This document shows positions 1 through 64,000 of a DNA stretch of 64,000 nucleotides, piece after piece; position 1 is the first letter of the stretch, and each line of letters begins with the position of its first letter. A model generated the notes under the pieces. It worked only from the letters and a program-made list of their open reading frames with translations. It was not told the origin of the DNA and did not search any database. Both the position numbers and the translations under genes were made by a program. This DNA comes from Verrucomicrobiota bacterium (GTDB lineage: Bacteria; Verrucomicrobiota; Verrucomicrobiia; Limisphaerales; UBA9464), in the NCBI GenBank assembly GCA_947471985.1, contig CANIZL010000016.1:1-64000 (forward strand), written 5' to 3'.

Positions 1-127
1 AAAGAAGCGGCCGGCCGATTTTTTATTCGATGATCTCAATTTAATCACCTCAGCGCGCATTTTCATCGAGTATCACTCGCGGTAGCCATCCTCGCGCTAT
101 TCCGCACAATCTTAATATTTAGTCTAG

Positions 128-1576
128 CTAACGCGCCAGACACCGTTGGCATTCCGGCTGAACGCCGTGCTCCACGATCCCACTGCCCGGCGATGGATGC
201 CGGGCGATGGTTCGGATGGCGACGGAGCCTTCCGGAATGACGGTATTATGGGCTTCGTTCGACCGCATATAGCGTCGGAGGGGATGGCGTTCTTCGTAGC
301 CGTAGAGACCCGAGTCGATGAACCATTCTTCCCCGAGGGCGATCAATGCGAAATGAAGATCGTCATCGTGGCGATGGTAATCGGAGAAAAACGAGCATTT
401 GAAGAACAGATAAAGGGTTTCCGAAAATCGATCGGTTGGATGCCAGGCATCGCGGAGGATGGCGTAACCGGATTGGGGGAAAATTCCATCCGGGCTGCTC
501 GGCCGGGTCCCGGATTTTCCACGGGTGGCGGAGTAGATGAAGTTTTGGGCACCCGGGAGGGGACGGACGCTTCGCAGCGTGGCGAAGTCCCGTGATGCTG
601 TATCGCCCACGATAGGTAAACGACCGTCGGGCTGGAGGAGGCAGGCGGCGTAGTCCCAGCCGGCATTGATGCGAGCCTCCAGTTCCGGCGGCGGCTGGTC
701 CCCAGTCATCAGCAGGTACTCCTCCAAGGCCATGAGCAACCAGACGTGATAGCCCGGACTGTTCTCCACGTGGATTCCCTCCGGGGTGAACATGAAGTCG
801 ATTTCCTCGCGCAAGCGGTCCTGACTCAATTGCAACCATCCGGCGGCTTCGCTGAGCTCGGGAAAGGCACTGGCGGCCCAGTAGAGGATCGTGGCCTGAT
901 CAAAGCCATGATTCGTGTGCCGGTTGAAGAATTCCTCGGTCGCGAGGACGCGGCAGTGCGACGCGATCATCCGGAGCAGGTGGTCCAGAAACGGCGCGTC
1001 CAAGGGCTCCGCCGAGCGTATCCATTCGAAGCTACAGAGCAGAGTCCGCAGGCGAAAAGCGGTTACATGATCGTCCCAGGCGAGCGGTGAGGGGAAGGTG
1101 GGTTGGTAGTTGGCGGCGGCCCAGGAGCGGAGAATCTGTTTGGCTGCGGGCAGGGCGTTCGGCGTTTCGAAATGGGCGGCGGCCAGCAGGTGGTGGACGC
1201 TCATCAGTTGGTGATGAAACCATTGCCAATTGAGGTTGGAGAACGGGTCTTCGTTCCACTGGATGGCATCCCAAGTCAGGGCTACCGGCGCGTATGTGCC
1301 GTACTGGGTTGCGCCGGTTTGGAGCTGTGTCACACCCAGGGCACTCTTGGTTTTGAGGAGCAGTTGCTTGGAGGACCAGCGGCGGGTGTACGGATGGGCG
1401 GGGCGTTGCTGGAAGTGCCGGGCCACTTCGGCCGACACCGCGGAGTCCCAGCGGAGTTGGCCGTCGAGGATCAGGTGCAGCGGAGTTTTGTCCGGCGGCG
1501 TGCTGGCGTGATCCCACCAGGATTGGGTGCTGGCGGGTTCCGGCGGGTTGGGTTGCGCTGGCTTCGATTCCGTCAT
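128..1576 (-). CDS. Heparinase II/III-like polysaccharide lyase, C-terminus apparently short
   Basis: 482 residues. The alpha/alpha-toroid part spans about residues 100-340, with NHGFDQ (222-227) and ENSPGYHVW (271-279), typical positions for substrate-contacting residues in heparinase II/III-like lyases. A C-terminal beta part begins near 365 with HRHDDDL (401-407) and SNEAHNTV (439-446). Family members normally continue for well over 100 residues of beta-sandwich after that motif; here the frame stops 36 residues later. Neither other frame downstream stays open in the bases left in the window, so this may be a truncation, a frameshift or a divergent end. Its ATG overlaps the stop of the upstream glycosyltransferase gene by four bases (ATGA), so it is translationally coupled to the glycan cluster. 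Likely role: cutting or editing an acidic polysaccharide. No signal peptide is evident. Confidence 0.75.
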   Translation of the reverse strand: MTESKPAQPNPPEPASTQSWWDHASTPPDKTPLHLILDGQLRWDSAVSAEVARHFQQRPAHPYTRRWSSKQLLLKTKSALGVTQLQTGATQYGTYAPVALTWDAIQWNEDPFSNLNWQWFHHQLMSVHHLLAAAHFETPNALPAAKQILRSWAAANYQPTFPSPLAWDDHVTAFRLRTLLCSFEWIRSAEPLDAPFLDHLLRMIASHCRVLATEEFFNRHTNHGFDQATILYWAASAFPELSEAAGWLQLSQDRLREEIDFMFTPEGIHVENSPGYHVWLLMALEEYLLMTGDQPPPELEARINAGWDYAACLLQPDGRLPIVGDTASRDFATLRSVRPLPGAQNFIYSATRGKSGTRPSSPDGIFPQSGYAILRDAWHPTDRFSETLYLFFKCSFFSDYHRHDDDLHFALIALGEEWFIDSGLYGYEERHPLRRYMRSNEAHNTVIPEGSVAIRTIARHPSPGSGIVEHGVQPECQRCLAR

Positions 1577-3915
1577 GATGCCAGTCGTCCCTGCGGCGGT
1601 CGGTTGGCGGCTCCTTGAACCGGGCGGGTCCCCAATAGCCGGCGATACGCCTTCAACAATTCAGCGGCCGCCACGTTCCAATGGAGGGTTTTCCCCGCCA
1701 GGGTCTGGCAGCGTGTGGCCAGCGCTGAGTGTTTTTGATGGCTGGTGCGGATGAACTCGAGAATGCGCTCCAATTCCGCGGCAGGAAATTGCGCGGCTTC
1801 CAGCAGGCGGGACTCCAGAACGAGACCCACGCGACGGGCCTGGGCCAGTTGACTGAAGTCACCGATGCCTTCGGTCATCAGGACCGGCAGTCCGGCCGCC
1901 AGGTATTCACCGAACTTGGTCGGGGAGGAAACCTGATTGACGATGTGTTTTCGGCGGAGAAGGACGCCGACATGAGCTCCCGGCAAGGCGGCGGCGACCT
2001 CGTGGTGGGGCAATTCAGTCAGGAGAACTGAGGACTCCGGCAGGTGGTATTGGGCCATGAGCTTCCGCGCCTGGGCGTGGTCGGAACCCGGGACCAAAAG
2101 GAGGAAAGATAATCGGGATTCGAGTTTCCGGAGCTGGGCGAAGAGACGGATCATTTCCTCGCCGCATTGCCAGGCGGCCAGGGTGCCGAGGTAGACCACA
2201 GTGGGGCGGTCGGCGGGCGTCGATAGCGGGCTGGGGCTGTCGCCGGAGGCGAAGCGTTCGTCGGCGATGCAACAAGGCACCACGACATGATTGCCACCCG
2301 GCAGCGCATAGCGATCCCGATAGAATTCCTGCATCGCCTCAGAAACAAAGACATTCAGATCCGCACCGGCCAAAATTCGGTGTTCCCATTCCTCAAGTGC
2401 GGCGATGCGCGCTGGATTTCCGCCACCCATGCGCTCTTCCTCAGGGGTGGTGCCATGGCAATCAAAGACCAGCCGAAGTCCAGGCACCTGCTGTCGGAGC
2501 AGCAAACCAATGCGGGCACAGTAGAGGGCCTCCGCCTGGACGATCCGCAGCTGATGGGTCGCGACAATCGCTTCGAGCTCGGTCAGTGCCGGGCGAAGCT
2601 TGGCTTCCGGGAGCTGGATATCGAAAAAGTGCGGAATGGCGACGAGGTGAACCGCGCAACCGAACGTCTCCAGCTCGCGACGGTGCTGGTCCAGCGCGTT
2701 GGCATCGGGGGTTTCGGGGTGGAGGCAGGCGAGATGAATTTCCACCTCCAGTTTGCGCAGGGCGGCAATTTCCTGGGCGATGCGTATAAGGTATCCGCCC
2801 CGATATCCCGGCCGGAGGTAGCACAGGATCATGACGGAGGTGGAGTCCGTTCCGGACTCCAAGTTTAGCGAAGGAAACGCCAGGGTGGCGGGGTTTGCGT
2901 TCGCCGGATCCGGGGATGAAAAGAGGGCCTCGGTCTGCTGGCAGACCTTGGCCTGATCAAAGTTTTCCCGGGCAAAGCGCCGGCAGAATTGGGTTTCCGT
3001 CGCGTACAGGTCGCCGTCGCGCCATTTGAGCACGGCGGCAGCCGACTTTGCGACGGTTGAGGCGACGTACTTCCGGGGATAAAGCATATCGGCCCCGGCC
3101 CAATCGCGAATGATCGGAATCGTTCCAGCGGCCATTCCTTCGGCAACGGATTGGTGCGAGCCTTCAAAATCGCTGGTGGAAAGAACGAAGCCTATTTTGG
3201 TAAACCAAAGCGGCACGTCCTCGCCATAGGACTCGAAGACGACGGAATTGGCATGGGGCGAATTTTCGATCGCGCGGTAAAAAGCCTCGTAATACGCCCG
3301 TTCCTCGGGTTGGCGCCAGACCCAGTCGTAGTCGCGCGGCGGGCGGCCTTTCACAAACAAGGTGAAGCGGCTGTCTTGCGCGCGTAGTTGGCTGAAGATT
3401 TCAAACGCGAGATGCGGGCCCTTTCGTCGCGGAGCGATTCCCATGATGCCGAGGTTGAACTCGGCCCCGGGAAGTTTCGGCTGATTGAAGGCCTGGCAGT
3501 CGATGGGATTGTAAATGAGGTGAGCCTTGGAGCGCAGGAAGGGATACCGTTCGCAGATTTGCTGGAGGTTGAGGGGGCAGATGAGGATGAGCGCATCGAC
3601 GTTCGCCCAGTTGATCTGATCCAGATAGGGCAGCCGCATTTCCTGGAGATGCAGGCGGATCACCAGGCGCTGATGGGGCAATTTATGCCGGGAATACCAC
3701 ACGGCATTGCCCAGGCACCATTCGCAGAACACGACGTCGGCGAGGGGCAGGAACTCGCGGCACCGGGTGTCATCCTTGATCTCGTGACCGGCATGCTCTT
3801 CGAAGAGGAGCCGGTACCGCGGGTTGGCCTCACAGTGCGCGATGAAAGGGCGGAGAAAGCGGAAGTCGTGTCCGGAAAACAGGACCGTCTGCCGCTGGGG
3901 GGGGCGGAGGCTCAT
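1573..3915 (-). CDS. Tandem GT4-type glycosyltransferase (two GT-B modules fused)
   Basis: 780 residues from the ATG at 3915; an in-frame TTG at 3984 is possible. Two complete GT-B modules lie head to tail. The first (about residues 10-340) has GIAPRRKGP and an EGSHQSVAEGMAAG segment matching the GT4 nucleotide-sugar loop. The second (about 360-770) begins with a glycine-rich donor-fold start (PGYRGGYLIRIAQEI) and has VVYLGTLAAWQ and SPTKFGEYLAAGLPVL. The two halves probably add two sugars in succession, or one half is non-catalytic. It sits between the methyltransferase/glycosyltransferase gene upstream and the lyase downstream, with a 4-base overlap to the lyase. Sugar donors and acceptor cannot be told from sequence. 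Confidence 0.82.
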   Translation of the reverse strand: MSLRPPQRQTVLFSGHDFRFLRPFIAHCEANPRYRLLFEEHAGHEIKDDTRCREFLPLADVVFCEWCLGNAVWYSRHKLPHQRLVIRLHLQEMRLPYLDQINWANVDALILICPLNLQQICERYPFLRSKAHLIYNPIDCQAFNQPKLPGAEFNLGIMGIAPRRKGPHLAFEIFSQLRAQDSRFTLFVKGRPPRDYDWVWRQPEERAYYEAFYRAIENSPHANSVVFESYGEDVPLWFTKIGFVLSTSDFEGSHQSVAEGMAAGTIPIIRDWAGADMLYPRKYVASTVAKSAAAVLKWRDGDLYATETQFCRRFARENFDQAKVCQQTEALFSSPDPANANPATLAFPSLNLESGTDSTSVMILCYLRPGYRGGYLIRIAQEIAALRKLEVEIHLACLHPETPDANALDQHRRELETFGCAVHLVAIPHFFDIQLPEAKLRPALTELEAIVATHQLRIVQAEALYCARIGLLLRQQVPGLRLVFDCHGTTPEEERMGGGNPARIAALEEWEHRILAGADLNVFVSEAMQEFYRDRYALPGGNHVVVPCCIADERFASGDSPSPLSTPADRPTVVYLGTLAAWQCGEEMIRLFAQLRKLESRLSFLLLVPGSDHAQARKLMAQYHLPESSVLLTELPHHEVAAALPGAHVGVLLRRKHIVNQVSSPTKFGEYLAAGLPVLMTEGIGDFSQLAQARRVGLVLESRLLEAAQFPAAELERILEFIRTSHQKHSALATRCQTLAGKTLHWNVAAAELLKAYRRLLGTRPVQGAANRPPQGRLAS

Positions 3916-4045
3916 GGCTGGTGCACCCGTCGCGCAGGAATCCGCGGGAGGGAGTTCCGGATTGCGTGGGCGGGCGCCAGACAAATTCCAGCGGCACCAA
4001 CCTCCACAAATTGGCCGGGGGGGACGGCAATCGGGTTCATGGCGT

Positions 4046-7000
4046 TTAGATCAGGATTCCGGTCAGGGACTTGCGTCGGTTGGCTTGTTGGAGCTGGGCC
4101 CCATCTTTGACGTAGTTGAAGCGATCCAACGACACCGCACGGAGTTTGGTGAGCGCGACGCTTTGGTTGGCCACGAGGGCCCGCCAGTGTTCCAGTTTGA
4201 ACGCGCCCGGTTTGACCAGCATGGAACCGGGGCTCAGATGGCTGGACCATTGGAATTCGCTTCCGGAATGGACGAGCACGGGAGCCGACTTGCCCTCGAC
4301 GCTGGCAAAGTGGGTTTGCTTCCCGATCACGTCCGGTTCCGCGTACCGGTTGGTCAGGACGGCGTCCTGCAGGAAATTCTCGCCGTAGTAATCCCCGGAG
4401 TTGACCCACCAGACATAGCCGCCGCCGGTCAGGTCCAGCAGCATGGTCGCCGGGTCCTTGCTGTCCGGAACAAAGGTGACGGGGATTTGGGCGAGCCCAT
4501 TGCGCAGGCTGGGGGCGACACTGTTGGCGAGGGTCTTGCCCGCCAGGACCGTCAGTTCGAAGCCCCGATAGGTTTGTCGGGCCAGAGTCTGCATCAGGCG
4601 CTCGGCATCCGGCCGGGATTGAATCCGCGCGACCACGGTTATTTTCGGATCCAGGATCGCCGTGGCCTTCAGCCCGACCTGTTGGTAAATCTCCGCCAGT
4701 CGATGGGCGTAGGTATGATGCAAAAGTACTTCCCGGACACCCCGGGTCGAGATCTCCGCCCAGTAACGCTCATCGCCGAGAAGCTTGTTCAGATGCGTTT
4801 CGGTTTCTGCCTCCGAGCGGGCGATGCGGACGATGTCGGTGCCCAGCATGGTTTCGATGCCCTTGGCATAGGCGCTGACCACGGGGGTCCCGGACGCGAG
4901 CAGTTCAAAAACCCGGCGTGAGAACATCGTGGGCGAGTTCTTCACGGAATTGACGTTCAGAAACACCTTGTACCATTTGTAGGCCTTAACCATGTCGGCG
5001 TACTCCAGCCGGCCCTGGATCGCGCTTTGGTAGATCTCCGGGAACTGGTAGGCCTTGGCATTGGGGCCCACCATGCCGTGCTGGCGGTCGTAGATGTGCA
5101 GGCCATGTCCCAGCGCGGGACGCAACATGAGATCGATGTCAGCCCGGCGCTCATCGTGTTCAAGCGCGTAGTAGGCACCGGCGAAGCAAACGTTGTGTTT
5201 GCGGGGGGTGTCGACAATGGGGTGGTGGAGCCGGGGCTGCGCGGCAAACGGCAGGGCCCCCACGCGGTTGTGCCCAATCGCTTCACGGTAGGCGGGCAGC
5301 ATGTCCGCGTCCGTGGTGAACACATGATCGAATAAGCGGGCGCGATGGACGAACCGGTCGAAGTGGGAGGGATCCTCCTTGTTCCAAAATACCGTCTTGA
5401 TCCCGCGGGCCTTGCAATAGTCGATGACTTCGACGAGTTCCTCGCCCATGGGCTTCTTAAAGGAGGCGATCTTGTACTGCCAGGAACCGCCATTGCCCTG
5501 CCAGGCGGATTCCACCAACAGCAGGTCGATGGGCCGGGCGTCGAGCGTCGCCTTCCAATTGTCGGGCCGGAAGGTGACCAAATCGCATTCGGGGCCGAAG
5601 CAGGCGGCGGTGAATTCGTCCATAATGCCGCCGACCACGAGTTGTCCGGGAATTTTCGGACGCGGTTTTTCGGCGGAGGCTGGCGTCGAGATTGCTATAG
5701 CCGGGGTTGTTGGCGTGGTGGTGGACGCCGCCTTGGCCGGTGTGGACGCGGTGGCGGCAGGAGCCGGGGTGCCTTCTTTGGGAAAAGTGAGCACGAACTT
5801 TTCCTTGGGCTCGTTGGTGCCGGATCGGAGTGCGAAGATCAATCCAATCTCGTCATGATAACTCGCCACGCGGTATTGCGATTCGAGATGCTTTCGGAAA
5901 TCCCCGTAGTGGTGCATCCACCAGAAGGAGCTGGCGGGAATGAGGAGGAAGTCGGCGCCTTGGACACGCAAACGCTCGAGATGACCGATGGCTTCCGCCG
6001 AATCCGCGGGATGATGGCCGGCGTAGACCCCACCCGGGCCCTGGGGAAAATGTTTGCCGATCCGTCCGTCCAGTTGGAGAAGATCGTCGTCGCCTTTGCT
6101 GATCACCAGCACCCGGGCGCCGGCAGGGAGTACGGTGCTGACCAGGGCGCGTACCCGCTGATTGTTCAATCGCCGCATCCACTCGCCGTCGCGCTGGGCG
6201 ATGGTCTGTTGGGCCTGCTTTTCCTTGGTGCGGAGCCAGTTGTTTTCCGTCTGAAGCACCTCGATTTGCTTCTTCAGCACCTCGATGGGTTTTTGCGCGG
6301 TTTCAGTTGCGAGGTTGGCTTCTGCCAATCTTGCCTCGGCCGTCCGGTCGGCTTCCGCCAGTTGCGTATTCAAGGCTTCCAGTTCCGTGCGCAGCTTCTT
6401 TTCCGAAGAGACCCGGTCCCGGAGTTCGCGCAGCTCCTTCGCTTGATTGCCGGTATGGGCGGAGAGCACCTTCAGTCGGCCATAGAGCTTGGTTCCCAAT
6501 TCGTAGAGCTCGCGTTCCTTTTGCAGGCAGCGGGCCTCGAGTTCCTTCTCTAATTTGAGGTAATCATCAAAGCGGGCCTCCTTGGAAACGTTGGCGCCGT
6601 CGTACGCGGGATCCAGGAGACCCGAATAAATGATGTAATTGGTCAGCGTGCCGATGGTGACCGTGCGGAATTGCGGCTCCAATATCGCCAGCAACGAGAT
6701 GGGATAATAACTGTATTTGTGATCGTGGTAGGCATTCAGTCCGTAGGGAACCGTCACCACCAAGCGCCCTCCCGGACGGAGTATACGGCGGGCCTCGCCC
6801 AGGACCTTCATGGGCTGGGTCAGGTGTTCCAGCACTTCACCCAGGATCACGGTGTCATAGGAGGCGTTTTCAAACGGGAGCTGGGTGGCGTCGGCCACCA
6901 GAAACCGCGCCCGGTTTTGGACGAGTTCGGCCTCTTTGGCGAGAGCCTCCCGGGCGTGTACCAGGGAACTTTCCTCCACATCCACTCCCGTGCAGTGAAA

Positions 7001-7168
7001 ACCCTCGCGGGCCAGGATCAATGTCACAATCCCCTGACTGCAGCCCAGGTCCAGCACGTCCCGGCCGGCCGCCTGGGCGCACATCCAATGGATGCGTTGC
7101 CGGGCACGTTCCGTCTCGGGATCGGCGAGATTTCCGTGGTATCGTATGGAAATGAGGTCGTGATTCAT
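4046..7168 (-). CDS. Methyltransferase - SKGD domain - DUF3880/CgeB-like glycosyltransferase - GT2-like multidomain protein
   Basis: 1040 residues. Residues 1-200 are a class I SAM methyltransferase (DLGCSQG at 40-46, acidic GVDVEES at 61-67). Residues 205-335 are a long coiled coil. Residues 337-449 carry the repeated SKGD/HFP/FWW domain. An Ala/Thr/Pro linker (460-506) leads to a DUF3880/CgeB-type GT-B enzyme (about 507-830; VFWNKEDPSHFD, RRVFELLASGTPVVS). Residues 830-1040 resemble a GT2 fold (TLARQTYRGFELTVL, then WWVNSGDYYG), but the usual DDD/DxD metal motif is replaced by NSGDYYG, so this last module may not transfer sugar. The ATG at 7168 follows the next gene's stop by 24 bases on the mRNA. 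Probable role: assembling and O-methylating a surface glycan, a common way to cap or control chain length. Confidence 0.82.
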   Translation of the reverse strand: MNHDLISIRYHGNLADPETERARQRIHWMCAQAAGRDVLDLGCSQGIVTLILAREGFHCTGVDVEESSLVHAREALAKEAELVQNRARFLVADATQLPFENASYDTVILGEVLEHLTQPMKVLGEARRILRPGGRLVVTVPYGLNAYHDHKYSYYPISLLAILEPQFRTVTIGTLTNYIIYSGLLDPAYDGANVSKEARFDDYLKLEKELEARCLQKERELYELGTKLYGRLKVLSAHTGNQAKELRELRDRVSSEKKLRTELEALNTQLAEADRTAEARLAEANLATETAQKPIEVLKKQIEVLQTENNWLRTKEKQAQQTIAQRDGEWMRRLNNQRVRALVSTVLPAGARVLVISKGDDDLLQLDGRIGKHFPQGPGGVYAGHHPADSAEAIGHLERLRVQGADFLLIPASSFWWMHHYGDFRKHLESQYRVASYHDEIGLIFALRSGTNEPKEKFVLTFPKEGTPAPAATASTPAKAASTTTPTTPAIAISTPASAEKPRPKIPGQLVVGGIMDEFTAACFGPECDLVTFRPDNWKATLDARPIDLLLVESAWQGNGGSWQYKIASFKKPMGEELVEVIDYCKARGIKTVFWNKEDPSHFDRFVHRARLFDHVFTTDADMLPAYREAIGHNRVGALPFAAQPRLHHPIVDTPRKHNVCFAGAYYALEHDERRADIDLMLRPALGHGLHIYDRQHGMVGPNAKAYQFPEIYQSAIQGRLEYADMVKAYKWYKVFLNVNSVKNSPTMFSRRVFELLASGTPVVSAYAKGIETMLGTDIVRIARSEAETETHLNKLLGDERYWAEISTRGVREVLLHHTYAHRLAEIYQQVGLKATAILDPKITVVARIQSRPDAERLMQTLARQTYRGFELTVLAGKTLANSVAPSLRNGLAQIPVTFVPDSKDPATMLLDLTGGGYVWWVNSGDYYGENFLQDAVLTNRYAEPDVIGKQTHFASVEGKSAPVLVHSGSEFQWSSHLSPGSMLVKPGAFKLEHWRALVANQSVALTKLRAVSLDRFNYVKDGAQLQQANRRKSLTGILI
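5822..6160 (-). other. SKGD/HFP/FWW repeated domain, copy 1
   Basis: Residues 337-449 of the 1040-residue protein. Key marks in order: VLVISKGD, KHFPQG, YAGHHPADSAEAI, LLIPASSFWW, HHYGDF, LIFAL. It sits directly after a long coiled coil and before a Pro/Ala linker. Confidence 0.85.
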
Positions 7169-7192
7169 CGTTAAAGCTGTGTCGCGGTCAAT

Positions 7193-9004
7193 TCATCTCT
7201 GTGCCGGTGCTTCCGGGACCAGGCGGGCGGTGGCGGGCGGAAAAAGTTGGTTCAGCGCCGGGACGAGCAATTCGTACCGGGCCCGCCAGGTATTCGCGCG
7301 GGCGAACGCCCGGCGCTCGGCGGGGAGTTCTGGATCCGGCTGGAGCAATTCCTCCGCGATGGCCGTCTCAAATTCGGCAGCGGTCGCCGCCATCCGGGCA
7401 AGCGGTGTCAGGGTCACCATTTCCGGCAACGGGACCGAAACCAGCGGCTTGCCGCTGGCGAAGATCTCGTAGGCTTTTACGGGATTGGTCGCGTGGGTCA
7501 GCGGGTTGCGCTTGAATGGCAGGATGGTGACGTCGAACCTTGCGAGCCATTCCGGAATCTCCGCGTAGGGCTTCTCACCGGGGAGCGTCACGTTGGGCAG
7601 TTTACCCAAACGGCTTAAATCCGCCGAAACGGTGGCTCCCACGAGAATAAAATCCCATTCGGGACGTCGTTCGGCCAGATCCGCCACCAGATCCGCATCG
7701 AACCAGTCCGCAATCGCACCAAAATATCCGATCACCGGGCGGTCGGAAGTGGGACGGGGCAGGGTGCGGGCGAAATGTTCGTAGTCGCAGCCATTGCGGA
7801 CGCGCAGCACGTTGGCGTTGAGCCGGCGGGCCTCGTGTTCCAGCGGGATCGACGACGCGACCACGAGGCGCGCCTGAGTCAGCAGTTCCCGCTCCTGTGC
7901 CAGGAGGGCGGGGTGGTGGTTGGAAAAGCCCGCCTGGTGATCCATGCAGTCATAGACCACCGGCCAGCCAAAAAGCTGTGAGGTCGCCTGTGCCAGCGGC
8001 CACCAGAAGGACAACTGCACGATGGCTGCGGCCGCTTGGATGTTTTGGTCCCGACGCAGGGCCGCCAGGGAATTCAAGAGTGCCTTTTCAGTTTCCCTGT
8101 CCATCAGACCGTCCCGGATCTTGAACCCGGCTCCCCGAAGGGAGATTTCTTGAAGGTTTTCCGCCAACTGCAGCGCCTGCCACGGCGGTCCGGATTTGCG
8201 AAAATCGTGCGACAGATAAAAGACCCGATGCCCGGCCATCGCAAATTGCCGCATGAGCTGTTGCGGTCGCTGGAACCGGTAACTCCAGTTGATGACCGGC
8301 AGGCAGATCACGTCAAAGCGCTCCTGCGGTGCCGCCGAGGCAGGAGCTGGCTGGAACGTTGAGGCAATGGTCGCCACGTCGGTCTGGCGATTGCTCCCGC
8401 ATGAAGGGGCGTCGAATTGGTAAATGACGCAGCGATTGTCGCGCCAGATGCGCGTGCAGTTTTGCTCCAGATAATCCGCCCAACCCCGGTAGTGTTCGAG
8501 CCACCAGAACGATGTGTGGGGAATGACCAGATATTCCGCCCCTTGGGTCTGGAGTATCTGCAGGTGCTCGATGGCGGCCGGGGCATCGGCGGGATTGTAG
8601 CCGCCGTAGCCACCGTCGTCCGCGCGCGGAAAATGCCAGGCTTTCCGTTCCCCAAGTTCCAGGAGGCGGGGATCCCCTTTGCTGACGACCAGAACTGTGG
8701 CCTGGCCGGGGACCAGTGCTTCCACTCGTTCACCGATGCGGGCGACGGTGTCGTCGTAATCGACGGAGACCGTGGCCTCGAGGACTTGTCGCGCATGGCG
8801 TTGATTGGCCAGGGCGGTTTCAAGCCAGGCCTGGGTTTGCCGTGTGGTGGCCAGCTCGGCCTCCACCTCCGCGAGACGCCGACGCAACTCCACGGCCTCA
8901 CGGCGATGAAATTCCGCCTCCTGCTGCACCTGCAGCAGCGACCGGACGGCACCGGGCTCCGCTGTAGCCGTGGCGTCGCTGGGCTGTATGGGATCCGTCG
9001 CCAT
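7193..9004 (-). CDS. Coiled coil - SKGD domain - GT4/TuaH-like glycosyltransferase
   Basis: 603 residues. A heptad-rich segment (20-80) is followed by the repeated SKGD domain (87-198). A GT-B glycosyltransferase then fills 229-603, opening with PVINWSYRFQRPQQLMRQFA and HRVFYLSHDF. This opening is typical of TuaH-like GT family 4 enzymes of surface polysaccharide clusters. VIGYFGAIADWFD and NPVKAYEIFASGKPLVSV mark the linker strand and the nucleotide-sugar loop. Here the SKGD domain is N-terminal, whereas in the two GT2 enzymes it is C-terminal, so it is a portable module. The upstream gene stops three bases before the ATG at 9004. Catalysis is probably retaining, as in GT4; donor and acceptor are unknown. 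Confidence 0.83.
   Translation of the reverse strand: MATDPIQPSDATATAEPGAVRSLLQVQQEAEFHRREAVELRRRLAEVEAELATTRQTQAWLETALANQRHARQVLEATVSVDYDDTVARIGERVEALVPGQATVLVVSKGDPRLLELGERKAWHFPRADDGGYGGYNPADAPAAIEHLQILQTQGAEYLVIPHTSFWWLEHYRGWADYLEQNCTRIWRDNRCVIYQFDAPSCGSNRQTDVATIASTFQPAPASAAPQERFDVICLPVINWSYRFQRPQQLMRQFAMAGHRVFYLSHDFRKSGPPWQALQLAENLQEISLRGAGFKIRDGLMDRETEKALLNSLAALRRDQNIQAAAAIVQLSFWWPLAQATSQLFGWPVVYDCMDHQAGFSNHHPALLAQERELLTQARLVVASSIPLEHEARRLNANVLRVRNGCDYEHFARTLPRPTSDRPVIGYFGAIADWFDADLVADLAERRPEWDFILVGATVSADLSRLGKLPNVTLPGEKPYAEIPEWLARFDVTILPFKRNPLTHATNPVKAYEIFASGKPLVSVPLPEMVTLTPLARMAATAAEFETAIAEELLQPDPELPAERRAFARANTWRARYELLVPALNQLFPPATARLVPEAPAQR
8411..8746 (-). other. SKGD/HFP/FWW repeated domain, copy 2
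   Basis: Residues 87-198 of the 603-residue glycosyltransferase. Marks: VLVVSKGD, WHFPRA, YGGYNPADAPAAIEHL, YLVIPHTSFWW, EHYRGW, CVIYQF. This copy sits N-terminal to the catalytic domain. Confidence 0.85.
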
Positions 9005-9007
9005 GTA

Positions 9008-10336
9008 TCAGACCTGATTCGGGGCTGAAGTATCGGCCAATTGGAAAATCACACAGTCCGTGCCGGATCCCTCCAAGCGGGCATAGCGTGAGCGGAGATG
9101 GTCATGGAAATCGGCGTAGTGATCCAGCCACCAGAGCGACGACGCCGGAATCAGGAGGTGCGTTGCCCCTTGTTGTCGGAGTGATTCCAAATGCTCGATC
9201 GCCTCGGCGGCCGAAGCGGGATGGTGGCCGGCATAGGCCCCGCGAGGTGTTCGGGGGAAATGCCATCCCGTGCGTCCGGGAAGGTCGAGTAGGGAATTAT
9301 CCCCCTTGGAGACGACCAGCACCGTGGAGTCTTCCGGCACACTCCGTTGCACCTCCTGGCGCACGCGTTGGCGCAGTTGCTCATAGACCAGCTCGGGCGA
9401 TTCCGGAGCCCGATGGCCCAGTTCGACGCGGAGACGGGTGTTTTCCCGGGTCAGATCCGCAATCTGTCGTCCCCGTTCCGCGAGCCAGCGTTCGGACTCG
9501 GCGGCTCGGGAATCGCCTGATACCACCGCCAGGAGTGGGGAAACCGACAGATGAAAGGGAAATGAGCCCTCGTAACTGAGGCTGAGCAAACCATCGGCCA
9601 CGTAGTACTGCAGATCATCCGGTCGCACCCGGTTCAACCATCGCTGACGATACAGAGCGACGTTGGGCTGGTCGTGGCGGAAACGTCCGGGCGAGACGGA
9701 TTCGAAATGGATCACCACGCTTTCGGCGCAGTAGTGAACCTCCCGTCCCTGCTCCCCCAGACGGAGGCAGAGATCCACATCCTCGAATCCATTGCGGAAG
9801 GCGGTGTCGAAGCCTCCGTTGGATTCAAAGATCGGCCGGCGCACCAGCATGCTGGCGGCGGTTACAATCTGGAACCGGCGCGATTGACTGACGGCGGAAT
9901 GGTCTGAGGGAAAGCCCGTGTAAAGATGCCGCGGATAGCCGTCCTGGCAGATGACCACCCCGGCATGCTGAATGGTGTGGCTGGGGTAAAGCAGTTTGCT
10001 GCCGATGACGGCGGCCTGTGGATGCGCCTCGGCGTAGTCGACCAGCGCCTTGAGCCAGCCGGCCTGTGGTATGGTATCGTTATTGAGGAAGATCAGGTGC
10101 TTTCCGGAGGCCGCCCGAGCCCCGTCATTGCAGGTGGTGGCAAATCCACAATTGGATTCGTGCCGGACGACTTTCACCCGATCGCCATAGCTGGCGAGTA
10201 ACTGCGACGTCCCGTCGGTGGAGGCATCATCCACCACCACCACTTCGCAATCGTCCCGTCCCAAGATGGTGCGCAGGCATTGTTCGGTGAGCGCCACCTG
10301 ATTGAAGACCGGGATGATCACCGAACACTCAGGCAT
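9008..10336 (-). CDS. GT2 glycosyltransferase - coiled coil - SKGD domain
   Basis: 442 residues from the ATG at 10336, chosen because a GGAGG lies six bases upstream and the protein then starts MPECSVIIPVFNQ, a normal GT2 N-terminus. GT2 domain: about 2-240, with VVVDDASTDG (33-42), the NND metal site (85-87) and GFEDVDLCLR (183-192). A short coiled coil (about 285-315) and the SKGD domain (about 324-436) follow. The start overlaps the stop of the upstream gene by eight bases, so translation is coupled. The GT2 part looks intact and is likely an inverting transferase acting on a lipid-linked or growing glycan at the inner membrane. Confidence 0.85.
   Translation of the reverse strand: MPECSVIIPVFNQVALTEQCLRTILGRDDCEVVVVDDASTDGTSQLLASYGDRVKVVRHESNCGFATTCNDGARAASGKHLIFLNNDTIPQAGWLKALVDYAEAHPQAAVIGSKLLYPSHTIQHAGVVICQDGYPRHLYTGFPSDHSAVSQSRRFQIVTAASMLVRRPIFESNGGFDTAFRNGFEDVDLCLRLGEQGREVHYCAESVVIHFESVSPGRFRHDQPNVALYRQRWLNRVRPDDLQYYVADGLLSLSYEGSFPFHLSVSPLLAVVSGDSRAAESERWLAERGRQIADLTRENTRLRVELGHRAPESPELVYEQLRQRVRQEVQRSVPEDSTVLVVSKGDNSLLDLPGRTGWHFPRTPRGAYAGHHPASAAEAIEHLESLRQQGATHLLIPASSLWWLDHYADFHDHLRSRYARLEGSGTDCVIFQLADTSAPNQV
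9029..9367 (-). other. SKGD/HFP/FWW repeated domain, copy 3
   Basis: C-terminal part of the GT2 enzyme. Marks: VLVVSKGD, WHFPRT, YAGHHPASAAEAIEHL, LLIPASSLWW, DHYADF, CVIFQL. FWW is LWW here; otherwise it is the closest copy to copy 1. Confidence 0.85.
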
Positions 10337-12809
10337 GGGCGCCTCCGAGATCGAACACCAGGCACGTGGCCTCGTCACGGACGGTTACCGGGTAACGACT
10401 TTCGAGGTGGGTGCGGAATTCACCATAGTGTTCCAGCCACCAAAACGCGGGCTGGGGTACCAGCAGGAAACGTCCGCCCCGGGCCCGGAGTGCCTCCAAC
10501 TGCTGGATGGCTTCCTCGCTGTGCGCGGGATAAACATTCGCGTAGCCACCGTCTTCCAACTGGGGGAAGTGAGCACCCTGGTGGTTGGGGAAATCCACAA
10601 GTTGTTCGTCACCCTTGCTGACGACGACAATCGATGCACCGGCTGGCAGACGGGCTTGGACGGTCTCCTTGATGCGTTGCCGCAGACTCTGGTACTCGGG
10701 AGTCAGGCGACGGGCGTGCGGTTCCCATTTCGCGCCCCACTTTTCCTCGAAACGACGACGATTGGTTTCAAACACCCCGTCGTAATCGCCGCCAGTGCAG
10801 AGTTCTCCGAACGAGGCCTGGCCAAAATGGTGGATGTAAACGTCCTCCCGGCAGACGATCCGGTATCCGGCATCGCGGACCCGGCGGGCATAGTCGTCGT
10901 CCTCAAACATCCCGAGACCGAAGCGTTCATCGAGGGGCCCGATTTGCGTCCACAAGTCCCGACGAAAAGCCACGCAGAACATGGCCAGCATCCGGATGTC
11001 GTTGCCCTGTCCCTGATGTTTTGTGGTGTAGGTTTGTGCGAAGGCGCCCAATTCCCGGTGGGTACGATAGGGGGCATCGATCTGGGCTTCGTTGCAGGTC
11101 CGGTTCGTGACCGGTCCAACCAAGCCGACCTGAGGCTCGCTTAACGCGCCGACGAGGCGGTTCTGCCAGCCTTGAGTGACCAGCGTGTCGTTATTGAGCA
11201 GCACAAGGGATTGACCCCCTGCGTGGTTGAGGCCCTGATTGTTCGCGGCGGCAAATCCGAGATTGCACTCGTTTAGGAGCACCTGGACAAACGGATTATT
11301 CCGCTGGATTTCCCGGAGGTAGTCCGGGGTTCCATCCGTCGAGGCATTGTCGACGACGATTAATTCGTCGCCGTCGCGCCAATCGGTGCCCAGCAGGCTC
11401 GTGAGGCACATTTTCGTGTACATCAGCCCGTTGTGAGTGACCACGATGATGCTGGCTCCGCTGGGCTGCGCGGGGCCGGCGGCAGCCACTTTGGGGGCCG
11501 AAAGTGCCAGCGCGGTCTTTTGGGTCGCTTCCGGGAGACGAGTCGGCCAGCGGCCCGTGGGGGTGAGAATCAGGTCGTCCGGCAGGGCGGATTTCGAACC
11601 GACCGCGGGCGCGGGACGGGTCGGCTGTCCGGGGCGGCGCATGCCGACATCGTCCAGCAACTGGCCCAGCACCACGTCATGACCAAAGCAGTCCTGCGCG
11701 ATTTCCCACGCGGCCTTCCGATGGCGTTCGTAGTCGGAGTTGATGGCATCGACGGCAGCGAGAATCTCGCTCATCGTCGAAAAGGCAAACAAGCCCGCGC
11801 CGGTGGGCAGGATGTTGCTGAAGGCGGTCTCCTGGGTGATCACGGGTCGCCCCGCGGCAAGGTAGGTGATGGCCCGATCACTGAACCAACCGCTGCGGAG
11901 CCGGATATTCTGGTCCTTGGCGACGGTGAATTCGCCGCGGGAGGCGCCGATGTAGTCGCGGTAGGCATCCAGGTCCTGGGAGAAACTCAAGGACGGCCGC
12001 ACGCGCCAACCCTTGGTTTCCAGTTGCTTTTGATCCGCTGGTTCGTAGCTGGCCAAGGCGAGTTCAAACGGCTGGGGGCGCTGGGACGGAAGGTTGATGA
12101 ACTTGAGGAATTCCGAGTGCTTGCTCCAGGTGTAGGTTTGTCCGCGGAAGGTGGCCTGACGCCAAGGTTGGCGCCAATTACCGATCGTGGTAAACGCTTC
12201 GCCGGAGCCCCGGCCGTAGTCCTTCCAGAAATCCATGATCACCGGCTGGCGGGTGGGGCGGAACTTGAAGCGCTCCGAAGTGGGCAGCAGACAATCGGGT
12301 CGCCCCAGATTCTCCCCGTACGTGAAGAACGCGCAATGAGGACTCAGGTAGTCGAGGACCTCCTTCTTCTCGTGGAAAACGTCGATCTGGACATCCACTG
12401 GATCGGTTTCGAGATAAATGAGCCGGTTGGTCGCGGTGAGATCGGCGGTCGGGAGATGGCTGCCGTGGAGGTTGATGATCAGGTCGGCCGAACGGTAGAG
12501 CTCCTTCAGCTGGAGTTCGCTCATGCCGAAATAGCGGCTCTCGTAAAGTGCGTGATAGGCCCACTTGTCACCCAGATCGTAGCGACTCAAGACGCTGGCG
12601 ATGTACTCGGCGGCCCGCACCGGACCGTCGTCGTCGTCGGTCCGCATGAGTTTACTGGGCGTGCACCCGTGAGCTTCGACGTAGTAGACGTCATAGCCAA
12701 GACGGCGCAGTCCGACGAGATAATGGAGAGTTTGCCAGGCGACACCCGCCACGGGGAAGTGACTTAGAAAACCCAGAAGGACGATTTTTTCAGGCCGGCG
12801 AAGATTCAT
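10329..12809 (-). CDS. GT-B-like - GT2 - SKGD domain fusion glycosyltransferase
   Basis: 826 residues. Residues 1-390 form a GT-B-like enzyme (opening EKIVLLGFLSHFPVAGVAW; late loop SDRAITYLAAGRPVITQ, as in CgeB/GT1-type proteins). A Pro/Ala linker (395-450) leads to a GT2 domain (451-700) with IVVDNASTDGT, the NND triad at 539-541 and FEDDDYARRVRDAG. The repeated SKGD domain closes the protein (709-822). The ATG at 12809 overlaps the ABC transporter stop by four bases. Both catalytic modules look complete, so the enzyme may make a disaccharide unit. It belongs to the coupled minus-strand glycan operon. Confidence 0.83.
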   Translation of the reverse strand: MNLRRPEKIVLLGFLSHFPVAGVAWQTLHYLVGLRRLGYDVYYVEAHGCTPSKLMRTDDDDGPVRAAEYIASVLSRYDLGDKWAYHALYESRYFGMSELQLKELYRSADLIINLHGSHLPTADLTATNRLIYLETDPVDVQIDVFHEKKEVLDYLSPHCAFFTYGENLGRPDCLLPTSERFKFRPTRQPVIMDFWKDYGRGSGEAFTTIGNWRQPWRQATFRGQTYTWSKHSEFLKFINLPSQRPQPFELALASYEPADQKQLETKGWRVRPSLSFSQDLDAYRDYIGASRGEFTVAKDQNIRLRSGWFSDRAITYLAAGRPVITQETAFSNILPTGAGLFAFSTMSEILAAVDAINSDYERHRKAAWEIAQDCFGHDVVLGQLLDDVGMRRPGQPTRPAPAVGSKSALPDDLILTPTGRWPTRLPEATQKTALALSAPKVAAAGPAQPSGASIIVVTHNGLMYTKMCLTSLLGTDWRDGDELIVVDNASTDGTPDYLREIQRNNPFVQVLLNECNLGFAAANNQGLNHAGGQSLVLLNNDTLVTQGWQNRLVGALSEPQVGLVGPVTNRTCNEAQIDAPYRTHRELGAFAQTYTTKHQGQGNDIRMLAMFCVAFRRDLWTQIGPLDERFGLGMFEDDDYARRVRDAGYRIVCREDVYIHHFGQASFGELCTGGDYDGVFETNRRRFEEKWGAKWEPHARRLTPEYQSLRQRIKETVQARLPAGASIVVVSKGDEQLVDFPNHQGAHFPQLEDGGYANVYPAHSEEAIQQLEALRARGGRFLLVPQPAFWWLEHYGEFRTHLESRYPVTVRDEATCLVFDLGGAHA
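10344..10685 (-). other. SKGD/HFP/FWW repeated domain, copy 4
   Basis: Residues 709-822, the C-terminus of the 826-residue enzyme. Marks: VVVSKGD, AHFPQL, YANVYPAHSEEAI, LLVPQPAFWW, EHYGEF, CLVFDL. It is the most diverged copy around the YAGHHPA segment. Confidence 0.83.
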
Positions 12810-14629
12810 GCGGCGACCGGTTGTAGTTTCGGGCGTTTGGCGCCGATCTGGGCCTGATGGAGTTCGGCATAAAGCCCGCCGGCATCGACGAGTTGCTGGT
12901 GGGTTCCCTGTTCCAGCAGTCGGCCTTGTTGCAGGACGAGGATCAGGTCCGCGTGGTGCAGGGTGGAAAGTCGATGCGCTATCATAAAAGTGGTTCGCCC
13001 GGCCATCAGTCGTTCCAAGGCTTCCAGAATGACGGCTTCGGTCTTGGAATCCACCGCGGAGGTGGGCTCGTCGAGAATGAGGATGGGTGCGTCCTTGAGG
13101 AACGCACGGGCGACGGAGATCCGCTGGCGTTCGCCGCCGGAAATCGCGGCCCCGCGCTCACCCAGCACGGTTTCATACTTTTGGGGCAGGCGCATGATGA
13201 AGTCATGCGCATTGGCCGCCTTGGCCGCCTCGATGATTTCGTCCTGGGTGGCATCCAGACGCCCGTACCGGATGTTGTCGGAAATGCTGCCGGAAAACAG
13301 CAAGGGCTCCTGGAGCACGATGCTGATCTGTTGCCGCAGGGTTTCCAGCGTGATTTCCCGTGCGTCCTTCCCGTCGATCAGAATGCGCCCCTGCTTGAGG
13401 TCGTAGAACCGAGGCAGGAGGCTGACCAGGGTGCTCTTGCCGGCTCCGGTGGGGCCGACGATGCCGATGACCTGCCCGGGTTTGGCGGTGAAGGAAATGT
13501 CTCTGAGAGTATCCTGCCGGCCGGCGTAGCTGAAGCCGACGCCCTCGAAACTGACCCCGCCCGCCACCCGACCGACGGGGCGAGCCTCGGGGCCGTCCTT
13601 GATGTCGGGTTCGGTATCGAGCAATTGGAAGGTGCTGCGCAGGCTGATGAAACGGTCCTGGAGCGAACCAATGGTGAAGCTGATGGTTTCGAGCGGCTTG
13701 TAGATCGAGGCAATATAGGCGATGACGACCAGCAGGTCGCCGACGGTCATCTGCCCTTGAAGCACCCGTTGGGCGCCGATACCGAGCACGACAGTCGAAC
13801 CCACCGCGGTGATCATGTTCACCACCAGGGAGAAAATTGTCTGCCGCACGGTGACCTGGACGCGGGCGGCCACCGCATTGGTGGTTTGCTGGCGGAAACG
13901 GTGGTATTCGTGCTTTTCGCGGCCGAAGGCCACGATGACCCGCATCATGGAGATGCTCTCATGGATCACGGAAAGGGATTCAGCCTCCATGTTGCGAACT
14001 TTGCTGAGGCGATCCTGAATGTGCGTGGCGTAGAACCCCACCGAATAGTAGAGGAAGGGAACCACGGCCAAGGATGCCACGGCCAGGGTGGGGTCGATGT
14101 GGTAGGAGACCCAGATCATCCCCACCAGGGTCAGGGCGCTCTCCGCCAGCATGGGGACGGTCATGATGAGACCGGCCGGCGCATCACCCTGACTGTTAAT
14201 CATGTAAATGATCCCGCCCGAGCGCCGGCGATCATGAAACGCCAGGGACATCCGCTGGGCGTGGAGGAAAAGATGGCTCCGGAAATCGAGGGTGATCCAC
14301 TGGTCAATCTTGGTGTTGACGTAGTTGGTCAACACGTGGAGCGCGTTGCTGAACAGCGCGACGACGAGTCCGGCGCTCACCGCAACGACCAGTAATTGGG
14401 ATCGCTGGCCCGCCAACGGACCCAGCAGCCAGGCGAGTGTCTCGGGCAAGGGACGCGGTCCGAGCACATTGTCGACCAGGATTTTGAGCGGCCAAGGTGC
14501 GAGCAGGCTGATCAGGGAAGACAGGACCGTCAGCGCTACCGAACCGGCGGCCAGACGCCAGTGGGGACGTAAGTAGCCGAAAACCCGGGTGACGTACGAG
14601 AGGGGAATGACACTAAGCTTTTGCGCCAT
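12806..14629 (-). CDS. ABC exporter, fused membrane and ATPase domains (MsbA-like)
   Basis: 607 residues, usual length for a half-size type IV ABC exporter. The membrane domain (about 1-330) has hydrophobic spans near 25-50, 75-100, 155-200 and 260-310. The ATPase domain has Walker A GPTGAGKS (392-399), Q-loop LQEPLLF, signature ISGGERQR (a variant of LSGGQ), Walker B ILILDEP with catalytic Glu, and switch His in IAHRLST. It heads the glycan operon and is coupled by ATGA to the following glycosyltransferase. The likely job is flipping or exporting the lipid-linked glycan built by the downstream enzymes. A lipid A flippase role is possible, but the context favours a dedicated exporter. Confidence 0.88.
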   Translation of the reverse strand: MAQKLSVIPLSYVTRVFGYLRPHWRLAAGSVALTVLSSLISLLAPWPLKILVDNVLGPRPLPETLAWLLGPLAGQRSQLLVVAVSAGLVVALFSNALHVLTNYVNTKIDQWITLDFRSHLFLHAQRMSLAFHDRRRSGGIIYMINSQGDAPAGLIMTVPMLAESALTLVGMIWVSYHIDPTLAVASLAVVPFLYYSVGFYATHIQDRLSKVRNMEAESLSVIHESISMMRVIVAFGREKHEYHRFRQQTTNAVAARVQVTVRQTIFSLVVNMITAVGSTVVLGIGAQRVLQGQMTVGDLLVVIAYIASIYKPLETISFTIGSLQDRFISLRSTFQLLDTEPDIKDGPEARPVGRVAGGVSFEGVGFSYAGRQDTLRDISFTAKPGQVIGIVGPTGAGKSTLVSLLPRFYDLKQGRILIDGKDAREITLETLRQQISIVLQEPLLFSGSISDNIRYGRLDATQDEIIEAAKAANAHDFIMRLPQKYETVLGERGAAISGGERQRISVARAFLKDAPILILDEPTSAVDSKTEAVILEALERLMAGRTTFMIAHRLSTLHHADLILVLQQGRLLEQGTHQQLVDAGGLYAELHQAQIGAKRPKLQPVAA

Positions 14630-14695
14630 GTTTCAGAGGTGCCAGAGCAGATTTTCGAAGAGGAACGCCAAGGGAATCCATCAAGCGTTATGCCG

Positions 14696-15328
14696 CTAAA
14701 ACTTCAAGATCAGGCCATTGGTCTGCGCTTGCGAATGCGCCGCCACATGGCCGTCGTAAAAAAGTATGTTGGCCCGCTTCAAGTGCTTATAACCGGTTTG
14801 GTTCGTTGCCAAGCTTTGAAGCGGGGGGTGATTGAAGGTCGCGGTAATGTCGGCGATCGCCACCGTAGAGGCGGGTTCACGAGCTTGGATTTCAGCCAAG
14901 CGGTGAGTCTCCGGTGCGGGGAAGGCGAGGGAGTTGAACGCGTTCATTCCATAGCTCAACCGCACCGGGAAGGGGTCAAACAGCTTTTCCCGAGCCCGGA
15001 TGGGGCACGAGAAGATTTTGTTCTCAAAATCGCTGTAGCCATCGAAGGCGTGGTCCGAATTGGCGAAATAAGGATTCAGCAGGGCGTAGAAGTTGTTGTC
15101 GGAGGGGGATGTGTCGTCGTACCACGCAAACGGCAAGTGATCCTGCGCATCATCAATGTATCCAAAAGTCGCGAGGCCCATTTGGCGCAGAGTGCTGAGG
15201 CACGAGATGGCTTGCGCCCGGTTGCGAGCGGTGGACAAGGCAGGTAGCAGCAAGGAGGCCAGGATCGCAATGACTGCGACCACGACCAACAGCTCAATCA
15301 ATGTAAACCCGTGCCGAAACTTCCGCAT
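14696..15328 (-). CDS. Type II secretion-like pseudopilin with prepilin N-terminus
   Basis: 210 residues. The N-terminus [13 protein letters not shown] is a type IV prepilin peptidase site (cleavage after Gly7), followed by a hydrophobic helix to about residue 30 and a globular domain. The sequence NILFYDGHV near the C-terminus matches the FxDGH end seen in the large DUF1559-like pseudopilin families of planctomycetes and verrucomicrobia. These occur in many copies per genome and are poorly understood. It lies 66 bases upstream of the ABC exporter on the same strand; no terminator is obvious between them, so read-through into the glycan operon is possible. The ATG at 15328 is the only sensible start. 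Confidence 0.88.
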
Positions 15329-16182
15329 GATGCCCTCAATTCCTTAATCGCCTGTTCATGGACTTATTTGCAGTGACCACTCACAACAGTGTCCGGCGGG
15401 CAACCTGGTTGCCACGGAAAACCACCCGGTCGGGCAATGTCCGATGAAACGGCTCCATCGGCAACCGTTTGATCGCAATTCCCTCCGTCGCACCTGCGCC
15501 GGCGGCGGGCTAAAGGGTTGGTCCGATTTCGGACCGAGCGGCACTCGGAGGGAGCAAACCTATGGATTGCGACGGAGTCTGGTCCGCCAGTGGGAAAGTC
15601 ACTGGCTAGGGCCACCGGAATATCATTTCCCGCCGCCGTCGCACCTGTCACCGGGATGGTCGAACTGACTCGGACCAATTTTGAGCGGATGGATTTGGGA
15701 AAAAAAGACCGATTTCTACGCTCGATTCCGTCCGTCCGGCTCACCCATCCTACCGGTCAACCGCGAGCGGACTGGAAATAATGTGGAAACGGTATGCGTC
15801 AGCTTGATTTAAAAAAACGGTCCGGGCCGCAGACGCCAAGGAGGTGGGAGTGGAGAACTCCGCTGAAGAAACGTACCACAACCCGGACCAGAGGGACCCT
15901 ATTCTAGCCGACCCTGAAGTCAACAAACGTGATACGATTTCGGTGGTTTTTGGTGGCGAATTGCTGGTCCGGGTTCCTAAATACCAATTTTTCCGAAGCT
16001 GATGGCGGTGATGGTGAGGAGGTTAAGCGTGCGGTGCGACGGGGAATACAAAAGCCAACGACGACCGGGCCAGTCGGGTTTTTGGCCGGCGGCAGCCGGT
16101 CACGGGGAGGGGGAATATTTCCCGTCCAGCGGCTCAGGCGGGCCTTGACCAAGGGGACCCCTGTCGTGGCATGCTTTCCCGG
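15329..16182. other. 850-bp gap without a convincing gene
   Basis: Open frames here (for example 15364-15744 on the minus strand) are rich in Arg/Pro and resemble nothing, so I call none. The gap holds the promoter region of the pseudopilin gene (reading left), a cluster of GGTCCG/CGGACC words, and a possible stem GGTCCGGG (15819-15826) with CCCGGACC (15882-15889). Just before the lipoprotein gene is a weak TTGACC (16145-16150) / CATGCT (16170-16175) pair whose 19-base spacer makes it doubtful. Confidence 0.5.
15520..15971. repeat. Cluster of seven GGTCCG/CGGACC words
   Basis: The 6-base word occurs at 15520, 15530, 15581, 15671, 15819, 15884 and 15966, in both orientations. The first pair forms a 16-bp dyad GGTCCGATTTCGGACC. 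The 15819/15884 pair extends to 8 bp. I have not counted the word genome-wide; in this GC-rich window it also occurs inside genes, but not visibly this densely. Confidence 0.4.
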
Positions 16183-16560
16183 ATGAAGAAGCTTTTCACA
16201 GTTCTCGCGGTTGCGGTCGCCACCACCGCCTTGTCCGGGTGTTTCAAAACCCAGGAGGGGCGCCGCCGGGCGGGACTTCCCGGAGTCAAGGACACGATTG
16301 AGAGTCGCTACGAGCGCCCCGTGGAGCAGGTTTACGAATCGGCCCGGGCGACCCTGGCCTTTAATGGAGCGATCACGAAGCAGAACGATCCGGCCCGCGT
16401 TCTGGAGGCCAAGGTGAATAACCGCACCGTGTGGGTGCGGGTGGATGAAGTCGAGCCGCGGGTGTCGCGCGTGTTTGTGCAGGCGCGCCGGAGTGGGGCC
16501 CGGGGGGACATTAATTTGGCGGCTGAATTGGACAAGCAGATCGCCTTGCGGCTGCGCTGA
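16183..16560 (+). CDS. Small lipoprotein of unknown function
   Basis: 125 residues from the ATG at 16183 (an in-frame start at 16171 is less likely). MKKLFTVLAVAVATTALSGC is a clear lipoprotein signal with lipobox LSGC. The mature part is mixed alpha/beta and includes IESRYERPVEQVYESARATL and VWVRVDEVEP. This recalls the small DUF3568-type lipoproteins, where a short domain handles metal or envelope stress, but the match is by eye only. It stands alone, 46 bases before the photolyase gene on the same strand. Confidence 0.75.
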   Translation: MKKLFTVLAVAVATTALSGCFKTQEGRRRAGLPGVKDTIESRYERPVEQVYESARATLAFNGAITKQNDPARVLEAKVNNRTVWVRVDEVEPRVSRVFVQARRSGARGDINLAAELDKQIALRLR

Positions 16561-16606
16561 CGGGTTGACGGTTGCCATCCGCCCGAAGTAGCCCACCGTG
16601 GGCGGC

Positions 16607-18085
16607 ATGGGCTTCCGGGTGAATGCGCCGCCGGTCTCGGTGGTTTGGTGGCGCCAGGACTTGCGTTTGGCGGACCACCCGGCGCTTGCTGCGGCGGTCC
16701 GCCGTGGGGCGGTGATCCCGGTGGTGGTGTGGAATCCCGCCGCCGAGGGCGGTTGGGCACCCGGTAGCGCGTCCCGGTGGTGGTGGCATCACTCACTTGT
16801 CCGGTTGGACGAGGCGTTGCGTCGCCGCGGATCCCGCTTGGTGGTTCGGATCGGCGCTGCCGCCGACGTGCTGCCCAAAATATGTCAGGAAACCGGCGCC
16901 ACCGCGGTCTACTGGAATCGGCGCTATGAGCCGGCCGCCATGGCCCACGATTCGCACGTCAAGGATCGCCTCAAAGCGGTCGGCCTGCACGCCGAGTCGT
17001 TCAATGGCGCATTGCTGTTGGAGCCTTGGACCGTTGCCAATCAGTCGGGCCGGCCCTTTCAGGTTTTCACGCCGTTCTGGCGAAAGTGTCTGACCCAATT
17101 GCCGCCGCCGCCACCTCTGGCGGCCCCCGAACTCATTCCGGCCCCCGAACGGTGGCCCCGTTCGGAATCCCTCCCGGCGTTGAAGCTCTTGCCGCGCAAG
17201 CCCTGGGACGGCGGGCTGAAGGCGGCGTGGGTGCCGGGTGAAGACGGGGCCCATCAGGCGCTGGGTGCGTTCGGCCAGGGGGGGTGGCGGGGGTATACCG
17301 AAAATCGGAATCGTCCGGATCTTCCGGGAACGTCCCGCCTTTCGCCGCATCTACATTTTGGTGAAATCACGCCGCGGCAGATTTGGGCGCACTTGAATGA
17401 CGTTGCGGCCCGCGCGGGAGTTTCAGACTGGCAGCAGCAGCAATTTGTTACGGAGCTGGGATGGCGGGAGTTTTCTCATCACTTGCTCTATCATTTTCCC
17501 CAAACCACCGATGCCCCGTTGCGTGCCGAGTTCGGGCATTTCCCGTGGCGGGAGGACGCCGTCGGGTTGCGGTTGTGGCAGCGCGGTGAGACGGGGTATC
17601 CGATCGTGGATGCCGGGATGCGCGAGCTTTGGGCCACCGGCTGGATGCACAACCGGGTGCGGATGATTGTGGCCTCCTTTTTGGTGAAGGACCTGATGCT
17701 GCCGTGGCAGGCAGGTGCCCGGTGGTTCTGGGACACGCTGGTGGATGCCGATTTGGCGCAGAATACTCTGGGCTGGCAGTGGAGTGCCGGCTGTGGCGCG
17801 GATGCAGCGCCTTATTTCCGCATCTTCAATCCGGTGAGCCAAGGAGAAAAATTTGATCCGGCGGGCGACTACGTCCGGCGCTGGGTACCTGAACTGGCCC
17901 GGCTTCCGATTCCGTTCCTGCACGCACCTTGGACGGCGTCGCCAGCGATCCGCGCCGCCGCCGGAGTTGTCTTGGGTCGGGGCTATCCCGCCCCGGTGGT
18001 GGATCATGCCCAGCGCCGTCAGGCTGCCTTGGACGCGTTCAAGTTGCTGCGGGTGAGACGGGAGTCCGGCGCTGCGTCGGGGTGA
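16607..18085 (+). CDS. phrB: Deoxyribodipyrimidine photolyase (DNA repair)
   Basis: 492 residues from the ATG at 16607; a GTG at 16598 is in frame. N-terminal photolyase fold: VSVVWWRQDLRLADHPAL. The FAD-binding helical domain has TSRLSPHLHFGEI, WREFSHHLLYHF, GYPIVDAGMRELWATGWMHN and the run from NTLGWQWSAGCGADAAPYFR to RIFNPVSQGEKFD. These carry the Asn and Trp residues used for cyclobutane dimer binding and electron transfer in class I CPD photolyases. Length is normal. The enzyme uses blue light and FADH- to split pyrimidine dimers. A cryptochrome-like role cannot be excluded, but the active-site motifs look intact. Confidence 0.93.
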   Translation: MGFRVNAPPVSVVWWRQDLRLADHPALAAAVRRGAVIPVVVWNPAAEGGWAPGSASRWWWHHSLVRLDEALRRRGSRLVVRIGAAADVLPKICQETGATAVYWNRRYEPAAMAHDSHVKDRLKAVGLHAESFNGALLLEPWTVANQSGRPFQVFTPFWRKCLTQLPPPPPLAAPELIPAPERWPRSESLPALKLLPRKPWDGGLKAAWVPGEDGAHQALGAFGQGGWRGYTENRNRPDLPGTSRLSPHLHFGEITPRQIWAHLNDVAARAGVSDWQQQQFVTELGWREFSHHLLYHFPQTTDAPLRAEFGHFPWREDAVGLRLWQRGETGYPIVDAGMRELWATGWMHNRVRMIVASFLVKDLMLPWQAGARWFWDTLVDADLAQNTLGWQWSAGCGADAAPYFRIFNPVSQGEKFDPAGDYVRRWVPELARLPIPFLHAPWTASPAIRAAAGVVLGRGYPAPVVDHAQRRQAALDAFKLLRVRRESGAASG

Positions 18086-18226
18086 GATTCGGTGGGTTGG
18101 GTTTGATTGGGGTTGGCGTGGTTTGGCGGGAAGCCCGGGAAGCGCCCTTCGGTAAAAATGATGAACAAGGGTTTGACGCCTGCGCCCCACGTGTGCACTC
18201 TTCCGCTCCTTTTTTCGGGTTATTCG

Positions 18227-18661
18227 ATGAAGACATTTCTTCCTAAAGTTGATGTTCAGCGCCGTGGTTGGCGGGTTATTGACGCCCAAGGCGCAGTCCT
18301 TGGCCGTCTGGCCGTTCAAGTCGCCGACGCGTTACGGGGCAAGGACAAGCCCGTTTTTACTCCGCATCTTGATGCCGGCGACTTCGTTGTCGTCGTAAAC
18401 GCCGAGCAGGTCATCCTGACCGGCAAAAAAGAGACGGCCAAAGAGTACATGAGCTACTCGGGGTGGAAGGGTGGCGAACACCGCCGCACTGTCGCCCAGA
18501 TTCGGGCGGTGCACCCGGAACGGCTCATTCTGCATGCGGTCAAAGGCATGCTCCCCAAGAATCGCCTCGGCGATCGCTTGTTGACCAAGCTCAAGGTGTA
18601 CGCCGGTGGCGAACATCCCCACGCCTCCCAGCAACCGAAGACGATCACCTACGCGGGTTGA
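18227..18661 (+). CDS. rplM: 50S ribosomal protein L13
   Basis: 144 residues from the ATG at 18227, which gives the canonical start MKTFLPKVDVQRRGWRVIDA; a longer in-frame extension upstream is not conserved in L13. Core motifs LGRLAVQVADALRGKDKP, YSGWKGGEHRR and AVKGMLPKNRLGDRLLTKLK are textbook L13. It is followed 35 bases later by rpsI, the usual L13-S9 operon. A TTGACG at 18173-18178 with a weak CACTCT 17 bases on might be the promoter, but I am not confident of it. Confidence 0.97.
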   Translation: MKTFLPKVDVQRRGWRVIDAQGAVLGRLAVQVADALRGKDKPVFTPHLDAGDFVVVVNAEQVILTGKKETAKEYMSYSGWKGGEHRRTVAQIRAVHPERLILHAVKGMLPKNRLGDRLLTKLKVYAGGEHPHASQQPKTITYAG

Positions 18662-18696
18662 TCCAGTTCGATCACTTCTAATCTCGTATTATTTCC

Positions 18697-19089
18697 ATGT
18701 CTTCCTCCGCGAATCTCGGCACCGGTCGACGCAAGACCGCGACTGCCCGTATCCGTATCTCCGTCGGCACCGGCAAGTTCACCGTCAACGGTCGCCCGCT
18801 CGAAAACTACTTCACGGTCGAGCAGCACCGGGGCACGGTGCTCCAGCCGTTTGTGGTCACGGCCACCACGGGCAAATTCGATGTGGCGGCTAATGTCGCC
18901 GGCGGCGGCCCCAGCGGCCAAGCCGGTGCGGTGCGCCACGGCATCGCTCGTGCGCTGCTCACCGTCGATCCGAACTTCCGCCCGCTGCTCAAGGCGGACG
19001 GTCTCCTGACGCGCGATAGCCGTATGCGGGAACGTAAGAAGTACGGTCAGCCCGGCGCCCGCAAGCGCTTCCAGTTCAGCAAGCGCTGA
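18697..19089 (+). CDS. rpsI: 30S ribosomal protein S9
   Basis: 130 residues. [14 protein letters not shown] at the N-terminus, [19 protein letters not shown] in the middle and the C-terminal [17 protein letters not shown] are hallmarks of S9, whose tail reaches the decoding centre. It forms the rplM-rpsI operon and is followed by a strong intrinsic terminator. Confidence 0.97.
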
Positions 19090-19121
19090 GCCGGTTGTCT
19101 CCTACGGCCGCTCATCGGTCG

Positions 19122-19150
19122 AAAAACCGCGCCTTCGGGCGCGGTTTTTT
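19122..19150 (+). terminator. Intrinsic terminator after rpsI
   Basis: Stem AAAACCGCGCC / GGCGCGGTTTT around a TTCG tetraloop, followed by a T run. The A run on the other side makes it usable in both directions. Confidence 0.92.
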
Positions 19151-19281
19151 CATTTCCGGCTGCCGTTCGATCTGGCGGTTTGTTGGTGGAAAGCGCCGAT
19201 TTCTGCAACCGGACCTCCCTCCACCGGGTTTTACCGTCGTCGCCACACGATGGGTGTGCGGCGACGACGACAATTCCTCCC

Positions 19282-19494
19282 ATGAAATTCCTGACGCTCT
19301 TTCTGTTGTGGTGCGTGCTCTTCGCCTTGAGTTGGCCAGTAGCCGTGCTGGCCGTGCTCCTATTTCCGTTTGTTTGGCTGCTTTGCCTGCCCTTCCGTCT
19401 CGTCGGTATCGCGGTGGGCGCCGTCTTCTCGTTGCTCCAAGCCTTGTTGTTTTTGCCGGCGCGCCTCTTGGGACAGCGACCTCGTCGAGCCTGA
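19282..19494 (+). CDS. Small hydrophobic membrane protein, unknown
   Basis: 70 residues from the ATG at 19282. Nearly all hydrophobic, with one long or two close membrane spans (MKFLTLFLLWCVLFALSW, then VLAVLLFPFVWLLC) and an amphipathic end rich in Leu, Phe and Arg. No family recognised. A short ORF could arise by chance in GC-rich DNA, but the clear ATG and the strong hydrophobic pattern favour a real small membrane protein. Confidence 0.5.
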   Translation: MKFLTLFLLWCVLFALSWPVAVLAVLLFPFVWLLCLPFRLVGIAVGAVFSLLQALLFLPARLLGQRPRRA

Positions 19495-19552
19495 TCAAGA
19501 AGACCGCGTGATCGAAACTCGATTCCGGGATGGCAACCAACATGTTTCCCGA

Positions 19553-20575
19553 GTGAGTCCCATCTCTTGGAAGTCTTGGCACCCGCGGCTCGCGTCGCAG
19601 GTCATGGCCTGCTTGATTTGCGGATTACTCAGTCTCCTCGGTGACGGTCCGGCCACACCTTTACGTTTTTTAACGGGCGATACCTTCGTTCATGATCCGT
19701 CCACCATCCTCTCTGAAAACGGGCGCTACCATCTCTTTGGCACCGGACGTGGACTGAGCACGAAATCCTCCGCCGATCTGGTTCACTGGACGGCCAGCGC
19801 GCCGGTTTTCGTGGATCCACCGGCGTGGACCACGCAATTAGTGCCCGAATACCACGGCCACACTTGGGCGCCCGACGTGGTCCGAATCCAAAATCGCCAC
19901 TTTCTCTACTACTCCGTTTCGTCCTTCGGCAAACAAGTCTCCGCGATCGGCCTGATGACCAGTCCGACGCTCGATCCCAAGTTCCCCACCACCCGGTGGA
20001 TGGACGCCGGCCCGGTGGTGTCCTCGACGAATGGAAGTCCCTTCAATGCCATTGATCCCAGCGCTTTCCTCGACCGTGACGGGCGGCTTTGGCTGGCCTT
20101 CGGATCGTTCTGGAAAGGGATCCATCTGGTGCAATTGGATCCCCAAACCGGATTGCGTCGGAGCGACGATACCGCCGTCCATCGACTGGCGTGGCATGGA
20201 TCGATCGAGGCCCCCACGCTGACGCGGCACGGGGATTTCTATTACCTCTTCGTTAATTGGGGGCGTTGCTGCCAGGGCACCAACAGCACCTATGAAGTGC
20301 GGGTGGGACGAAGTCGGAGCGTCACGGGTCCGTACCTGGATGAGCAGGATCAGGATCTGGTTCGTGGCGGCGGAAAACTTTTTTTGGAAACCCAGGGCCG
20401 ATTCATCGGCCCTGGGCACATTGGGCTGCTGGAGGGGACGACGTCGTCGGACACGTCCGTGTTCAGCTACCACTATTACGATGGCGAGTCCGCCGGCCGT
20501 TCGCGCCTGGGATTGGCGACGCTCCGCTGGCGGGACGACGGCTGGCCGGTGGTGGTCCAGGCATCGAATCCGTAA
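19553..20575 (+). CDS. GH43 family arabinanase-like glycoside hydrolase, secreted
   Basis: About 340 residues. The start is uncertain: a GTG at 19553 gives an N-terminus with Lys/Arg before the hydrophobic stretch (VMACLICGLLSLL), while an ATG at 19604 would leave no basic n-region. The five-bladed GH43 catalytic residues are visible in order: Asp in VHDPSTIL, Asp in NAIDPSAFLD and Glu in SIEAPTLT. NWGRCCQGTNSTYEVRVGRS and VTGPYLD are typical of endo-1,5-alpha-L-arabinanases (subfamily 5-like). It likely attacks plant or algal arabinan outside the cytoplasm. No transporter or other CAZyme is adjacent. Confidence 0.85.
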   Translation: MSPISWKSWHPRLASQVMACLICGLLSLLGDGPATPLRFLTGDTFVHDPSTILSENGRYHLFGTGRGLSTKSSADLVHWTASAPVFVDPPAWTTQLVPEYHGHTWAPDVVRIQNRHFLYYSVSSFGKQVSAIGLMTSPTLDPKFPTTRWMDAGPVVSSTNGSPFNAIDPSAFLDRDGRLWLAFGSFWKGIHLVQLDPQTGLRRSDDTAVHRLAWHGSIEAPTLTRHGDFYYLFVNWGRCCQGTNSTYEVRVGRSRSVTGPYLDEQDQDLVRGGGKLFLETQGRFIGPGHIGLLEGTTSSDTSVFSYHYYDGESAGRSRLGLATLRWRDDGWPVVVQASNP

Positions 20576-20611
20576 AGAAGCCGCCGCTCCACAGCCGGCC
20601 CGTGGGCGACG

Positions 20612-22711
20612 CTATTCGGACCGAACGCGATACTCCTGCGCCTTGAGATTCGCCAAACGGGAATCGCGAACGGTGACCTTGCCCCCGGCGGGCACCACGG
20701 CTGAGCCCACGGTGGTCCAGCCGGCGACCAGGTCTGAGGCCTCAAGTTTAATGGTGTGTCCCACTGCGCCGGTGACGTCCACCTCAAAGCGAGCGTCGGC
20801 AGCGACCCGATATCCGGTGATGATCGGGCTGCTGTTCGGCGTCCCACCGCCCGAGGTTTTGATGTTGAAGCGGGTCGCTTTATTGAAGGCGCTCAGGGTT
20901 ACCATCGCTGGCGCAGCGTTGCTCTTGAAATCGCCGATGTGACTGAAGGTAAGTTCCACCGGATAGATTTTCGCCGGCTTCAGCAGATTGGCTGGAAGGG
21001 TGACGGATGTCGCAGTGACGGCGAGGGGCTTGGGGGGGGTGGCGCACTCGTCCGGCAAATGCAGGACGATTTGGCCGAGGTCATCGTAAATCGTGATTTC
21101 GATCCGATCATTGGCGGTGGGGTTGAGAAAGGGATCCCAGGATAGGGTGAACGCCGCTGCGGCATTGATGGCCTGCGCCGGGTCGAAGTTGGAATTATGG
21201 GGTGTGTTGGAGCCATTTCCCACGGTCACGCTCTGAGTGCTCTTGGTGCCGCCGGTCAGGGTGATTTCGCTGCTGTAGGCTCCGTTGGGGTAGGCGGCGA
21301 TCAGGGCGGTCTCGGAGGGAAACGAGTCGATGAGGAAGAATTGCCCGAATTGAGACGTCAGGGTTTTGCGGGCTCCGCCGGGCAGAATCGCCACCGCGGC
21401 AGAGACACTTAAGCCCGAGGGAGAGAAGCTGCAGAGGAACGTGGCAGCAGTGTCGTCCACGCCGTTGAGGACCGGCGCCGGCGCCGCTGCGGAGGTTTGC
21501 GTGTAGTAGGCGAGTCGGGCGAGGAAGAACGAATTCACCCGGCCTTCGGTGCCATTCTGGCAGGGATTCGTGGATCCTCCGGCGCTCGTGAAGAACTGAC
21601 CGGCCAGATTGTTGCCTCCCAGTGGATTGCCGGCGAGGTCCGCGAACCCGGACCCGACCAGTTGCCACGTGATGGAGGTTGAGGGGGGAAATCCACCCGG
21701 ATAGGTGCAGGTTAACGACTTGCCGTCCACCGACCACGCATAGGTAAAGGTGCCGACATTCGGCGGGCCGAACCAGTTGATCAGTTTCAGCGGCTTCATG
21801 GCTTCACTGAAGTTGAAAATCACGGGTGTGGACGGCGAAACGCCGATGGAACCCAGGGTGGGCGAGACGCTCAACAGGGTGGGTGCGGTGGTGTCGCCGC
21901 CCCCGCCTCCGCTGTCGGCGTGGACCTTCAGTGGAAACGTCGTTCGCGCGCCGTACGCCGCCAATCCGGTGGCTCCGGGGACCAGCTGAGTTTCCCGGGC
22001 GGTGACGTTGACGAAATCAATCTCCCCTTCAATGGCGCCCGTCTCCGGGAGGATGTTGGCCGGGATGCTGTGGGTAATGGTAGTGCCGCTCAGCGCCCCC
22101 AGTTGCCAGGGAAAGGGGCTGGAATAGACCAGATTGCCGTCCACCCGAACCAATACCACCACATAATCCGCGGCGTCGAGCTGGGCCGGTTTGGTCCATT
22201 GCAGCGCGAAGGGCTGTGCCCGGTTGATATCCTGCGCGGCGGCGAAATTCGCCAGCCCCGGGGCGGTGGGATAGGCGTCACCCGTGAGGACGAGCTGGCT
22301 GTTGACCGGCTGCCCCATGGAATTGAACAGCTGGAAGGCATACGTCCCGTTGGGATTGGCGGAATCGAGCGCACTCTGACTGGATTCGGTCGAGGTGGAA
22401 TCCAGCAGCTGGGGGTCATCGCCATTTTCCGACAGGCCGGAAGGCAAACCGCCCGGGCCGGTTACCAAGCCGAACAGGAGCGCGCCCGCGGTCGACTGAT
22501 AGGCATGGGTATAGAAGCCATAATCGGTCGGTGAGGGCGGGCTGCCGGGCAGGGCGCCGGTCTGTTCGAAGGCGCGGAATTTGGTGACGCCGTAGTTGGT
22601 GAGATCAGCGGCCGGCAGCGCCTGACTCACAAGGGTCGCTGCGGCGATCGCGAAGGGGATCCGACCCCAACGGCGGACGGAGGGAAAAGTGGAAGAACGG
22701 GAAGTTTTCAT
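20612..22711 (-). CDS. Secreted Ig-like (Big_5) protein with internal duplication
   Basis: 699 residues from the ATG at 22711, where a signal peptide begins (basic MKTSRSSTFPSVRRWGR, hydrophobic to ALPAAD). A Big_5 Ig-like domain sits near the middle (APTLLSVSPTLGSIGV, then FNFSEAM). On either side are two related ~180-residue units: both contain PNGxY, TGG/TGD, NFxxAQxIN, an LxW, and PANxLxP. So the protein is a duplicated module around an Ig domain. The C-terminus ends in a Trp/YRVR module shared with other secreted proteins here. It is probably a cell-surface or extracellular structural protein; no enzyme motif seen. It is convergent with the GH43 gene. Confidence 0.8.
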   Translation of the reverse strand: MKTSRSSTFPSVRRWGRIPFAIAAATLVSQALPAADLTNYGVTKFRAFEQTGALPGSPPSPTDYGFYTHAYQSTAGALLFGLVTGPGGLPSGLSENGDDPQLLDSTSTESSQSALDSANPNGTYAFQLFNSMGQPVNSQLVLTGDAYPTAPGLANFAAAQDINRAQPFALQWTKPAQLDAADYVVVLVRVDGNLVYSSPFPWQLGALSGTTITHSIPANILPETGAIEGEIDFVNVTARETQLVPGATGLAAYGARTTFPLKVHADSGGGGGDTTAPTLLSVSPTLGSIGVSPSTPVIFNFSEAMKPLKLINWFGPPNVGTFTYAWSVDGKSLTCTYPGGFPPSTSITWQLVGSGFADLAGNPLGGNNLAGQFFTSAGGSTNPCQNGTEGRVNSFFLARLAYYTQTSAAAPAPVLNGVDDTAATFLCSFSPSGLSVSAAVAILPGGARKTLTSQFGQFFLIDSFPSETALIAAYPNGAYSSEITLTGGTKSTQSVTVGNGSNTPHNSNFDPAQAINAAAAFTLSWDPFLNPTANDRIEITIYDDLGQIVLHLPDECATPPKPLAVTATSVTLPANLLKPAKIYPVELTFSHIGDFKSNAAPAMVTLSAFNKATRFNIKTSGGGTPNSSPIITGYRVAADARFEVDVTGAVGHTIKLEASDLVAGWTTVGSAVVPAGGKVTVRDSRLANLKAQEYRVRSE

Positions 22712-22815
22712 GAGGTAAAAGTCGCACCGGGCAAGCCGGTGGGAATTCAGCCAGTCAAATCTACTGGGTACCGTCACCCGAGGATGAGCGAAGCCGATCC
22801 GGCCGGTACGTAGCC

Positions 22816-22843
22816 ATCGTATCCAGCGGCAGGGGTTGGTCAA
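22816..22843 (-). promoter_or_regulatory. Probable sigma70-type promoter for the Ig-like protein gene
   Basis: Read on the minus strand: TTGACC, 16-base spacer, TACGAT. It lies 105 bases before the ATG at 22711 and points toward it. It is one of the better sigma70 matches in the window. Confidence 0.45.
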
Positions 22844-22871
22844 GCACCCATCCGCGCCCGTCCAACCGCGA

Positions 22872-23903
22872 TCAGGTTGGGCGCACTTCGGCGACCCACG
22901 GCTGGTTCGCCAAGTACCACTGAACCGTTTCTCGAATACCGGTCTCGAAGGTGTAGGCGGGGCGCCAGCCCAGTTCCCGTTCGATCTTCGACGCATCGAT
23001 GGCATAACGGCGGTCATGCCCCGGGCGGTCCTTCACAAAGGTGATCAACGAACGGGAATTACCCTCCGCCCCGGGAGCCAATTCGTCGATGAGGTCGCAG
23101 ATCAACTGCACGATGTGGAGGTTGGCGCATTCGTTGTGGCCGCCAACGTTGTAGGTCTCACCGGTCCGGCCGCGCTGACACACCTGCCAGAGGGCCTCGG
23201 CGTGGTCGCGCACGTAGAGCCAGTCCCGGACGTTTAAGCCATCGCCGTAGACGGGGATGGACTGGCGGGCGAGCACCTTCTGGATGACTACCGGGATCAG
23301 CTTTTCCGGAAATTGAAACGGCCCGTAGTTGTTGGAGCAGTTGGTGGTGACCACCGGCAAGCCGTAGGTGTGGTGGTAGGCGCGTACGAGCAGGTCACTG
23401 GACGCCTTGCTCGCGGAATACGGGGAGTTGGGGGCGTACGGGGTCGTCTCCGTGAACAGACCGGTGGCACCCAGGGAACCGTAAACTTCATCGGTGGAAA
23501 CGTGGTGAAAACGGCATTGATCGGGTCCGCGTCGCAGCGGTGATTGCGGATTCAGCCACGCATCCCGCACTGCCTCCAGCAGATTGAAGGTGCCCAGAAT
23601 GTTCGTCGTAATGAAATCACCCGGTCCGGAGATGGAGCGGTCGACATGCGATTCCGCCGCCAGATGCAGCACATGAGTGATGGCGTGTTGGCGCACCACG
23701 CGGACCACGCCGTCCTTGTCGCGCAGGTCCACCTTTTCAAAGGCGTACTTCGGGTGCCGTTCAACCGCGCGGAGATTCGCCAGGTGGCCGGCATAGGTGA
23801 GGGCATCCAGATTGACGAGCCGGGTGATTTCCGGGCGGTCGATGACGTGTTGGATGAGGTTGGAGCCGATAAACCCGGCTCCGCCGGTGACGAGCAGATT
23901 CAT
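22872..23903 (-). CDS. rmlB: dTDP-glucose 4,6-dehydratase
   Basis: 343 residues, normal for RmlB. NAD-binding GGAGFIGSN (7-15). The catalytic triad lies in STDEVYG (136-142: Thr137, Asp138, Glu139), and the SDR Tyr/Lys pair in YSASK (162-166). [14 protein letters not shown] and the substrate segment [15 protein letters not shown] are characteristic. It converts dTDP-glucose to dTDP-4-keto-6-deoxyglucose, the branch point for dTDP-rhamnose and other deoxysugars. It is third in the operon rmlA, RmlD-like, rmlB, with 43 bases to the gene before it. Confidence 0.96.
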
Positions 23904-23946
23904 GAGGGGATACGCGCGTGGTTAAGGGTTGGACGGTGGCGGACGA

Positions 23947-24909
23947 TCAGGCAGCCGACTTGGTTTCCGGGATCCAGGCGCGAAGCGAGGCTTCCAGTGC
24001 CTCTTCGACCGGCCGCACCTGGACACCCGTGCCCAGCAGTTTGCGGGCATCCATGATGCAATTGGAGCGGGGTGTTTTGGCGGCGACGCGATAGAATTCC
24101 TCGTCGCTGGCCCAGAATTCAAAACGGCGGCTGGGTTTAAGGATCCGTTCGATCATCCCAATCACTTCGCGAGTGGTGACGAATCCGGGGTTGGTGACGT
24201 TGTAGGTGCCAAACGGCGCCCGCCGATCCCACAGATCGAGGCACGCGCGGGCGAAGTCGCCGAGATGCGATACCGAATTGGCGTTATCGTACACCTTGAG
24301 GTACCGCTGAACTTTGCTCAGGTAATTGCGGCCGCTGTCCCGGTGATCAAAGGGGATGCGCAGGCGCCAGAGGTAACCTTGCCCAACCCCGGCGACCGCT
24401 TCCTCCGCCAGCGCCTTGGTTCCGCTGTAGAAGGAGGTGGGTCCGTCGCGGAAACTGAAATTCGGTGTGTCGGTCTCGGTGAACCCGAGGAAGGCTGAGC
24501 GATCCGCCGCCAACAGGGCCCGCAGGGCTGGAGTGGTGAGGTCCTTTTCCACGCGGACCTGGCCATCCTGCCGGACCTTGGCCCCGGCATAAATGCAACC
24601 GCTGGAGACGTGCCCCCAGGGAAGCCCGGCCGCGGTGCACGCATGGGCGATGGTCTGGGCCAGAAGTGTGTTGCCGGCGAGGGTGTCTGCTTTGTGATCC
24701 TCGCAGGCGTCGACGTTGGGTTTCCCGGTGTATCCGGCGCAGTTGATCACCAGCTCCGGCCGGTGCTCGCGCAGGAATTTCAGGAAGGGATCGAACCGGG
24801 TGTAATCCAGAGTGCTGCGGGACAGGGTGGTAAAGTCCCGGCCGCGGGCGGTCAGTTCGCGGACGAATTGCTGGCCGACGTAGCCCGTGGCGCCAAGTAG
24901 CAGAAGCAT
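23947..24909 (-). CDS. RmlD-like NAD(P)-dependent sugar-nucleotide reductase
   Basis: 320 residues from the ATG at 24909 (MLLLLGATGYVGQQFVREL); longer in-frame readings have no family support. Rossmann motif GATGYVGQ, VINCAGYTG, HVSSGCIYAG, and YSGTK (161-165) as the SDR Tyr-Lys pair. It belongs to the extended SDR/RmlD superfamily, but is longer than typical RmlD (near 300) and has inserts such as the ALRALLAADRSAFLGFTETD region. So it may reduce a different 4-keto sugar than dTDP-4-keto-rhamnose. Its position between rmlA and rmlB argues for action on a dTDP-4-keto-6-deoxy sugar. A simple epimerase role is possible. Confidence 0.82.
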   Translation of the reverse strand: MLLLLGATGYVGQQFVRELTARGRDFTTLSRSTLDYTRFDPFLKFLREHRPELVINCAGYTGKPNVDACEDHKADTLAGNTLLAQTIAHACTAAGLPWGHVSSGCIYAGAKVRQDGQVRVEKDLTTPALRALLAADRSAFLGFTETDTPNFSFRDGPTSFYSGTKALAEEAVAGVGQGYLWRLRIPFDHRDSGRNYLSKVQRYLKVYDNANSVSHLGDFARACLDLWDRRAPFGTYNVTNPGFVTTREVIGMIERILKPSRRFEFWASDEEFYRVAAKTPRSNCIMDARKLLGTGVQVRPVEEALEASLRAWIPETKSAA

Positions 24910-24944
24910 GCGAAGAGGAGTAAAGGGTGGGGCGCGGGAGAAAA

Positions 24945-25814
24945 TTATCGCTGGGCTTCGGCCACCACATTGGCGAGGTACTCGCGGTACTCGCACCGGG
25001 GTAGTTTGTCCACCAGGGCAGTAAGTTGGGCGAGTGAGATGAAGCCGCGACGGAAGGCGGCTTCCTCGGGGCAGCCGATCTTAATGCCCTGCCGCTTCTC
25101 GATGGTCTGCACGTAGGCGCTGGCTTCGTGGAGGCTGCTGCTGGTGCCGGCGTCCAGCCACGCGAAACCGCGGTTCAGGGTATAAACTCGCAGCGATCCG
25201 CGGCGCAGATACTCCACATTCACGTCGGTGATCTCCAATTCACCGCGGGCGCTGGGCTTCAGGTCGCGGGCCAGTGCCACGATGCTGTTGTCGTAGATGT
25301 ACAAGCCGGGCACCGCGTAGTTGGACTTCGGTTGCTTCGGCTTCTCCTCAATGGACACCGCCCGGCCCGCAGCGTCGAACTCCACCACGCCATAGCGCTC
25401 CGGATCGGTGACGTGATAGCCGAAGATGACGGCTCCCGAGCTGAAATCACTGAACGCCCGGCTGAAGGTGTCACCTCCGTAAAAAATATTGTCACCGAGG
25501 ATCAGAGTGACGGGATCGTTGCCGATGAAACTGTCGGCGATCCGGAATGCTTGGGCGATGCCTTCGGGTCGGGATTGTTCCCGGTACTCAATCTGCAGGC
25601 CCCAGGCCGAGCCGTCGCCGAGCAGTTGGCGGAATCGCGGCAGATCGTGCGGCGTGGAAATGAGGCAGAACTCCCGGACCCCGCCTTCGATGAGCGTGGT
25701 CAACGGATAGTAAACCATCGGCTTGTCGTAAACCGGTTGGAGCTGCTTCGAAGCGACGAGTGTCAGCGGGTACAACCGCGAGCCCGCACCGCCGGCGAGA
25801 ATGATGCCTTTCAT
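24945..25814 (-). CDS. rmlA: Glucose-1-phosphate thymidylyltransferase
   Basis: 289 residues from the ATG at 25814, giving MKGIILAGGAGSRLYPLT, the canonical start and nucleotide-binding loop. SKQLQPVYDKPMVYYPL, LGDNIFYG and AWLDAGTSSSLHEAS are classic RmlA motifs, covering dTTP and sugar-phosphate binding and the metal Asp. It makes dTDP-glucose from glucose-1-phosphate and dTTP, feeding rmlB downstream. It starts the three-gene dTDP-sugar operon, 105 bases after bioD. The sugar probably goes to the large glycan locus at the left of the window, which is inference. Confidence 0.96.
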   Translation of the reverse strand: MKGIILAGGAGSRLYPLTLVASKQLQPVYDKPMVYYPLTTLIEGGVREFCLISTPHDLPRFRQLLGDGSAWGLQIEYREQSRPEGIAQAFRIADSFIGNDPVTLILGDNIFYGGDTFSRAFSDFSSGAVIFGYHVTDPERYGVVEFDAAGRAVSIEEKPKQPKSNYAVPGLYIYDNSIVALARDLKPSARGELEITDVNVEYLRRGSLRVYTLNRGFAWLDAGTSSSLHEASAYVQTIEKRQGIKIGCPEEAAFRRGFISLAQLTALVDKLPRCEYREYLANVVAEAQR

Positions 25815-25919
25815 GAGCGGCCGGACGATAAGGGAATAGTTGCGGTGCGCGAGTCGAGGATGCGGGGGTATTTTTGGGGCCGATGGCGGCGATCTTCCCA
25901 CCGGTTGGATGCCCGCTGG

Positions 25920-26609
25920 CTATCGTGGAGGGATTCCCAGTTCCAGGATCAATCGATCCAGGCGGGCCAAGAGATCCGCATGGGGGCGAAGTAGTTGGTG
26001 GGCCGTGCAGCGGGGCAGGGGATGGATCCGGTCCGCCCCGATGCGCTCGCCCAGCAGGAGCGGATTGGAAGCGCTGGAGGCGTCGGGCTGGACGGGATCG
26101 AAGAGTACCCAGCGGGCGCGGGCGCGGGCGGACCGGGGCAGGGCTTCCAGGGTGAGCCAGGCCTCGTTGAGCACGCCCAAGCGGTTGACGGTGACCACCA
26201 ACGGTGCGGCGTCGAGGGCGGTCAGCAGTCTCCGGGAATCGAAATCGTCCCCCAGGGGACTCAGCAAGCCCCCCCCGCCCTCCACCAAAGTGACTCCCGT
26301 TCGGCAAGCGTGTCGCCGGAGGTGCGCGCAAACCTCGGCCAACTGGAGGCTCACGCCCGCCGCGCGGGCCGCTTCCCGGGGAGTAGTAGCCGTTTCAAAC
26401 CACCAAGGATTGACCACCGAGAGGGGCATTTGCCGACGCTGGGCCCGCCATAGCGCCTGAGCGTCTGATCGACCGCCGGAACACACGGGCTTGAAGGCGT
26501 GCACGGGATGGCCCAGTTGCACCAAGCGCCGCACCAGCAGTGTGGCCAGCACGGTCTTCCCCACGTCGGTACCCGTACCGGTGATCAGGAGGGTGAGGGG
26601 CAGGGCCAC
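25920..26609 (-). CDS. bioD: Dethiobiotin synthase
   Basis: 229 residues from a GTG at 26609. P-loop TGTDVGKT (12-19), AFKPVCSGG with the substrate Lys, and VEGGGGLLSPL are the BioD active-site features (ATP, CO2 and DAPA binding). It carries out the ATP-dependent closure of the ureido ring in biotin synthesis. No other bio gene is nearby. It lies 27 bases after the YcfL-like lipoprotein gene on the same strand and so may be co-transcribed with an envelope operon, an unusual placement. Confidence 0.93.
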   Translation of the reverse strand: MALPLTLLITGTGTDVGKTVLATLLVRRLVQLGHPVHAFKPVCSGGRSDAQALWRAQRRQMPLSVVNPWWFETATTPREAARAAGVSLQLAEVCAHLRRHACRTGVTLVEGGGGLLSPLGDDFDSRRLLTALDAAPLVVTVNRLGVLNEAWLTLEALPRSARARARWVLFDPVQPDASSASNPLLLGERIGADRIHPLPRCTAHQLLRPHADLLARLDRLILELGIPPR

Positions 26610-26636
26610 GGATTCGTGGGCGCTTGTCCGACGCGG

Positions 26637-27101
26637 TTAGCGGGCTTCGCGGATCCGGATCGTGTAGCCCTTAGCCCGGTCGTTCATCGAGGTGAATCGC
26701 AGGGTTTCCTGGGCGTTCTCGGTGAGAATGACGTTCTGCCACGGCGTTTCCTCCACGGCGAAACCGCTGACGTCCTTGAACACGCACTGCGACTGGACCT
26801 GAATCCGGCGGGAAAGTCGATTACGCACGTTGATGCCGACCTCCAGCCGTCCGTCTTCCAACGGGTGTTCAAGCAGGCTGTTATAGGTGACGCTGCGTTG
26901 AGCCCGATAATCCATCAACGCGACCTTGGAGGTCTGTTCCACATTATAGCGGTCGGTGTTGCGGGCGGTATAGGCCCCACCCTCGTGACCGGTCACCACC
27001 GCGTGGGTGGTGCTGCCGACGGCCTCGCCGACCGGGCGGCACGCAGCCAGGGTGGTCACCAGGGCGAGAGTGCAGGTATGGAGCGCAAGTTTGGAATTCA
27101 T
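26637..27101 (-). CDS. YcfL-like (DUF1425) lipoprotein
   Basis: 154 residues from the ATG at 27101. MNSKLALHTCTLALVTTLAAC is a lipoprotein signal (lipobox LAAC). The mature part has one beta-rich domain (RLEVGINVRNRLSRRIQVQ, then WQNVILTENAQETLRF) resembling the YcfL family. In Escherichia coli ycfL lies beside lpoB; the same neighbourhood is kept here with an LpoB-like gene two genes upstream, which strengthens the call. Likely periplasmic face of the outer membrane, linked to peptidoglycan synthesis control. Confidence 0.8.
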   Translation of the reverse strand: MNSKLALHTCTLALVTTLAACRPVGEAVGSTTHAVVTGHEGGAYTARNTDRYNVEQTSKVALMDYRAQRSVTYNSLLEHPLEDGRLEVGINVRNRLSRRIQVQSQCVFKDVSGFAVEETPWQNVILTENAQETLRFTSMNDRAKGYTIRIREAR

Positions 27102-27130
27102 ACGATTAAAAGCAGTTAACGGACACACGA

Positions 27131-28258
27131 TCACGGATGGTCACTGAAGAAGACGACGGTATCCGCACCCCCGGGCACGATGGTGAACGTGGCGTCGCGG
27201 GTCAGCGTGACGCGGCCGGCCGGGTCGAGGAACTCGACGGTCAATTGGTGCTGGCCGGGCGCGGCGCGGAGTCCGGCAAAACCCAGTAGATTGGGCAGGT
27301 TATCCCATTGTCGGGTGTCGGCTTGCGGGGTGACGGCGGCGCTGATCAATTTGCTCAGCACGCCGGCAGCCAAAAGGCCCACGCCGATTTCATCGGCGGG
27401 ACCGTGACGTCCCGAGCCCACGATGGCGAGGGCTCCCCCACTGATCAGGGCCGCATTACCAAAGGTATCGGTGGCGTCCTTGAACACCGCCTTGTTCTTC
27501 AAGATGTGATCCATGACCCGACCGCCCCGCGTGGTGGCCTGCCAGCTCAGATCATCCCACGCCCGAACCTCCGCGCTCTGCCCCCCGAGTTTGAGGCGGA
27601 CCCGGTCGGCCCGGCTGGCGCCGGGCGAGAAGCGCAATTGCTCCCCGTGTTCGCCACCGGCGTACTTGCGCGGTCCGGTGCCCATTTCGAAAAACACCAG
27701 CACATTGGCCTGACTGTCAATTTCGGCGGGCACGCCCATGCGCGCATGGGTTCGGGCCCGTTTTAAAGCGTCCTGCCCGTCGCCGCCGAGCTTGGCGGCC
27801 GCCAGACCCTCCAGGAAGTCGAGGGTCACATAATCCGACTGATACTGATGGTTTTCTGCGTCCGCGTCCTGCAGTTGCGCGTTTTTGAAGCAGGCCCGGG
27901 CGTTGTCCGGCTGTCCGTCCAGCCAGTAGAGGATGCCCCGGTAGTAGTACGCCATCACGCGTTCATACGGTTCTCCGCGGAAATTCTTGGAGCTTTCCTC
28001 ATGAAAAGTCCCCCGCGCCTTGCGGGCTGAGCGATCCCCCGCCGTCAGCCCATCGAGGGTCATCAACACATCGTCCAGAAGCGGTTTCGCCTGATCGAAG
28101 TGCGCACTGTGCATTGCGGCGGCCGCGGCCCGGTACTTCTGCAGCACTGCATCCCGCGCCGCAGCGTTGCCGCTCCCAGTGGCGCAACCGGCCATTGACA
28201 GCGCCAAGGCCAAACCCATCACCGCGGGTCCCAACCGGCTCAACAACAGTGAGATCAC
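27131..28258 (-). CDS. COG3014-like lipoprotein with TPR-like N-terminal part
   Basis: 375 residues. The start is a GTG at 28258 (or TTG at 28264); an ATG at 28219 would cut the signal too short. Lipobox SMAGC near residue 25. Residues 40-190 are helical and TPR-like (YYYRGILYWLDGQPDNARACF). The C-terminal half has a long glycine-rich membrane-like helix (NAALISGGALAIVGSG) and a beta domain ending VVFFSDHP. This fits the COG3014 family that accompanies LpoB and YcfL in several phyla. It is 30 bases before the YcfL gene and 65 after LpoB. Function is unknown beyond the association with the peptidoglycan synthase activator. Confidence 0.75.
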   Translation of the reverse strand: MISLLLSRLGPAVMGLALALSMAGCATGSGNAAARDAVLQKYRAAAAAMHSAHFDQAKPLLDDVLMTLDGLTAGDRSARKARGTFHEESSKNFRGEPYERVMAYYYRGILYWLDGQPDNARACFKNAQLQDADAENHQYQSDYVTLDFLEGLAAAKLGGDGQDALKRARTHARMGVPAEIDSQANVLVFFEMGTGPRKYAGGEHGEQLRFSPGASRADRVRLKLGGQSAEVRAWDDLSWQATTRGGRVMDHILKNKAVFKDATDTFGNAALISGGALAIVGSGRHGPADEIGVGLLAAGVLSKLISAAVTPQADTRQWDNLPNLLGFAGLRAAPGQHQLTVEFLDPAGRVTLTRDATFTIVPGGADTVVFFSDHP

Positions 28259-28323
28259 ACTCAAAATAGCAGAAGTACGAAATCGGAAAATACGGCGTCA
28301 GATGGGTTGCTGGCCTTCAACGT

Positions 28324-28956
28324 TCAACGGTACGCGGCGTCGTCCTGCCCTTGCTTCTTGATCTCAGCAAAGTCCTCCCAGAGGATCGAGCTGGATTGAA
28401 CATCGATCAGTTGGAAGGTATAGAGTACATAATCACTGACGCCCTTGGAGGACTTGGTGGTCAGGCTGGAAAGTTTACCGGTGAGCATATAATCCGCCCC
28501 GGCAAAACCGGCATTGCCCGGCACGGTGCCGCCGGTAAGCGCTCCCTGCTGCTTGAGTTCGCGTTCCTTTTGCAGAGCTTGCAGGCGTTCACGGGCCAGA
28601 AAATTGACCTTGCCGGCGGCCTTCTGGTTCAGTTGAGCCCGGATCCGGGTATTGAAGAGATCCTTGTTGATGGCAAAACGGGTTTCGTTTTCCACCGGCA
28701 GCAGCACCACGTTGGGCGGGGTGCCCGCTGATTTGATACGATCCAAGCCCACGATTCCCCGGGCCATCTTGTCGGAGACAGCGACCAGATCCTGCGACTC
28801 AATCCCGGTGCCCGCCACGGTGCCGGCCTCTTCCGGTTGCAGCACCTTGACCCCGGAGCCGCTGGGATTGCGGACGCCGTAGGTGGAACAGCCACTGACC
28901 AGCGACACCGCCGCCACGACGGCCGGCAACAACAAGCGAACAGAAACAGAATTCAT
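28324..28956 (-). CDS. lpoB: LpoB-like penicillin-binding protein activator, lipoprotein
   Basis: 210 residues from the ATG at 28956. Lipoprotein signal MNSVSVRLLLPAVVAAVSLVSGC. The globular domain has the LpoB order: DLVAVSDKMARGIVG, a beta strand VVLLPVENETRF, INKDLFNTRIRAQL, LARERLQALQKER, ADYMLTGKLSSL and YTFQLIDVQSSSILWED. In gammaproteobacteria LpoB reaches from the outer membrane through the wall to activate PBP1b; verrucomicrobial LpoB-like proteins may work differently. It is the first gene of the operon lpoB, COG3014-like, ycfL, bioD. Confidence 0.85.
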   Translation of the reverse strand: MNSVSVRLLLPAVVAAVSLVSGCSTYGVRNPSGSGVKVLQPEEAGTVAGTGIESQDLVAVSDKMARGIVGLDRIKSAGTPPNVVLLPVENETRFAINKDLFNTRIRAQLNQKAAGKVNFLARERLQALQKERELKQQGALTGGTVPGNAGFAGADYMLTGKLSSLTTKSSKGVSDYVLYTFQLIDVQSSSILWEDFAEIKKQGQDDAAYR

Positions 28957-29777
28957 AGACGGAACAACGTGAGTTAGCAGGCGTGAAAAAACAAACAAAC
29001 TCGGCACTTGGACACCGACCGGCCCGCCTCCGAAGCGCGATGAACCTGGGCATCGGCCCCGGTGGGATTCGCGCAGGGTGAAGGGTTGGTCACTTCCAAA
29101 CAGAGCGACGGCAAAGGATGGCCGGCTATTCAGGCAACTTCACCCGGCAGGGTGCGTTCCCGCTCTTGCAGCCCTGCGCTGGCGGGGCCGGCGATATCGA
29201 CTGCATTCGTGAAGTTAATCTAAATAAACACCTTAGTAAGCCGGGGTTTGCAGGAATTGCGGCTCGTATGGAGCGAAATTCAAGTAAAACATTGCCCACC
29301 TTGACGCGTTTAGGAAGTGTGCTGGTGATTTTGTCGAGCCAAATATTCGGGGTGCGATTCCACCGGATTTCGGGCGGAAAATATGGGGAACCCTCGCCGA
29401 TTTTGCCGGTATTTTCGAGTGATGGAGGAGACATCACGCCGCGCCGGTGCAACGGTACGGAAACGCCATATTGGGTCGGGGAGCGGGGGAAGAAATCCGG
29501 TGGCGGGAGGGTGATTAATCGGGGCTAAAGGGCTTTCAGTTGGCATTTTTATCCGCAATCAACACTAGCTAGATTTCGATTTTACCGGCTCGATCGGCCG
29601 TTGATTCCGGCAGTTTGATTGCTGAATTTCGAAGAAAACATCAAGGAAGTCCGTTTTTTGTTGAGACCCTCGACTCCTTGGTGGGATGTTTTTGGCTAAA
29701 TCCCGGTAAATTAAGACCAAGGGTTTTTCTAATTATGTCCTTGTCAAACTAGAGATCGCTGGCATGGTCCGTATCCC
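28957..29777. other. 820-bp divergent gap, no convincing gene
   Basis: It separates the minus-strand lpoB operon from the plus-strand AT-hook gene and must hold both promoters. Open frames (for example 29118-29528) look random. The right half (29560-29760) is clearly more AT-rich than its surroundings. A TTGTCA (29751-29756) with CATGGT 16 bases on is a weak candidate promoter for the AT-hook gene. No RNA gene recognised. Confidence 0.45.
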
Positions 29778-30263
29778 ATGAAGGATACATTGAAGCAGTA
29801 CGTTGCGCTCCGTTCCGGTCTCGTGGCCGAGAAGTCGGCCCTGGAAGCGCGTCTCCGTGAGATCAACAAGGCGCTCGGTGAGAGCTCCCCGGCCGCGGTC
29901 GTTGCGGTTGCTGCCAGCAGTGCCGCCGTCGCTCCTGCGAAGCGCCGTGGTCGTCCTCCCGGTGCCGCGAAATCGGCTGGTGCCGCCGCCGCTAAGCCGG
30001 CTGCTGCCGCTGCCGCCCCCAAGGCCGCCGGCGCTGGCCGTGGTCGTGGTCGTGGCCGTTCCGGCAATGGTTCGTCCCTGAAGGAAGCCGCGGTCAAGGC
30101 GCTCGAAGGCGGCAAGAGCCTCAGCCGTCAGGAACTGCTCAAGGCGGTTGTCGACAGTGGCTATAAGTTCACCGCGAAGGATCCGCTGAACTCCCTCAGC
30201 ACCCTGGTGTACTCCTCCAAGAAGGTGTTCAAGGCCAAGGGCGGTATGATCTCGCTCATCTGA
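29778..30263 (+). CDS. AT-hook and HARE-HTH-like nucleoid protein
   Basis: 161 residues. Residues 1-34 form a coiled coil (QYVALRSGLVAEKSALEARL). Residues 35-98 are an Ala/Lys/Arg-rich tail like histone H1, with an AT-hook KRRGRPPG (55-62) and GRGRGRGR (88-95). Residues 99-161 make a small winged-helix-like domain: SLKEAAVKALEGGKSLSRQELLK is cut here by length, but the key marks are SLKEAAVKAL, LSRQELL, FTAKDPLNSLSTLVY and KGGMISL. This pattern matches the HARE-HTH (HB1/ASXL) fold, also found in the RNA polymerase delta subunit. It probably binds AT-rich DNA in the nucleoid and may influence transcription. The long upstream gap and the terminator downstream suggest a single-gene unit with strong expression. 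Confidence 0.8.
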   Translation: MKDTLKQYVALRSGLVAEKSALEARLREINKALGESSPAAVVAVAASSAAVAPAKRRGRPPGAAKSAGAAAAKPAAAAAAPKAAGAGRGRGRGRSGNGSSLKEAAVKALEGGKSLSRQELLKAVVDSGYKFTAKDPLNSLSTLVYSSKKVFKAKGGMISLI

Positions 30264-30290
30264 TAGCCGGTCTTGTTGGATGATTTGTCT

Positions 30291-30315
30291 GGCCCGCCGC
30301 CCTGGCGGGCCTTTT
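30291..30315 (+). terminator. Intrinsic terminator after the AT-hook gene
   Basis: Stem GGCCCGCC / GGCGGGCC with a 5-base loop, then TTTTG. It lies 27 bases after the stop codon and just before hisF. Confidence 0.85.
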
Positions 30316-30329
30316 GTTTGCCCCTGCAC

Positions 30330-31109
30330 ATGCTTGCGCGCCGCGTTATTCCCTGTCTCGATGTCCACGATGGTCAAGTCACCCGGGGCATCCAGTTTGG
30401 CCGAGCCGAGGCCGGCGAATTGCGCAACGTGGGTGACCCCGTCGCGCTGGCCGTCCGTTACAACGAGCAGGGCGCCGATGAAATGGTGTTCTTCGATATC
30501 ACGGCGAGCGCACATGGGCGGCATTCGATGATCGAAGTGATCGAGCGCACCGCGGATTGCTGTTTCATGCCGTTGACCGTCGGTGGAGGTATTCGCACCG
30601 TGGAGGACATGGGCCAGATGCTCCGGGCCGGTGCGGACAAAGTGAGCATCAATTCCAGCGCGGTATCGGATCCGGGTCTCATCCAGGCCGGGGCGGCGAA
30701 GTATGGAAGCCAGTGTATTGTCGTTTCGATCGATGCCAAACGTACCGCGCCGGACACCTGGGAGGTGTTTGTTGCCGGTGGGCGCAAATCCACCGGTCTT
30801 CGCGCCGAAGTCTGGGCGCAGCGCGCGGTGGCTTTGGGGGCCGGGGAAATTGTCCTGAATTCCATCAATGCCGACGGCACCAAGCAGGGGTTTGATCTGG
30901 AGATCACGCGGCGGGTGAGTGAATCTGTCGGTGTGCCGGTCGTGGCCAGCGGTGGCGCCGGCTCTTTGGAACATATGGCGGAGGTTTTGCTGGCGGGCCG
31001 GGCCGATGCGGTCCTGGCCGCGAGCATCTTTCATTTTGGCACTTATACGGTCCGGCAGGTGAAGGAGCATCTCCGGCAGCAGGGGATCCCGGTCCGACTC
31101 GACGTCTGA
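30330..31109 (+). CDS. hisF: Imidazole glycerol phosphate synthase cyclase subunit
   Basis: 259 residues from the ATG at 30330, giving [20 protein letters not shown] with the catalytic Asp11. The second catalytic Asp is in VSIDAKR. Phosphate-binding loops GGGIRT and [11 protein letters not shown], and [10 protein letters not shown], complete the HisF (beta/alpha)8 barrel. It joins with HisH to convert PRFAR into imidazole glycerol phosphate and AICAR. No other his gene is in the window; scattered his genes are common in this phylum. Confidence 0.96.
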
Positions 31110-31224
31110 GCGGTTGGGGGCCGACGAGATTGGGAGCGGGGAATGGCCGGCCAGCCGGATCCGCGGGTTGAATTGACCGAGATTTTCCCCTCGCTTTCGG
31201 ACATCCCTTTCCCAGATTCCGCCC

Positions 31225-32283
31225 ATGCGATTCATCGGCGGCGTTATGGAAAAGCTGCAGCGGCATCCCAAGCGGATCGTGTTTCCGGAAGGAACGGAGC
31301 CCCGCATTCTGCAGGCCGCGCGTCAGTTTCATTCCCTGCGTCTCGGGGCGCCCATCCTGTTGGGCGACCGGGCGCAGATCAAGGAAGTCGCCGCCGGACT
31401 CAATGTCTCGCTGGAGGGCATTCGGATCATTAATCCCGCGGAAAGCCCGGACCTCGAGAGTTTCATCAAACGCTTCCTTTTGCTGCGCCGGGGCAAGGGC
31501 CTCGAGGAGGAGGAGGCCCGGAAGGCCATGATCGCGCCCAATTTCTTTGGCGCGATGATGGTGGCCATGCGCCAGGCAGACGGGGTGGTCTCGGGAACCA
31601 ACGAGATATCCGGTAGCGTGTTGCGTCCGTTCTTTCAGATCATCAAGGTGGCGCCCAAAACCACCACCGCTTCGAGCTGCATGGTGATGGAGGTTGAGGA
31701 TACCCGCTTTGGCGAGCGGGGGGTCTTATGCCTGGGCGATTGCGGTGTGATCCCGGATCCCACCGTGGAGCAATTGGCGGATATCGCTTTATCCACGGCC
31801 CGCCTGGCCCAGCATCTTTTGAACGCCCGGCCCAAGGTGGCCCTGCTGAGCTTTTCGACCAAGGGCAGCGCCTCGTCCCAGCCCAGTGTGCTCAAGGTGA
31901 AGGCCGCCACCGCGCTGGCCCAGCAACGAGCTTCCGCTGAACTGTTTGAGGCGGACTTCGATGGCGAACTTCAAGTGGATGCGGCGTTGATCGCCGAGAT
32001 CGCCTCGCGCAAGCTGCCGCAGAGCCGGGTGGCCGGGCATGCGAACTGCCTGATCTTTCCCGACCTCAATTCCGGAAACATCTCCAGCAAGCTGATCCAG
32101 CATATTGCCCGGGCGAATGCCTACGGCCAGATCCTGCTCGGTCTGGATCGGCCGGCCGCGGATGTATCCCGCGGCAGTTCCGCCCACGATATTCTCGGTG
32201 TGGCAGCCATCGTCGGGCTGCAGGCGATCAAGTACAACGAGCTGTATCCCGGTGCGGGTGAACTTCTGCCGGGCGACGCTTGA
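31225..32283 (+). CDS. pta: Phosphate acetyltransferase
   Basis: 352 residues, the short Pta form without the N-terminal DRTGG/AAA part. RIVFPEGTEPRILQAA, DGVVSGTNEISGSVLRP, GDCGVIPDPTVEQLADIA, LLSFSTKGSA and FPDLNSGNISSKLIQ follow the PTA_PTB fold in order. It swaps acetyl between acetyl-CoA and acetyl phosphate. No ackA is next to it. The start is the ATG at 31225; an ATG at 31246 is also possible. The following gene is read in another frame and its signal peptide begins 63 bases after this stop. Confidence 0.92.
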   Translation: MRFIGGVMEKLQRHPKRIVFPEGTEPRILQAARQFHSLRLGAPILLGDRAQIKEVAAGLNVSLEGIRIINPAESPDLESFIKRFLLLRRGKGLEEEEARKAMIAPNFFGAMMVAMRQADGVVSGTNEISGSVLRPFFQIIKVAPKTTTASSCMVMEVEDTRFGERGVLCLGDCGVIPDPTVEQLADIALSTARLAQHLLNARPKVALLSFSTKGSASSQPSVLKVKAATALAQQRASAELFEADFDGELQVDAALIAEIASRKLPQSRVAGHANCLIFPDLNSGNISSKLIQHIARANAYGQILLGLDRPAADVSRGSSAHDILGVAAIVGLQAIKYNELYPGAGELLPGDA

Positions 32284-32345
32284 GTCGAAGGCCGTTTCGT
32301 GGCCGCGGATGGGTTGTCGCTAAAAACCTCGCCAAGCTGGGGAAA

Positions 32346-33716
32346 ATGAGGCAAACGAACCGGGTGCAACGGATCTGCGTACTCCTCGGCGTTTTAATCG
32401 GATTGGGTCTTCGGGCGCACGCGGGCGATTGGCCGCAGTTTCTTGGACCCACCCGGGACGGGGTTTCGCCGGAAACCAACCTGTTTACCCGGATTCCCAC
32501 CAATGGCCTGCCGCAATTGTGGGAGCGCCCGCTGGGTACCGGCTATTCCGCCCCGAGCGTTCAGGGCGGGGTGGTCGTCTTCTTCCACCGGGTGGGACGA
32601 GAGGAAATCGTCGAGGCCGCCGATGCTGCCACCGGGGCGACGCGTTGGAAGCAGACCTATCCCACCGCGTACCAGGATCCCTATGGCTATAATAACGGTC
32701 CGCGCTGCAGTCCGCTGATCGCCGGTGGACGCGTTTATACCTTCGGAGCCGAAGGCACGCTGACGTGCTTCAATCTTGCCGATGGCCGACGTTTGTGGCA
32801 GCGGGCGACGGCGGAGGAATTTGAAATCCCCCAGGCGTTCTTCGGCGTCGGCAGTACACCCGTCATCGAGGGCGACAAGTTGCTGGTCATGGTGGGGGGA
32901 CAGCCTGACGCGGGAGTCGTTGCGCTGGATCCGGTTACCGGCAAGACACTGTGGCAAAGCGTCGGCGAGAAGAATTGGACCGGCGAACCGATGCCCGATT
33001 GGCCGGGTGAACGGCGCGTGGAATGGCGACGCTTTGAAAAGCAGGCCAGCTATTCTTCCCTGATCACGGTCCCGATCCACGGACAACGTTTGACGCTGGC
33101 CTTAACGCGTCAGGGACTGGTGGCACTCGATCCCCGCGACGGCACCGTCAAATTCAGCCGCTGGTTCCGTTCTTCGGCCAATGATTCCGTCAATGCCATG
33201 ACACCGCTGGTGCTGGGCGACGACATCATTATTTCGAGTGCCTACTTCAAAACGGGCTCCGTCCGATTGCACGTAAACCCGGGCAATACGAATTTCACCC
33301 AGGTCTGGCGGGGACTGGGTTTGGAAATGCATTGGAGCCAGCCCATGGTGGTGGACGGGCATCTCTATGCGTTCAGTGGACGCAATGAACCGGACGCGTC
33401 CCTTCGGTGTGTGGATTTCGCCACCGGGGCCGTGAAGTGGGAGCGTGACGAGCGCTGGCCCAAACATAGCAACGAGCAACCGCCGGTCTTTGGTCGGGGC
33501 TCGTTTATCCAGGCGGACGGGCGATTCATCGCCTTGGGTGAGGGCGGTTTGTTGGGCCTCTTTCGGCCGAATCCGGAGAAGTGTGAAGAACTCGGTCGCT
33601 GGCAGGTGCCGCAATTGAAGCATCCGTGCTGGTCGGCGCCGGTACTCAGCGACGGTCGGCTGTATTTGCAGGGGGAGGATCGGCTCATCTGTCTGGACGC
33701 CCGCCGTCGGCCGTAA
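32346..33716 (+). CDS. Secreted PQQ-like beta-propeller protein
   Basis: 456 residues from the ATG at 32346, where a signal peptide starts (MRQTNRVQRICVLLGVLIG, ending AHAGDW). The mature protein opens with WPQFLGPTRDGVSPE, the usual start of verrucomicrobial and planctomycete outer-membrane-assembly-like PQQ propellers, and repeats blades of the type VVALDPVTGKTLWQ, LVALDPRDGTVKFS and CVDFATGAVKWERD. No PQQ-dehydrogenase active site is seen, so it is probably a scaffold or binding protein in the periplasm. It follows pta but need not be functionally linked. Confidence 0.85.
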   Translation: MRQTNRVQRICVLLGVLIGLGLRAHAGDWPQFLGPTRDGVSPETNLFTRIPTNGLPQLWERPLGTGYSAPSVQGGVVVFFHRVGREEIVEAADAATGATRWKQTYPTAYQDPYGYNNGPRCSPLIAGGRVYTFGAEGTLTCFNLADGRRLWQRATAEEFEIPQAFFGVGSTPVIEGDKLLVMVGGQPDAGVVALDPVTGKTLWQSVGEKNWTGEPMPDWPGERRVEWRRFEKQASYSSLITVPIHGQRLTLALTRQGLVALDPRDGTVKFSRWFRSSANDSVNAMTPLVLGDDIIISSAYFKTGSVRLHVNPGNTNFTQVWRGLGLEMHWSQPMVVDGHLYAFSGRNEPDASLRCVDFATGAVKWERDERWPKHSNEQPPVFGRGSFIQADGRFIALGEGGLLGLFRPNPEKCEELGRWQVPQLKHPCWSAPVLSDGRLYLQGEDRLICLDARRRP

Positions 33717-33740
33717 CCTCCATTGGCCCACCGGAAGAAA

Positions 33741-35153
<1,413 letters not shown>

Positions 35154-35156
35154 GGA

Positions 35157-37757
35157 TCAATCGAGGAAGCGGAATTCCGTGGACGCGAAGAGGGCATGGC
35201 AGAGGCCCTGCCAGTTCTGGAGCATTGAATCACCGGCCGTTCCCGTCGTGGTTGAGCCCGAAGCCCCGCCGCCCAGAAAGGCCAGGGCTCGTTGAGTTTC
35301 GTTGCGCGAAGGCGGTCGACCGAAGGCGGTCAGATAAGCCACCTGAATCCGCTCGCTGTCGTTCGCCAGCGGGCGGGCCAGCAACACCTCCGCCCACTTC
35401 CGCGCCTGTTCGCTGACCAGCGGACTGTTCAACATGAACAACGCCTGGGTGGGTGCGGCAGTGGTGTGACGGCGGGCGGCCACGGTCTGGGGATCCGGAA
35501 AATCAAACACCTGAAATAAATCGCTCAGGCGATTGCGGCCGACCGGCGAATAGAGGCTGCGGCGATTGCTCGTCGGGCCGGTATCGGGCATCACCGGGTC
35601 CACCGCGCCCGGCGGAGTGTTCGTGCCCAGAAGCGTCCCACCGATGGTTCGATCCAGCCGGCCGCTCACGGCGAGCATGGCATCGGCCAGCGCCTCCGCC
35701 TCCAGTCGACGACGGTTCATATGCCCGTAATACCGATTCTCCGGGTCTCGAGCGCGGGCCGTTGGATCCTGACCACAGCTCAGCTGATACGTGCGGGAAA
35801 GCACCAGGGCGCGAATCAGTTGTTTCATGGATCCGCCTTGCTGCCGAAAGCGCTGCGCCAAATGATCCAGTAATTCCGGATGGGACGGCGGCTCGCTGAG
35901 GGCACCGAAATTGTCGGGTGTCTCGACCAGCCCGCGGCCGAACAGGTGCAGCCAGATGCGATTCACGGCAACGCGGGCGGTTAAGGGATTTTGGGCACTG
36001 GCGATCCAATGGGCGAGTTCAAGCCGGCCGCTGGCTTCGGCGGCCGGCGCCTTCGCGGGCACAGTCAGGCAGGTGAGAAACCCCCGCGAAACCTCCTCGC
36101 CCAGCCGCTCGGGATCACCGCGGAGGTTGATCTGGCAGTTGACCACTGGACCGTCGGCGACCGCCATGGCGGACGGCAGCGGTGCCGGAGCCTCGGCGCG
36201 GAGATCGGCGATCCGATCGTTGAGTTCCACCAGATCCGCCGACGCGACTAAAACGTTGGTGCGCGTGGTCGAAGCCATGGCCGGCGCAATCATGCCCGCG
36301 GCGCCCATGGCCATTTCCGGAGCCTCGTCCACCGGGATGAACCGGGCGGCGTCCGCCACCACAAATCCCTTGGTTCCGATATTCGACAGCGAAACCGCCC
36401 CGTTGGTCCCCGCCGCGAAACGGTAACGTCCGAGCGAGGTGAAAATGTAGTCGACGGTGGGTGCCTGGGTTTGATCCACGCGCTTGGTAATCGAGCCCTC
36501 GGCGAATTCGATGGTGACCGGCACATTGGTGGCGCGATTCCACAGCGGGGGATACGAGATCAGCACTTCGTAAAGTCCGGCCTTCGGCAAATTGGGTACA
36601 AAGCGGATCGATTTCTTGCCCTTTTCCGCATTGCCATCGGCGAGGTAGTTGCGATCGACGAAGTTCGTTGTGCCGGTGGATTCCCGCCAGTGCCCCGTGA
36701 TCTCCGCCGCCAGGTTATCCACCACGATACCGCGAAGCCGACCGGAATCGATGTTCCCCGGGAATTCCATTTTCTGCCGGCGGGCCTTTTCCCGATCCGC
36801 CTCCAGCGCCGACAGCTTTGCCTCATAGGCGGCGATCTCCCGGGCGCGGGCGGCGTCGGTCAATGGGCGCTCCTGCCAGCGCAACGGACCGGGCATGTTC
36901 GGATCCCCGCGATTGCTGACCACGGTGGCGGTGCTCTTGAATATACCCGCCAAGGCGTAGTAATCGCGGGTCGGGATCGGGTCGAACTTGTGATCGTGGC
37001 AGCGGGCGCAACTCACGGTCAGCCCGAGGAATGCCCGGGTCGTTACGTCGATTTGTTCGTCGACGATATCCATGTCGAGCTTGTTGCGATTGGGCTCAAA
37101 CAAGGCCTTGGGACCCAAGACGAGGAAGCCCGTGGCGGTGAGGTGTTCGAAGCGCTCTTCCGTCGACGTCTCGGGCAGAAGATCTCCCGCCAACTGCTCG
37201 CGGATGAATTCGTCGTAAGGTTTATCGCGATTGAGCGCTTCGACGACGTAGTCGCGGTAACGCCAGGCGTTCGGGTAGGGAAGATTGAGTTCCGTCCCGT
37301 TGGAATCCGCGTAGCGCACCACATCCAACCAGTGGCGTCCCCAACGCTCTCCGAAATGCCGGGAGGCCAGCAGCAGGTCCACCGCCCGAGCCCAGGCGCC
37401 TGGGGCCGTGTCGGCCAGGAAACGATCCATCTCCTCGGGCGTCGGTGGCAACCCCGTCAGATCAAACGTGACCCGGCGGAGCAGCGTGCGGTGGTCCGCC
37501 GGGGGACTTGGTTTCAGACCACGCTGCTCGAGTTCTTTGAGGATGAAGAAATCCAGCGGGTCCGCCGGCCAGGCCGCATTCTGTACGGCGGGCGCGACCG
37601 GGGAGGCCAAGGGCTGGAAAGCCCAGCGGGGATTCTTGAGTGCCGTGGGTGCCAGGAGCCCGGTGACGTCCGCCGGATTGGCCGCCGCCCCAGTTCGCAG
37701 CGGGAGCGCACTGAGGCAACTGACCAGGACCAGACACAGTAAGACGCCCGGTTGCAC
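35157..37757 (-). CDS. DUF1549/DUF1553 (PSCyt2-PSD1) protein with golvesin-like insert
   Basis: 866 residues from a GTG at 37757, with a signal peptide over residues 1-25. DUF1549 covers about 60-265 and has LLRRVTFDLTGLPPTPEE and a c-type haem-like CARCH (250-254) in SCARCHDHKFDP. A coiled segment (300-330) precedes a beta-rich insert (about 345-478: GHWRESTGTTNFVDRNYL, AGLYEVLISYPP) resembling the golvesin C-terminal domain. DUF1553 follows (about 560-850), with NPLTARVAVNRIWLHLFGRGLV and RRRLEAEALADAML. The N-terminal haem domain found in some relatives is absent. It is coupled to the DUF1501 gene and divergent from the beta-helix gene at 37892. Confidence 0.9.
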   Translation of the reverse strand: MQPGVLLCLVLVSCLSALPLRTGAAANPADVTGLLAPTALKNPRWAFQPLASPVAPAVQNAAWPADPLDFFILKELEQRGLKPSPPADHRTLLRRVTFDLTGLPPTPEEMDRFLADTAPGAWARAVDLLLASRHFGERWGRHWLDVVRYADSNGTELNLPYPNAWRYRDYVVEALNRDKPYDEFIREQLAGDLLPETSTEERFEHLTATGFLVLGPKALFEPNRNKLDMDIVDEQIDVTTRAFLGLTVSCARCHDHKFDPIPTRDYYALAGIFKSTATVVSNRGDPNMPGPLRWQERPLTDAARAREIAAYEAKLSALEADREKARRQKMEFPGNIDSGRLRGIVVDNLAAEITGHWRESTGTTNFVDRNYLADGNAEKGKKSIRFVPNLPKAGLYEVLISYPPLWNRATNVPVTIEFAEGSITKRVDQTQAPTVDYIFTSLGRYRFAAGTNGAVSLSNIGTKGFVVADAARFIPVDEAPEMAMGAAGMIAPAMASTTRTNVLVASADLVELNDRIADLRAEAPAPLPSAMAVADGPVVNCQINLRGDPERLGEEVSRGFLTCLTVPAKAPAAEASGRLELAHWIASAQNPLTARVAVNRIWLHLFGRGLVETPDNFGALSEPPSHPELLDHLAQRFRQQGGSMKQLIRALVLSRTYQLSCGQDPTARARDPENRYYGHMNRRRLEAEALADAMLAVSGRLDRTIGGTLLGTNTPPGAVDPVMPDTGPTSNRRSLYSPVGRNRLSDLFQVFDFPDPQTVAARRHTTAAPTQALFMLNSPLVSEQARKWAEVLLARPLANDSERIQVAYLTAFGRPPSRNETQRALAFLGGGASGSTTTGTAGDSMLQNWQGLCHALFASTEFRFLD

Positions 37758-37891
37758 GATGTCTCAGACCATGCCGGGAGCCGTCGGTTTTGGCAAACCC
37801 TGGGAATTCTCCCGGCACGCGCCGCGTGCAGGTCCGACGCACCCGCTTTCGGTGCTTTCCGCCGTGCCAAGTATTCTCTAAAGCTTGCCGG

Positions 37892-40213
37892 ATGTGGCGC
37901 CTGTTTCTGCCTCTCGTAACGCTCGGTCTCACGGCGGCGCCGCTGCCGCGGATCGAGATCACCCATGACGACACGGTGATCACTCAATCCTGTCGCGTGT
38001 CGATCGCGGCCGGGCGCGTCTTGGTGGATGCCAATACCAACGGGGTGATCCAGATTGGGGCGGATGGCATTACGGTGGAGTTCGCGCCGGGGACGGAACT
38101 TCGGGGCGCTCCGGAGGATGCCGCGCCGGACACTCTCCGGGGGATTGGCATCCGCCTCGAAGGTCATCACCATGTCACGCTGAAAGGGCTCCGCGTGCGG
38201 GGCTACTTCAACGGCGTCGTGGCCCGGCGGGCGGACCAGTTGCTCATCGACGGGGGTGACATCTCGGACAATTACCGCCAGCATCTGCGCTCCACACCAC
38301 AGGCCGAGGACGGAGCGGACTGGCTTTTTCCGCACAATAACGATCAGGAAAAATGGCGGGATCAGTACGGTGGGGCGGTGTGCGTGGAGGAATCCCGCGA
38401 GGTGATATTGCGGAGTCTGCGGGTGCGCTGGGGACAAAACGGTCTCATTTTGGATCGGGTGACCGACTCGCGGGTGTATGACAACGACGCCTCCTTCCTG
38501 TCGGGTTGGGGATTGGCCCTCTGGCGGAGCAGTCGGAACATCATCAGCCGGAATGCCTTCGACTTCTGCGTGCGCGGCCACTCCGAGGGTGTGTACAACC
38601 GGGGACAGGATTCCGCGGGCATCCTGTGCTTTGAGCAATGCAATGACAACGTGATTGTGGAGAACTCCGCCACTCATGGTGGGGATTGCTTTTTCGGCTT
38701 TGCGGGCCGGGAGGCGCTCGGGGAGTTCTGGTTGGAAAAGGAACGCGACCGGTTGCGCCGCGAGACGGGCAAGGCGGACGTTGAGGCCCTCCTTCAAGTG
38801 CCCCCGGAAGTGGCGCGGGACTTCAGTGCCCGGGGCTGCAATCGCAATCTGCTGATCGGAAATGATTTCTCGTATTCGCCGGCCCACGGCATCGAAATGA
38901 CGTTCAGCGAGGGTAATATTTTTGCCCGGAACCGGCTGGTTGAAAATGCCATCTGCGGGGTTTGGGGTGGCTATTCGTCGGATACGCTGATTGCGGAAAA
39001 CCGGTTGGAGGGCAACGGGGGATTGGCGTACGGGCTGGAGCGCGGGGGCGTGAACATGGAGCACGCGTCGGGCAACCAGATCCGCAACAACACGTTTCGC
39101 AACAACAAGTGCGCCGTGCATCTCTGGTGGGACGATGACGGTCAACTCCTGAAATCGCCGGGTGTGGTCGGGAATGATCGCGGGGTCAGCGGCAATCTCA
39201 TCGCCGGCAATTCCTTCGTGGTGGATCCGCAAAATCCGTTTCCGTCAGGCCCCGGTGCGGGAAAATTGGTGGTACTGCAATTGCGGGACGACGGCAACGG
39301 TCAGGTCCGCGACAATTCCTATATTGCCAACACGGTACGCCTGACCGCGAGCAACGCCGTGGAGTTTGCGGTGAAACCCGGCATCGAGCCGCGCCGGGAA
39401 GGCGTCGTTCCGCGCTATGCCATCCCCAAGGTTCAGGTGCTCGGTCGGACACGGCCCATCGGTGCGCGCTCCGAACTGCGCGGTCGGAGCCAGATTCTCA
39501 TGGACGAGTGGGGGCCGTGGGATCACGCGGGCCCCTTGGTGCGGTTGCTGGCCGGTGGCTCGGGGGAGCAACGGTGGGAGGTCCGGGGCGTGAAGGGCCT
39601 GCAGGCGGAGTTGCTGCCGGGTCGGGCGCGCCTCCAGCGGGTTCCCGGTGCCGGTGGGTCCGGAGAAATCCTCAAGGTGACCGCGAGCCCCGGAGTGACC
39701 CCGTACGAGGTCCAGCTGCGCAGCGGTGGCTGGACCAAAACCCTGCGGGGAAGTCTGCTGGTCGCACCCTGGACGGCGACGTTTTTTCCGTGGACCGCCA
39801 ACTGTGATCCCCGGACGAATCTTCCGGCTTGGCGGGCTCTGGCCACCGGCCCGGACGCAGTGCCGGCCGCGGTGGGCGCGTTGGACTTTAATTATGGGGG
39901 ACGTGGACCCAAGCACCTCGGCATCTCCGAGGAAGTGACCCGGCGCGGCCCCGGAGCGGAACATTTCGGGATGATCGCCCGGACCAAGTTACCGCTGCCG
40001 GCCGGTCGCTGGCGTCTGGCGACGCTGAGCGATGACGGGGTCCGGGTGAAGGTTGGGGGACGCGTCTTGATCGAAAATTGGAACTGGCACGGCCCCACTC
40101 CGGATGAGGCGATCTACGAGCAGACCGTTCCCGGCGACGTGGAGATCGAAGTGGAGCATTTTGAAATCGACGGCCACGCGGTGCTGAGGTTCGAACTGTC
40201 ACCCGTTCGGTAG
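37892..40213 (+). CDS. Secreted right-handed beta-helix protein with PA14-like C-terminus
   Basis: 773 residues from the ATG at 37892 (signal MWRLFLPLVTLGLTAAPLP). Residues 60-450 consist of short repeats of the parallel beta-helix kind (VTLKGLRVRGYFNGVVARRA, NVIVENSATHGG, NIFARNRLVENAICGVWGG, NQIRNNTFRNNKCAVHLWW), as in NosD-like or polysaccharide-acting beta-helix proteins. The last 160 residues resemble PA14 (HFGMIARTKLPLPAGRW, ATLSDDGVRVKVGGRVLI). The TATTCT at 37871 lies a plausible -10 distance from the start. Probably binds or cleaves extracellular polysaccharide; catalytic residues cannot be assigned. It diverges from the DUF1549 gene. Confidence 0.82.
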   Translation: MWRLFLPLVTLGLTAAPLPRIEITHDDTVITQSCRVSIAAGRVLVDANTNGVIQIGADGITVEFAPGTELRGAPEDAAPDTLRGIGIRLEGHHHVTLKGLRVRGYFNGVVARRADQLLIDGGDISDNYRQHLRSTPQAEDGADWLFPHNNDQEKWRDQYGGAVCVEESREVILRSLRVRWGQNGLILDRVTDSRVYDNDASFLSGWGLALWRSSRNIISRNAFDFCVRGHSEGVYNRGQDSAGILCFEQCNDNVIVENSATHGGDCFFGFAGREALGEFWLEKERDRLRRETGKADVEALLQVPPEVARDFSARGCNRNLLIGNDFSYSPAHGIEMTFSEGNIFARNRLVENAICGVWGGYSSDTLIAENRLEGNGGLAYGLERGGVNMEHASGNQIRNNTFRNNKCAVHLWWDDDGQLLKSPGVVGNDRGVSGNLIAGNSFVVDPQNPFPSGPGAGKLVVLQLRDDGNGQVRDNSYIANTVRLTASNAVEFAVKPGIEPRREGVVPRYAIPKVQVLGRTRPIGARSELRGRSQILMDEWGPWDHAGPLVRLLAGGSGEQRWEVRGVKGLQAELLPGRARLQRVPGAGGSGEILKVTASPGVTPYEVQLRSGGWTKTLRGSLLVAPWTATFFPWTANCDPRTNLPAWRALATGPDAVPAAVGALDFNYGGRGPKHLGISEEVTRRGPGAEHFGMIARTKLPLPAGRWRLATLSDDGVRVKVGGRVLIENWNWHGPTPDEAIYEQTVPGDVEIEVEHFEIDGHAVLRFELSPVR

Positions 40214-40228
40214 GCCGGGCCGACCCGG

Positions 40229-40798
40229 TCAGGCCTCGCTCGGCGTTCGCTTCCGCCGGGCCGCCGGAGCGGATGATTTTATCGGGCGCAGGAATTCGGA
40301 GTGCAGCCAGTGCTCCAAGTCCGCCAGAGCAGATTCCAACTGATCGGCCGATGTTTTGATCTGTGGCCGGGAGTCCTCGTCCGCCCGGGCCACCGCGTCC
40401 GTGCATTGATCGCGCAGGGACAACTGTTCTTCAACGGGGCCCAATTGTCGGACCCGGGTGCGCACGGCGTCGATCCTCGTGAACGCTTCGGCAATGGTGG
40501 CGTGCGCCGCCGCAGACGACAGAGTCCCGCGGCGCACCGCTTGCAACACTTGGCACTCAAAGGTGCGGCAGCAGCCTGGCCGGTGGGCGTAAATGGTGCA
40601 GCGGCAATTCCGCAGCGCGGCGCACGGTTGGACGAGCAGTTCGGCGTTCGCCCGTTCCCCGTCCTCCTCGATTTCCAGCCCCAGGCTTTCCAGGACCGCG
40701 GAGTTGTCCCGCCGGGCCAGTTCCACATCGGCAAACAGCGACCCGTCGCAGCAGAGGCCGCAACGGGTGCACAGGTCGTCGGTGGGACTGGGCTTCAC
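40229..40798 (-). CDS. YkgJ-family cysteine cluster protein
   Basis: 189 residues from a GTG at 40798. The cysteine pattern CTRCGLCC (10-17), a mid CAALRNCRCTIYAHRPGCC segment and FECQ match the YkgJ/FliB-like cysteine cluster that binds metal, probably Zn or Fe-S. The C-terminal half is helical and basic at its end. It is coupled (3 bases) to the unknown gene upstream. Role unknown. Confidence 0.85.
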   Translation of the reverse strand: MKPSPTDDLCTRCGLCCDGSLFADVELARRDNSAVLESLGLEIEEDGERANAELLVQPCAALRNCRCTIYAHRPGCCRTFECQVLQAVRRGTLSSAAAHATIAEAFTRIDAVRTRVRQLGPVEEQLSLRDQCTDAVARADEDSRPQIKTSADQLESALADLEHWLHSEFLRPIKSSAPAARRKRTPSEA

Positions 40799-40801
40799 CG
40801 T

Positions 40802-41503
40802 TCAGGCTTCGAGGGCGGTGAGGAGTTCCGCCTCGGTCTGGGCGGCCGTTTTCGCAGGACCGCGGTGCAGCACCTTGCACACTTCCGGTTCCTTGTAATG
40901 ACGCTTCAATCCGCTGTTCGCGAGGGCGGCGGCCGGCACGCGGGCGATGAATTCCGCAAAGGATTTCTCCGCACCCTTCTGCTGCATCTTCAAGCCGGCC
41001 TTCGTCTCCCAGAACTCATCTTCGATGCTGGCCAGCGCGCGCGCGGCATCGTCGGGCGGCAGGTCCTCGCGACGGGCCAGGACCCACAGCAGCTCGGGAT
41101 CCTCGGGCAGCGCGACCGGGAAGGGAACCATCGGCGGCTTTACTTCCTCGGCTTCCTCTTCGCCGGGCGCCTGAACGCGAAGTCGATTGGTGATGGTGCG
41201 ATCCGGCAACACGATCTGGACGGACATGGCGTCGCCCTTTTCGGCCGGGGTGAGCGCCACATTGGCCGCGCCGAAATTGATCTCCAACTGGCTTTGAAAC
41301 TCGGCGACGGTGGCGGGTTCGAGGTTGGGTAGGGATCCCTGGGCGCAGAAGGCTTCGAAGGATTGGACGTTGTGAATCAGGCGGATTTCCTTGGCGACCT
41401 GGTCGTAAATGGACGACGCCACGCGGGCATCCTCCGTGGCCTTGGGCAGCACTTTTTGGAGCAGTTCAAGGAACTGCGCTTCGGTCATGTTCTTGGGCTT
41501 CAT
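40802..41503 (-). CDS. Unknown protein in operon with a YkgJ-type gene
   Basis: 233 residues from the ATG at 41503 (or ATG at 41488). No family recognised. The N-terminus is helical (MTEAQFLELLQKVLPKATED), the middle has a beta strand pair (VQIVLPDRTITNRLRVQAPG) and an acidic run EEEAEEVKPP, and the C-terminal third is again helical (ARALASIEDEFWETKAGL, SFAEFIARVPAAAL). No signal peptide, membrane span or catalytic motif is visible, so it is probably cytoplasmic. It is divergent from the sigma54 regulator, with 189 bases between starts. Confidence 0.65.
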   Translation of the reverse strand: MKPKNMTEAQFLELLQKVLPKATEDARVASSIYDQVAKEIRLIHNVQSFEAFCAQGSLPNLEPATVAEFQSQLEINFGAANVALTPAEKGDAMSVQIVLPDRTITNRLRVQAPGEEEAEEVKPPMVPFPVALPEDPELLWVLARREDLPPDDAARALASIEDEFWETKAGLKMQQKGAEKSFAEFIARVPAAALANSGLKRHYKEPEVCKVLHRGPAKTAAQTEAELLTALEA

Positions 41504-41691
41504 CGAAAATTTCAGTCCCCCATGATTGGGGGGCGGACATGTCCGCGACGGTCGGCGGACTGGCAAGCCGTTTGCGGGAAAAGGTGAGGCGGCGGTCCGG
41601 GGCCCCTCCGCGCCCGCACCAGTCGGGGGGCCGGGGACACGATTGGTCCTTGGAACCCCATCGATTTACCCGTACTTGTTCGCTTGATTCG

Positions 41692-43161
41692 ATGAACACC
41701 CCCCGGAATCGCGAAACCGAAAAGGCGGCCTTCTCCTGCCTGATGGTGGAGGACGACGTGGCGTTTGCGTCGCTGGTTGGCCAGGTCGTACGGGAGGCCG
41801 GCGGTGCGGTGACCCACGGCAAGACCCTGGCCGAGGCGGAGACTTTGTCTGCGCGCCAGGCCTTCGATCTGATCCTGCTCGACAATCACCTGCCGGACGG
41901 CAAGGCCTACGATCTGTTTGAGCGCCTGGCCCGGCGCAATCCGGACGCGCCGATCATCATGATCACGGGCTTGCCGGATTTGTCGGAGGCGATTTCGCTG
42001 ACCCGCAACGGTCTGTTTGACTATCTGACGAAGCCGGTGGAGGTCGAGAAGCTGGCGGCGTGTTTGAAACGCGCCTGCCTGCGGATGGGGCGTCGCGCCG
42101 GCAACGACGGGCAGGCGGACAGTGTGGGAACGTCCCCGGCGATGCGGGATCTGCTGGAGCAATTGGGGCAGGCTGCGCGGCACCCGACGGCGACCGTTCT
42201 GCTCGCGGGCGAAAGTGGCGTCGGCAAGGATGCGGCGGCGCGGACGTTGCATCGTCTGACCTTTGGGACCCGGGCGGCGGAAGTGCCCTATGTCGCCCTG
42301 AATTGCGCCGCGGTGCCCGGCGACATGTTTGAGGCGGAATTATTCGGCGCGGAACGCGGGGCGTACACGGGTGCGGACAAAAAACGGGTGGGCTTGGTGG
42401 CATCCGCGCAGGGTGGGACGTTGTTTTTGGACGAGATCGCGGAGGTGCCGCTGCCGCTGCAGGCGAAGCTGCTGCGCTTTCTGGAAGGCCGTGAATTTCG
42501 GGCCCTGGGCGCCGACAAACTCCAAGCCTTCACCGGCCGGGTCGCCGCCGCCACGAATAAATCGCTGCACGCGGAGGTGGAGGCGGGGCGTTTCCGGGAG
42601 GACCTGTTGTACCGCTTGGAAGTTTTCACGATCATGATCCCGCCGCTGCGCCAGCGGCGCGAGGATATTCCCGCCCTGGTGGAACATCTGCTCTCCCTGC
42701 TGGCCGCAAAATACGGTCGACGTGCGCCATTGATGCGCACGGAAGATCTGGTGGCCCTATGCGCACATGAGTTTCCCGGCAACATCCGCGAACTGCGCAA
42801 CATCCTCGAACGCGCGCTGCTGCGGACGCCTGAGGACGTCCGCTGGCTGGTGCTGGATCGATCCTGGCTGCGGGCCGCCGCGGCGCCCGCTCCGGCGGCG
42901 CGCACGCCGATTGCAGCTTCGATGCCGACTCCTGCGCCAACTCCCAAAGCCCCGGCGGATGCGGGCCCCGACGACGAGCCGTTGCCGCCGGAACGCGTCG
43001 ATCTTTCGCCGCTGGAGGCCCAGGAATACCGATTGATTCGTTCGACCTTGCGACGGTGCCAGGGCGGGATTCGGCGGACCGCGGTCCAGATCGGACTGTC
43101 GCCCCAGGCGTTGCTGCGTCGGTTGGAGAAGTGGCCGGAATTGCGCCCGGAAGAAAAATAG
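41692..43161 (+). CDS. Sigma54-dependent response regulator (NtrC family)
   Basis: 489 residues from the ATG at 41692. Receiver domain 12-130: acidic pocket EDD (20-22), phospho-acceptor Asp64 in ILLDNHLPDG, Lys114 in YLTKP. The AAA+ sigma54-interaction domain runs from about 145 to 385, with Walker A GESGVGKD (173-180), GAYTGA (223-228, the sigma54-contacting loop, usual GAFTGA), Walker B GGTLFLDEI and arginine-finger region FREDLLYRLEVF. A Pro/Ala linker (395-430) leads to a Fis-type helix-turn-helix (437-485; GGIRRTAVQIGLSPQALLRRLE). All residues for ATP-driven activation of sigma54 polymerase are present. It lies directly upstream of a dyad, a -24/-12 promoter and a sensory operon that includes a hybrid kinase, its likely partner. 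Confidence 0.93.
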   Translation: MNTPRNRETEKAAFSCLMVEDDVAFASLVGQVVREAGGAVTHGKTLAEAETLSARQAFDLILLDNHLPDGKAYDLFERLARRNPDAPIIMITGLPDLSEAISLTRNGLFDYLTKPVEVEKLAACLKRACLRMGRRAGNDGQADSVGTSPAMRDLLEQLGQAARHPTATVLLAGESGVGKDAAARTLHRLTFGTRAAEVPYVALNCAAVPGDMFEAELFGAERGAYTGADKKRVGLVASAQGGTLFLDEIAEVPLPLQAKLLRFLEGREFRALGADKLQAFTGRVAAATNKSLHAEVEAGRFREDLLYRLEVFTIMIPPLRQRREDIPALVEHLLSLLAAKYGRRAPLMRTEDLVALCAHEFPGNIRELRNILERALLRTPEDVRWLVLDRSWLRAAAAPAPAARTPIAASMPTPAPTPKAPADAGPDDEPLPPERVDLSPLEAQEYRLIRSTLRRCQGGIRRTAVQIGLSPQALLRRLEKWPELRPEEK

Positions 43162-43246
43162 GTCGCCGGTGGACGGCCCCGAAATCCCCCCCCACTCATC
43201 GGGAGGGCCCCATTCAATTTCCGTTTCGGCGGGGTCGTGACTCGGC

Positions 43247-43268
43247 GCTGTTCCGCAATCGGAACAGC
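43247..43268 (+). promoter_or_regulatory. Perfect 22-bp dyad, likely activator-binding site (UAS1)
   Basis: GCTGTTCCG, a 4-base centre CAAT, then CGGAACAGC: two 9-base arms in perfect inverted repeat. The form TGTnCC-N-GGnACA resembles enhancer sites of NtrC-type activators. Its centre is about 165 bp upstream of the -24 element at 43421. Confidence 0.7.
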
Positions 43269-43278
43269 CAGCGGACCA

Positions 43279-43298
43279 CTGTTCCGCTGGCGGATCCT
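43279..43298 (+). promoter_or_regulatory. Second, degenerate copy of the activator site (UAS2)
   Basis: CTGTTCCG (43279-43286) repeats the left arm of UAS1 exactly; after four bases the right arm is CGGATCCT, five of eight matches to CGGAACAG. The two left arms are 31 bp apart, about three helical turns, so both would face the same side of the DNA. Confidence 0.5.
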
Positions 43299-43418
43299 CG
43301 TGAGCCCCTCCGTCAGCGACGGTGGGGATGGAGGACGCAACGCAAAAAGGCGCGCTTTTATTAGCGTTTATTCGCGAAATGAAACGTACGCGTGGGGTAT
43401 TGCCCGGTGGATTCCGGC

Positions 43419-43436
43419 TTGGCATGCCCGCTGCTT
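43419..43436 (+). promoter_or_regulatory. Sigma54 (-24/-12) promoter
   Basis: TTGGCATGCCCGCTGCTT. The invariant GG (43421-43422) and GC (43433-43434) are ten bases apart exactly, and most other positions match YTGGCACGRNNNTTGCW. Transcription would run right, starting near 43445, about 485 bases before the ATG at 43931. An AT-rich tract at 43341-43384 lies between activator site and promoter, where DNA bending is often needed. Confidence 0.75.
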
Positions 43437-43445
43437 AAGTGCGAA

Positions 43446-43930
43446 CAAGCCGGCGAAGGGCTCCTTCAATAGAAGGGATTCGGCGCCGGTACAGTGCGGT
43501 GCGGCCGGTCGTCGCGAGATGACGCGAACGGAAGAACCAGGTCATGTGTTCCTTTGATTCATTTTCGGAAGCAAACGAGCCCAGAGTTGGCGCTTCAGAA
43601 CGGTGCGGAAATCTGTCTGCCTCCCAACAGAGATCCGCACGGTCGACCGCCGGGCTGGCTGACTCCCTGTGGCGGGGATTCAGCCAGCCCCACCCGGCGG
43701 GTTGGTACGTCCGGACGATCTCACGCGGCTACGGGTGGTCGCGTGTTTTACTGCGAGTGTCGCCCACGGTTCGGAGAATCGTCCGCATTACCGGGGTGGA
43801 ATTAGACGGAACGTTTGCGGCGGATGGCGGCCATTTAGGGTGCGACCGTCCCCGGGGGGATTTTGGTAATCACCGATGGATCCGGGACAATCCGAATCGG
43901 GTCGGCTAACCATTGATGGAGTTTCAACAC
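43446..43930 (+). ncRNA. Predicted long, highly structured 5' leader RNA
   Basis: Successive stems read in the transcript: GAAGC (43568-43572) with GCTTC (43592-43596); GTGCGGA (43603-43609) with TCCGCAC (43634-43640), continued by TCTGT/ACAGA; GGCTGGCTGA (43653-43662) with TCAGCCAGCC (43680-43689), flanked by CCGCCGGG/CCCGGCGG; CGGACGAT (43712-43719) with ATCGTCCG (43778-43785), enclosing CACGCG/CGCGTG (43722-43727, 43740-43745) and GCGA/TCGC, that is a three-way junction; and a weaker GTCCC/GGGAC pair (43848-43888). No known riboswitch class recognised. There is no convincing ORF in the stretch. Confidence 0.5.
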
Positions 43931-45985
43931 ATGAAGATATGCCGCACGGAAAGGTTGGGACGCGCCGTGGTGTGCCTGCTGGGCACGCTGGCGCTGCTCC
44001 TGCTTTTCACCGGGTCGGTACGGGCCGCCTCGAGTGCGTCTTTGGTGGACCTCTTTGCCAATCGGGATCAGGCCACCGCCGTGGATGGCCGGGCCACCGG
44101 TTCCAATGTCGGGGCGACCGTGGAAACCAAGGAACCCCGCCATGGCGGTAAAATCGGAGGTCATTCGGTCTGGCTTTCCTGGAAGGCGCCCAGTGATGGC
44201 ATTGTCACGTTTGATACGGATGGCAGCAGCTTCGACACGCTGTTGGGGGCCTATGTTCTGGATCCGGGAGACAAACCGCCGATGGAACGATTGCGCGAAG
44301 TGGCGCGGAGCGATGACAACGGCGGCGGGCGGACGAGTCAGGTGCAGTTCGGGGTGCGGGCTGGGACGACGTACGAGATCGCGGTGGATGGTTTTGCCGG
44401 CGCCGTCGGCGACATTCGCCTGAACTGGAAGCTCATTCCCTCGAGTGATCCGCCGCCGGTCCTGGTGAATCTACCAGAGGACCGGGCCCTGCAATTGGGA
44501 GAGCGGCTGACCATCACGGTCGATTACCAACCCGGTGGTCCGGTGCGATTGGCCTGGTTTTTCAACGGCAATGAACTGCCGGGTGAAGAGAGTGCCACCC
44601 TGGTGATCCCCAGCTTTCAATTGGAGAACCTCGGACTTTACTCGCTGCGTTTCACGGCGGGGAATGTGCGCTTTTTTACGCGGGCCGTGGAGATCCAGGT
44701 GAATTCTGAGGGCCTGACCACCACGCTGGCGCGCGACAAACTCCAAGATGCACCGGAGTCGGGTCTGCATTCCGACGATCGTGGTCCGGGGAGCGCAATT
44801 CTTCCGGGCGGTCTCCTGATGCCGACGTTGGGACGCGGTCGGGCCGCTCCCGCGGCCAATCCCGTTGGCGGGGTGACGCGCGGGTATAACGGCACGCAGA
44901 TCTTTAACACGGTGTTTGCGACCAGCGACCCCACCGAACCGCGGCATTGCAACGTGGTGGGCGGGGCTTCGTATTGGTTTGCTTATGATGCCCCCACCAA
45001 CGGCGTGTTGACGCTGGATACCGTCGGCACGGCGTTTGACACGGTGCTGGCGGTGTACACCTATGACGGCGTCTTCGTCGGGTATCAATCCCTGCGGCCG
45101 GTCACCTGCGATAACAATGGCGCGCCGGACGGAATTCGCAGCCGGCTGCAATTCACCACGGAGGCGGGGCGGAGTTATCTGGCGGTGGTGGATGGCGTGA
45201 ATGGGGCCCGCGGCATCACGCATCTTAACTATGCGTTTGTGGCGGCGGCCCCGGTCATTGAGCCGCCGGTGATTGTGCAGCAGCCGGTTTCGTTGACGGT
45301 GAATGAGGGCGCCGCGGCGGGTTTTTCGATTCAGGCAACCGGCCCCGGCCCTTTGCATTTCCTCTGGCGCCACGATCTGTTGCCGCTCACGAATCACGAC
45401 GCGCCCACCCTGACCTTCGCCCCCGTATTGGCGGCCGACGCCGGAGAGTATCAGGTGGAAGTCCAGGGCGCCGGCGGAACGGCGATGAGTACCACGGTCC
45501 GTTTGCAGGTGATCTCTCCCCCGCGCCAGGCAACTGCGCCCCTGCGAACGGTCGCGCGGGTCGGCACGTTCTTCCAACTTCCGGTGCTTTCGGACGGTAC
45601 GCCGCCCCTGCAATTTCTTTGGTCGCACGCGGGAGCCCCTCTGCCGCAGGAGACCAATGCCGTTTTCAGCGTACCCGCGGCCACGGTGGAGTCGGCCGGA
45701 GAGTACACGGTGGAAATCTCCAATCCGGCCGGCGTGCTCCGGCTGGGACCTTTGGCCGTCGCCGTCTGGAGTCCGCCCGAGTTTACGGGCATCGGAGCTG
45801 GTGGTGATCCCATTCTCCAATTCAGCGCGGCGGGAGATATTCACTTTTCGGTGGAGTCTGCGCCGGATGTGGCGTCGCCTTGGTCGGCCTGGCCTGACCC
45901 GCTGCCGGTCGAGCAAAATCGCGTCACCGTCCCGCTGCGGGATCCGGCGTCCACGATGCGCTTTGTCCGGGTGCGCTTCGACTAG
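43931..45985 (+). CDS. Secreted PPC-repeat and Ig-like surface protein
   Basis: 684 residues from the ATG at 43931 (GGAG 11 bases upstream); signal peptide over residues 1-27. Two pre-peptidase C-terminal-like (PPC) domains: the first near 38-165 (GSSFDTLLGAYVLDPG, RSDDNGGGRTSQVQF, YEIAVDGFAG), the second near 300-435 (GTAFDTVLAVYTYDG, YLAVVDGVNGARG). Ig-like domains follow each (AWFFNGNELPGEESATL; FLWRHDLLPLTNHDAPTL, then AADAGEYQVEV; ESAGEYTVEISNPAG). It ends in a short beta module with a Trp and FVRVRF. It is probably an adhesive or glycan-binding protein and the first gene behind the sigma54 promoter, 24 bases before the FecR-type gene. Confidence 0.82.
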   Translation: MKICRTERLGRAVVCLLGTLALLLLFTGSVRAASSASLVDLFANRDQATAVDGRATGSNVGATVETKEPRHGGKIGGHSVWLSWKAPSDGIVTFDTDGSSFDTLLGAYVLDPGDKPPMERLREVARSDDNGGGRTSQVQFGVRAGTTYEIAVDGFAGAVGDIRLNWKLIPSSDPPPVLVNLPEDRALQLGERLTITVDYQPGGPVRLAWFFNGNELPGEESATLVIPSFQLENLGLYSLRFTAGNVRFFTRAVEIQVNSEGLTTTLARDKLQDAPESGLHSDDRGPGSAILPGGLLMPTLGRGRAAPAANPVGGVTRGYNGTQIFNTVFATSDPTEPRHCNVVGGASYWFAYDAPTNGVLTLDTVGTAFDTVLAVYTYDGVFVGYQSLRPVTCDNNGAPDGIRSRLQFTTEAGRSYLAVVDGVNGARGITHLNYAFVAAAPVIEPPVIVQQPVSLTVNEGAAAGFSIQATGPGPLHFLWRHDLLPLTNHDAPTLTFAPVLAADAGEYQVEVQGAGGTAMSTTVRLQVISPPRQATAPLRTVARVGTFFQLPVLSDGTPPLQFLWSHAGAPLPQETNAVFSVPAATVESAGEYTVEISNPAGVLRLGPLAVAVWSPPEFTGIGAGGDPILQFSAAGDIHFSVESAPDVASPWSAWPDPLPVEQNRVTVPLRDPASTMRFVRVRFD

Positions 45986-46009
45986 TCCGCGTTCTGGCCC
46001 CTTCCCACG

Positions 46010-49000
46010 ATGAAGTTCAATCCCCGCCCTTGGAATCTGGTTTGGCTGCCTCTGCTGGCCTGGCTCTGTATGCCGGGATTGCGCGCTTGGGGCGCCGAGA
46101 CCGATCGAGCGTCGACGGAGGGTGTGACCCGTCTCATTGAAGTGGCGGGGCTGGTGGATTTTCAAGTGAGCGGGCGGACCAACTGGTCGGCCGCCACGAA
46201 TCATCTGACCCTGCAACCGGGCGACCGCCTGCGCACGCGCGAACAAAGTCGCGCAGCCGTCCAATTCTCTGACCGGAGCGTGCTGCGATTGAGTGCCAGC
46301 ACGGTTCTTGAAATCCAGCCGCCGCGCCAGGCAGAGAAAAAGCGGTTCCGGTTGATGGACGGAGTGCTGTTCTTTTTCAATCGCGAAAAGCCCGCCGACG
46401 TGGAATTTGAAACTCCGGTGGTGAGCGGCGCAATCCGGGGCACGGAATTTGTGCTGTCAGCTGATGCGGTGGCGGGCACCAGTCGGATCGCCCTGTTGGA
46501 CGGTTTGGTGGATCTGGTGGCGGAGCAATCCCCACTCTCACTGCACAGCGGTGAAGAGGCGCAGGTGACCCGCGGGCAGGCGCCGGTGAAGCGGCCGCTC
46601 CTCGAGGCCGCGGCCGTCCTGCAATGGGCGCTTTATTATCCCGCCGTGTTGTATCCGGGCGATCTGGCGCTGTCGGCGAATACCTCCCGTACATTGGCTG
46701 CCGTGCTGACGGCCTATCGGGAAGGCGATCTGTTGGTGGCGCAGGCGGCGATGTCCGCGGTGCCGCCGGGCGATCCGGCGGAGGAGCACTTGCGAGCGGC
46801 GCTCGAGCTTTCCGTGGGCGGCGTCGCCGGGGCCGAGGAGCTGTTGGCTGTCGGGGGGGGTGATACGGCCGCGCTGCGGGCGTTGCGGGAACTGATCGCG
46901 GTGGTTCGTGGCGAGGCGCCCCCGGCTGCGAAGGAACGGCGGCCGGAGACCGCCAGCGAATGGCTGGCGCGATCCTATTCGATGCAGGCTCAATTCCGGT
47001 TGCGGGAGGCGCGTCAGGCGGCCCGGGAAGCCGCCGCATTGGCGCCGGATTTCGGTTTTGCGCACGTGCGCGTGGCCGAATTGGAAATGGCGTTGGAGGA
47101 TCGCCCCGCCGCGTTGGCGGCATTGGAGCGCGCCTTGCAGCAGGCCCCACGCCTCGCCCAGGCTCACGCCCTGCGCGGGTTTGTGCGCCTCGAACAGGGC
47201 GAGGGACGTGCGGCGTTGGAAGCCTTTGATCGGGCACTGGAGTTGGATGCCGCCCTCGGCAACGCGTGGTTGGGCCGCGGCTTGGCTCTCTTCCGTCTTC
47301 AGCGTCCGGAGGAGGGCGTGCAGTCCTTGCAGACGGCCGTGGCTCTGGAACCCCGCCGGGCCTTGGCACGGGCCTATTTGGGCAAGGCCTATAGTGCGCA
47401 GGGGGAAACCGCGCGCGCGGAGAAGGATTTTCGCCTGGGCCGGGAATTGGATCCCCAGGATCCCACGGTGTGGCTCTATGCGGCACTTTCGCATGAGCAG
47501 CAATTGCGGCCCAATACGGCGGTCCGCGAATTGCAGCGCTCCGCGGAGCTCAATGACCATCGTCAGATCTTCCGCTCCCGCCTGTTGCTGGAGCGCGATC
47601 GCGCGGTGCGCAGTGCCAACCTCGCCGCTGTATATGAGTCGGCCGGACTGCCGGAGGTCAGCCGACGGACCGCGGCACGTTCGGTGTCGGAGGATTACGC
47701 CAATTTCTCCGGACACCTGTTCGTGGCCAATAGCTATCAAGCGCTGGAGGATCCGAATCGTTTCAATCTGCGCTACGAAACGACCCGATTGAGCGAGCTC
47801 CTGGTGGCCAACCTGCTGGCTCCGGCGGATGGCGGTAATCTTTCCCAGTTCCTCTCGCAGCAGGAACACCTCCAGTATTTTGATCCCCGCCCGCTCGGTG
47901 CGAGTTCGTTTACGGAATACCGCAGCACCGGGGATTGGCGGCAGTTCGGCTCGTTTTTCGGGAGCGTGGAAAATTCCGCGTACGCGTTGGACCTCGGATA
48001 TGAATCGCAACACGGACAGTCCGTGAATGATGTGCGCGAGCGGCGCGAGGCGTCTCTGCAGCTCAAACACCGGCTCACCGTGGAGGACGAAATCTATCTG
48101 CAAGTGGGCGTGAGCGACGGCACCGCCGGTGATGTGGCCCGACATTTTGATCCGGCGGATGCCCGCCCCGCCCTGCGGGTGAGCGAGCAACAGTTGCCCA
48201 ATGTTTTCCTGGGCTATCACCGCAGTTGGTCGCCGGCGAATCACACCCTGCTGCTGTTCTCCCGGCTGACGGACTCGTTTGGACTCCAGGATCAAGGAAT
48301 CCGGGAATTGTTCATCCGACCCACGGTGACGCAGGCCTCGCGCATCACCACTCCGGGAGATTTCGATCTGCAATTCGCCAGCGATTTCACTCTGTACTCC
48401 GCGGAGTTGCAGCACATCTGGCAGAGCGAGCGCAACACGTTGGTCGCCGGCACGCGCTGGCAGACCGGCGACGTTCGGTCTCAATCGACCTTGGGGCGCC
48501 TGCTGACGGGTGTGATCGCCGATGACCGCATTGCCGAACCCCTGCAGCGTGCGAATGGCTACGTGTATGATTTCTATCAGCTGGCCCGGCCGCTGCGACT
48601 CGTGGCGGGCGTCAGTTACGATCACCTTACCCATCCCGAAAACTCCGAGCTGCCGCCGCTTACCGCGGGTCGGCAGACGGAGAGTCTGCTGGCCCCCAAG
48701 GCGGGGTTGCTGCTCACGCCATGGCGCGGCGCCGAGTTCCGGGGGGCCTATACCAAGTCGTTGGGTGGCCTGTTTTTTGACAACAGTGTGCGGTTGGAGC
48801 CGACGCAGGTCGCGGGCTTCAACCAAGCTTTCCGCAGTCTGTTGCCGGAATCCAGCGCGGGCATTGTGCCGGGCACCGAGTTTGGGACCGTGAGTGTGGG
48901 CTGGGATCAAACCCTGCCGACGGGGACATACCTGGGCGTGGCAGCGGAGCGGTTGCGCTCCGACGGCGATCGGACAGTGGGTGTGCTGGCCAGTCCGCTT

Positions 49001-49504
49001 CCCGCGCCGCCGGTGGGTTCCTCGGCGAGTGTGGGACAGACCTTGGATTTTCAGGAGCGCAATCTCTCGGCGTACGCGGTGCAATTGCTGGGTGAAGGGT
49101 TTTCGGTGGGCACACGGTATCGCCGGCGCGAGGCCCGACTGGAGGGCCGGTTTCCGCAGATCCCGCTCACCGCGCTTGGTTTGTCAGCGATTGAGCAAAA
49201 CGAACGCTCGACGCTGGATGAAGTAACGCTCTCGCTGAATTACCAGCACGCGGGTGGTTTCTTTGCCGGGTGGGAATCGGTGTGGCGGGATCAGCGAAAT
49301 TCCGGGTATGTGCCGGCCCGGCTGGTGGGGAGTTTTTGGCAGCATAATATTTCCGTGGGCTACCGCTTTCCCGGTCGACGGGCGGAACTGCGGGTGGGCC
49401 TGGCCAATCTGACGGGCGAGACAACGTATCTGAATCCCCTCAGTTTCGATGAAACCCTGCCGCTCGGCCGACTGGCTGTGGTGAGCCTCAAGTTGAATTT
49501 TTGA
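46010..49504 (+). CDS. FecR domain - TPR - outer-membrane beta-barrel protein
   Basis: 1164 residues, signal peptide 1-29. Residues 45-190 are a FecR domain (LQPGDRLRTREQSRAAVQF, SVLRLSASTVLEI, the motif GAIRGTEF). Residues 315-560 are TPR repeats (AREAAALAPDFGFAHVRVAE, ALQQAPRLAQAHALRGFVRL, ALELDAALGNAWLGRGLALF). From about 580 to the end the protein is beta-rich with alternating aromatic residues and finishes in LAVVSLKLNF, a terminal Phe as required by BAM substrates, so it should form an outer-membrane barrel. The FecR and TPR parts would sit in the periplasm. FecR/CHASE2 gene neighbours are seen in many Gram-negatives; the CHASE2 kinase is next here. Likely an outer-membrane sensor or export component. 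Confidence 0.85.
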   Translation: MKFNPRPWNLVWLPLLAWLCMPGLRAWGAETDRASTEGVTRLIEVAGLVDFQVSGRTNWSAATNHLTLQPGDRLRTREQSRAAVQFSDRSVLRLSASTVLEIQPPRQAEKKRFRLMDGVLFFFNREKPADVEFETPVVSGAIRGTEFVLSADAVAGTSRIALLDGLVDLVAEQSPLSLHSGEEAQVTRGQAPVKRPLLEAAAVLQWALYYPAVLYPGDLALSANTSRTLAAVLTAYREGDLLVAQAAMSAVPPGDPAEEHLRAALELSVGGVAGAEELLAVGGGDTAALRALRELIAVVRGEAPPAAKERRPETASEWLARSYSMQAQFRLREARQAAREAAALAPDFGFAHVRVAELEMALEDRPAALAALERALQQAPRLAQAHALRGFVRLEQGEGRAALEAFDRALELDAALGNAWLGRGLALFRLQRPEEGVQSLQTAVALEPRRALARAYLGKAYSAQGETARAEKDFRLGRELDPQDPTVWLYAALSHEQQLRPNTAVRELQRSAELNDHRQIFRSRLLLERDRAVRSANLAAVYESAGLPEVSRRTAARSVSEDYANFSGHLFVANSYQALEDPNRFNLRYETTRLSELLVANLLAPADGGNLSQFLSQQEHLQYFDPRPLGASSFTEYRSTGDWRQFGSFFGSVENSAYALDLGYESQHGQSVNDVRERREASLQLKHRLTVEDEIYLQVGVSDGTAGDVARHFDPADARPALRVSEQQLPNVFLGYHRSWSPANHTLLLFSRLTDSFGLQDQGIRELFIRPTVTQASRITTPGDFDLQFASDFTLYSAELQHIWQSERNTLVAGTRWQTGDVRSQSTLGRLLTGVIADDRIAEPLQRANGYVYDFYQLARPLRLVAGVSYDHLTHPENSELPPLTAGRQTESLLAPKAGLLLTPWRGAEFRGAYTKSLGGLFFDNSVRLEPTQVAGFNQAFRSLLPESSAGIVPGTEFGTVSVGWDQTLPTGTYLGVAAERLRSDGDRTVGVLASPLPAPPVGSSASVGQTLDFQERNLSAYAVQLLGEGFSVGTRYRRREARLEGRFPQIPLTALGLSAIEQNERSTLDEVTLSLNYQHAGGFFAGWESVWRDQRNSGYVPARLVGSFWQHNISVGYRFPGRRAELRVGLANLTGETTYLNPLSFDETLPLGRLAVVSLKLNF

Positions 49505-49630
49505 ACGTACCGCCATGGCGTCGATGAACCGGCAGTTGCGCGGAAACGGCGCGGCCCGCCGCCCGCGGAATCCGCGGTCGTTCCTGCTGGTGGAGACACC
49601 CTGGGGCTGAGTAGGGTAGGGGAATTGGGA

Positions 49631-52324
49631 ATGATCCGTTGGGTCAAATCGCATCCGAAGGCCGTCGCCGCCGTTCTGCTCGTACTCTTGTGCGGGCTGT
49701 TCGGGGACGTGCAACGGTCCCGTTCCCTGCTGGCCCGCGCGAGTTACGATGGCTATTTCGCCTGGCTGGGCTGCCGCAGCGAGAGCTCGACGGAATGTCC
49801 GGTGGTGGTCGTTTATCTGGATCTGGAATCGCACCTGCAGGAACACCAGGATCCGGGACGCCCGTGGCCCCGCGCGTTGTATGCCCGACTGCTGCGCCGG
49901 TTGAAGGCCGCGGGGGCGCGGGCGGTGGTTTTTGATGTGGTGTTTGATCAGGCGGGCGCTGATCCGGCGGAGGATGAACTTTTGCGCTCCGCCATCGCTG
50001 ATCACGGCCGGGTGGTGCTGGCGGGAGAGTTGCGACCGGTGAGTGGTGATTCCGGTTCCGGTGCCTGGGGTCGGGCCACCCGGGTGATTCCGCCCTACGA
50101 ACTGCTCCGCGGCGCCGCCGCGGGTTGGGGCGTCGGCGAACTCGCGGTGGATCCGGATTTTGTGGTGCGACAGTTTTATCCGGGGATCACCGATCCCACG
50201 AGCCCGGTGCCGAGCCTGACCGCGGCGGCAGGCCAGGTGCTGGGACTCGCCGTGCCTGCGGAGAAGACCCAGGTCACCCACTGGCTCAATTATTATGGCC
50301 CGCCGTACCAGATTCCTCATCGCAGCCTGAGTCAGGTGCTCCGACCGGGCGATCTGGATGATGCGGAATTGCGGGACAAGGTCGTCCTTGTGGGGGCGCG
50401 GCCGCTGGTGGGCCTCTTTCAGGATCGACGGGATGAATTTCGCAGCCCGTATCGGGGTTGGAACACTCGCGATCATTTTCAGCCGGGCGTGGAAGTACAC
50501 GCCACGCAGTTGCTGAATTTGCTCCGCGGCGATGGATTGACGCGGTTGGATTCGGGATGGGAGCGGAGTTTGCTTTGGCTGGCCGCAGTTTGTCTGGGTG
50601 CGGGGCTGCTGTGTTTGCGACCGGTACCGGCGTTCTTTGCTGCCTTGAGTTCGGCCGGGGTGGCGACGTTCGCAGCCGTGACCGGATTTCATCAGGCCCA
50701 CGTCTGGTTTCCCTGGCTCATCGTGGTGGCGCTCCAGGCGCCGGTGGCGTTGACGGGTTCGGTCCTGGTGCAATCGGTGGAGTGGTATCGGGCCCGTCGC
50801 CGATTGGAGGCCGCCCAGCGCTTGGCTGATGCGCGCATCCGCGAACAGGCGGCCCTGATCGAGAAAGCCCAGGATGCGATCCTGGTGCAGGATCTCGCCG
50901 GACGGATCACGTATGCGAATCCCAGCGCCGAACGCCTGTTTGGCTGGGCTCCGGGAGACTGGCCGACGACGGAGGCCCGACGTTTTCTGGACACACCCGA
51001 GGCGGAGGACGCGCGACGCCAGGCGACGCAGCGGGGGGAATGGCAGGTGGAACTGCGGCCGACCCTGCCGGGCGGGCGGGTGCTTTCGCTGGAAAGCCGT
51101 TGGACGCTATTGCGCGAGGACGCGGGAGCGCCCAAGGGTTTTCTCCTGCTGATTTCCGACGTTACCGAAAGAAGGCAATTGGAAGCGGAAACCACGCGCA
51201 TGCAGCGGATGGAGGCGGTCGGGGCGCTGGCGGGCGGCATGGCGCACGATCTCAACAATGCTCTCGCCCCGGTGCTCATGGGCACGCAGTTGCTGCGCCG
51301 GGAGGTCACCGGTGAGAACGCGTTGCACATTCTGTCCCTGATGGAGTCGAGCACCCGTCGCGGGGCGGACATGGTGCGGCAGGTGTTGCTGTTTGCCCGC
51401 GGGCGACCCGAGGAGTTCGAGCGGCTGGATCCGGGCGTGTTGGCCAAGGAGGTGGAGAAGCTGGGCCGCGACACGTTTCCGCGCAGCCTCACGGTGACGG
51501 CGCATGTCGCTGCCGATGTCTGGCCCGTGCGGGGCAATGCCACCCAGCTCCATCAGGTGCTGCTGAATCTCTGCGTCAATGCGCGGGACGCGATGCCGGC
51601 GGGAGGAGCACTCTCAGTCGTTGTCGACAATGTTGCGCTCACCGAGGAAGAGGCCCGGGCGATTCCGGACGGCCGCGTTGGGGAGTTTGTGGTTTTGCTG
51701 GTGAGTGACACGGGAACCGGGATTCCCCCGGACGTTCTGGCGCGAATCTTCGAACCGTTTTTTACCACCAAGCCGGTGGGTCGAGGAACCGGCCTGGGAC
51801 TATCGACCACCCGGCGCATCGTCAAGACGCACGGCGGATTTCTGTCGGTGCACAGTCGCTTGGGTGAGGGCACGACTTTTGAAATCTACCTGCCGCGAAT
51901 GATCGAGGGAGGCGCGGTGGTGCCATCCGTCGCGACGGCCGAACTGGCGCGCGGACAGGCTGAACTGATTCTGGTGGCGGACGACGACGCGGCGGTGAGT
52001 GAGTTGTTGCGGCATTGCCTGGAGGATCAGGGCTATCGTGTCCTGCGGGCCGCCAATGGTGTTGAGGCGGTTTCGCTGTTCAAACAGAATGCCGCGGAAG
52101 TGGCGCTGATTATCAGCGACATCGCCATGCCGTTGATGGATGGACTTCAAGCCGCCGCCGCCATTCGGCAGGTGCGCCCGGAAGTGCCCATCCTGTTTCT
52201 CAGCGGAGAGCGCGAAGTGGTGGCCGATGCCCGGTGGACGGGGCCGTTGCCGCAGCAATTGCCCAAGCCCGTGGAGCGGTCGGCGCTCCTGGAGGCGGTG
52301 GCCGTAGCACTGCGACGACACTGA
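49631..52324 (+). CDS. CHASE2-PAS hybrid histidine kinase with receiver
   Basis: 897 residues from the ATG at 49631 (a TTG at 49625 is in frame). One N-terminal membrane span, then a periplasmic CHASE2 domain (about 28-305; VYLDLESH, WPRALYARLLRRLKAAGARA, DKVVLVGA, GVEVHATQLLNLLRGD), three membrane spans (about 312-382) and a coiled linker. The PAS domain is near 407-515 (AQDAILVQDLAGRITYANPS). HisKA carries the phospho-acceptor His539 in GGMAHDLNNALAPV. The HATPase has NLCVNARDAMPAGG, DTGTGIPP and GTGLGLSTTRRIV. The receiver (about 778-893) has Asp830 in ISDIAMPLMDG. All catalytic parts look intact. Its likely output is the sigma54 regulator at 41692, through the receiver or directly. Confidence 0.93.
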   Translation: MIRWVKSHPKAVAAVLLVLLCGLFGDVQRSRSLLARASYDGYFAWLGCRSESSTECPVVVVYLDLESHLQEHQDPGRPWPRALYARLLRRLKAAGARAVVFDVVFDQAGADPAEDELLRSAIADHGRVVLAGELRPVSGDSGSGAWGRATRVIPPYELLRGAAAGWGVGELAVDPDFVVRQFYPGITDPTSPVPSLTAAAGQVLGLAVPAEKTQVTHWLNYYGPPYQIPHRSLSQVLRPGDLDDAELRDKVVLVGARPLVGLFQDRRDEFRSPYRGWNTRDHFQPGVEVHATQLLNLLRGDGLTRLDSGWERSLLWLAAVCLGAGLLCLRPVPAFFAALSSAGVATFAAVTGFHQAHVWFPWLIVVALQAPVALTGSVLVQSVEWYRARRRLEAAQRLADARIREQAALIEKAQDAILVQDLAGRITYANPSAERLFGWAPGDWPTTEARRFLDTPEAEDARRQATQRGEWQVELRPTLPGGRVLSLESRWTLLREDAGAPKGFLLLISDVTERRQLEAETTRMQRMEAVGALAGGMAHDLNNALAPVLMGTQLLRREVTGENALHILSLMESSTRRGADMVRQVLLFARGRPEEFERLDPGVLAKEVEKLGRDTFPRSLTVTAHVAADVWPVRGNATQLHQVLLNLCVNARDAMPAGGALSVVVDNVALTEEEARAIPDGRVGEFVVLLVSDTGTGIPPDVLARIFEPFFTTKPVGRGTGLGLSTTRRIVKTHGGFLSVHSRLGEGTTFEIYLPRMIEGGAVVPSVATAELARGQAELILVADDDAAVSELLRHCLEDQGYRVLRAANGVEAVSLFKQNAAEVALIISDIAMPLMDGLQAAAAIRQVRPEVPILFLSGEREVVADARWTGPLPQQLPKPVERSALLEAVAVALRRH

Positions 52325-52474
52325 AGGCGCGTGCGAATGAGTCGCTCAACGAAGGTTCGGGCGGCGATCGTGCGGTGTCATCGTCTCAACGGCTGCGAGC
52401 TTGGCCCGATAACTGAAAGGGTTTGGCGTGACCTGCCGCTCTCGGGCCGGTCACATTGCCCGGGAATTCCCCGA

Positions 52475-54112
52475 ATGCGAACGGTGCTCCAACGAGAACT
52501 GCGGGTGCAGGCCCGGCGATCCGCCACCGGCTGGTTGCGGTTGGCTTGCGGCGGCGCGGTGGGCCTTGCCCTCCTGTTGGCCATTACGGCCCAAGTGACG
52601 GTCTGGACCCCCGCGGGACCCCGGCAGGATCCGCTCAATGGGCCGCAGGTATTCCTGATTCTGGTCTGTGTGCTGGCCGTGGTGCTGCAATTGCTGGGGC
52701 CCCTGCTGACGGCCGATTGCCTGAGCGAGGAACGGCGCGAAGGCACATTGCCGTTGCTCTGGCTCACTCCGCTGACGCCGCACGGGGTGGTGCTGGGGAA
52801 ATTGTTATCCAGCCTGCTGCGGTTGGGCTCCCTGGTCCTGGCCGCACCACCGATGTTGATGGTGCCGGTTTTGATGGGCGGTGTGGCGGTGCCGCAAATC
52901 CTGGCCACAGGTGCGACCCTCGCCACGCTGCTGCTGCTGGGAGTCGGCTGCGGCGTCTGGGCCTCGTCACGCTGCGAACAGTTTCAACGGGCATTGATTT
53001 TGGCCTATCTCGCGCAAGGGGTGGGATTATGGGTCCTAGCGCGGACTTTCTTGTTGGGATGGCTGGAACCTTCTTGGGGGAATCAGTGGGATGATTCCGA
53101 GCATTGGGTTGATTGGATGGTGCACCTGTTCGAGAAGCTCACGTTCGCCTCCGCTGCCGCCAATGGAGGCGGCCCGGGTGGGTTTGCCGGCCGGCCGGGA
53201 GTGACTGGATTCCGACCGGTGATTCCCCTGCAATATGCATCCACGGCGCTGCTGGGAATGACGGTCCTCTGGTTTCTGGCGGTGATTGTCGGAGCGGGAT
53301 GGCGGCTTCGGCGCACGGCGCGTCAACGACCGCCCACGACCGCGGAACTGGAGCGCCGGCGGGTCTGGACCCAGTCACGGTATTTTCCGGGCCTGTTCCG
53401 ACGACTGCGGCTGCGGTTGTTGGCGCGCAATCCGCTGTTGTGGTTGCAGCGCCGAAACCCGGCTCAAGCGGTCGCGCGCTGGTTATGGCTGGGGTTCGTT
53501 GCGCTGATCTGGATCAGTGCCGTCGGCGGCTTCCAGTGGGTCAATGATCGCAATACCGATCTGGTGATCGTCACGGCGGTGCTTCTGGCGATCGGAATGG
53601 TATTTGCCGCCACGAATGCGCTGCGGGAGGAGAGTCGCAATGGAGTGCTGGAATTGCTGCTTGTCACCGGGTTGCGCGAGGGGCAGTTGGTGTGGAGCGT
53701 GGTCTGGTCGGTGGTGGATACGTTTGGCCTCGCCGTGCTGCTGCATGGATTGGTCGCGACCTATCTGGGCTCGTTGGCCATCAGCGACGCAATCGATCCA
53801 CAAGGGTATGCCTGGCTTCTCGGAGGTGCCCTGGTGGCCTCGCCGTTGATCGCGCTGGGCTTCAGTCTCCGGGGGTATCCGTTTCTGTTTACTGCTTCCA
53901 TGACCCTGTTGATCGCGCTGGTGGTTCCGTGGGTGGCGGCGGGAGTGCTGACGGCGTGGTACACGGGATCCTGGGTTCCCGTGGCGAATCCTGGGGTTCA
54001 ATTGGTGGCGCTGGCGGTGCAGTTGGTGGAGGCGGCGGCTCTGGCCTGGCGTCTTCACCGGGAGTTGGCCAGCCGGCGATTTGTTCTCCGGCGGGCGGTC
54101 AAGCCGGCCTGA
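52475..54112 (+). CDS. ABC-2-type membrane permease
   Basis: 545 residues from the ATG at 52475 (MRTVLQRELRVQARRS). Two related halves, each with several membrane spans. The first half has ADCLSEERREGTLPLLWLTPL and the second ATNALREESRNGVLELLLVTGLREGQ. This EERREGTL-type motif is typical of ABC-2 permeases (NatB/GldF-like). No ATPase gene is adjacent, so it must use a partner encoded elsewhere or be an orphan. It follows the kinase gene by 150 bases, in which GTGACC (52430-52435) and GGTCAC (52449-52454) could form a hairpin, so co-transcription is uncertain. Confidence 0.82.
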   Translation: MRTVLQRELRVQARRSATGWLRLACGGAVGLALLLAITAQVTVWTPAGPRQDPLNGPQVFLILVCVLAVVLQLLGPLLTADCLSEERREGTLPLLWLTPLTPHGVVLGKLLSSLLRLGSLVLAAPPMLMVPVLMGGVAVPQILATGATLATLLLLGVGCGVWASSRCEQFQRALILAYLAQGVGLWVLARTFLLGWLEPSWGNQWDDSEHWVDWMVHLFEKLTFASAAANGGGPGGFAGRPGVTGFRPVIPLQYASTALLGMTVLWFLAVIVGAGWRLRRTARQRPPTTAELERRRVWTQSRYFPGLFRRLRLRLLARNPLLWLQRRNPAQAVARWLWLGFVALIWISAVGGFQWVNDRNTDLVIVTAVLLAIGMVFAATNALREESRNGVLELLLVTGLREGQLVWSVVWSVVDTFGLAVLLHGLVATYLGSLAISDAIDPQGYAWLLGGALVASPLIALGFSLRGYPFLFTASMTLLIALVVPWVAAGVLTAWYTGSWVPVANPGVQLVALAVQLVEAAALAWRLHRELASRRFVLRRAVKPA

Positions 54113-54151
54113 TACTAGAGTTACCACCGGCCATCGCTTCGGGCTGCCGGG

Positions 54152-54583
54152 GTGAGCCAAAAAAAATTGGCACTGGGAGAGTCGTCGCCTAGAGCTGCGT
54201 TCGTGTTCGCCCGCGGCGCCCGCGTTTTGTTGGTTGGATTGCTGATGGTTTCCATCGGCCTCCATCTGACGTTGCTGCAGGCGGCGGGATGGGTGGGCAT
54301 GTTGGTGAAATATTATCAGACGACGGCGTCGATCAGTGAGGCGTGTGCGATGACCTTTGACGGTCAGCATCCGTGTCGGATCTGTACGCTGGTCAAAGCG
54401 GGAAAGCAGACGGAACAAAATCAGGAGGCGTCGCCCACGGTTAAGAAGCTGGAGCTTTTTGCGGCGAGCCCCGTCCTTGAATTTGTTTCCCCGCCTCGGG
54501 AAATGACGTTGGCTCCCGCCCCGTCGGAATCGGCGCCCAGTCGTTCCTCCCGTCCTTGGGTCCCACCTCCCCGGACGGTCTAA
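54152..54583 (+). CDS. Small membrane protein with HPCxxC motif
   Basis: 143 residues from a GTG at 54152. One clear membrane span (VLLVGLLMVSIGLHLTLLQ), then a short conserved-looking stretch with YYQTT, MTFDGQHPCRIC (CxxC after His) and LVKAGKQ, then a Pro/Ser-rich tail. I recall the TFDGxHPCxxC pattern as a recurring small protein near metal-related envelope genes, but cannot name a family, so metal binding is inference. It is followed by a terminator and then by the PEP-CTERM gene. Confidence 0.65.
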   Translation: MSQKKLALGESSPRAAFVFARGARVLLVGLLMVSIGLHLTLLQAAGWVGMLVKYYQTTASISEACAMTFDGQHPCRICTLVKAGKQTEQNQEASPTVKKLELFAASPVLEFVSPPREMTLAPAPSESAPSRSSRPWVPPPRTV

Positions 54584-54592
54584 GCCCGCCTG

Positions 54593-54615
54593 AACGCTGC
54601 CTTGCGCAGCGTTTT
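54593..54615 (+). terminator. Intrinsic terminator after the HPCxxC gene
   Basis: Stem AACGCTGC / GCAGCGTT with a 5-base loop followed by TTTT. It lies ten bases after the stop codon. Confidence 0.8.
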
Positions 54616-54920
54616 CGACGACGTCGGATTTTCTCCCCCGCAGGGCGGATAGGGTCTGATGGGGCGCAGCGAGCTTTCTCGCGCTGAATCCCCCGCCGGC
54701 ACGTTGCTGTGCCGTCGTCGGGAATGCGCCAGAAGTCCAAATCTCCGGCGATTCCCGGTTGCAACACACGGAATGACGCAAAGCGCGGATCGGCGCCGCG
54801 GCGTTCCCAGTGCCCTTATCCATGGTGCCCCGCCGTTGGCCCCCACCGGCGCGGGCGTCGTTCGTGGAGTCTCTTAAAACCGAATCTGGCTCAGCAGATT
54901 CACAAATAATCTCCGATAAA
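54616..54920. other. 305-bp upstream region of the PEP-CTERM gene
   Basis: No gene seen. It contains a short hairpin CGGCAC/GTGCCG near 54696-54715 and an AT-richer end before the ATG. A GGCACGTTGCTGTGC word looks like a -24/-12 promoter but has the wrong spacing (11 instead of 10), so I do not call it. Confidence 0.4.
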
Positions 54921-55763
54921 ATGAAGCGTAAATTCAGCAGTAATACCTCAGTAGTTTGGCCGGGCCTCCCGGTCGCTCTGGTCGCAGCGGCGTGTTTCGC
55001 GCCCTTGGCCCAGGCTCATATCAGCTACGGTGGTCGGGACTTCGGTTCCTTTACGGGATTGACCGATTCCTCGGTCACTATTGCCAATCAGGCCGTGACC
55101 GGAAATTACGGTTGGGCGGATGCCGCGGACGGCAACCTGGGCGACAGCCACAAGGGTCGGGCCTTCCGATTCCATCTGGACAATGAAGCCCTGGTCAGCA
55201 TCACGGTGGCGGCAAATCCCAAGGCCACGTCCGCATCGGTGGGCGGGCTGATTCCGGGCTTTTCCATCTATCAGGGATTGGCGGCGGTAGCCCCGTTTGC
55301 CGCGTCGCAATCCGCGCTGCCAGCCAGCCCCGATCACGACTTCGGGGATGCCTCCGTAGCGTGGCGGACGGCCTACGCTCAGTTCAATCTGGGAGCCAAT
55401 CTCGATGCCAGCGCCACCGACGGCAGCTGGAATGCCCTGGGCAATTGGAAGATCGGCGGCGATGGCGATCTCGGTGGTGATTTTTCCCAACTCAGCAGCT
55501 TCAACTACAAGGGGTTTGGGGTCGACTTCAACAAGGTTGGAGCGGCCTCCACGACCCAACAGTTGCCGGCGGGCGATTACACCGTGTTCATCGGTGGCGA
55601 CGACATCGCCAATAAACTCTCCAACAGTGCGAGTCTGGCCTTCGGGCTTTCGGCGACGATCTCGGTTCATTCCACACCCGAACCGCAGACCTGGGCCTTG
55701 CTGGCGGTGGGCGTGGGATTGGTTGGACTGGTCGGCGCTCGTCGCAATCCAATGGCGCGATAA
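54921..55763 (+). CDS. PEP-CTERM sorted surface protein
   Basis: 280 residues from the ATG at 54921. Signal peptide to about residue 33 (ending AQAH). The C-terminus has the PEP-CTERM tripartite signal: STPEPQTW, a hydrophobic helix (ALLAVGVGLVGLVG) and a basic end ARRNPMAR, the mark of exosortase-dependent anchoring. The body opens HISYGGRDFG and has NYGWADAADGNLGDSHKGRA and PGFSIYQGL, a pattern shared by many PEP-CTERM proteins. No exosortase gene is in the window; it must be elsewhere. Exopolysaccharide-producing Gram-negatives use this system, fitting the glycan locus. Its neighbours are the HPCxxC gene and the GHIHGR pair. Confidence 0.9.
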   Translation: MKRKFSSNTSVVWPGLPVALVAAACFAPLAQAHISYGGRDFGSFTGLTDSSVTIANQAVTGNYGWADAADGNLGDSHKGRAFRFHLDNEALVSITVAANPKATSASVGGLIPGFSIYQGLAAVAPFAASQSALPASPDHDFGDASVAWRTAYAQFNLGANLDASATDGSWNALGNWKIGGDGDLGGDFSQLSSFNYKGFGVDFNKVGAASTTQQLPAGDYTVFIGGDDIANKLSNSASLAFGLSATISVHSTPEPQTWALLAVGVGLVGLVGARRNPMAR

Positions 55764-55867
55764 CCTGCTGGGTCCAAGGGGAGCCAGGACGGGGAGGGAC
55801 AGCCTTGCGGGCTGCACCTCCATGGCCCGTTGGCTTGGTGAACTCTGGACCCATTACCGCCTCGATT

Positions 55868-56734
55868 ATGAATCTTTTAAACGATTTACCGGTGCGCCGC
55901 CTAGGCGTCGCCCTGTTGATGGCCGGCCTTGGCGCCGTCCCTCCCGCCTTGGCCCGGCACAATCATATCAATGCCGGGGCCAGCAGCCATCAGCCCGGTT
56001 CGCCTCTCTATTTTGCCAACGGCACCACTTGGGACGCCGCCTCCGGATTTCTGATCCATTTGGCGCCCAACAACACGACGCCGTACGGCCCGATCTATTT
56101 GGGGGGCGCGGATGTCACCTTCACCAGCCTGGCGGCCACGCCCGACAACGGTGGACCGGATCCCCGGGCCGCGCTGCCGGGCAGTCACGTCGAAATGATC
56201 CTGGTTTCGGTGACTGGACCCGCCGCCGGGGCATTGTCGTTTTGGGATTCGTTCGACGGATTCTTTGAAGCCACAGAAATTACTTTCTCGGTGCCCACGG
56301 CTACCACGAATGGAGCGTATCCCATCGCGCTGAGTGAAAACGACGGTTCGGCCGGAGCCGATCCGTACGGGCACATTCACGGGCGCAAATTCAGCGCCAA
56401 TGTGCCCGGACTTTATACCGCGGGATTTCGCTTGGTGGATACCTCCGTCAACGGCGCGGGCGGAGGTCCGATTCACTCTCCATCCGAGGTGACGTACTTC
56501 AATTTTCAGGCGGGAACCACGCTGCAGGTGGTGAAGGTCGCCGGTGGAGAGGCCACCGTTCAGTTCGGAACGGAACTGGGGAAGACCTATTATGTCGAGG
56601 CCTCGTCCGCGTTGGGAATCGACGCTCACTGGACGACCTTGGCCGGTCCGTTGGCCGGCACCGATCGATTGATGTCGGTTGGGGGGCTGACGCTCGGTGA
56701 GGCGGTGAGCTTCTTCCGCCTGCGTGTGGAATAG
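55868..56734 (+). CDS. Secreted GHIHGR-motif protein, paralog A
   Basis: 288 residues from the ATG at 55868, signal peptide to about residue 30 (ALARHNHIN). The mature part starts with a His cluster HNHINAG and SSHQPG. The core has ENDGSAGADPYGHIHGR, PGLYTAGFRLVDTS and GGGPIHSPSEVTYF. These blocks recur in the convergent gene 56759-57619, so the two are paralogs. The C-terminal 70 residues form the shared Trp/RLRV beta module. His and Asp richness hints at metal binding, but no enzyme motif is evident. Its family is unknown to me; extracellular or periplasmic location is supported by the signal peptide. Confidence 0.78.
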   Translation: MNLLNDLPVRRLGVALLMAGLGAVPPALARHNHINAGASSHQPGSPLYFANGTTWDAASGFLIHLAPNNTTPYGPIYLGGADVTFTSLAATPDNGGPDPRAALPGSHVEMILVSVTGPAAGALSFWDSFDGFFEATEITFSVPTATTNGAYPIALSENDGSAGADPYGHIHGRKFSANVPGLYTAGFRLVDTSVNGAGGGPIHSPSEVTYFNFQAGTTLQVVKVAGGEATVQFGTELGKTYYVEASSALGIDAHWTTLAGPLAGTDRLMSVGGLTLGEAVSFFRLRVE

Positions 56735-56758
56735 CGGGGTCGCCATTGGCCCGCGGAG

Positions 56759-57619
56759 TTACGGCGGAATGTTCAGCAAACGCAGGCGATAGAGCCGAAC
56801 CGCGGCGGCTGCGTTGGTGTCGACGAGGAATTGCAGGGTGCTGTTGCCCCGCGACTGCACGCCCACAGACCTCCAGGTGAGGGGATCGAGCGTGTCGGCT
56901 GCCTCCAGCAGATTGGTAATTCCGGGCGCGCTGCGAAACGAGATCCGGAAGCCGTTGGTGACTCCCTGCACGTTTTCAAGGGTTGGCCCCGCCTGAAAAT
57001 ACATCGAGAAAATTTCCGAAGGCGCATGCATGGGACCGCCGCCGAAACCATTGGTCGAGATGTCCAGGAGACGGAAGCCCACGGTGTACAAGCCCGGGAG
57101 CGTGGTGGTGAAATCCCGGCCGTGGATGTGGCCGTAGGGGTCGGATCCCGGGGAACCGTCATTCTCGCTGATCACGAAGGCATTCGTGCCCTGGGTGGTG
57201 CCGACGGGAACGCTGAACGTGATTTGGTCGCTGGGATTCTCCCCGTCGCCCGCCCAAAAATTTAACGCGCCCCCCGCGGGGCCGGCGACGTGGACCACTT
57301 CCACGGCTAGGCGGGATCCCAACAGAGCACGACCGGGCATTTGTCCCGTGCCGAGATCCGTGGCGGAAAGTACGGTGAAGGTCAGGGTATCGCCGCGGAA
57401 ATATCCGGCGTTCAATCCGCGCGTGCGTTGGACCATGGGCAGGCGGTAGCCGGATTGCGTATCAAAAAGGGACGCCACCGTGAATACCAAGGCGTCGTTG
57501 AGATGGGTCCCCACCGCACCCGCGTAGATGTGAGTGTCGGCTTGAAGGCTGGGAAGCAAGCCACCGAGCCAGAGGCTGGTTCGAAGGAGCGTGATGGCCG
57601 CGCGGCACCGTCTTAACAC
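56759..57619 (-). CDS. Secreted GHIHGR-motif protein, paralog B
   Basis: 286 residues from a GTG at 57619, signal peptide to about 27 (LLPSLQADTHIY). Core blocks ENDGSPGSDPYGHIHGR, PGLYTVGFRLLDIS and GGGPMHAPSEIF align with the paralog at 55868. It differs in the N-terminal third (FTVASLFDTQSGYRLPM) and ends with the Trp/YRLRL module. The two genes are convergent with only 24 bases between stops, so they arose by inverted duplication or by separate acquisition; similarity at the protein level only suggests an old event. Confidence 0.78.
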   Translation of the reverse strand: MLRRCRAAITLLRTSLWLGGLLPSLQADTHIYAGAVGTHLNDALVFTVASLFDTQSGYRLPMVQRTRGLNAGYFRGDTLTFTVLSATDLGTGQMPGRALLGSRLAVEVVHVAGPAGGALNFWAGDGENPSDQITFSVPVGTTQGTNAFVISENDGSPGSDPYGHIHGRDFTTTLPGLYTVGFRLLDISTNGFGGGPMHAPSEIFSMYFQAGPTLENVQGVTNGFRISFRSAPGITNLLEAADTLDPLTWRSVGVQSRGNSTLQFLVDTNAAAAVRLYRLRLLNIPP

Positions 57620-57777
57620 CCGGCCAAATTAGGTTTTGGATCGCGCCGGGCAAACGGCACGTGGCGTCGGCGCGTATCGGAAAAGTAGCGTCCGACGGTG
57701 TTTGTGGTCACCCAAGAGTTGGGTCAATTTCCCCAAAACGAACGAGGGCCACCCGGGTCTAACGACCGCATATCCTT

Positions 57778-58896
57778 ATGGAATCGATTCCTTCCTCCTG
57801 CCGCCTGGCCGGCCTGCTGCGCTGGACGGAGGAGCGTGATGTTTCAGATCTGCATGGGCGGGCCGGGGCGCCGTACCAGATGCGGATTCATGGCCGGTTG
57901 CAGGCCCTGCCGGAACGCGAATGGCCTGCGCCCGATGATGTGACGTTGTTGTCCTGGTTTTTGGATGCTTTCAGTCCGGCGTTGAACGCGCGCATTGCCC
58001 GAGGGAGCGAGGTCGACGCCAGTTTCCATCACGGAGCCATCCGCTATCGGGCCAATTTTAGTCGGCAACGCGGGCGGCAGAGTTTCTCCTTCCGCCGGGT
58101 GCCGCCGCAGCGGCAACGCCTCTCGGAATTGCAATTGCCGGAGTCACTCGTCGAACTGGTGGCCGAACCGCGCGGTCTGCTGCTTGTCACCGGTCCCACC
58201 GGACAGGGCAAGAGCACGACCCTTCGGGCGCTGATTCAACAGCTCAACGAGACCCGCGCGCTCCGCATCATCTCAATCGAAGATCCTATCGAGTGCGTCT
58301 TTGAGGATTCCCGCGCGCATTTCGAACAACGCGAGGTGGGCATCGATACCGCGAGCTTTGCCGACGGGATTCGCAATGCCATGCGGCAGGATCCCAATGT
58401 TATTTTCATTGGCGAGATTCGGGATCGCGAAAGCATCTGGGCGGCCATGCAGGCGGCGGAGACCGGGCATCTGGTGCTGACCACGCTGCACGCGGATTCC
58501 GTGGCGCAGGCAATCGGCCGGATCCGGGAGTTTTATCCGGCGGGCGAACAGGGTAGCATCAGTGCGCTGCTGTCACGGAACCTGAATTCCATTGTCTGCC
58601 AGCGCCTGATTCCCAACCGCCAGGGCAAGCGCACGCCCTGCCTGGAGATCCTGCGTCCCGATGCCGGCGTGCGTCAGGCGATCCTGGAAAACAATCTGCA
58701 CCTGCTCACCGGCATCATCGAGGCCTCCAATCACGTGGGTATGCACAGTTTTGATCAGTACCTGCAGGAACTCCTGGCCGCGGAGATCATCGACGTCGAA
58801 ACCGCCCGCCACTACGCCGTGAACCGTCATCGTCTGGAGCTCGCGCTCCGGGGCATCGTTACCACCCAACCCATCCTGAGCCCCGAACCCCACTGA
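57778..58896 (+). CDS. PilT-like type IV pilus retraction ATPase
   Basis: 372 residues from the ATG at 57778. GspE/PilT family ATPase: N-terminal PAS-like part (SDLHGRAGAPYQMRIHGRL), Walker A GPTGQGKST (139-147, Gln in place of the usual Ser), Asp box ISIEDPIE, Walker B VIFIGEIRD and His box TTLHAD. Length is right for PilT (about 345-380). It may power pilus retraction, or drive another secretion-type apparatus that uses pseudopilins such as the one at 14696. It is the first gene of a compact set: 2 bases to the next gene, then a 4-base overlap. Confidence 0.9.
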   Translation: MESIPSSCRLAGLLRWTEERDVSDLHGRAGAPYQMRIHGRLQALPEREWPAPDDVTLLSWFLDAFSPALNARIARGSEVDASFHHGAIRYRANFSRQRGRQSFSFRRVPPQRQRLSELQLPESLVELVAEPRGLLLVTGPTGQGKSTTLRALIQQLNETRALRIISIEDPIECVFEDSRAHFEQREVGIDTASFADGIRNAMRQDPNVIFIGEIRDRESIWAAMQAAETGHLVLTTLHADSVAQAIGRIREFYPAGEQGSISALLSRNLNSIVCQRLIPNRQGKRTPCLEILRPDAGVRQAILENNLHLLTGIIEASNHVGMHSFDQYLQELLAAEIIDVETARHYAVNRHRLELALRGIVTTQPILSPEPH

Positions 58897-58898
58897 CT

Positions 58899-59552
58899 AT
58901 GCTGGTGCTTTTCCGCCTTTTTTTCACCGGGCTTTTCGTCTGGCTGCTGGCCCAATTGAGCCGTTCGGGACAGGGGTCCGTGCAGACGGATTTGAACAGT
59001 GCGGGCTGGTTTGCGACGGCCGTGATCGTGGGCATCGCCGCCGCCTGCACTTGGGCACCGGTCATTGGTTCCGCGGTGGCGGGTTCCGTGACCGGGGTGA
59101 TGACCGACGGTACGCCGTTTTCCGGCCCCGACGGTACGCATCGCTGGATTTATTGGGCACTGCGGCGGGGCTATCGGCGGCTGGCGCTGCTCTTTTGTGT
59201 CGGTCGTGGAATTTGGGATCCGGATCAGCCGGCGGCGTTTATCATCGGCATGGAACAAGCGCGGGCGGGGACGTGGTTGGAGAAGGTCTTTGCGCGCGAG
59301 GTCTGGCGCTTCAGCAACGTGCAGAATTGCCTGCGGGCCCACGATCTTCTGCAATATCGGCACGGCGAAATTCCGCCGGAGCATTCGCAGACCTCGATTC
59401 AACTGGCCCTGATTGCCCGCCTGCCGACGGCCAAACCCGAGGCGCCGCTACTCGCGATGCTTCCAGCAGCGCCCCCGCCCAAGCTGGGCCGGCGGAAACG
59501 CATCCAGCTCTTTCGTGGGGCGGATAAATCTTCGGTGGCGAAAATCCCATGA
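58899..59552 (+). CDS. Membrane protein of unknown function in the PilT operon
   Basis: 217 residues. Two membrane spans near 4-20 and 34-60 (FATAVIVGIAAACTWAPVIG), then a glycine-rich turn and a cytoplasmic-looking part with WIYWALRRGYRRLALLF and VWRFSNVQNCLRAHDLLQYR. The tail is basic (RRKRIQLF). No family recognised. Spacing of two bases to the ATPase gene and a 4-base overlap (ATGA) with the next gene make an operon role likely. Confidence 0.7.
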   Translation: MLVLFRLFFTGLFVWLLAQLSRSGQGSVQTDLNSAGWFATAVIVGIAAACTWAPVIGSAVAGSVTGVMTDGTPFSGPDGTHRWIYWALRRGYRRLALLFCVGRGIWDPDQPAAFIIGMEQARAGTWLEKVFAREVWRFSNVQNCLRAHDLLQYRHGEIPPEHSQTSIQLALIARLPTAKPEAPLLAMLPAAPPPKLGRRKRIQLFRGADKSSVAKIP

Positions 59553-60154
59553 GCGCCTCGTTATTCCAGTGGCTGAATCGATTGCTTCGCTTGGCGATCG
59601 CCGTCGGATGGTGTGCGGCCGCCTACGGAGTGTGGACCCAGCGCGAGCGGGCCCGGCCCGCGGTGGATTATTACACCCTGTGGCGGGATGCCGGCTGGCA
59701 GCGTCCGGATCCCTTGCCGCGTTGGTCCGGGGAGTTTCGGCGGCCGGTCAGTCCCGGCGTCGTGGAGGCGGTTGATGAGCATCAGTCCCGCTGGAAATTT
59801 GGACTGCGCGGCCTGGCCACGGTGAATCCGGAGGACCCCCGCCACGCGGCGACGAACCGTTGGTTTCTGCGACAGACACTCACGAACCTGACCCGGGAGT
59901 TGGCTGGGTTGCCGATTGAGATTGGAACGGTGGGTTCCGCCGAGGGTCGGACTGGCTCGGGATTCCTTTACGTGGATGGCCATTTGGTGCAGGCCGGATG
60001 GGTGCGGGCCGGGCGATACCGACTCCGGGTCGAGGATTGCCGCGTACTGCCGCTGTCGGAGCAATACGAACTGCGGGTTGCCGAGCGGGAGGCGCGGCGG
60101 GAGCGACTGGGCCTTTGGAGTTTGCCAGGGGCGCCCGTGGATCTCGAACCCTAG
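59549..60154 (+). CDS. SNase-like fold protein, probably not a nuclease
   Basis: 201 residues. One N-terminal membrane span (residues 10-27). The C-terminal half resembles the staphylococcal-nuclease-like fold: LYVDGHLVQAGWVRAGRYRL, LPLSEQYELRVAEREARRERLGLW. This is the usual VQ-GW-RxGxY and AERxARxxxxGLW pattern. The N-terminal active-site motif of nucleases (RLxGIDaPE with Arg and Glu) is not seen, so catalysis is doubtful. Coupled to the membrane protein gene before it. Confidence 0.65.
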   Translation: MSASLFQWLNRLLRLAIAVGWCAAAYGVWTQRERARPAVDYYTLWRDAGWQRPDPLPRWSGEFRRPVSPGVVEAVDEHQSRWKFGLRGLATVNPEDPRHAATNRWFLRQTLTNLTRELAGLPIEIGTVGSAEGRTGSGFLYVDGHLVQAGWVRAGRYRLRVEDCRVLPLSEQYELRVAEREARRERLGLWSLPGAPVDLEP

Positions 60155-60201
60155 CCACCATCGCCTTGCTGAGTCTGGAGCGGACCTCGTCATTTCCCGC
60201 A

Positions 60202-61026
60202 ATGCACACACGGTTCCGGGCGGCTGTGATAGCGGTGGTCCTGCTGGGGATCGTTGGACTGCTTTGGGTGTGCTGGCCCGCGGGTGCGCCGGAGTATGGC
60301 GGGAAATCCCTGTGGGCTTGGGTCGATCAGTATTACGAGGCCCGGGTGGGCTCCAAGAAGCCGGGAACCAAGGAGATCGCGGACGAGGCCCAGCGAGCCT
60401 TGCGGGAGATCGGTACGAATGCTCTTCCAGCACTGCTGGATAGGGTCCGCCTCCGGCGTTCGCCACTTCGGGAGCAAGTGGTATCGCAGCTCAAACAGCG
60501 ATTGGGAGTAACGCTTCCGACGCAGCAATACCTGCACAATCGGGCGGATTGGGGCTTCTCGATGTTGAGAGAACAGGGCCGGCCCGCAATTCCCGACCTG
60601 ATGGTGCTGTTGCGAGATCCAGATCCGATGGTTCGCGGCACGGCGGCGCGCTGTCTGGGGCATATCGGGCCGGACGCGGCCGTCGCCATTCCGTCGCTGC
60701 TTCCCTTATTGGCCGAGCGGGATAACGGGCTTTCGATTCTCCATGCCCTGGATGCCTTGCGGGAAATTCATGCCCAACCCGAACGGGTGATTCCGGCTCT
60801 GCTCGAATTCCTGAACGGTTCCCGGACGGATTGGAACTATGCCGAGCCCGCCCTCAATGTCCTGCGCGCCTACGGAACCCAGGCCACCTCGGCCGTGCCG
60901 GCGATCGAGGCTTATCTGTCCCATGCTGAACGGTCGAAGCGCCGTGCCGCGCTCCACGCCTTGGATAATATAGATCCAGCGGCCGCTGCCCGAGCATTGA
61001 AGGCCTCGCCGGGATTGGACGACTAA
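60202..61026 (+). CDS. HEAT-repeat protein with N-terminal membrane anchor
   Basis: 274 residues from the ATG at 60202. A membrane anchor or signal (residues 8-25, AAVIAVVLLGIVGLLWVCW) precedes helical repeats of the HEAT/PBS-lyase type: EAQRALREIGTNALPALLDRV, PDLMVLLRDPDPMVRGTAA, RCLGHIGPDAAVAIPSLLPL, AALHALDNIDPAAAARAL. Proteins of this type are common in verrucomicrobia and planctomycetes, with binding rather than catalytic roles. Position after the PilT operon, 47 bases apart, may be chance. Confidence 0.8.
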   Translation: MHTRFRAAVIAVVLLGIVGLLWVCWPAGAPEYGGKSLWAWVDQYYEARVGSKKPGTKEIADEAQRALREIGTNALPALLDRVRLRRSPLREQVVSQLKQRLGVTLPTQQYLHNRADWGFSMLREQGRPAIPDLMVLLRDPDPMVRGTAARCLGHIGPDAAVAIPSLLPLLAERDNGLSILHALDALREIHAQPERVIPALLEFLNGSRTDWNYAEPALNVLRAYGTQATSAVPAIEAYLSHAERSKRRAALHALDNIDPAAAARALKASPGLDD

Positions 61027-61108
61027 ATTCCGATCGCCGTTTGGGGGCGAGGGATCGCCCTCGGTGGGAGCTTGAATCGGCCGGGACCCGGAGTCAGCTT
61101 CTCGACCT

Positions 61109-61483
61109 ATGATGCAGGTCTCCGAAATTGCCTTCTCCACCTACCCGGTCACCGACATGGCACGCTCTCGGGCGTTTTATGAAGGGGTGCTGGGACTCAA
61201 ACCCACCTATCTGGTCGGCGAGGCCGGCGGGATGCAATGGACCGAATACGATATCGGTGCGGGGACCCTTTCCATCGGCGTAGCTCCCGGGTGGCAACCG
61301 AGTTCCCACGGGTGCTGCGTGGCGCTTGAGGTGACCGATTTCGACGCCGCCGTGGCACATTTGAAAGCCCAGAATGTTACTTTCAAAATGGAACCGTTTC
61401 CCACGCCGGTCTGCCGCATGGCCTTTATTTTCGATCCCGATCAGAATGTGATCTGCATCCACAAACGGAATTGTTCGTGCTGA
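61109..61483 (+). CDS. VOC-family (glyoxalase-like) protein
   Basis: 124 residues (start at 61109; ATG also at 61112). Classic VOC elements: FSTYPVTDMARSRAFYEGVLGL and a second beta-alpha-beta unit CCVALEVTDFDAAVAHLKAQN, ending FIFDPDQNVICIHK. The metal ligands of true glyoxalase I are not fully evident (no clear first His), so the substrate is unknown. Cytoplasmic. It is convergent with gcvP. Confidence 0.85.
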   Translation: MMQVSEIAFSTYPVTDMARSRAFYEGVLGLKPTYLVGEAGGMQWTEYDIGAGTLSIGVAPGWQPSSHGCCVALEVTDFDAAVAHLKAQNVTFKMEPFPTPVCRMAFIFDPDQNVICIHKRNCSC

Positions 61484-61513
61484 GCGGGCCGAAGTGCGTG
61501 GCGGTGGGACGCG

Positions 61514-61538
61514 AAAAAGGGGCGCCCTCGGGCGCCCC
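61514..61538 (-). terminator. Intrinsic terminator after gcvP
   Basis: Read on the minus strand: GGGGCGCC, loop CGAG, GGCGCCCC, then TTTTT. It lies 21 bases after the gcvP stop; the T run is on the gcvP side. Confidence 0.88.
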
Positions 61539-61558
61539 AGGAAGTTCGACGGACGAAA

Positions 61559-64000
61559 TCAGGCCTGGTACGCTTCCATGCCGACGCAGGAGCAGACCAG
61601 GTTGCGGTCGCCGTAGACGTTGTCCACGCGGCCGACGGCGGGCCAGAACTTGAACTCGCGCAGGCTCGCCACCGGATACGCAGCCTGTTCGCGGCTGTAC
61701 GGACGATCCCACTTGTCCGCCGACACGACATCCGCGGTGTGGGGCGCGTTCTTGAGCGGGTTGTTCTTCGGATCCAATTGGCCCGCTTCGATGGCCGCGA
61801 TCTCGGCGCGGATCGCGATCATCGCGTCGCAAAACCGATCCAGTTCCCCCTTCGACTCCGATTCCGTGGGCTCGACCATCAGCGTGTTGGCCACCGGCCA
61901 GCTGAGCGTCGGGGCGTGGAATCCATAGTCCATGAGGCGCTTGGCGACGTCCTCGGCGGTCACGTGCTTGAAATGCCGCAGGTCGAGGATGCATTCATGG
62001 GCCACCAGACCGTTGGCGCGGTACAAGGTGGGAAAGTGCTGTTCCAGACGCTTGGAAATGTAGTTCGCGTTGACGATGGCGACGCGGGTGGCCTGGGTGA
62101 GACCTTCGGTTCCCATCATCGCGATATACATCCAAGGAATGGTGCAGATGCTGGCGCTGCCCCACGGCGCGCCGGAAACCGCGCCGATGGGTTCCTCACC
62201 GCCCAGATTGACGACCGCATGGCCGGGCAGGAAGGGAACCAGATGTTCCGCCACGCCGATCGGTCCCACGCCGGGGCCGCCACCACCATGGGGGATGCAG
62301 AAGGTCTTGTGGAGATTGAGATGACAGACGTCCGCTCCGATGTATCCCGGCGAGGTCAACCCGACCTGCGCGTTGAGATTGGCGCCGTCCATGTAGACCT
62401 GGCCGCCCGCTTCATGGATGAGCGCGCAGATGTCCTGAATGGTGGTTTCAAACACCCCGTGCGTGCTGGGGTAGGTGATCATCAGGCACGAGAGCTGGTC
62501 GCGATGGGCGGCGACCTTGGCCCGGAGATCGGTGAGATCGATGTTGCCATCGGTGTCGCACGCCACGGCGACGACGGTCATGCCCGCCATGACGGCGCTG
62601 GCGGGATTGGTGCCGTGGGCGGAGGTGGGAATGAGGCAAACGTGGCGATGTCCCTCACTGCGGGATTGGTGCCACGCGCGGATCACCAGGAGTCCGGCGT
62701 ATTCGCCCTGGGAACCGGCGTTGGGTTGCAGGCTGACTCCGGCGAAGCCTGTGCAGGTGGACAGCCATTGTTCGAGTTCCTCGAAAAGCTGCTGGTAGCC
62801 GCGCGTTTGGCCGACCGGGGCAAAAGGATGCAGCCGGCTGAATTCGGGCCAGCTCACCGGGAACATTTCCGCGGCCGCATTGAGCTTCATCGTGCACGAG
62901 CCCAGAGGGATCATGCTGTGGCACAGCGAAAGATCGCGGGATTCGAGGCGGCACAGGTAGCGCTGCAATTCCGTCTCGCTGTGGTAGCGGTTGAACACGG
63001 CGGCCGTGAGGAACGGCGTGGTACGGGCGACCCAGGAGGACGCCTTCGGGGCCAGCTGAGCGGGGGTGAAACCGGGAGTGACGCCGCCGTTGAAGACCCG
63101 GAACAAGGTTTCCAGATCCGCCACGGTCACCGCTTCATCGAGGGCGACACCCAGGACGGAACCATCGAGCCGGCGGAGGTTGATTTGGGCGGATTCCGCG
63201 GCCTTCAACACGGCGCCGACGTCCTTCACGCTGATGGTGAGGGTGTCGAAGAAAGTCTCGTTCATCACGCGATGCCCGAGTTTCTCGAGCGCGGTGGCGA
63301 GTACCCCAGTGAGCCGGTGGACGCGGCTGGCGATGGCTTTCAAGCCGGCCGGGCCGTGATAGCACGCGTAGGCCATGGCCATGTTGGCCAGGAGGGCCTG
63401 CGCGGTGCAGATGTTGGAGGTGGCCTTGTCGCGGCGAATGTGCTGTTCGCGGGTGCCGAGGGAGAGTCGCAGGGCGGGCTTGCCGCGGGCGTCCTTGGAG
63501 ACCCCGACGAGCCGTCCAGGCATCTGGCGTTTGAACGCGTCGCGGGTGGCGAAGAAAGCCGCGTGCGGTCCGCCGTAACCCAGCGGCACGCCGAAGCGCT
63601 GGGCGCTGCCCACCGCCACATCGGCTCCGAATTCACCCGGAGCCCGCAACAAAGTCAGCGCCAACAGATCCGTCGCCACCACCAGGAGGGCGCCCGCGTC
63701 ATGCACCGCCTGGGCGAGGGTGGAGTAGCCGCCTACCGAGCCATCCGTCGCCGGGTATTGCACCAGGGCGCCGCAGAATTCCGCCGTGCAAATCCAGGTC
63801 CGCCAATCGCCCACGACCACCTCCAGGCCCAACGCTTCGGCGCGGGTGCGGACGATATCCAGGTTCTGCGGATGACAGTCGCGCGACACGAAGAACTTGT
63901 TCCGGGTTGCCCCGGCGTCCGGGTTCTTGACGCGATGACAGAGCATCATGGCTTCCGCACAGGCGGTGGCCTCGTCGAGCAGGGAGGCGTTGGCAATCTC
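61559..64000 (-). CDS. gcvP: Glycine dehydrogenase (decarboxylating), P protein, 5' end outside window
   Basis: 813 residues visible; the gene continues past the right edge, since codons before 63949 read [19 protein letters not shown], a conserved GcvP stretch. Visible marks: [34 protein letters not shown], the [20 protein letters not shown] region, [25 protein letters not shown] and the PLP-binding Lys in HLNLHKTF with [11 protein letters not shown]. This is the single-chain P protein of the glycine cleavage system: it decarboxylates glycine and loads the aminomethyl group on H protein. It is convergent with the VOC gene and followed by a terminator. The rest of gcv is not in the window. 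Confidence 0.95.

Follow-up and report, generated by a model that had tools for sequence, protein, structure and literature searches.

The window analysed here, a stretch of 64,000 nucleotides from a Verrucomicrobiota bacterium, carries an open reading frame (29778..30263, + strand) that runs from an ATG at 29778 to a TGA at 30261–30263 and encodes a 161-amino-acid protein made up of a coiled coil, a basic AT-hook/Ala-Lys linker and a HARE-type winged helix. Homologues (E <= 1e-3) were found in 20 of 38 related genomes, and in 16 of 23 from the same family, so the frame is a true gene rather than a chance one, and it is conserved. Immediately downstream lies hisF (30330..31109, + strand; PF00977, 3.9e-77), which adjoins the best-match locus in all 20 cases and falls outside the function proposed below; the named relatives (17 loci) are Verrucomicrobia metagenome-assembled genomes. 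The remaining neighbours are a phosphate acetyltransferase gene and an LpoB operon. As had been noted from the sequence alone, the gene has a large upstream region: about 800 bp separate its ATG from the divergent LpoB-like gene, and the 200 bp directly upstream are 45% G+C, compared with 62.6% in the window. The divergent LpoB-like, TPR and DUF1425 genes beyond it (26637–28956) are kept beside the gene in many relatives.

Seven of the 23 genomes of the same family gave no homologue match. Upstream of hisF, six of these seven have no recognisable copy and one (L163) has an N-terminal remnant; the gene is thus dispensable. The L163 remnant, an open frame at L163:1181-1414, matches the N-terminal module only and appears to be a decaying copy. 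A paralogue (L021/L156) occurs in the same genome as the window, with no hisF adjoining it in the 10 kb examined around it. A mobile origin of the gene was also considered and was dropped, as no relative was found in viral contigs, phages or plasmids.

An alignment of 19 family members shows that both ends of the protein are conserved and the middle is variable. At the N-terminus, AlphaFold predicts a single helix over residues 2–32 (29781..29873, + strand), in which hydrophobic residues are spaced every 3.5 positions and the heptad power exceeds that of 985 of 1000 column shuffles, bearing out the coiled coil proposed in the sequence-only reading. The N-terminal part has a mean net charge of +1.5 (this and the other charge and AT-hook counts refer to 27 sequences), and we presume it to be an oligomerisation module, not least from its fusions to other C-terminal domains (see below).

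The middle is a disordered linker, with pLDDT below 50 at residues 37–60 and 62–91, that ranges from 24 to 88 residues across the family and carries a mean net charge of +9.7 (+11 in the window protein); Ala, Pro, Gly, Ser, Thr, Lys and Arg account for 92% of it. It is, in other words, an unstructured basic linker of the H-NS-like kind. It contains the AT-hook KRRGRPPG at residues 55–62 (29940..29963, + strand) and, directly before the winged helix, an RGRGRGR arm at residues 88–94 (30039..30059, + strand), the position at which 16 of the 27 members have an R-A-x-N arm. Our first AT-hook pattern, which matched 16 of 27 linkers, had been written after the sequences were seen, and stricter patterns were therefore counted as well: an RGRP core occurs in five of 27 linkers (shuffle mean 0.2), GRP in nine (1.6 when shuffled), and either RGR or GRP in 15 (shuffle mean 2.9), a number reached in none of 1000 shuffles, while 12 members have neither core. 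The H1-like Ala/Lys tail with an AT-hook that had been read from the sequence is thus present, and its cores are over-represented across the family.

The C-terminal winged helix (residues 100–161; 30075..30260, + strand) is predicted with high confidence over residues 100–160, in the order alpha-(beta)-alpha-alpha-beta-beta, with helices at 101–109, 117–126 and 136–146 and strands at 151–154 and 157–160; pLDDT exceeds 90 in the full-length model and averages 84 when the domain is modelled alone. The domain is basic (family mean +5.4; +6 in the window protein), and basic residues are conserved at position 102 in all 19 members, at 117 and at 148 in 18, and at 152 in 17.

Whether this winged helix is HARE-HTH-like, as the sequence-only reading held, depends on the level at which the question is put. 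Scored against PF05066, the full-length window protein has 14.6 bits and the isolated domain 17.6, both below the curated cut-off of 25.9, while 14 of 19 family members match the model at E <= 1 (best 8.7e-5; the next families reach at most two of 19) and the orthologues in G011 and G018 pass the cut-off with 26.5 bits. With the family profile, 26 more places were located in other Verrucomicrobiota (17 of 288 genomes, that of the window included), and ten of these 26 distant homologues pass the PF05066 cut-off. An hhalign comparison of the family with 26 classical HARE sequences from the phylum gives a probability of 96.4% over 50 columns; against PDB sequences the top match of the domain profile is the human ASXL1 HARE domain, at an E of 0.12 that is insignificant by itself. 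By these profile comparisons the relationship holds for the family and not for the window sequence alone; at the family level the profile match and the expected fold were both found, and the earlier assignment survives there. The aligned core P-x-x-(S/T)-L-x-x-x-(L/I)-Y is shared with the HARE-HTH proteins (ASXL, RNA polymerase delta, HARE restriction enzymes), from which this protein differs in that a basic linker leads into a C-terminal HARE-type domain and no enzyme partner is attached. An extra helix inserted in the helix-turn-helix is described as a HARE-HTH trait (PMC11037411); our model shows no helix of four or more residues between 117–126 and 136–146.

Structure searches place the domain among DNA-binding-type winged helices and do not point to a specific function. 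Foldseek against the PDB returned first the DNA-binding domain of Rok (5zuz; probability 0.99, E 0.031, TM 0.63 by query), followed by another Rok entry and then by chromatosomes with linker histone and the winged helix of KAT6A. As a caution, winged helices resemble one another, and no Foldseek match reached E <= 0.001. VIA-align ranked the globular domain of yeast H1 (1ust) first in both lists, at Z 8.5 (rmsd 2.6) and Z 8.8 (rmsd 2.5). Forkhead domains and other winged helices tied with it, at differences of less than 1 Z, and chromatosome entries of H5 and H1 reached Z 7.3–8.0; RNA polymerase delta (9a6y), ranked 30 by Foldseek, scored Z 7.2 (rmsd 3.6, 67 aligned), and Rok was not among the best 50 rows of either list.

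From its architecture, fold and charge we propose that the 161-residue protein is probably a nucleoid-associated protein that works in the manner of H-NS or Rok. Its N-terminal helices would pair with one another to form an oligomer, its AT-hook linker and winged helix would bind DNA, preferably AT-rich, and the oligomer could then bridge and pack DNA and silence genes, filling the role of H-NS or Rok in the Verrucomicrobia phylum. Rok, the xenogeneic silencer of Bacillus, oligomerises through its N-terminal region and binds DNA through a C-terminal winged helix, with a linker between the two; a basic arm before helix 1 sits in the minor groove (PMC6212790, PMC6936261). Rok/sRok and the present protein share the order of oligomerisation region (presumed in our protein), flexible linker and C-terminal winged helix, the alpha1-beta1-alpha2-alpha3-beta2-beta3 order and the basic arm before helix 1; they differ in that Rok has a neutral Q-linker and a WH_Rok domain where our protein has a basic AT-hook linker and a HARE-type one. 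By secondary-structure position, rather than by residue alignment, K102 would correspond to Rok K116, whereas the base-reading N-T-R residues of Rok, judged from the helix starts, do not appear to be conserved by position. Membership in the Rok family was dropped, as PF23159 (WH_Rok) has no match in the genome, although the model matches in Bacillus subtilis and finds sRok at 4e-22, and hhalign against plasmid-borne sRok gave 0.1–4%. Since these sequence tests fail, the protein can be Rok- or H-NS-like in its working at most. With H-NS, MvaT and Lsr2 it shares a modular plan with a basic linker and AT-hook-like cores, such as have been described for H-NS and Lsr2 (PMC6936261, PMC6212790); here the DNA-binding domain is, by contrast, a winged helix.

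The genome, which is 96% complete, encodes HU twice and contains nothing that matches the models of H-NS, Lsr2 or WH_Rok. Given that completeness these proteins are likely, though not certainly, absent, and the niche of a bridging protein therefore looks open. Some features weigh against assigning a nucleoid role: the linker varies widely in length (24–88 residues), neither RGR nor GRP is present in 12 of the 27 members, and the gene is dispensable.

The same winged helix and tail could instead make the protein a bacterial equivalent of the linker histone H1, binding DNA crossings or HU-bound DNA and packing it without real oligomerisation. The position of 1ust at the head of both VIA-align lists and the composition of the linker favour this, but forkhead and other winged helices tie with 1ust, no Pfam linker-histone family is matched by any of the 19 members (E <= 1), and the order is reversed, the tail preceding the domain. 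H1 is also not known to have a heptad-periodic N-terminal helix, whereas here such a helix is conserved, and we regard an H1 counterpart as unlikely. A related comparison is with the bacterial H1-like proteins AlgP and PhaF, which likewise have a disordered stretch rich in Ala, Lys and Pro; the N-terminal domain of AlgP is helical (PMC9239181) and the protein ends in a KPAA tail, while in our protein the linker precedes a folded winged helix.

The HARE domain could also dock on RNA polymerase, as in a delta-like regulator, which would supply the link to transcription suggested in the sequence-only reading. RNA polymerase delta does bear a HARE domain and is among the structural matches, but it has an acidic disordered tail, and the linker here is strongly basic, as is the domain. 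The over-represented AT-hook cores and the conserved basic arm before the domain speak against this role too, and the HARE proteins of the phylum that do have acidic linkers (L104, L109, L111) are built differently. Because of its architecture and basic charge a DNA-bridging nucleoid protein fits better, and we consider a delta-like regulator very improbable; by analogy, the nearer functional comparison is DNA bridging of the Rok/H-NS type. The earlier interpretation is supported in part. We give similarly little credence to a sensor or regulator that reads modified DNA bases, since, although recognition of such bases has been proposed for HARE-HTH domains (cited in PMC11037411 and PMC10853773) and HARE proteins with Mrr-like nucleases (named by eye) occur in the phylum, no nuclease, methylase or defence gene adjoins the gene, its hisF neighbourhood is fixed, and phages, plasmids and viral contigs yielded no match.

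Returning to the nucleoid-associated reading, the gene offers two indications of separate, high expression. An intrinsic terminator, GGCCCGCC-GCCCT-GGCGGGCC followed by a T run, lies at 30291..30311 (+ strand), in agreement with the earlier claim that the gene has its own. A scan found this one terminator, where shuffles of the whole region lead one to expect 2.3; a similar hairpin and T run precede hisF in 15 of 15 loci tested, compared with 28 of 300 shuffles; the test covered 15 of the 17 named loci, with L048 and L059 omitted. The second indication is codon usage: CGT makes up 0.91 of the gene's 11 Arg codons, compared with 0.11 over 37 open reading frames of the window, none of which reaches 0.91, with 0.17–0.50 in ribosomal-protein frames of the same genome (identified by eye) and with 0.17 in the paralogue. 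The RG repeat itself accounts for part of this bias, and one HU frame, with CGT in none of its four Arg codons, misfits a simple codon-bias rule. The high expression anticipated from the sequence thus gains indirect backing, tempered by the contribution of the repeat; codon bias and the conserved terminator together suggest that the gene is expressed strongly and separately, and the protein is probably abundant.

The N-terminal helix occurs well beyond the HARE form. The family profile matches 69 of 195 genomes of the order, and because some of these matches cover the N-terminal part only, the HARE form is present in fewer than 69. We read 20 places with N-terminal matches: 16, judged by eye, combine the same helix with FSAATKAKMAAAQKARWAK-type basic repeats, three (L150, L152, L154) have a similar helix with a different winged helix, and one (L155) has a similar helix with a HARE-like domain (16.8 bits). 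A profile of the N-terminal part alone confirmed the sharing, matching for example L150 (3.3e-14), L151 (3.1e-12) and L140 (1.5e-11) well, and L152 (2e-4) and L154 (0.0028) weakly; L155 was not among the matches listed. One N-terminal module with different DNA-binding ends is how an oligomerisation module would be expected to look. Among the repeat proteins, L137–L149, L151 and L153 share the helix and bear basic repeats of the type (F/M)SAATKAKMAAAQKARWAK. We had suspected these KARWAK repeats to be NUMOD3, which went unsupported, as two such proteins showed neither that match nor any other Pfam domain (E <= 1); the idea that KARWAK-type proteins substitute for the HARE protein at the hisF locus was rejected, as no hisF was found beside them in the stretches examined.

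More tentatively, these fusions could belong to a Verrucomicrobiota chromatin toolkit, in which a shared oligomerisation module carries swappable ends (KARWAK repeats, or a winged helix of the HARE or another type), with the HARE member possibly a phylum-specific functional replacement for H-NS/Rok that bridges DNA through a folded domain like that of linker histones and ASXL. To our knowledge, little is known of the chromosome organisers of Verrucomicrobiota, and a conserved, probably abundant protein of bridging-type build is a concrete candidate for one; a HARE domain in such a protein would also illustrate one way in which a domain known from eukaryotic chromatin can serve to pack bacterial DNA. 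Among the papers listed by our literature searches none dealt with a HARE protein of Verrucomicrobia, with an earlier mention possible in the definition of HARE-HTH (Aravind and Iyer, 2012).

HARE domains appear in other settings within our searches. G120:C1 has, dispersed along one chromosome, fourteen 130-residue open frames with a HARE-HTH match of 26.2 bits, which probably represent a mobile element. A different build is found in L104–L107, L109–L111 and L113–L115, where an N-terminal stretch resembling IxVGSxVxVKVGRNxIxVxV, SH3/KOW-like by eye, is followed by a linker (acidic in L104, L109 and L111) and then by HARE-HTH. Finally, a 258-residue open frame at L060:1432-2205 combines a coiled coil with two tandem HARE-like domains; the genome that holds it, G202, has eight matches to the family.
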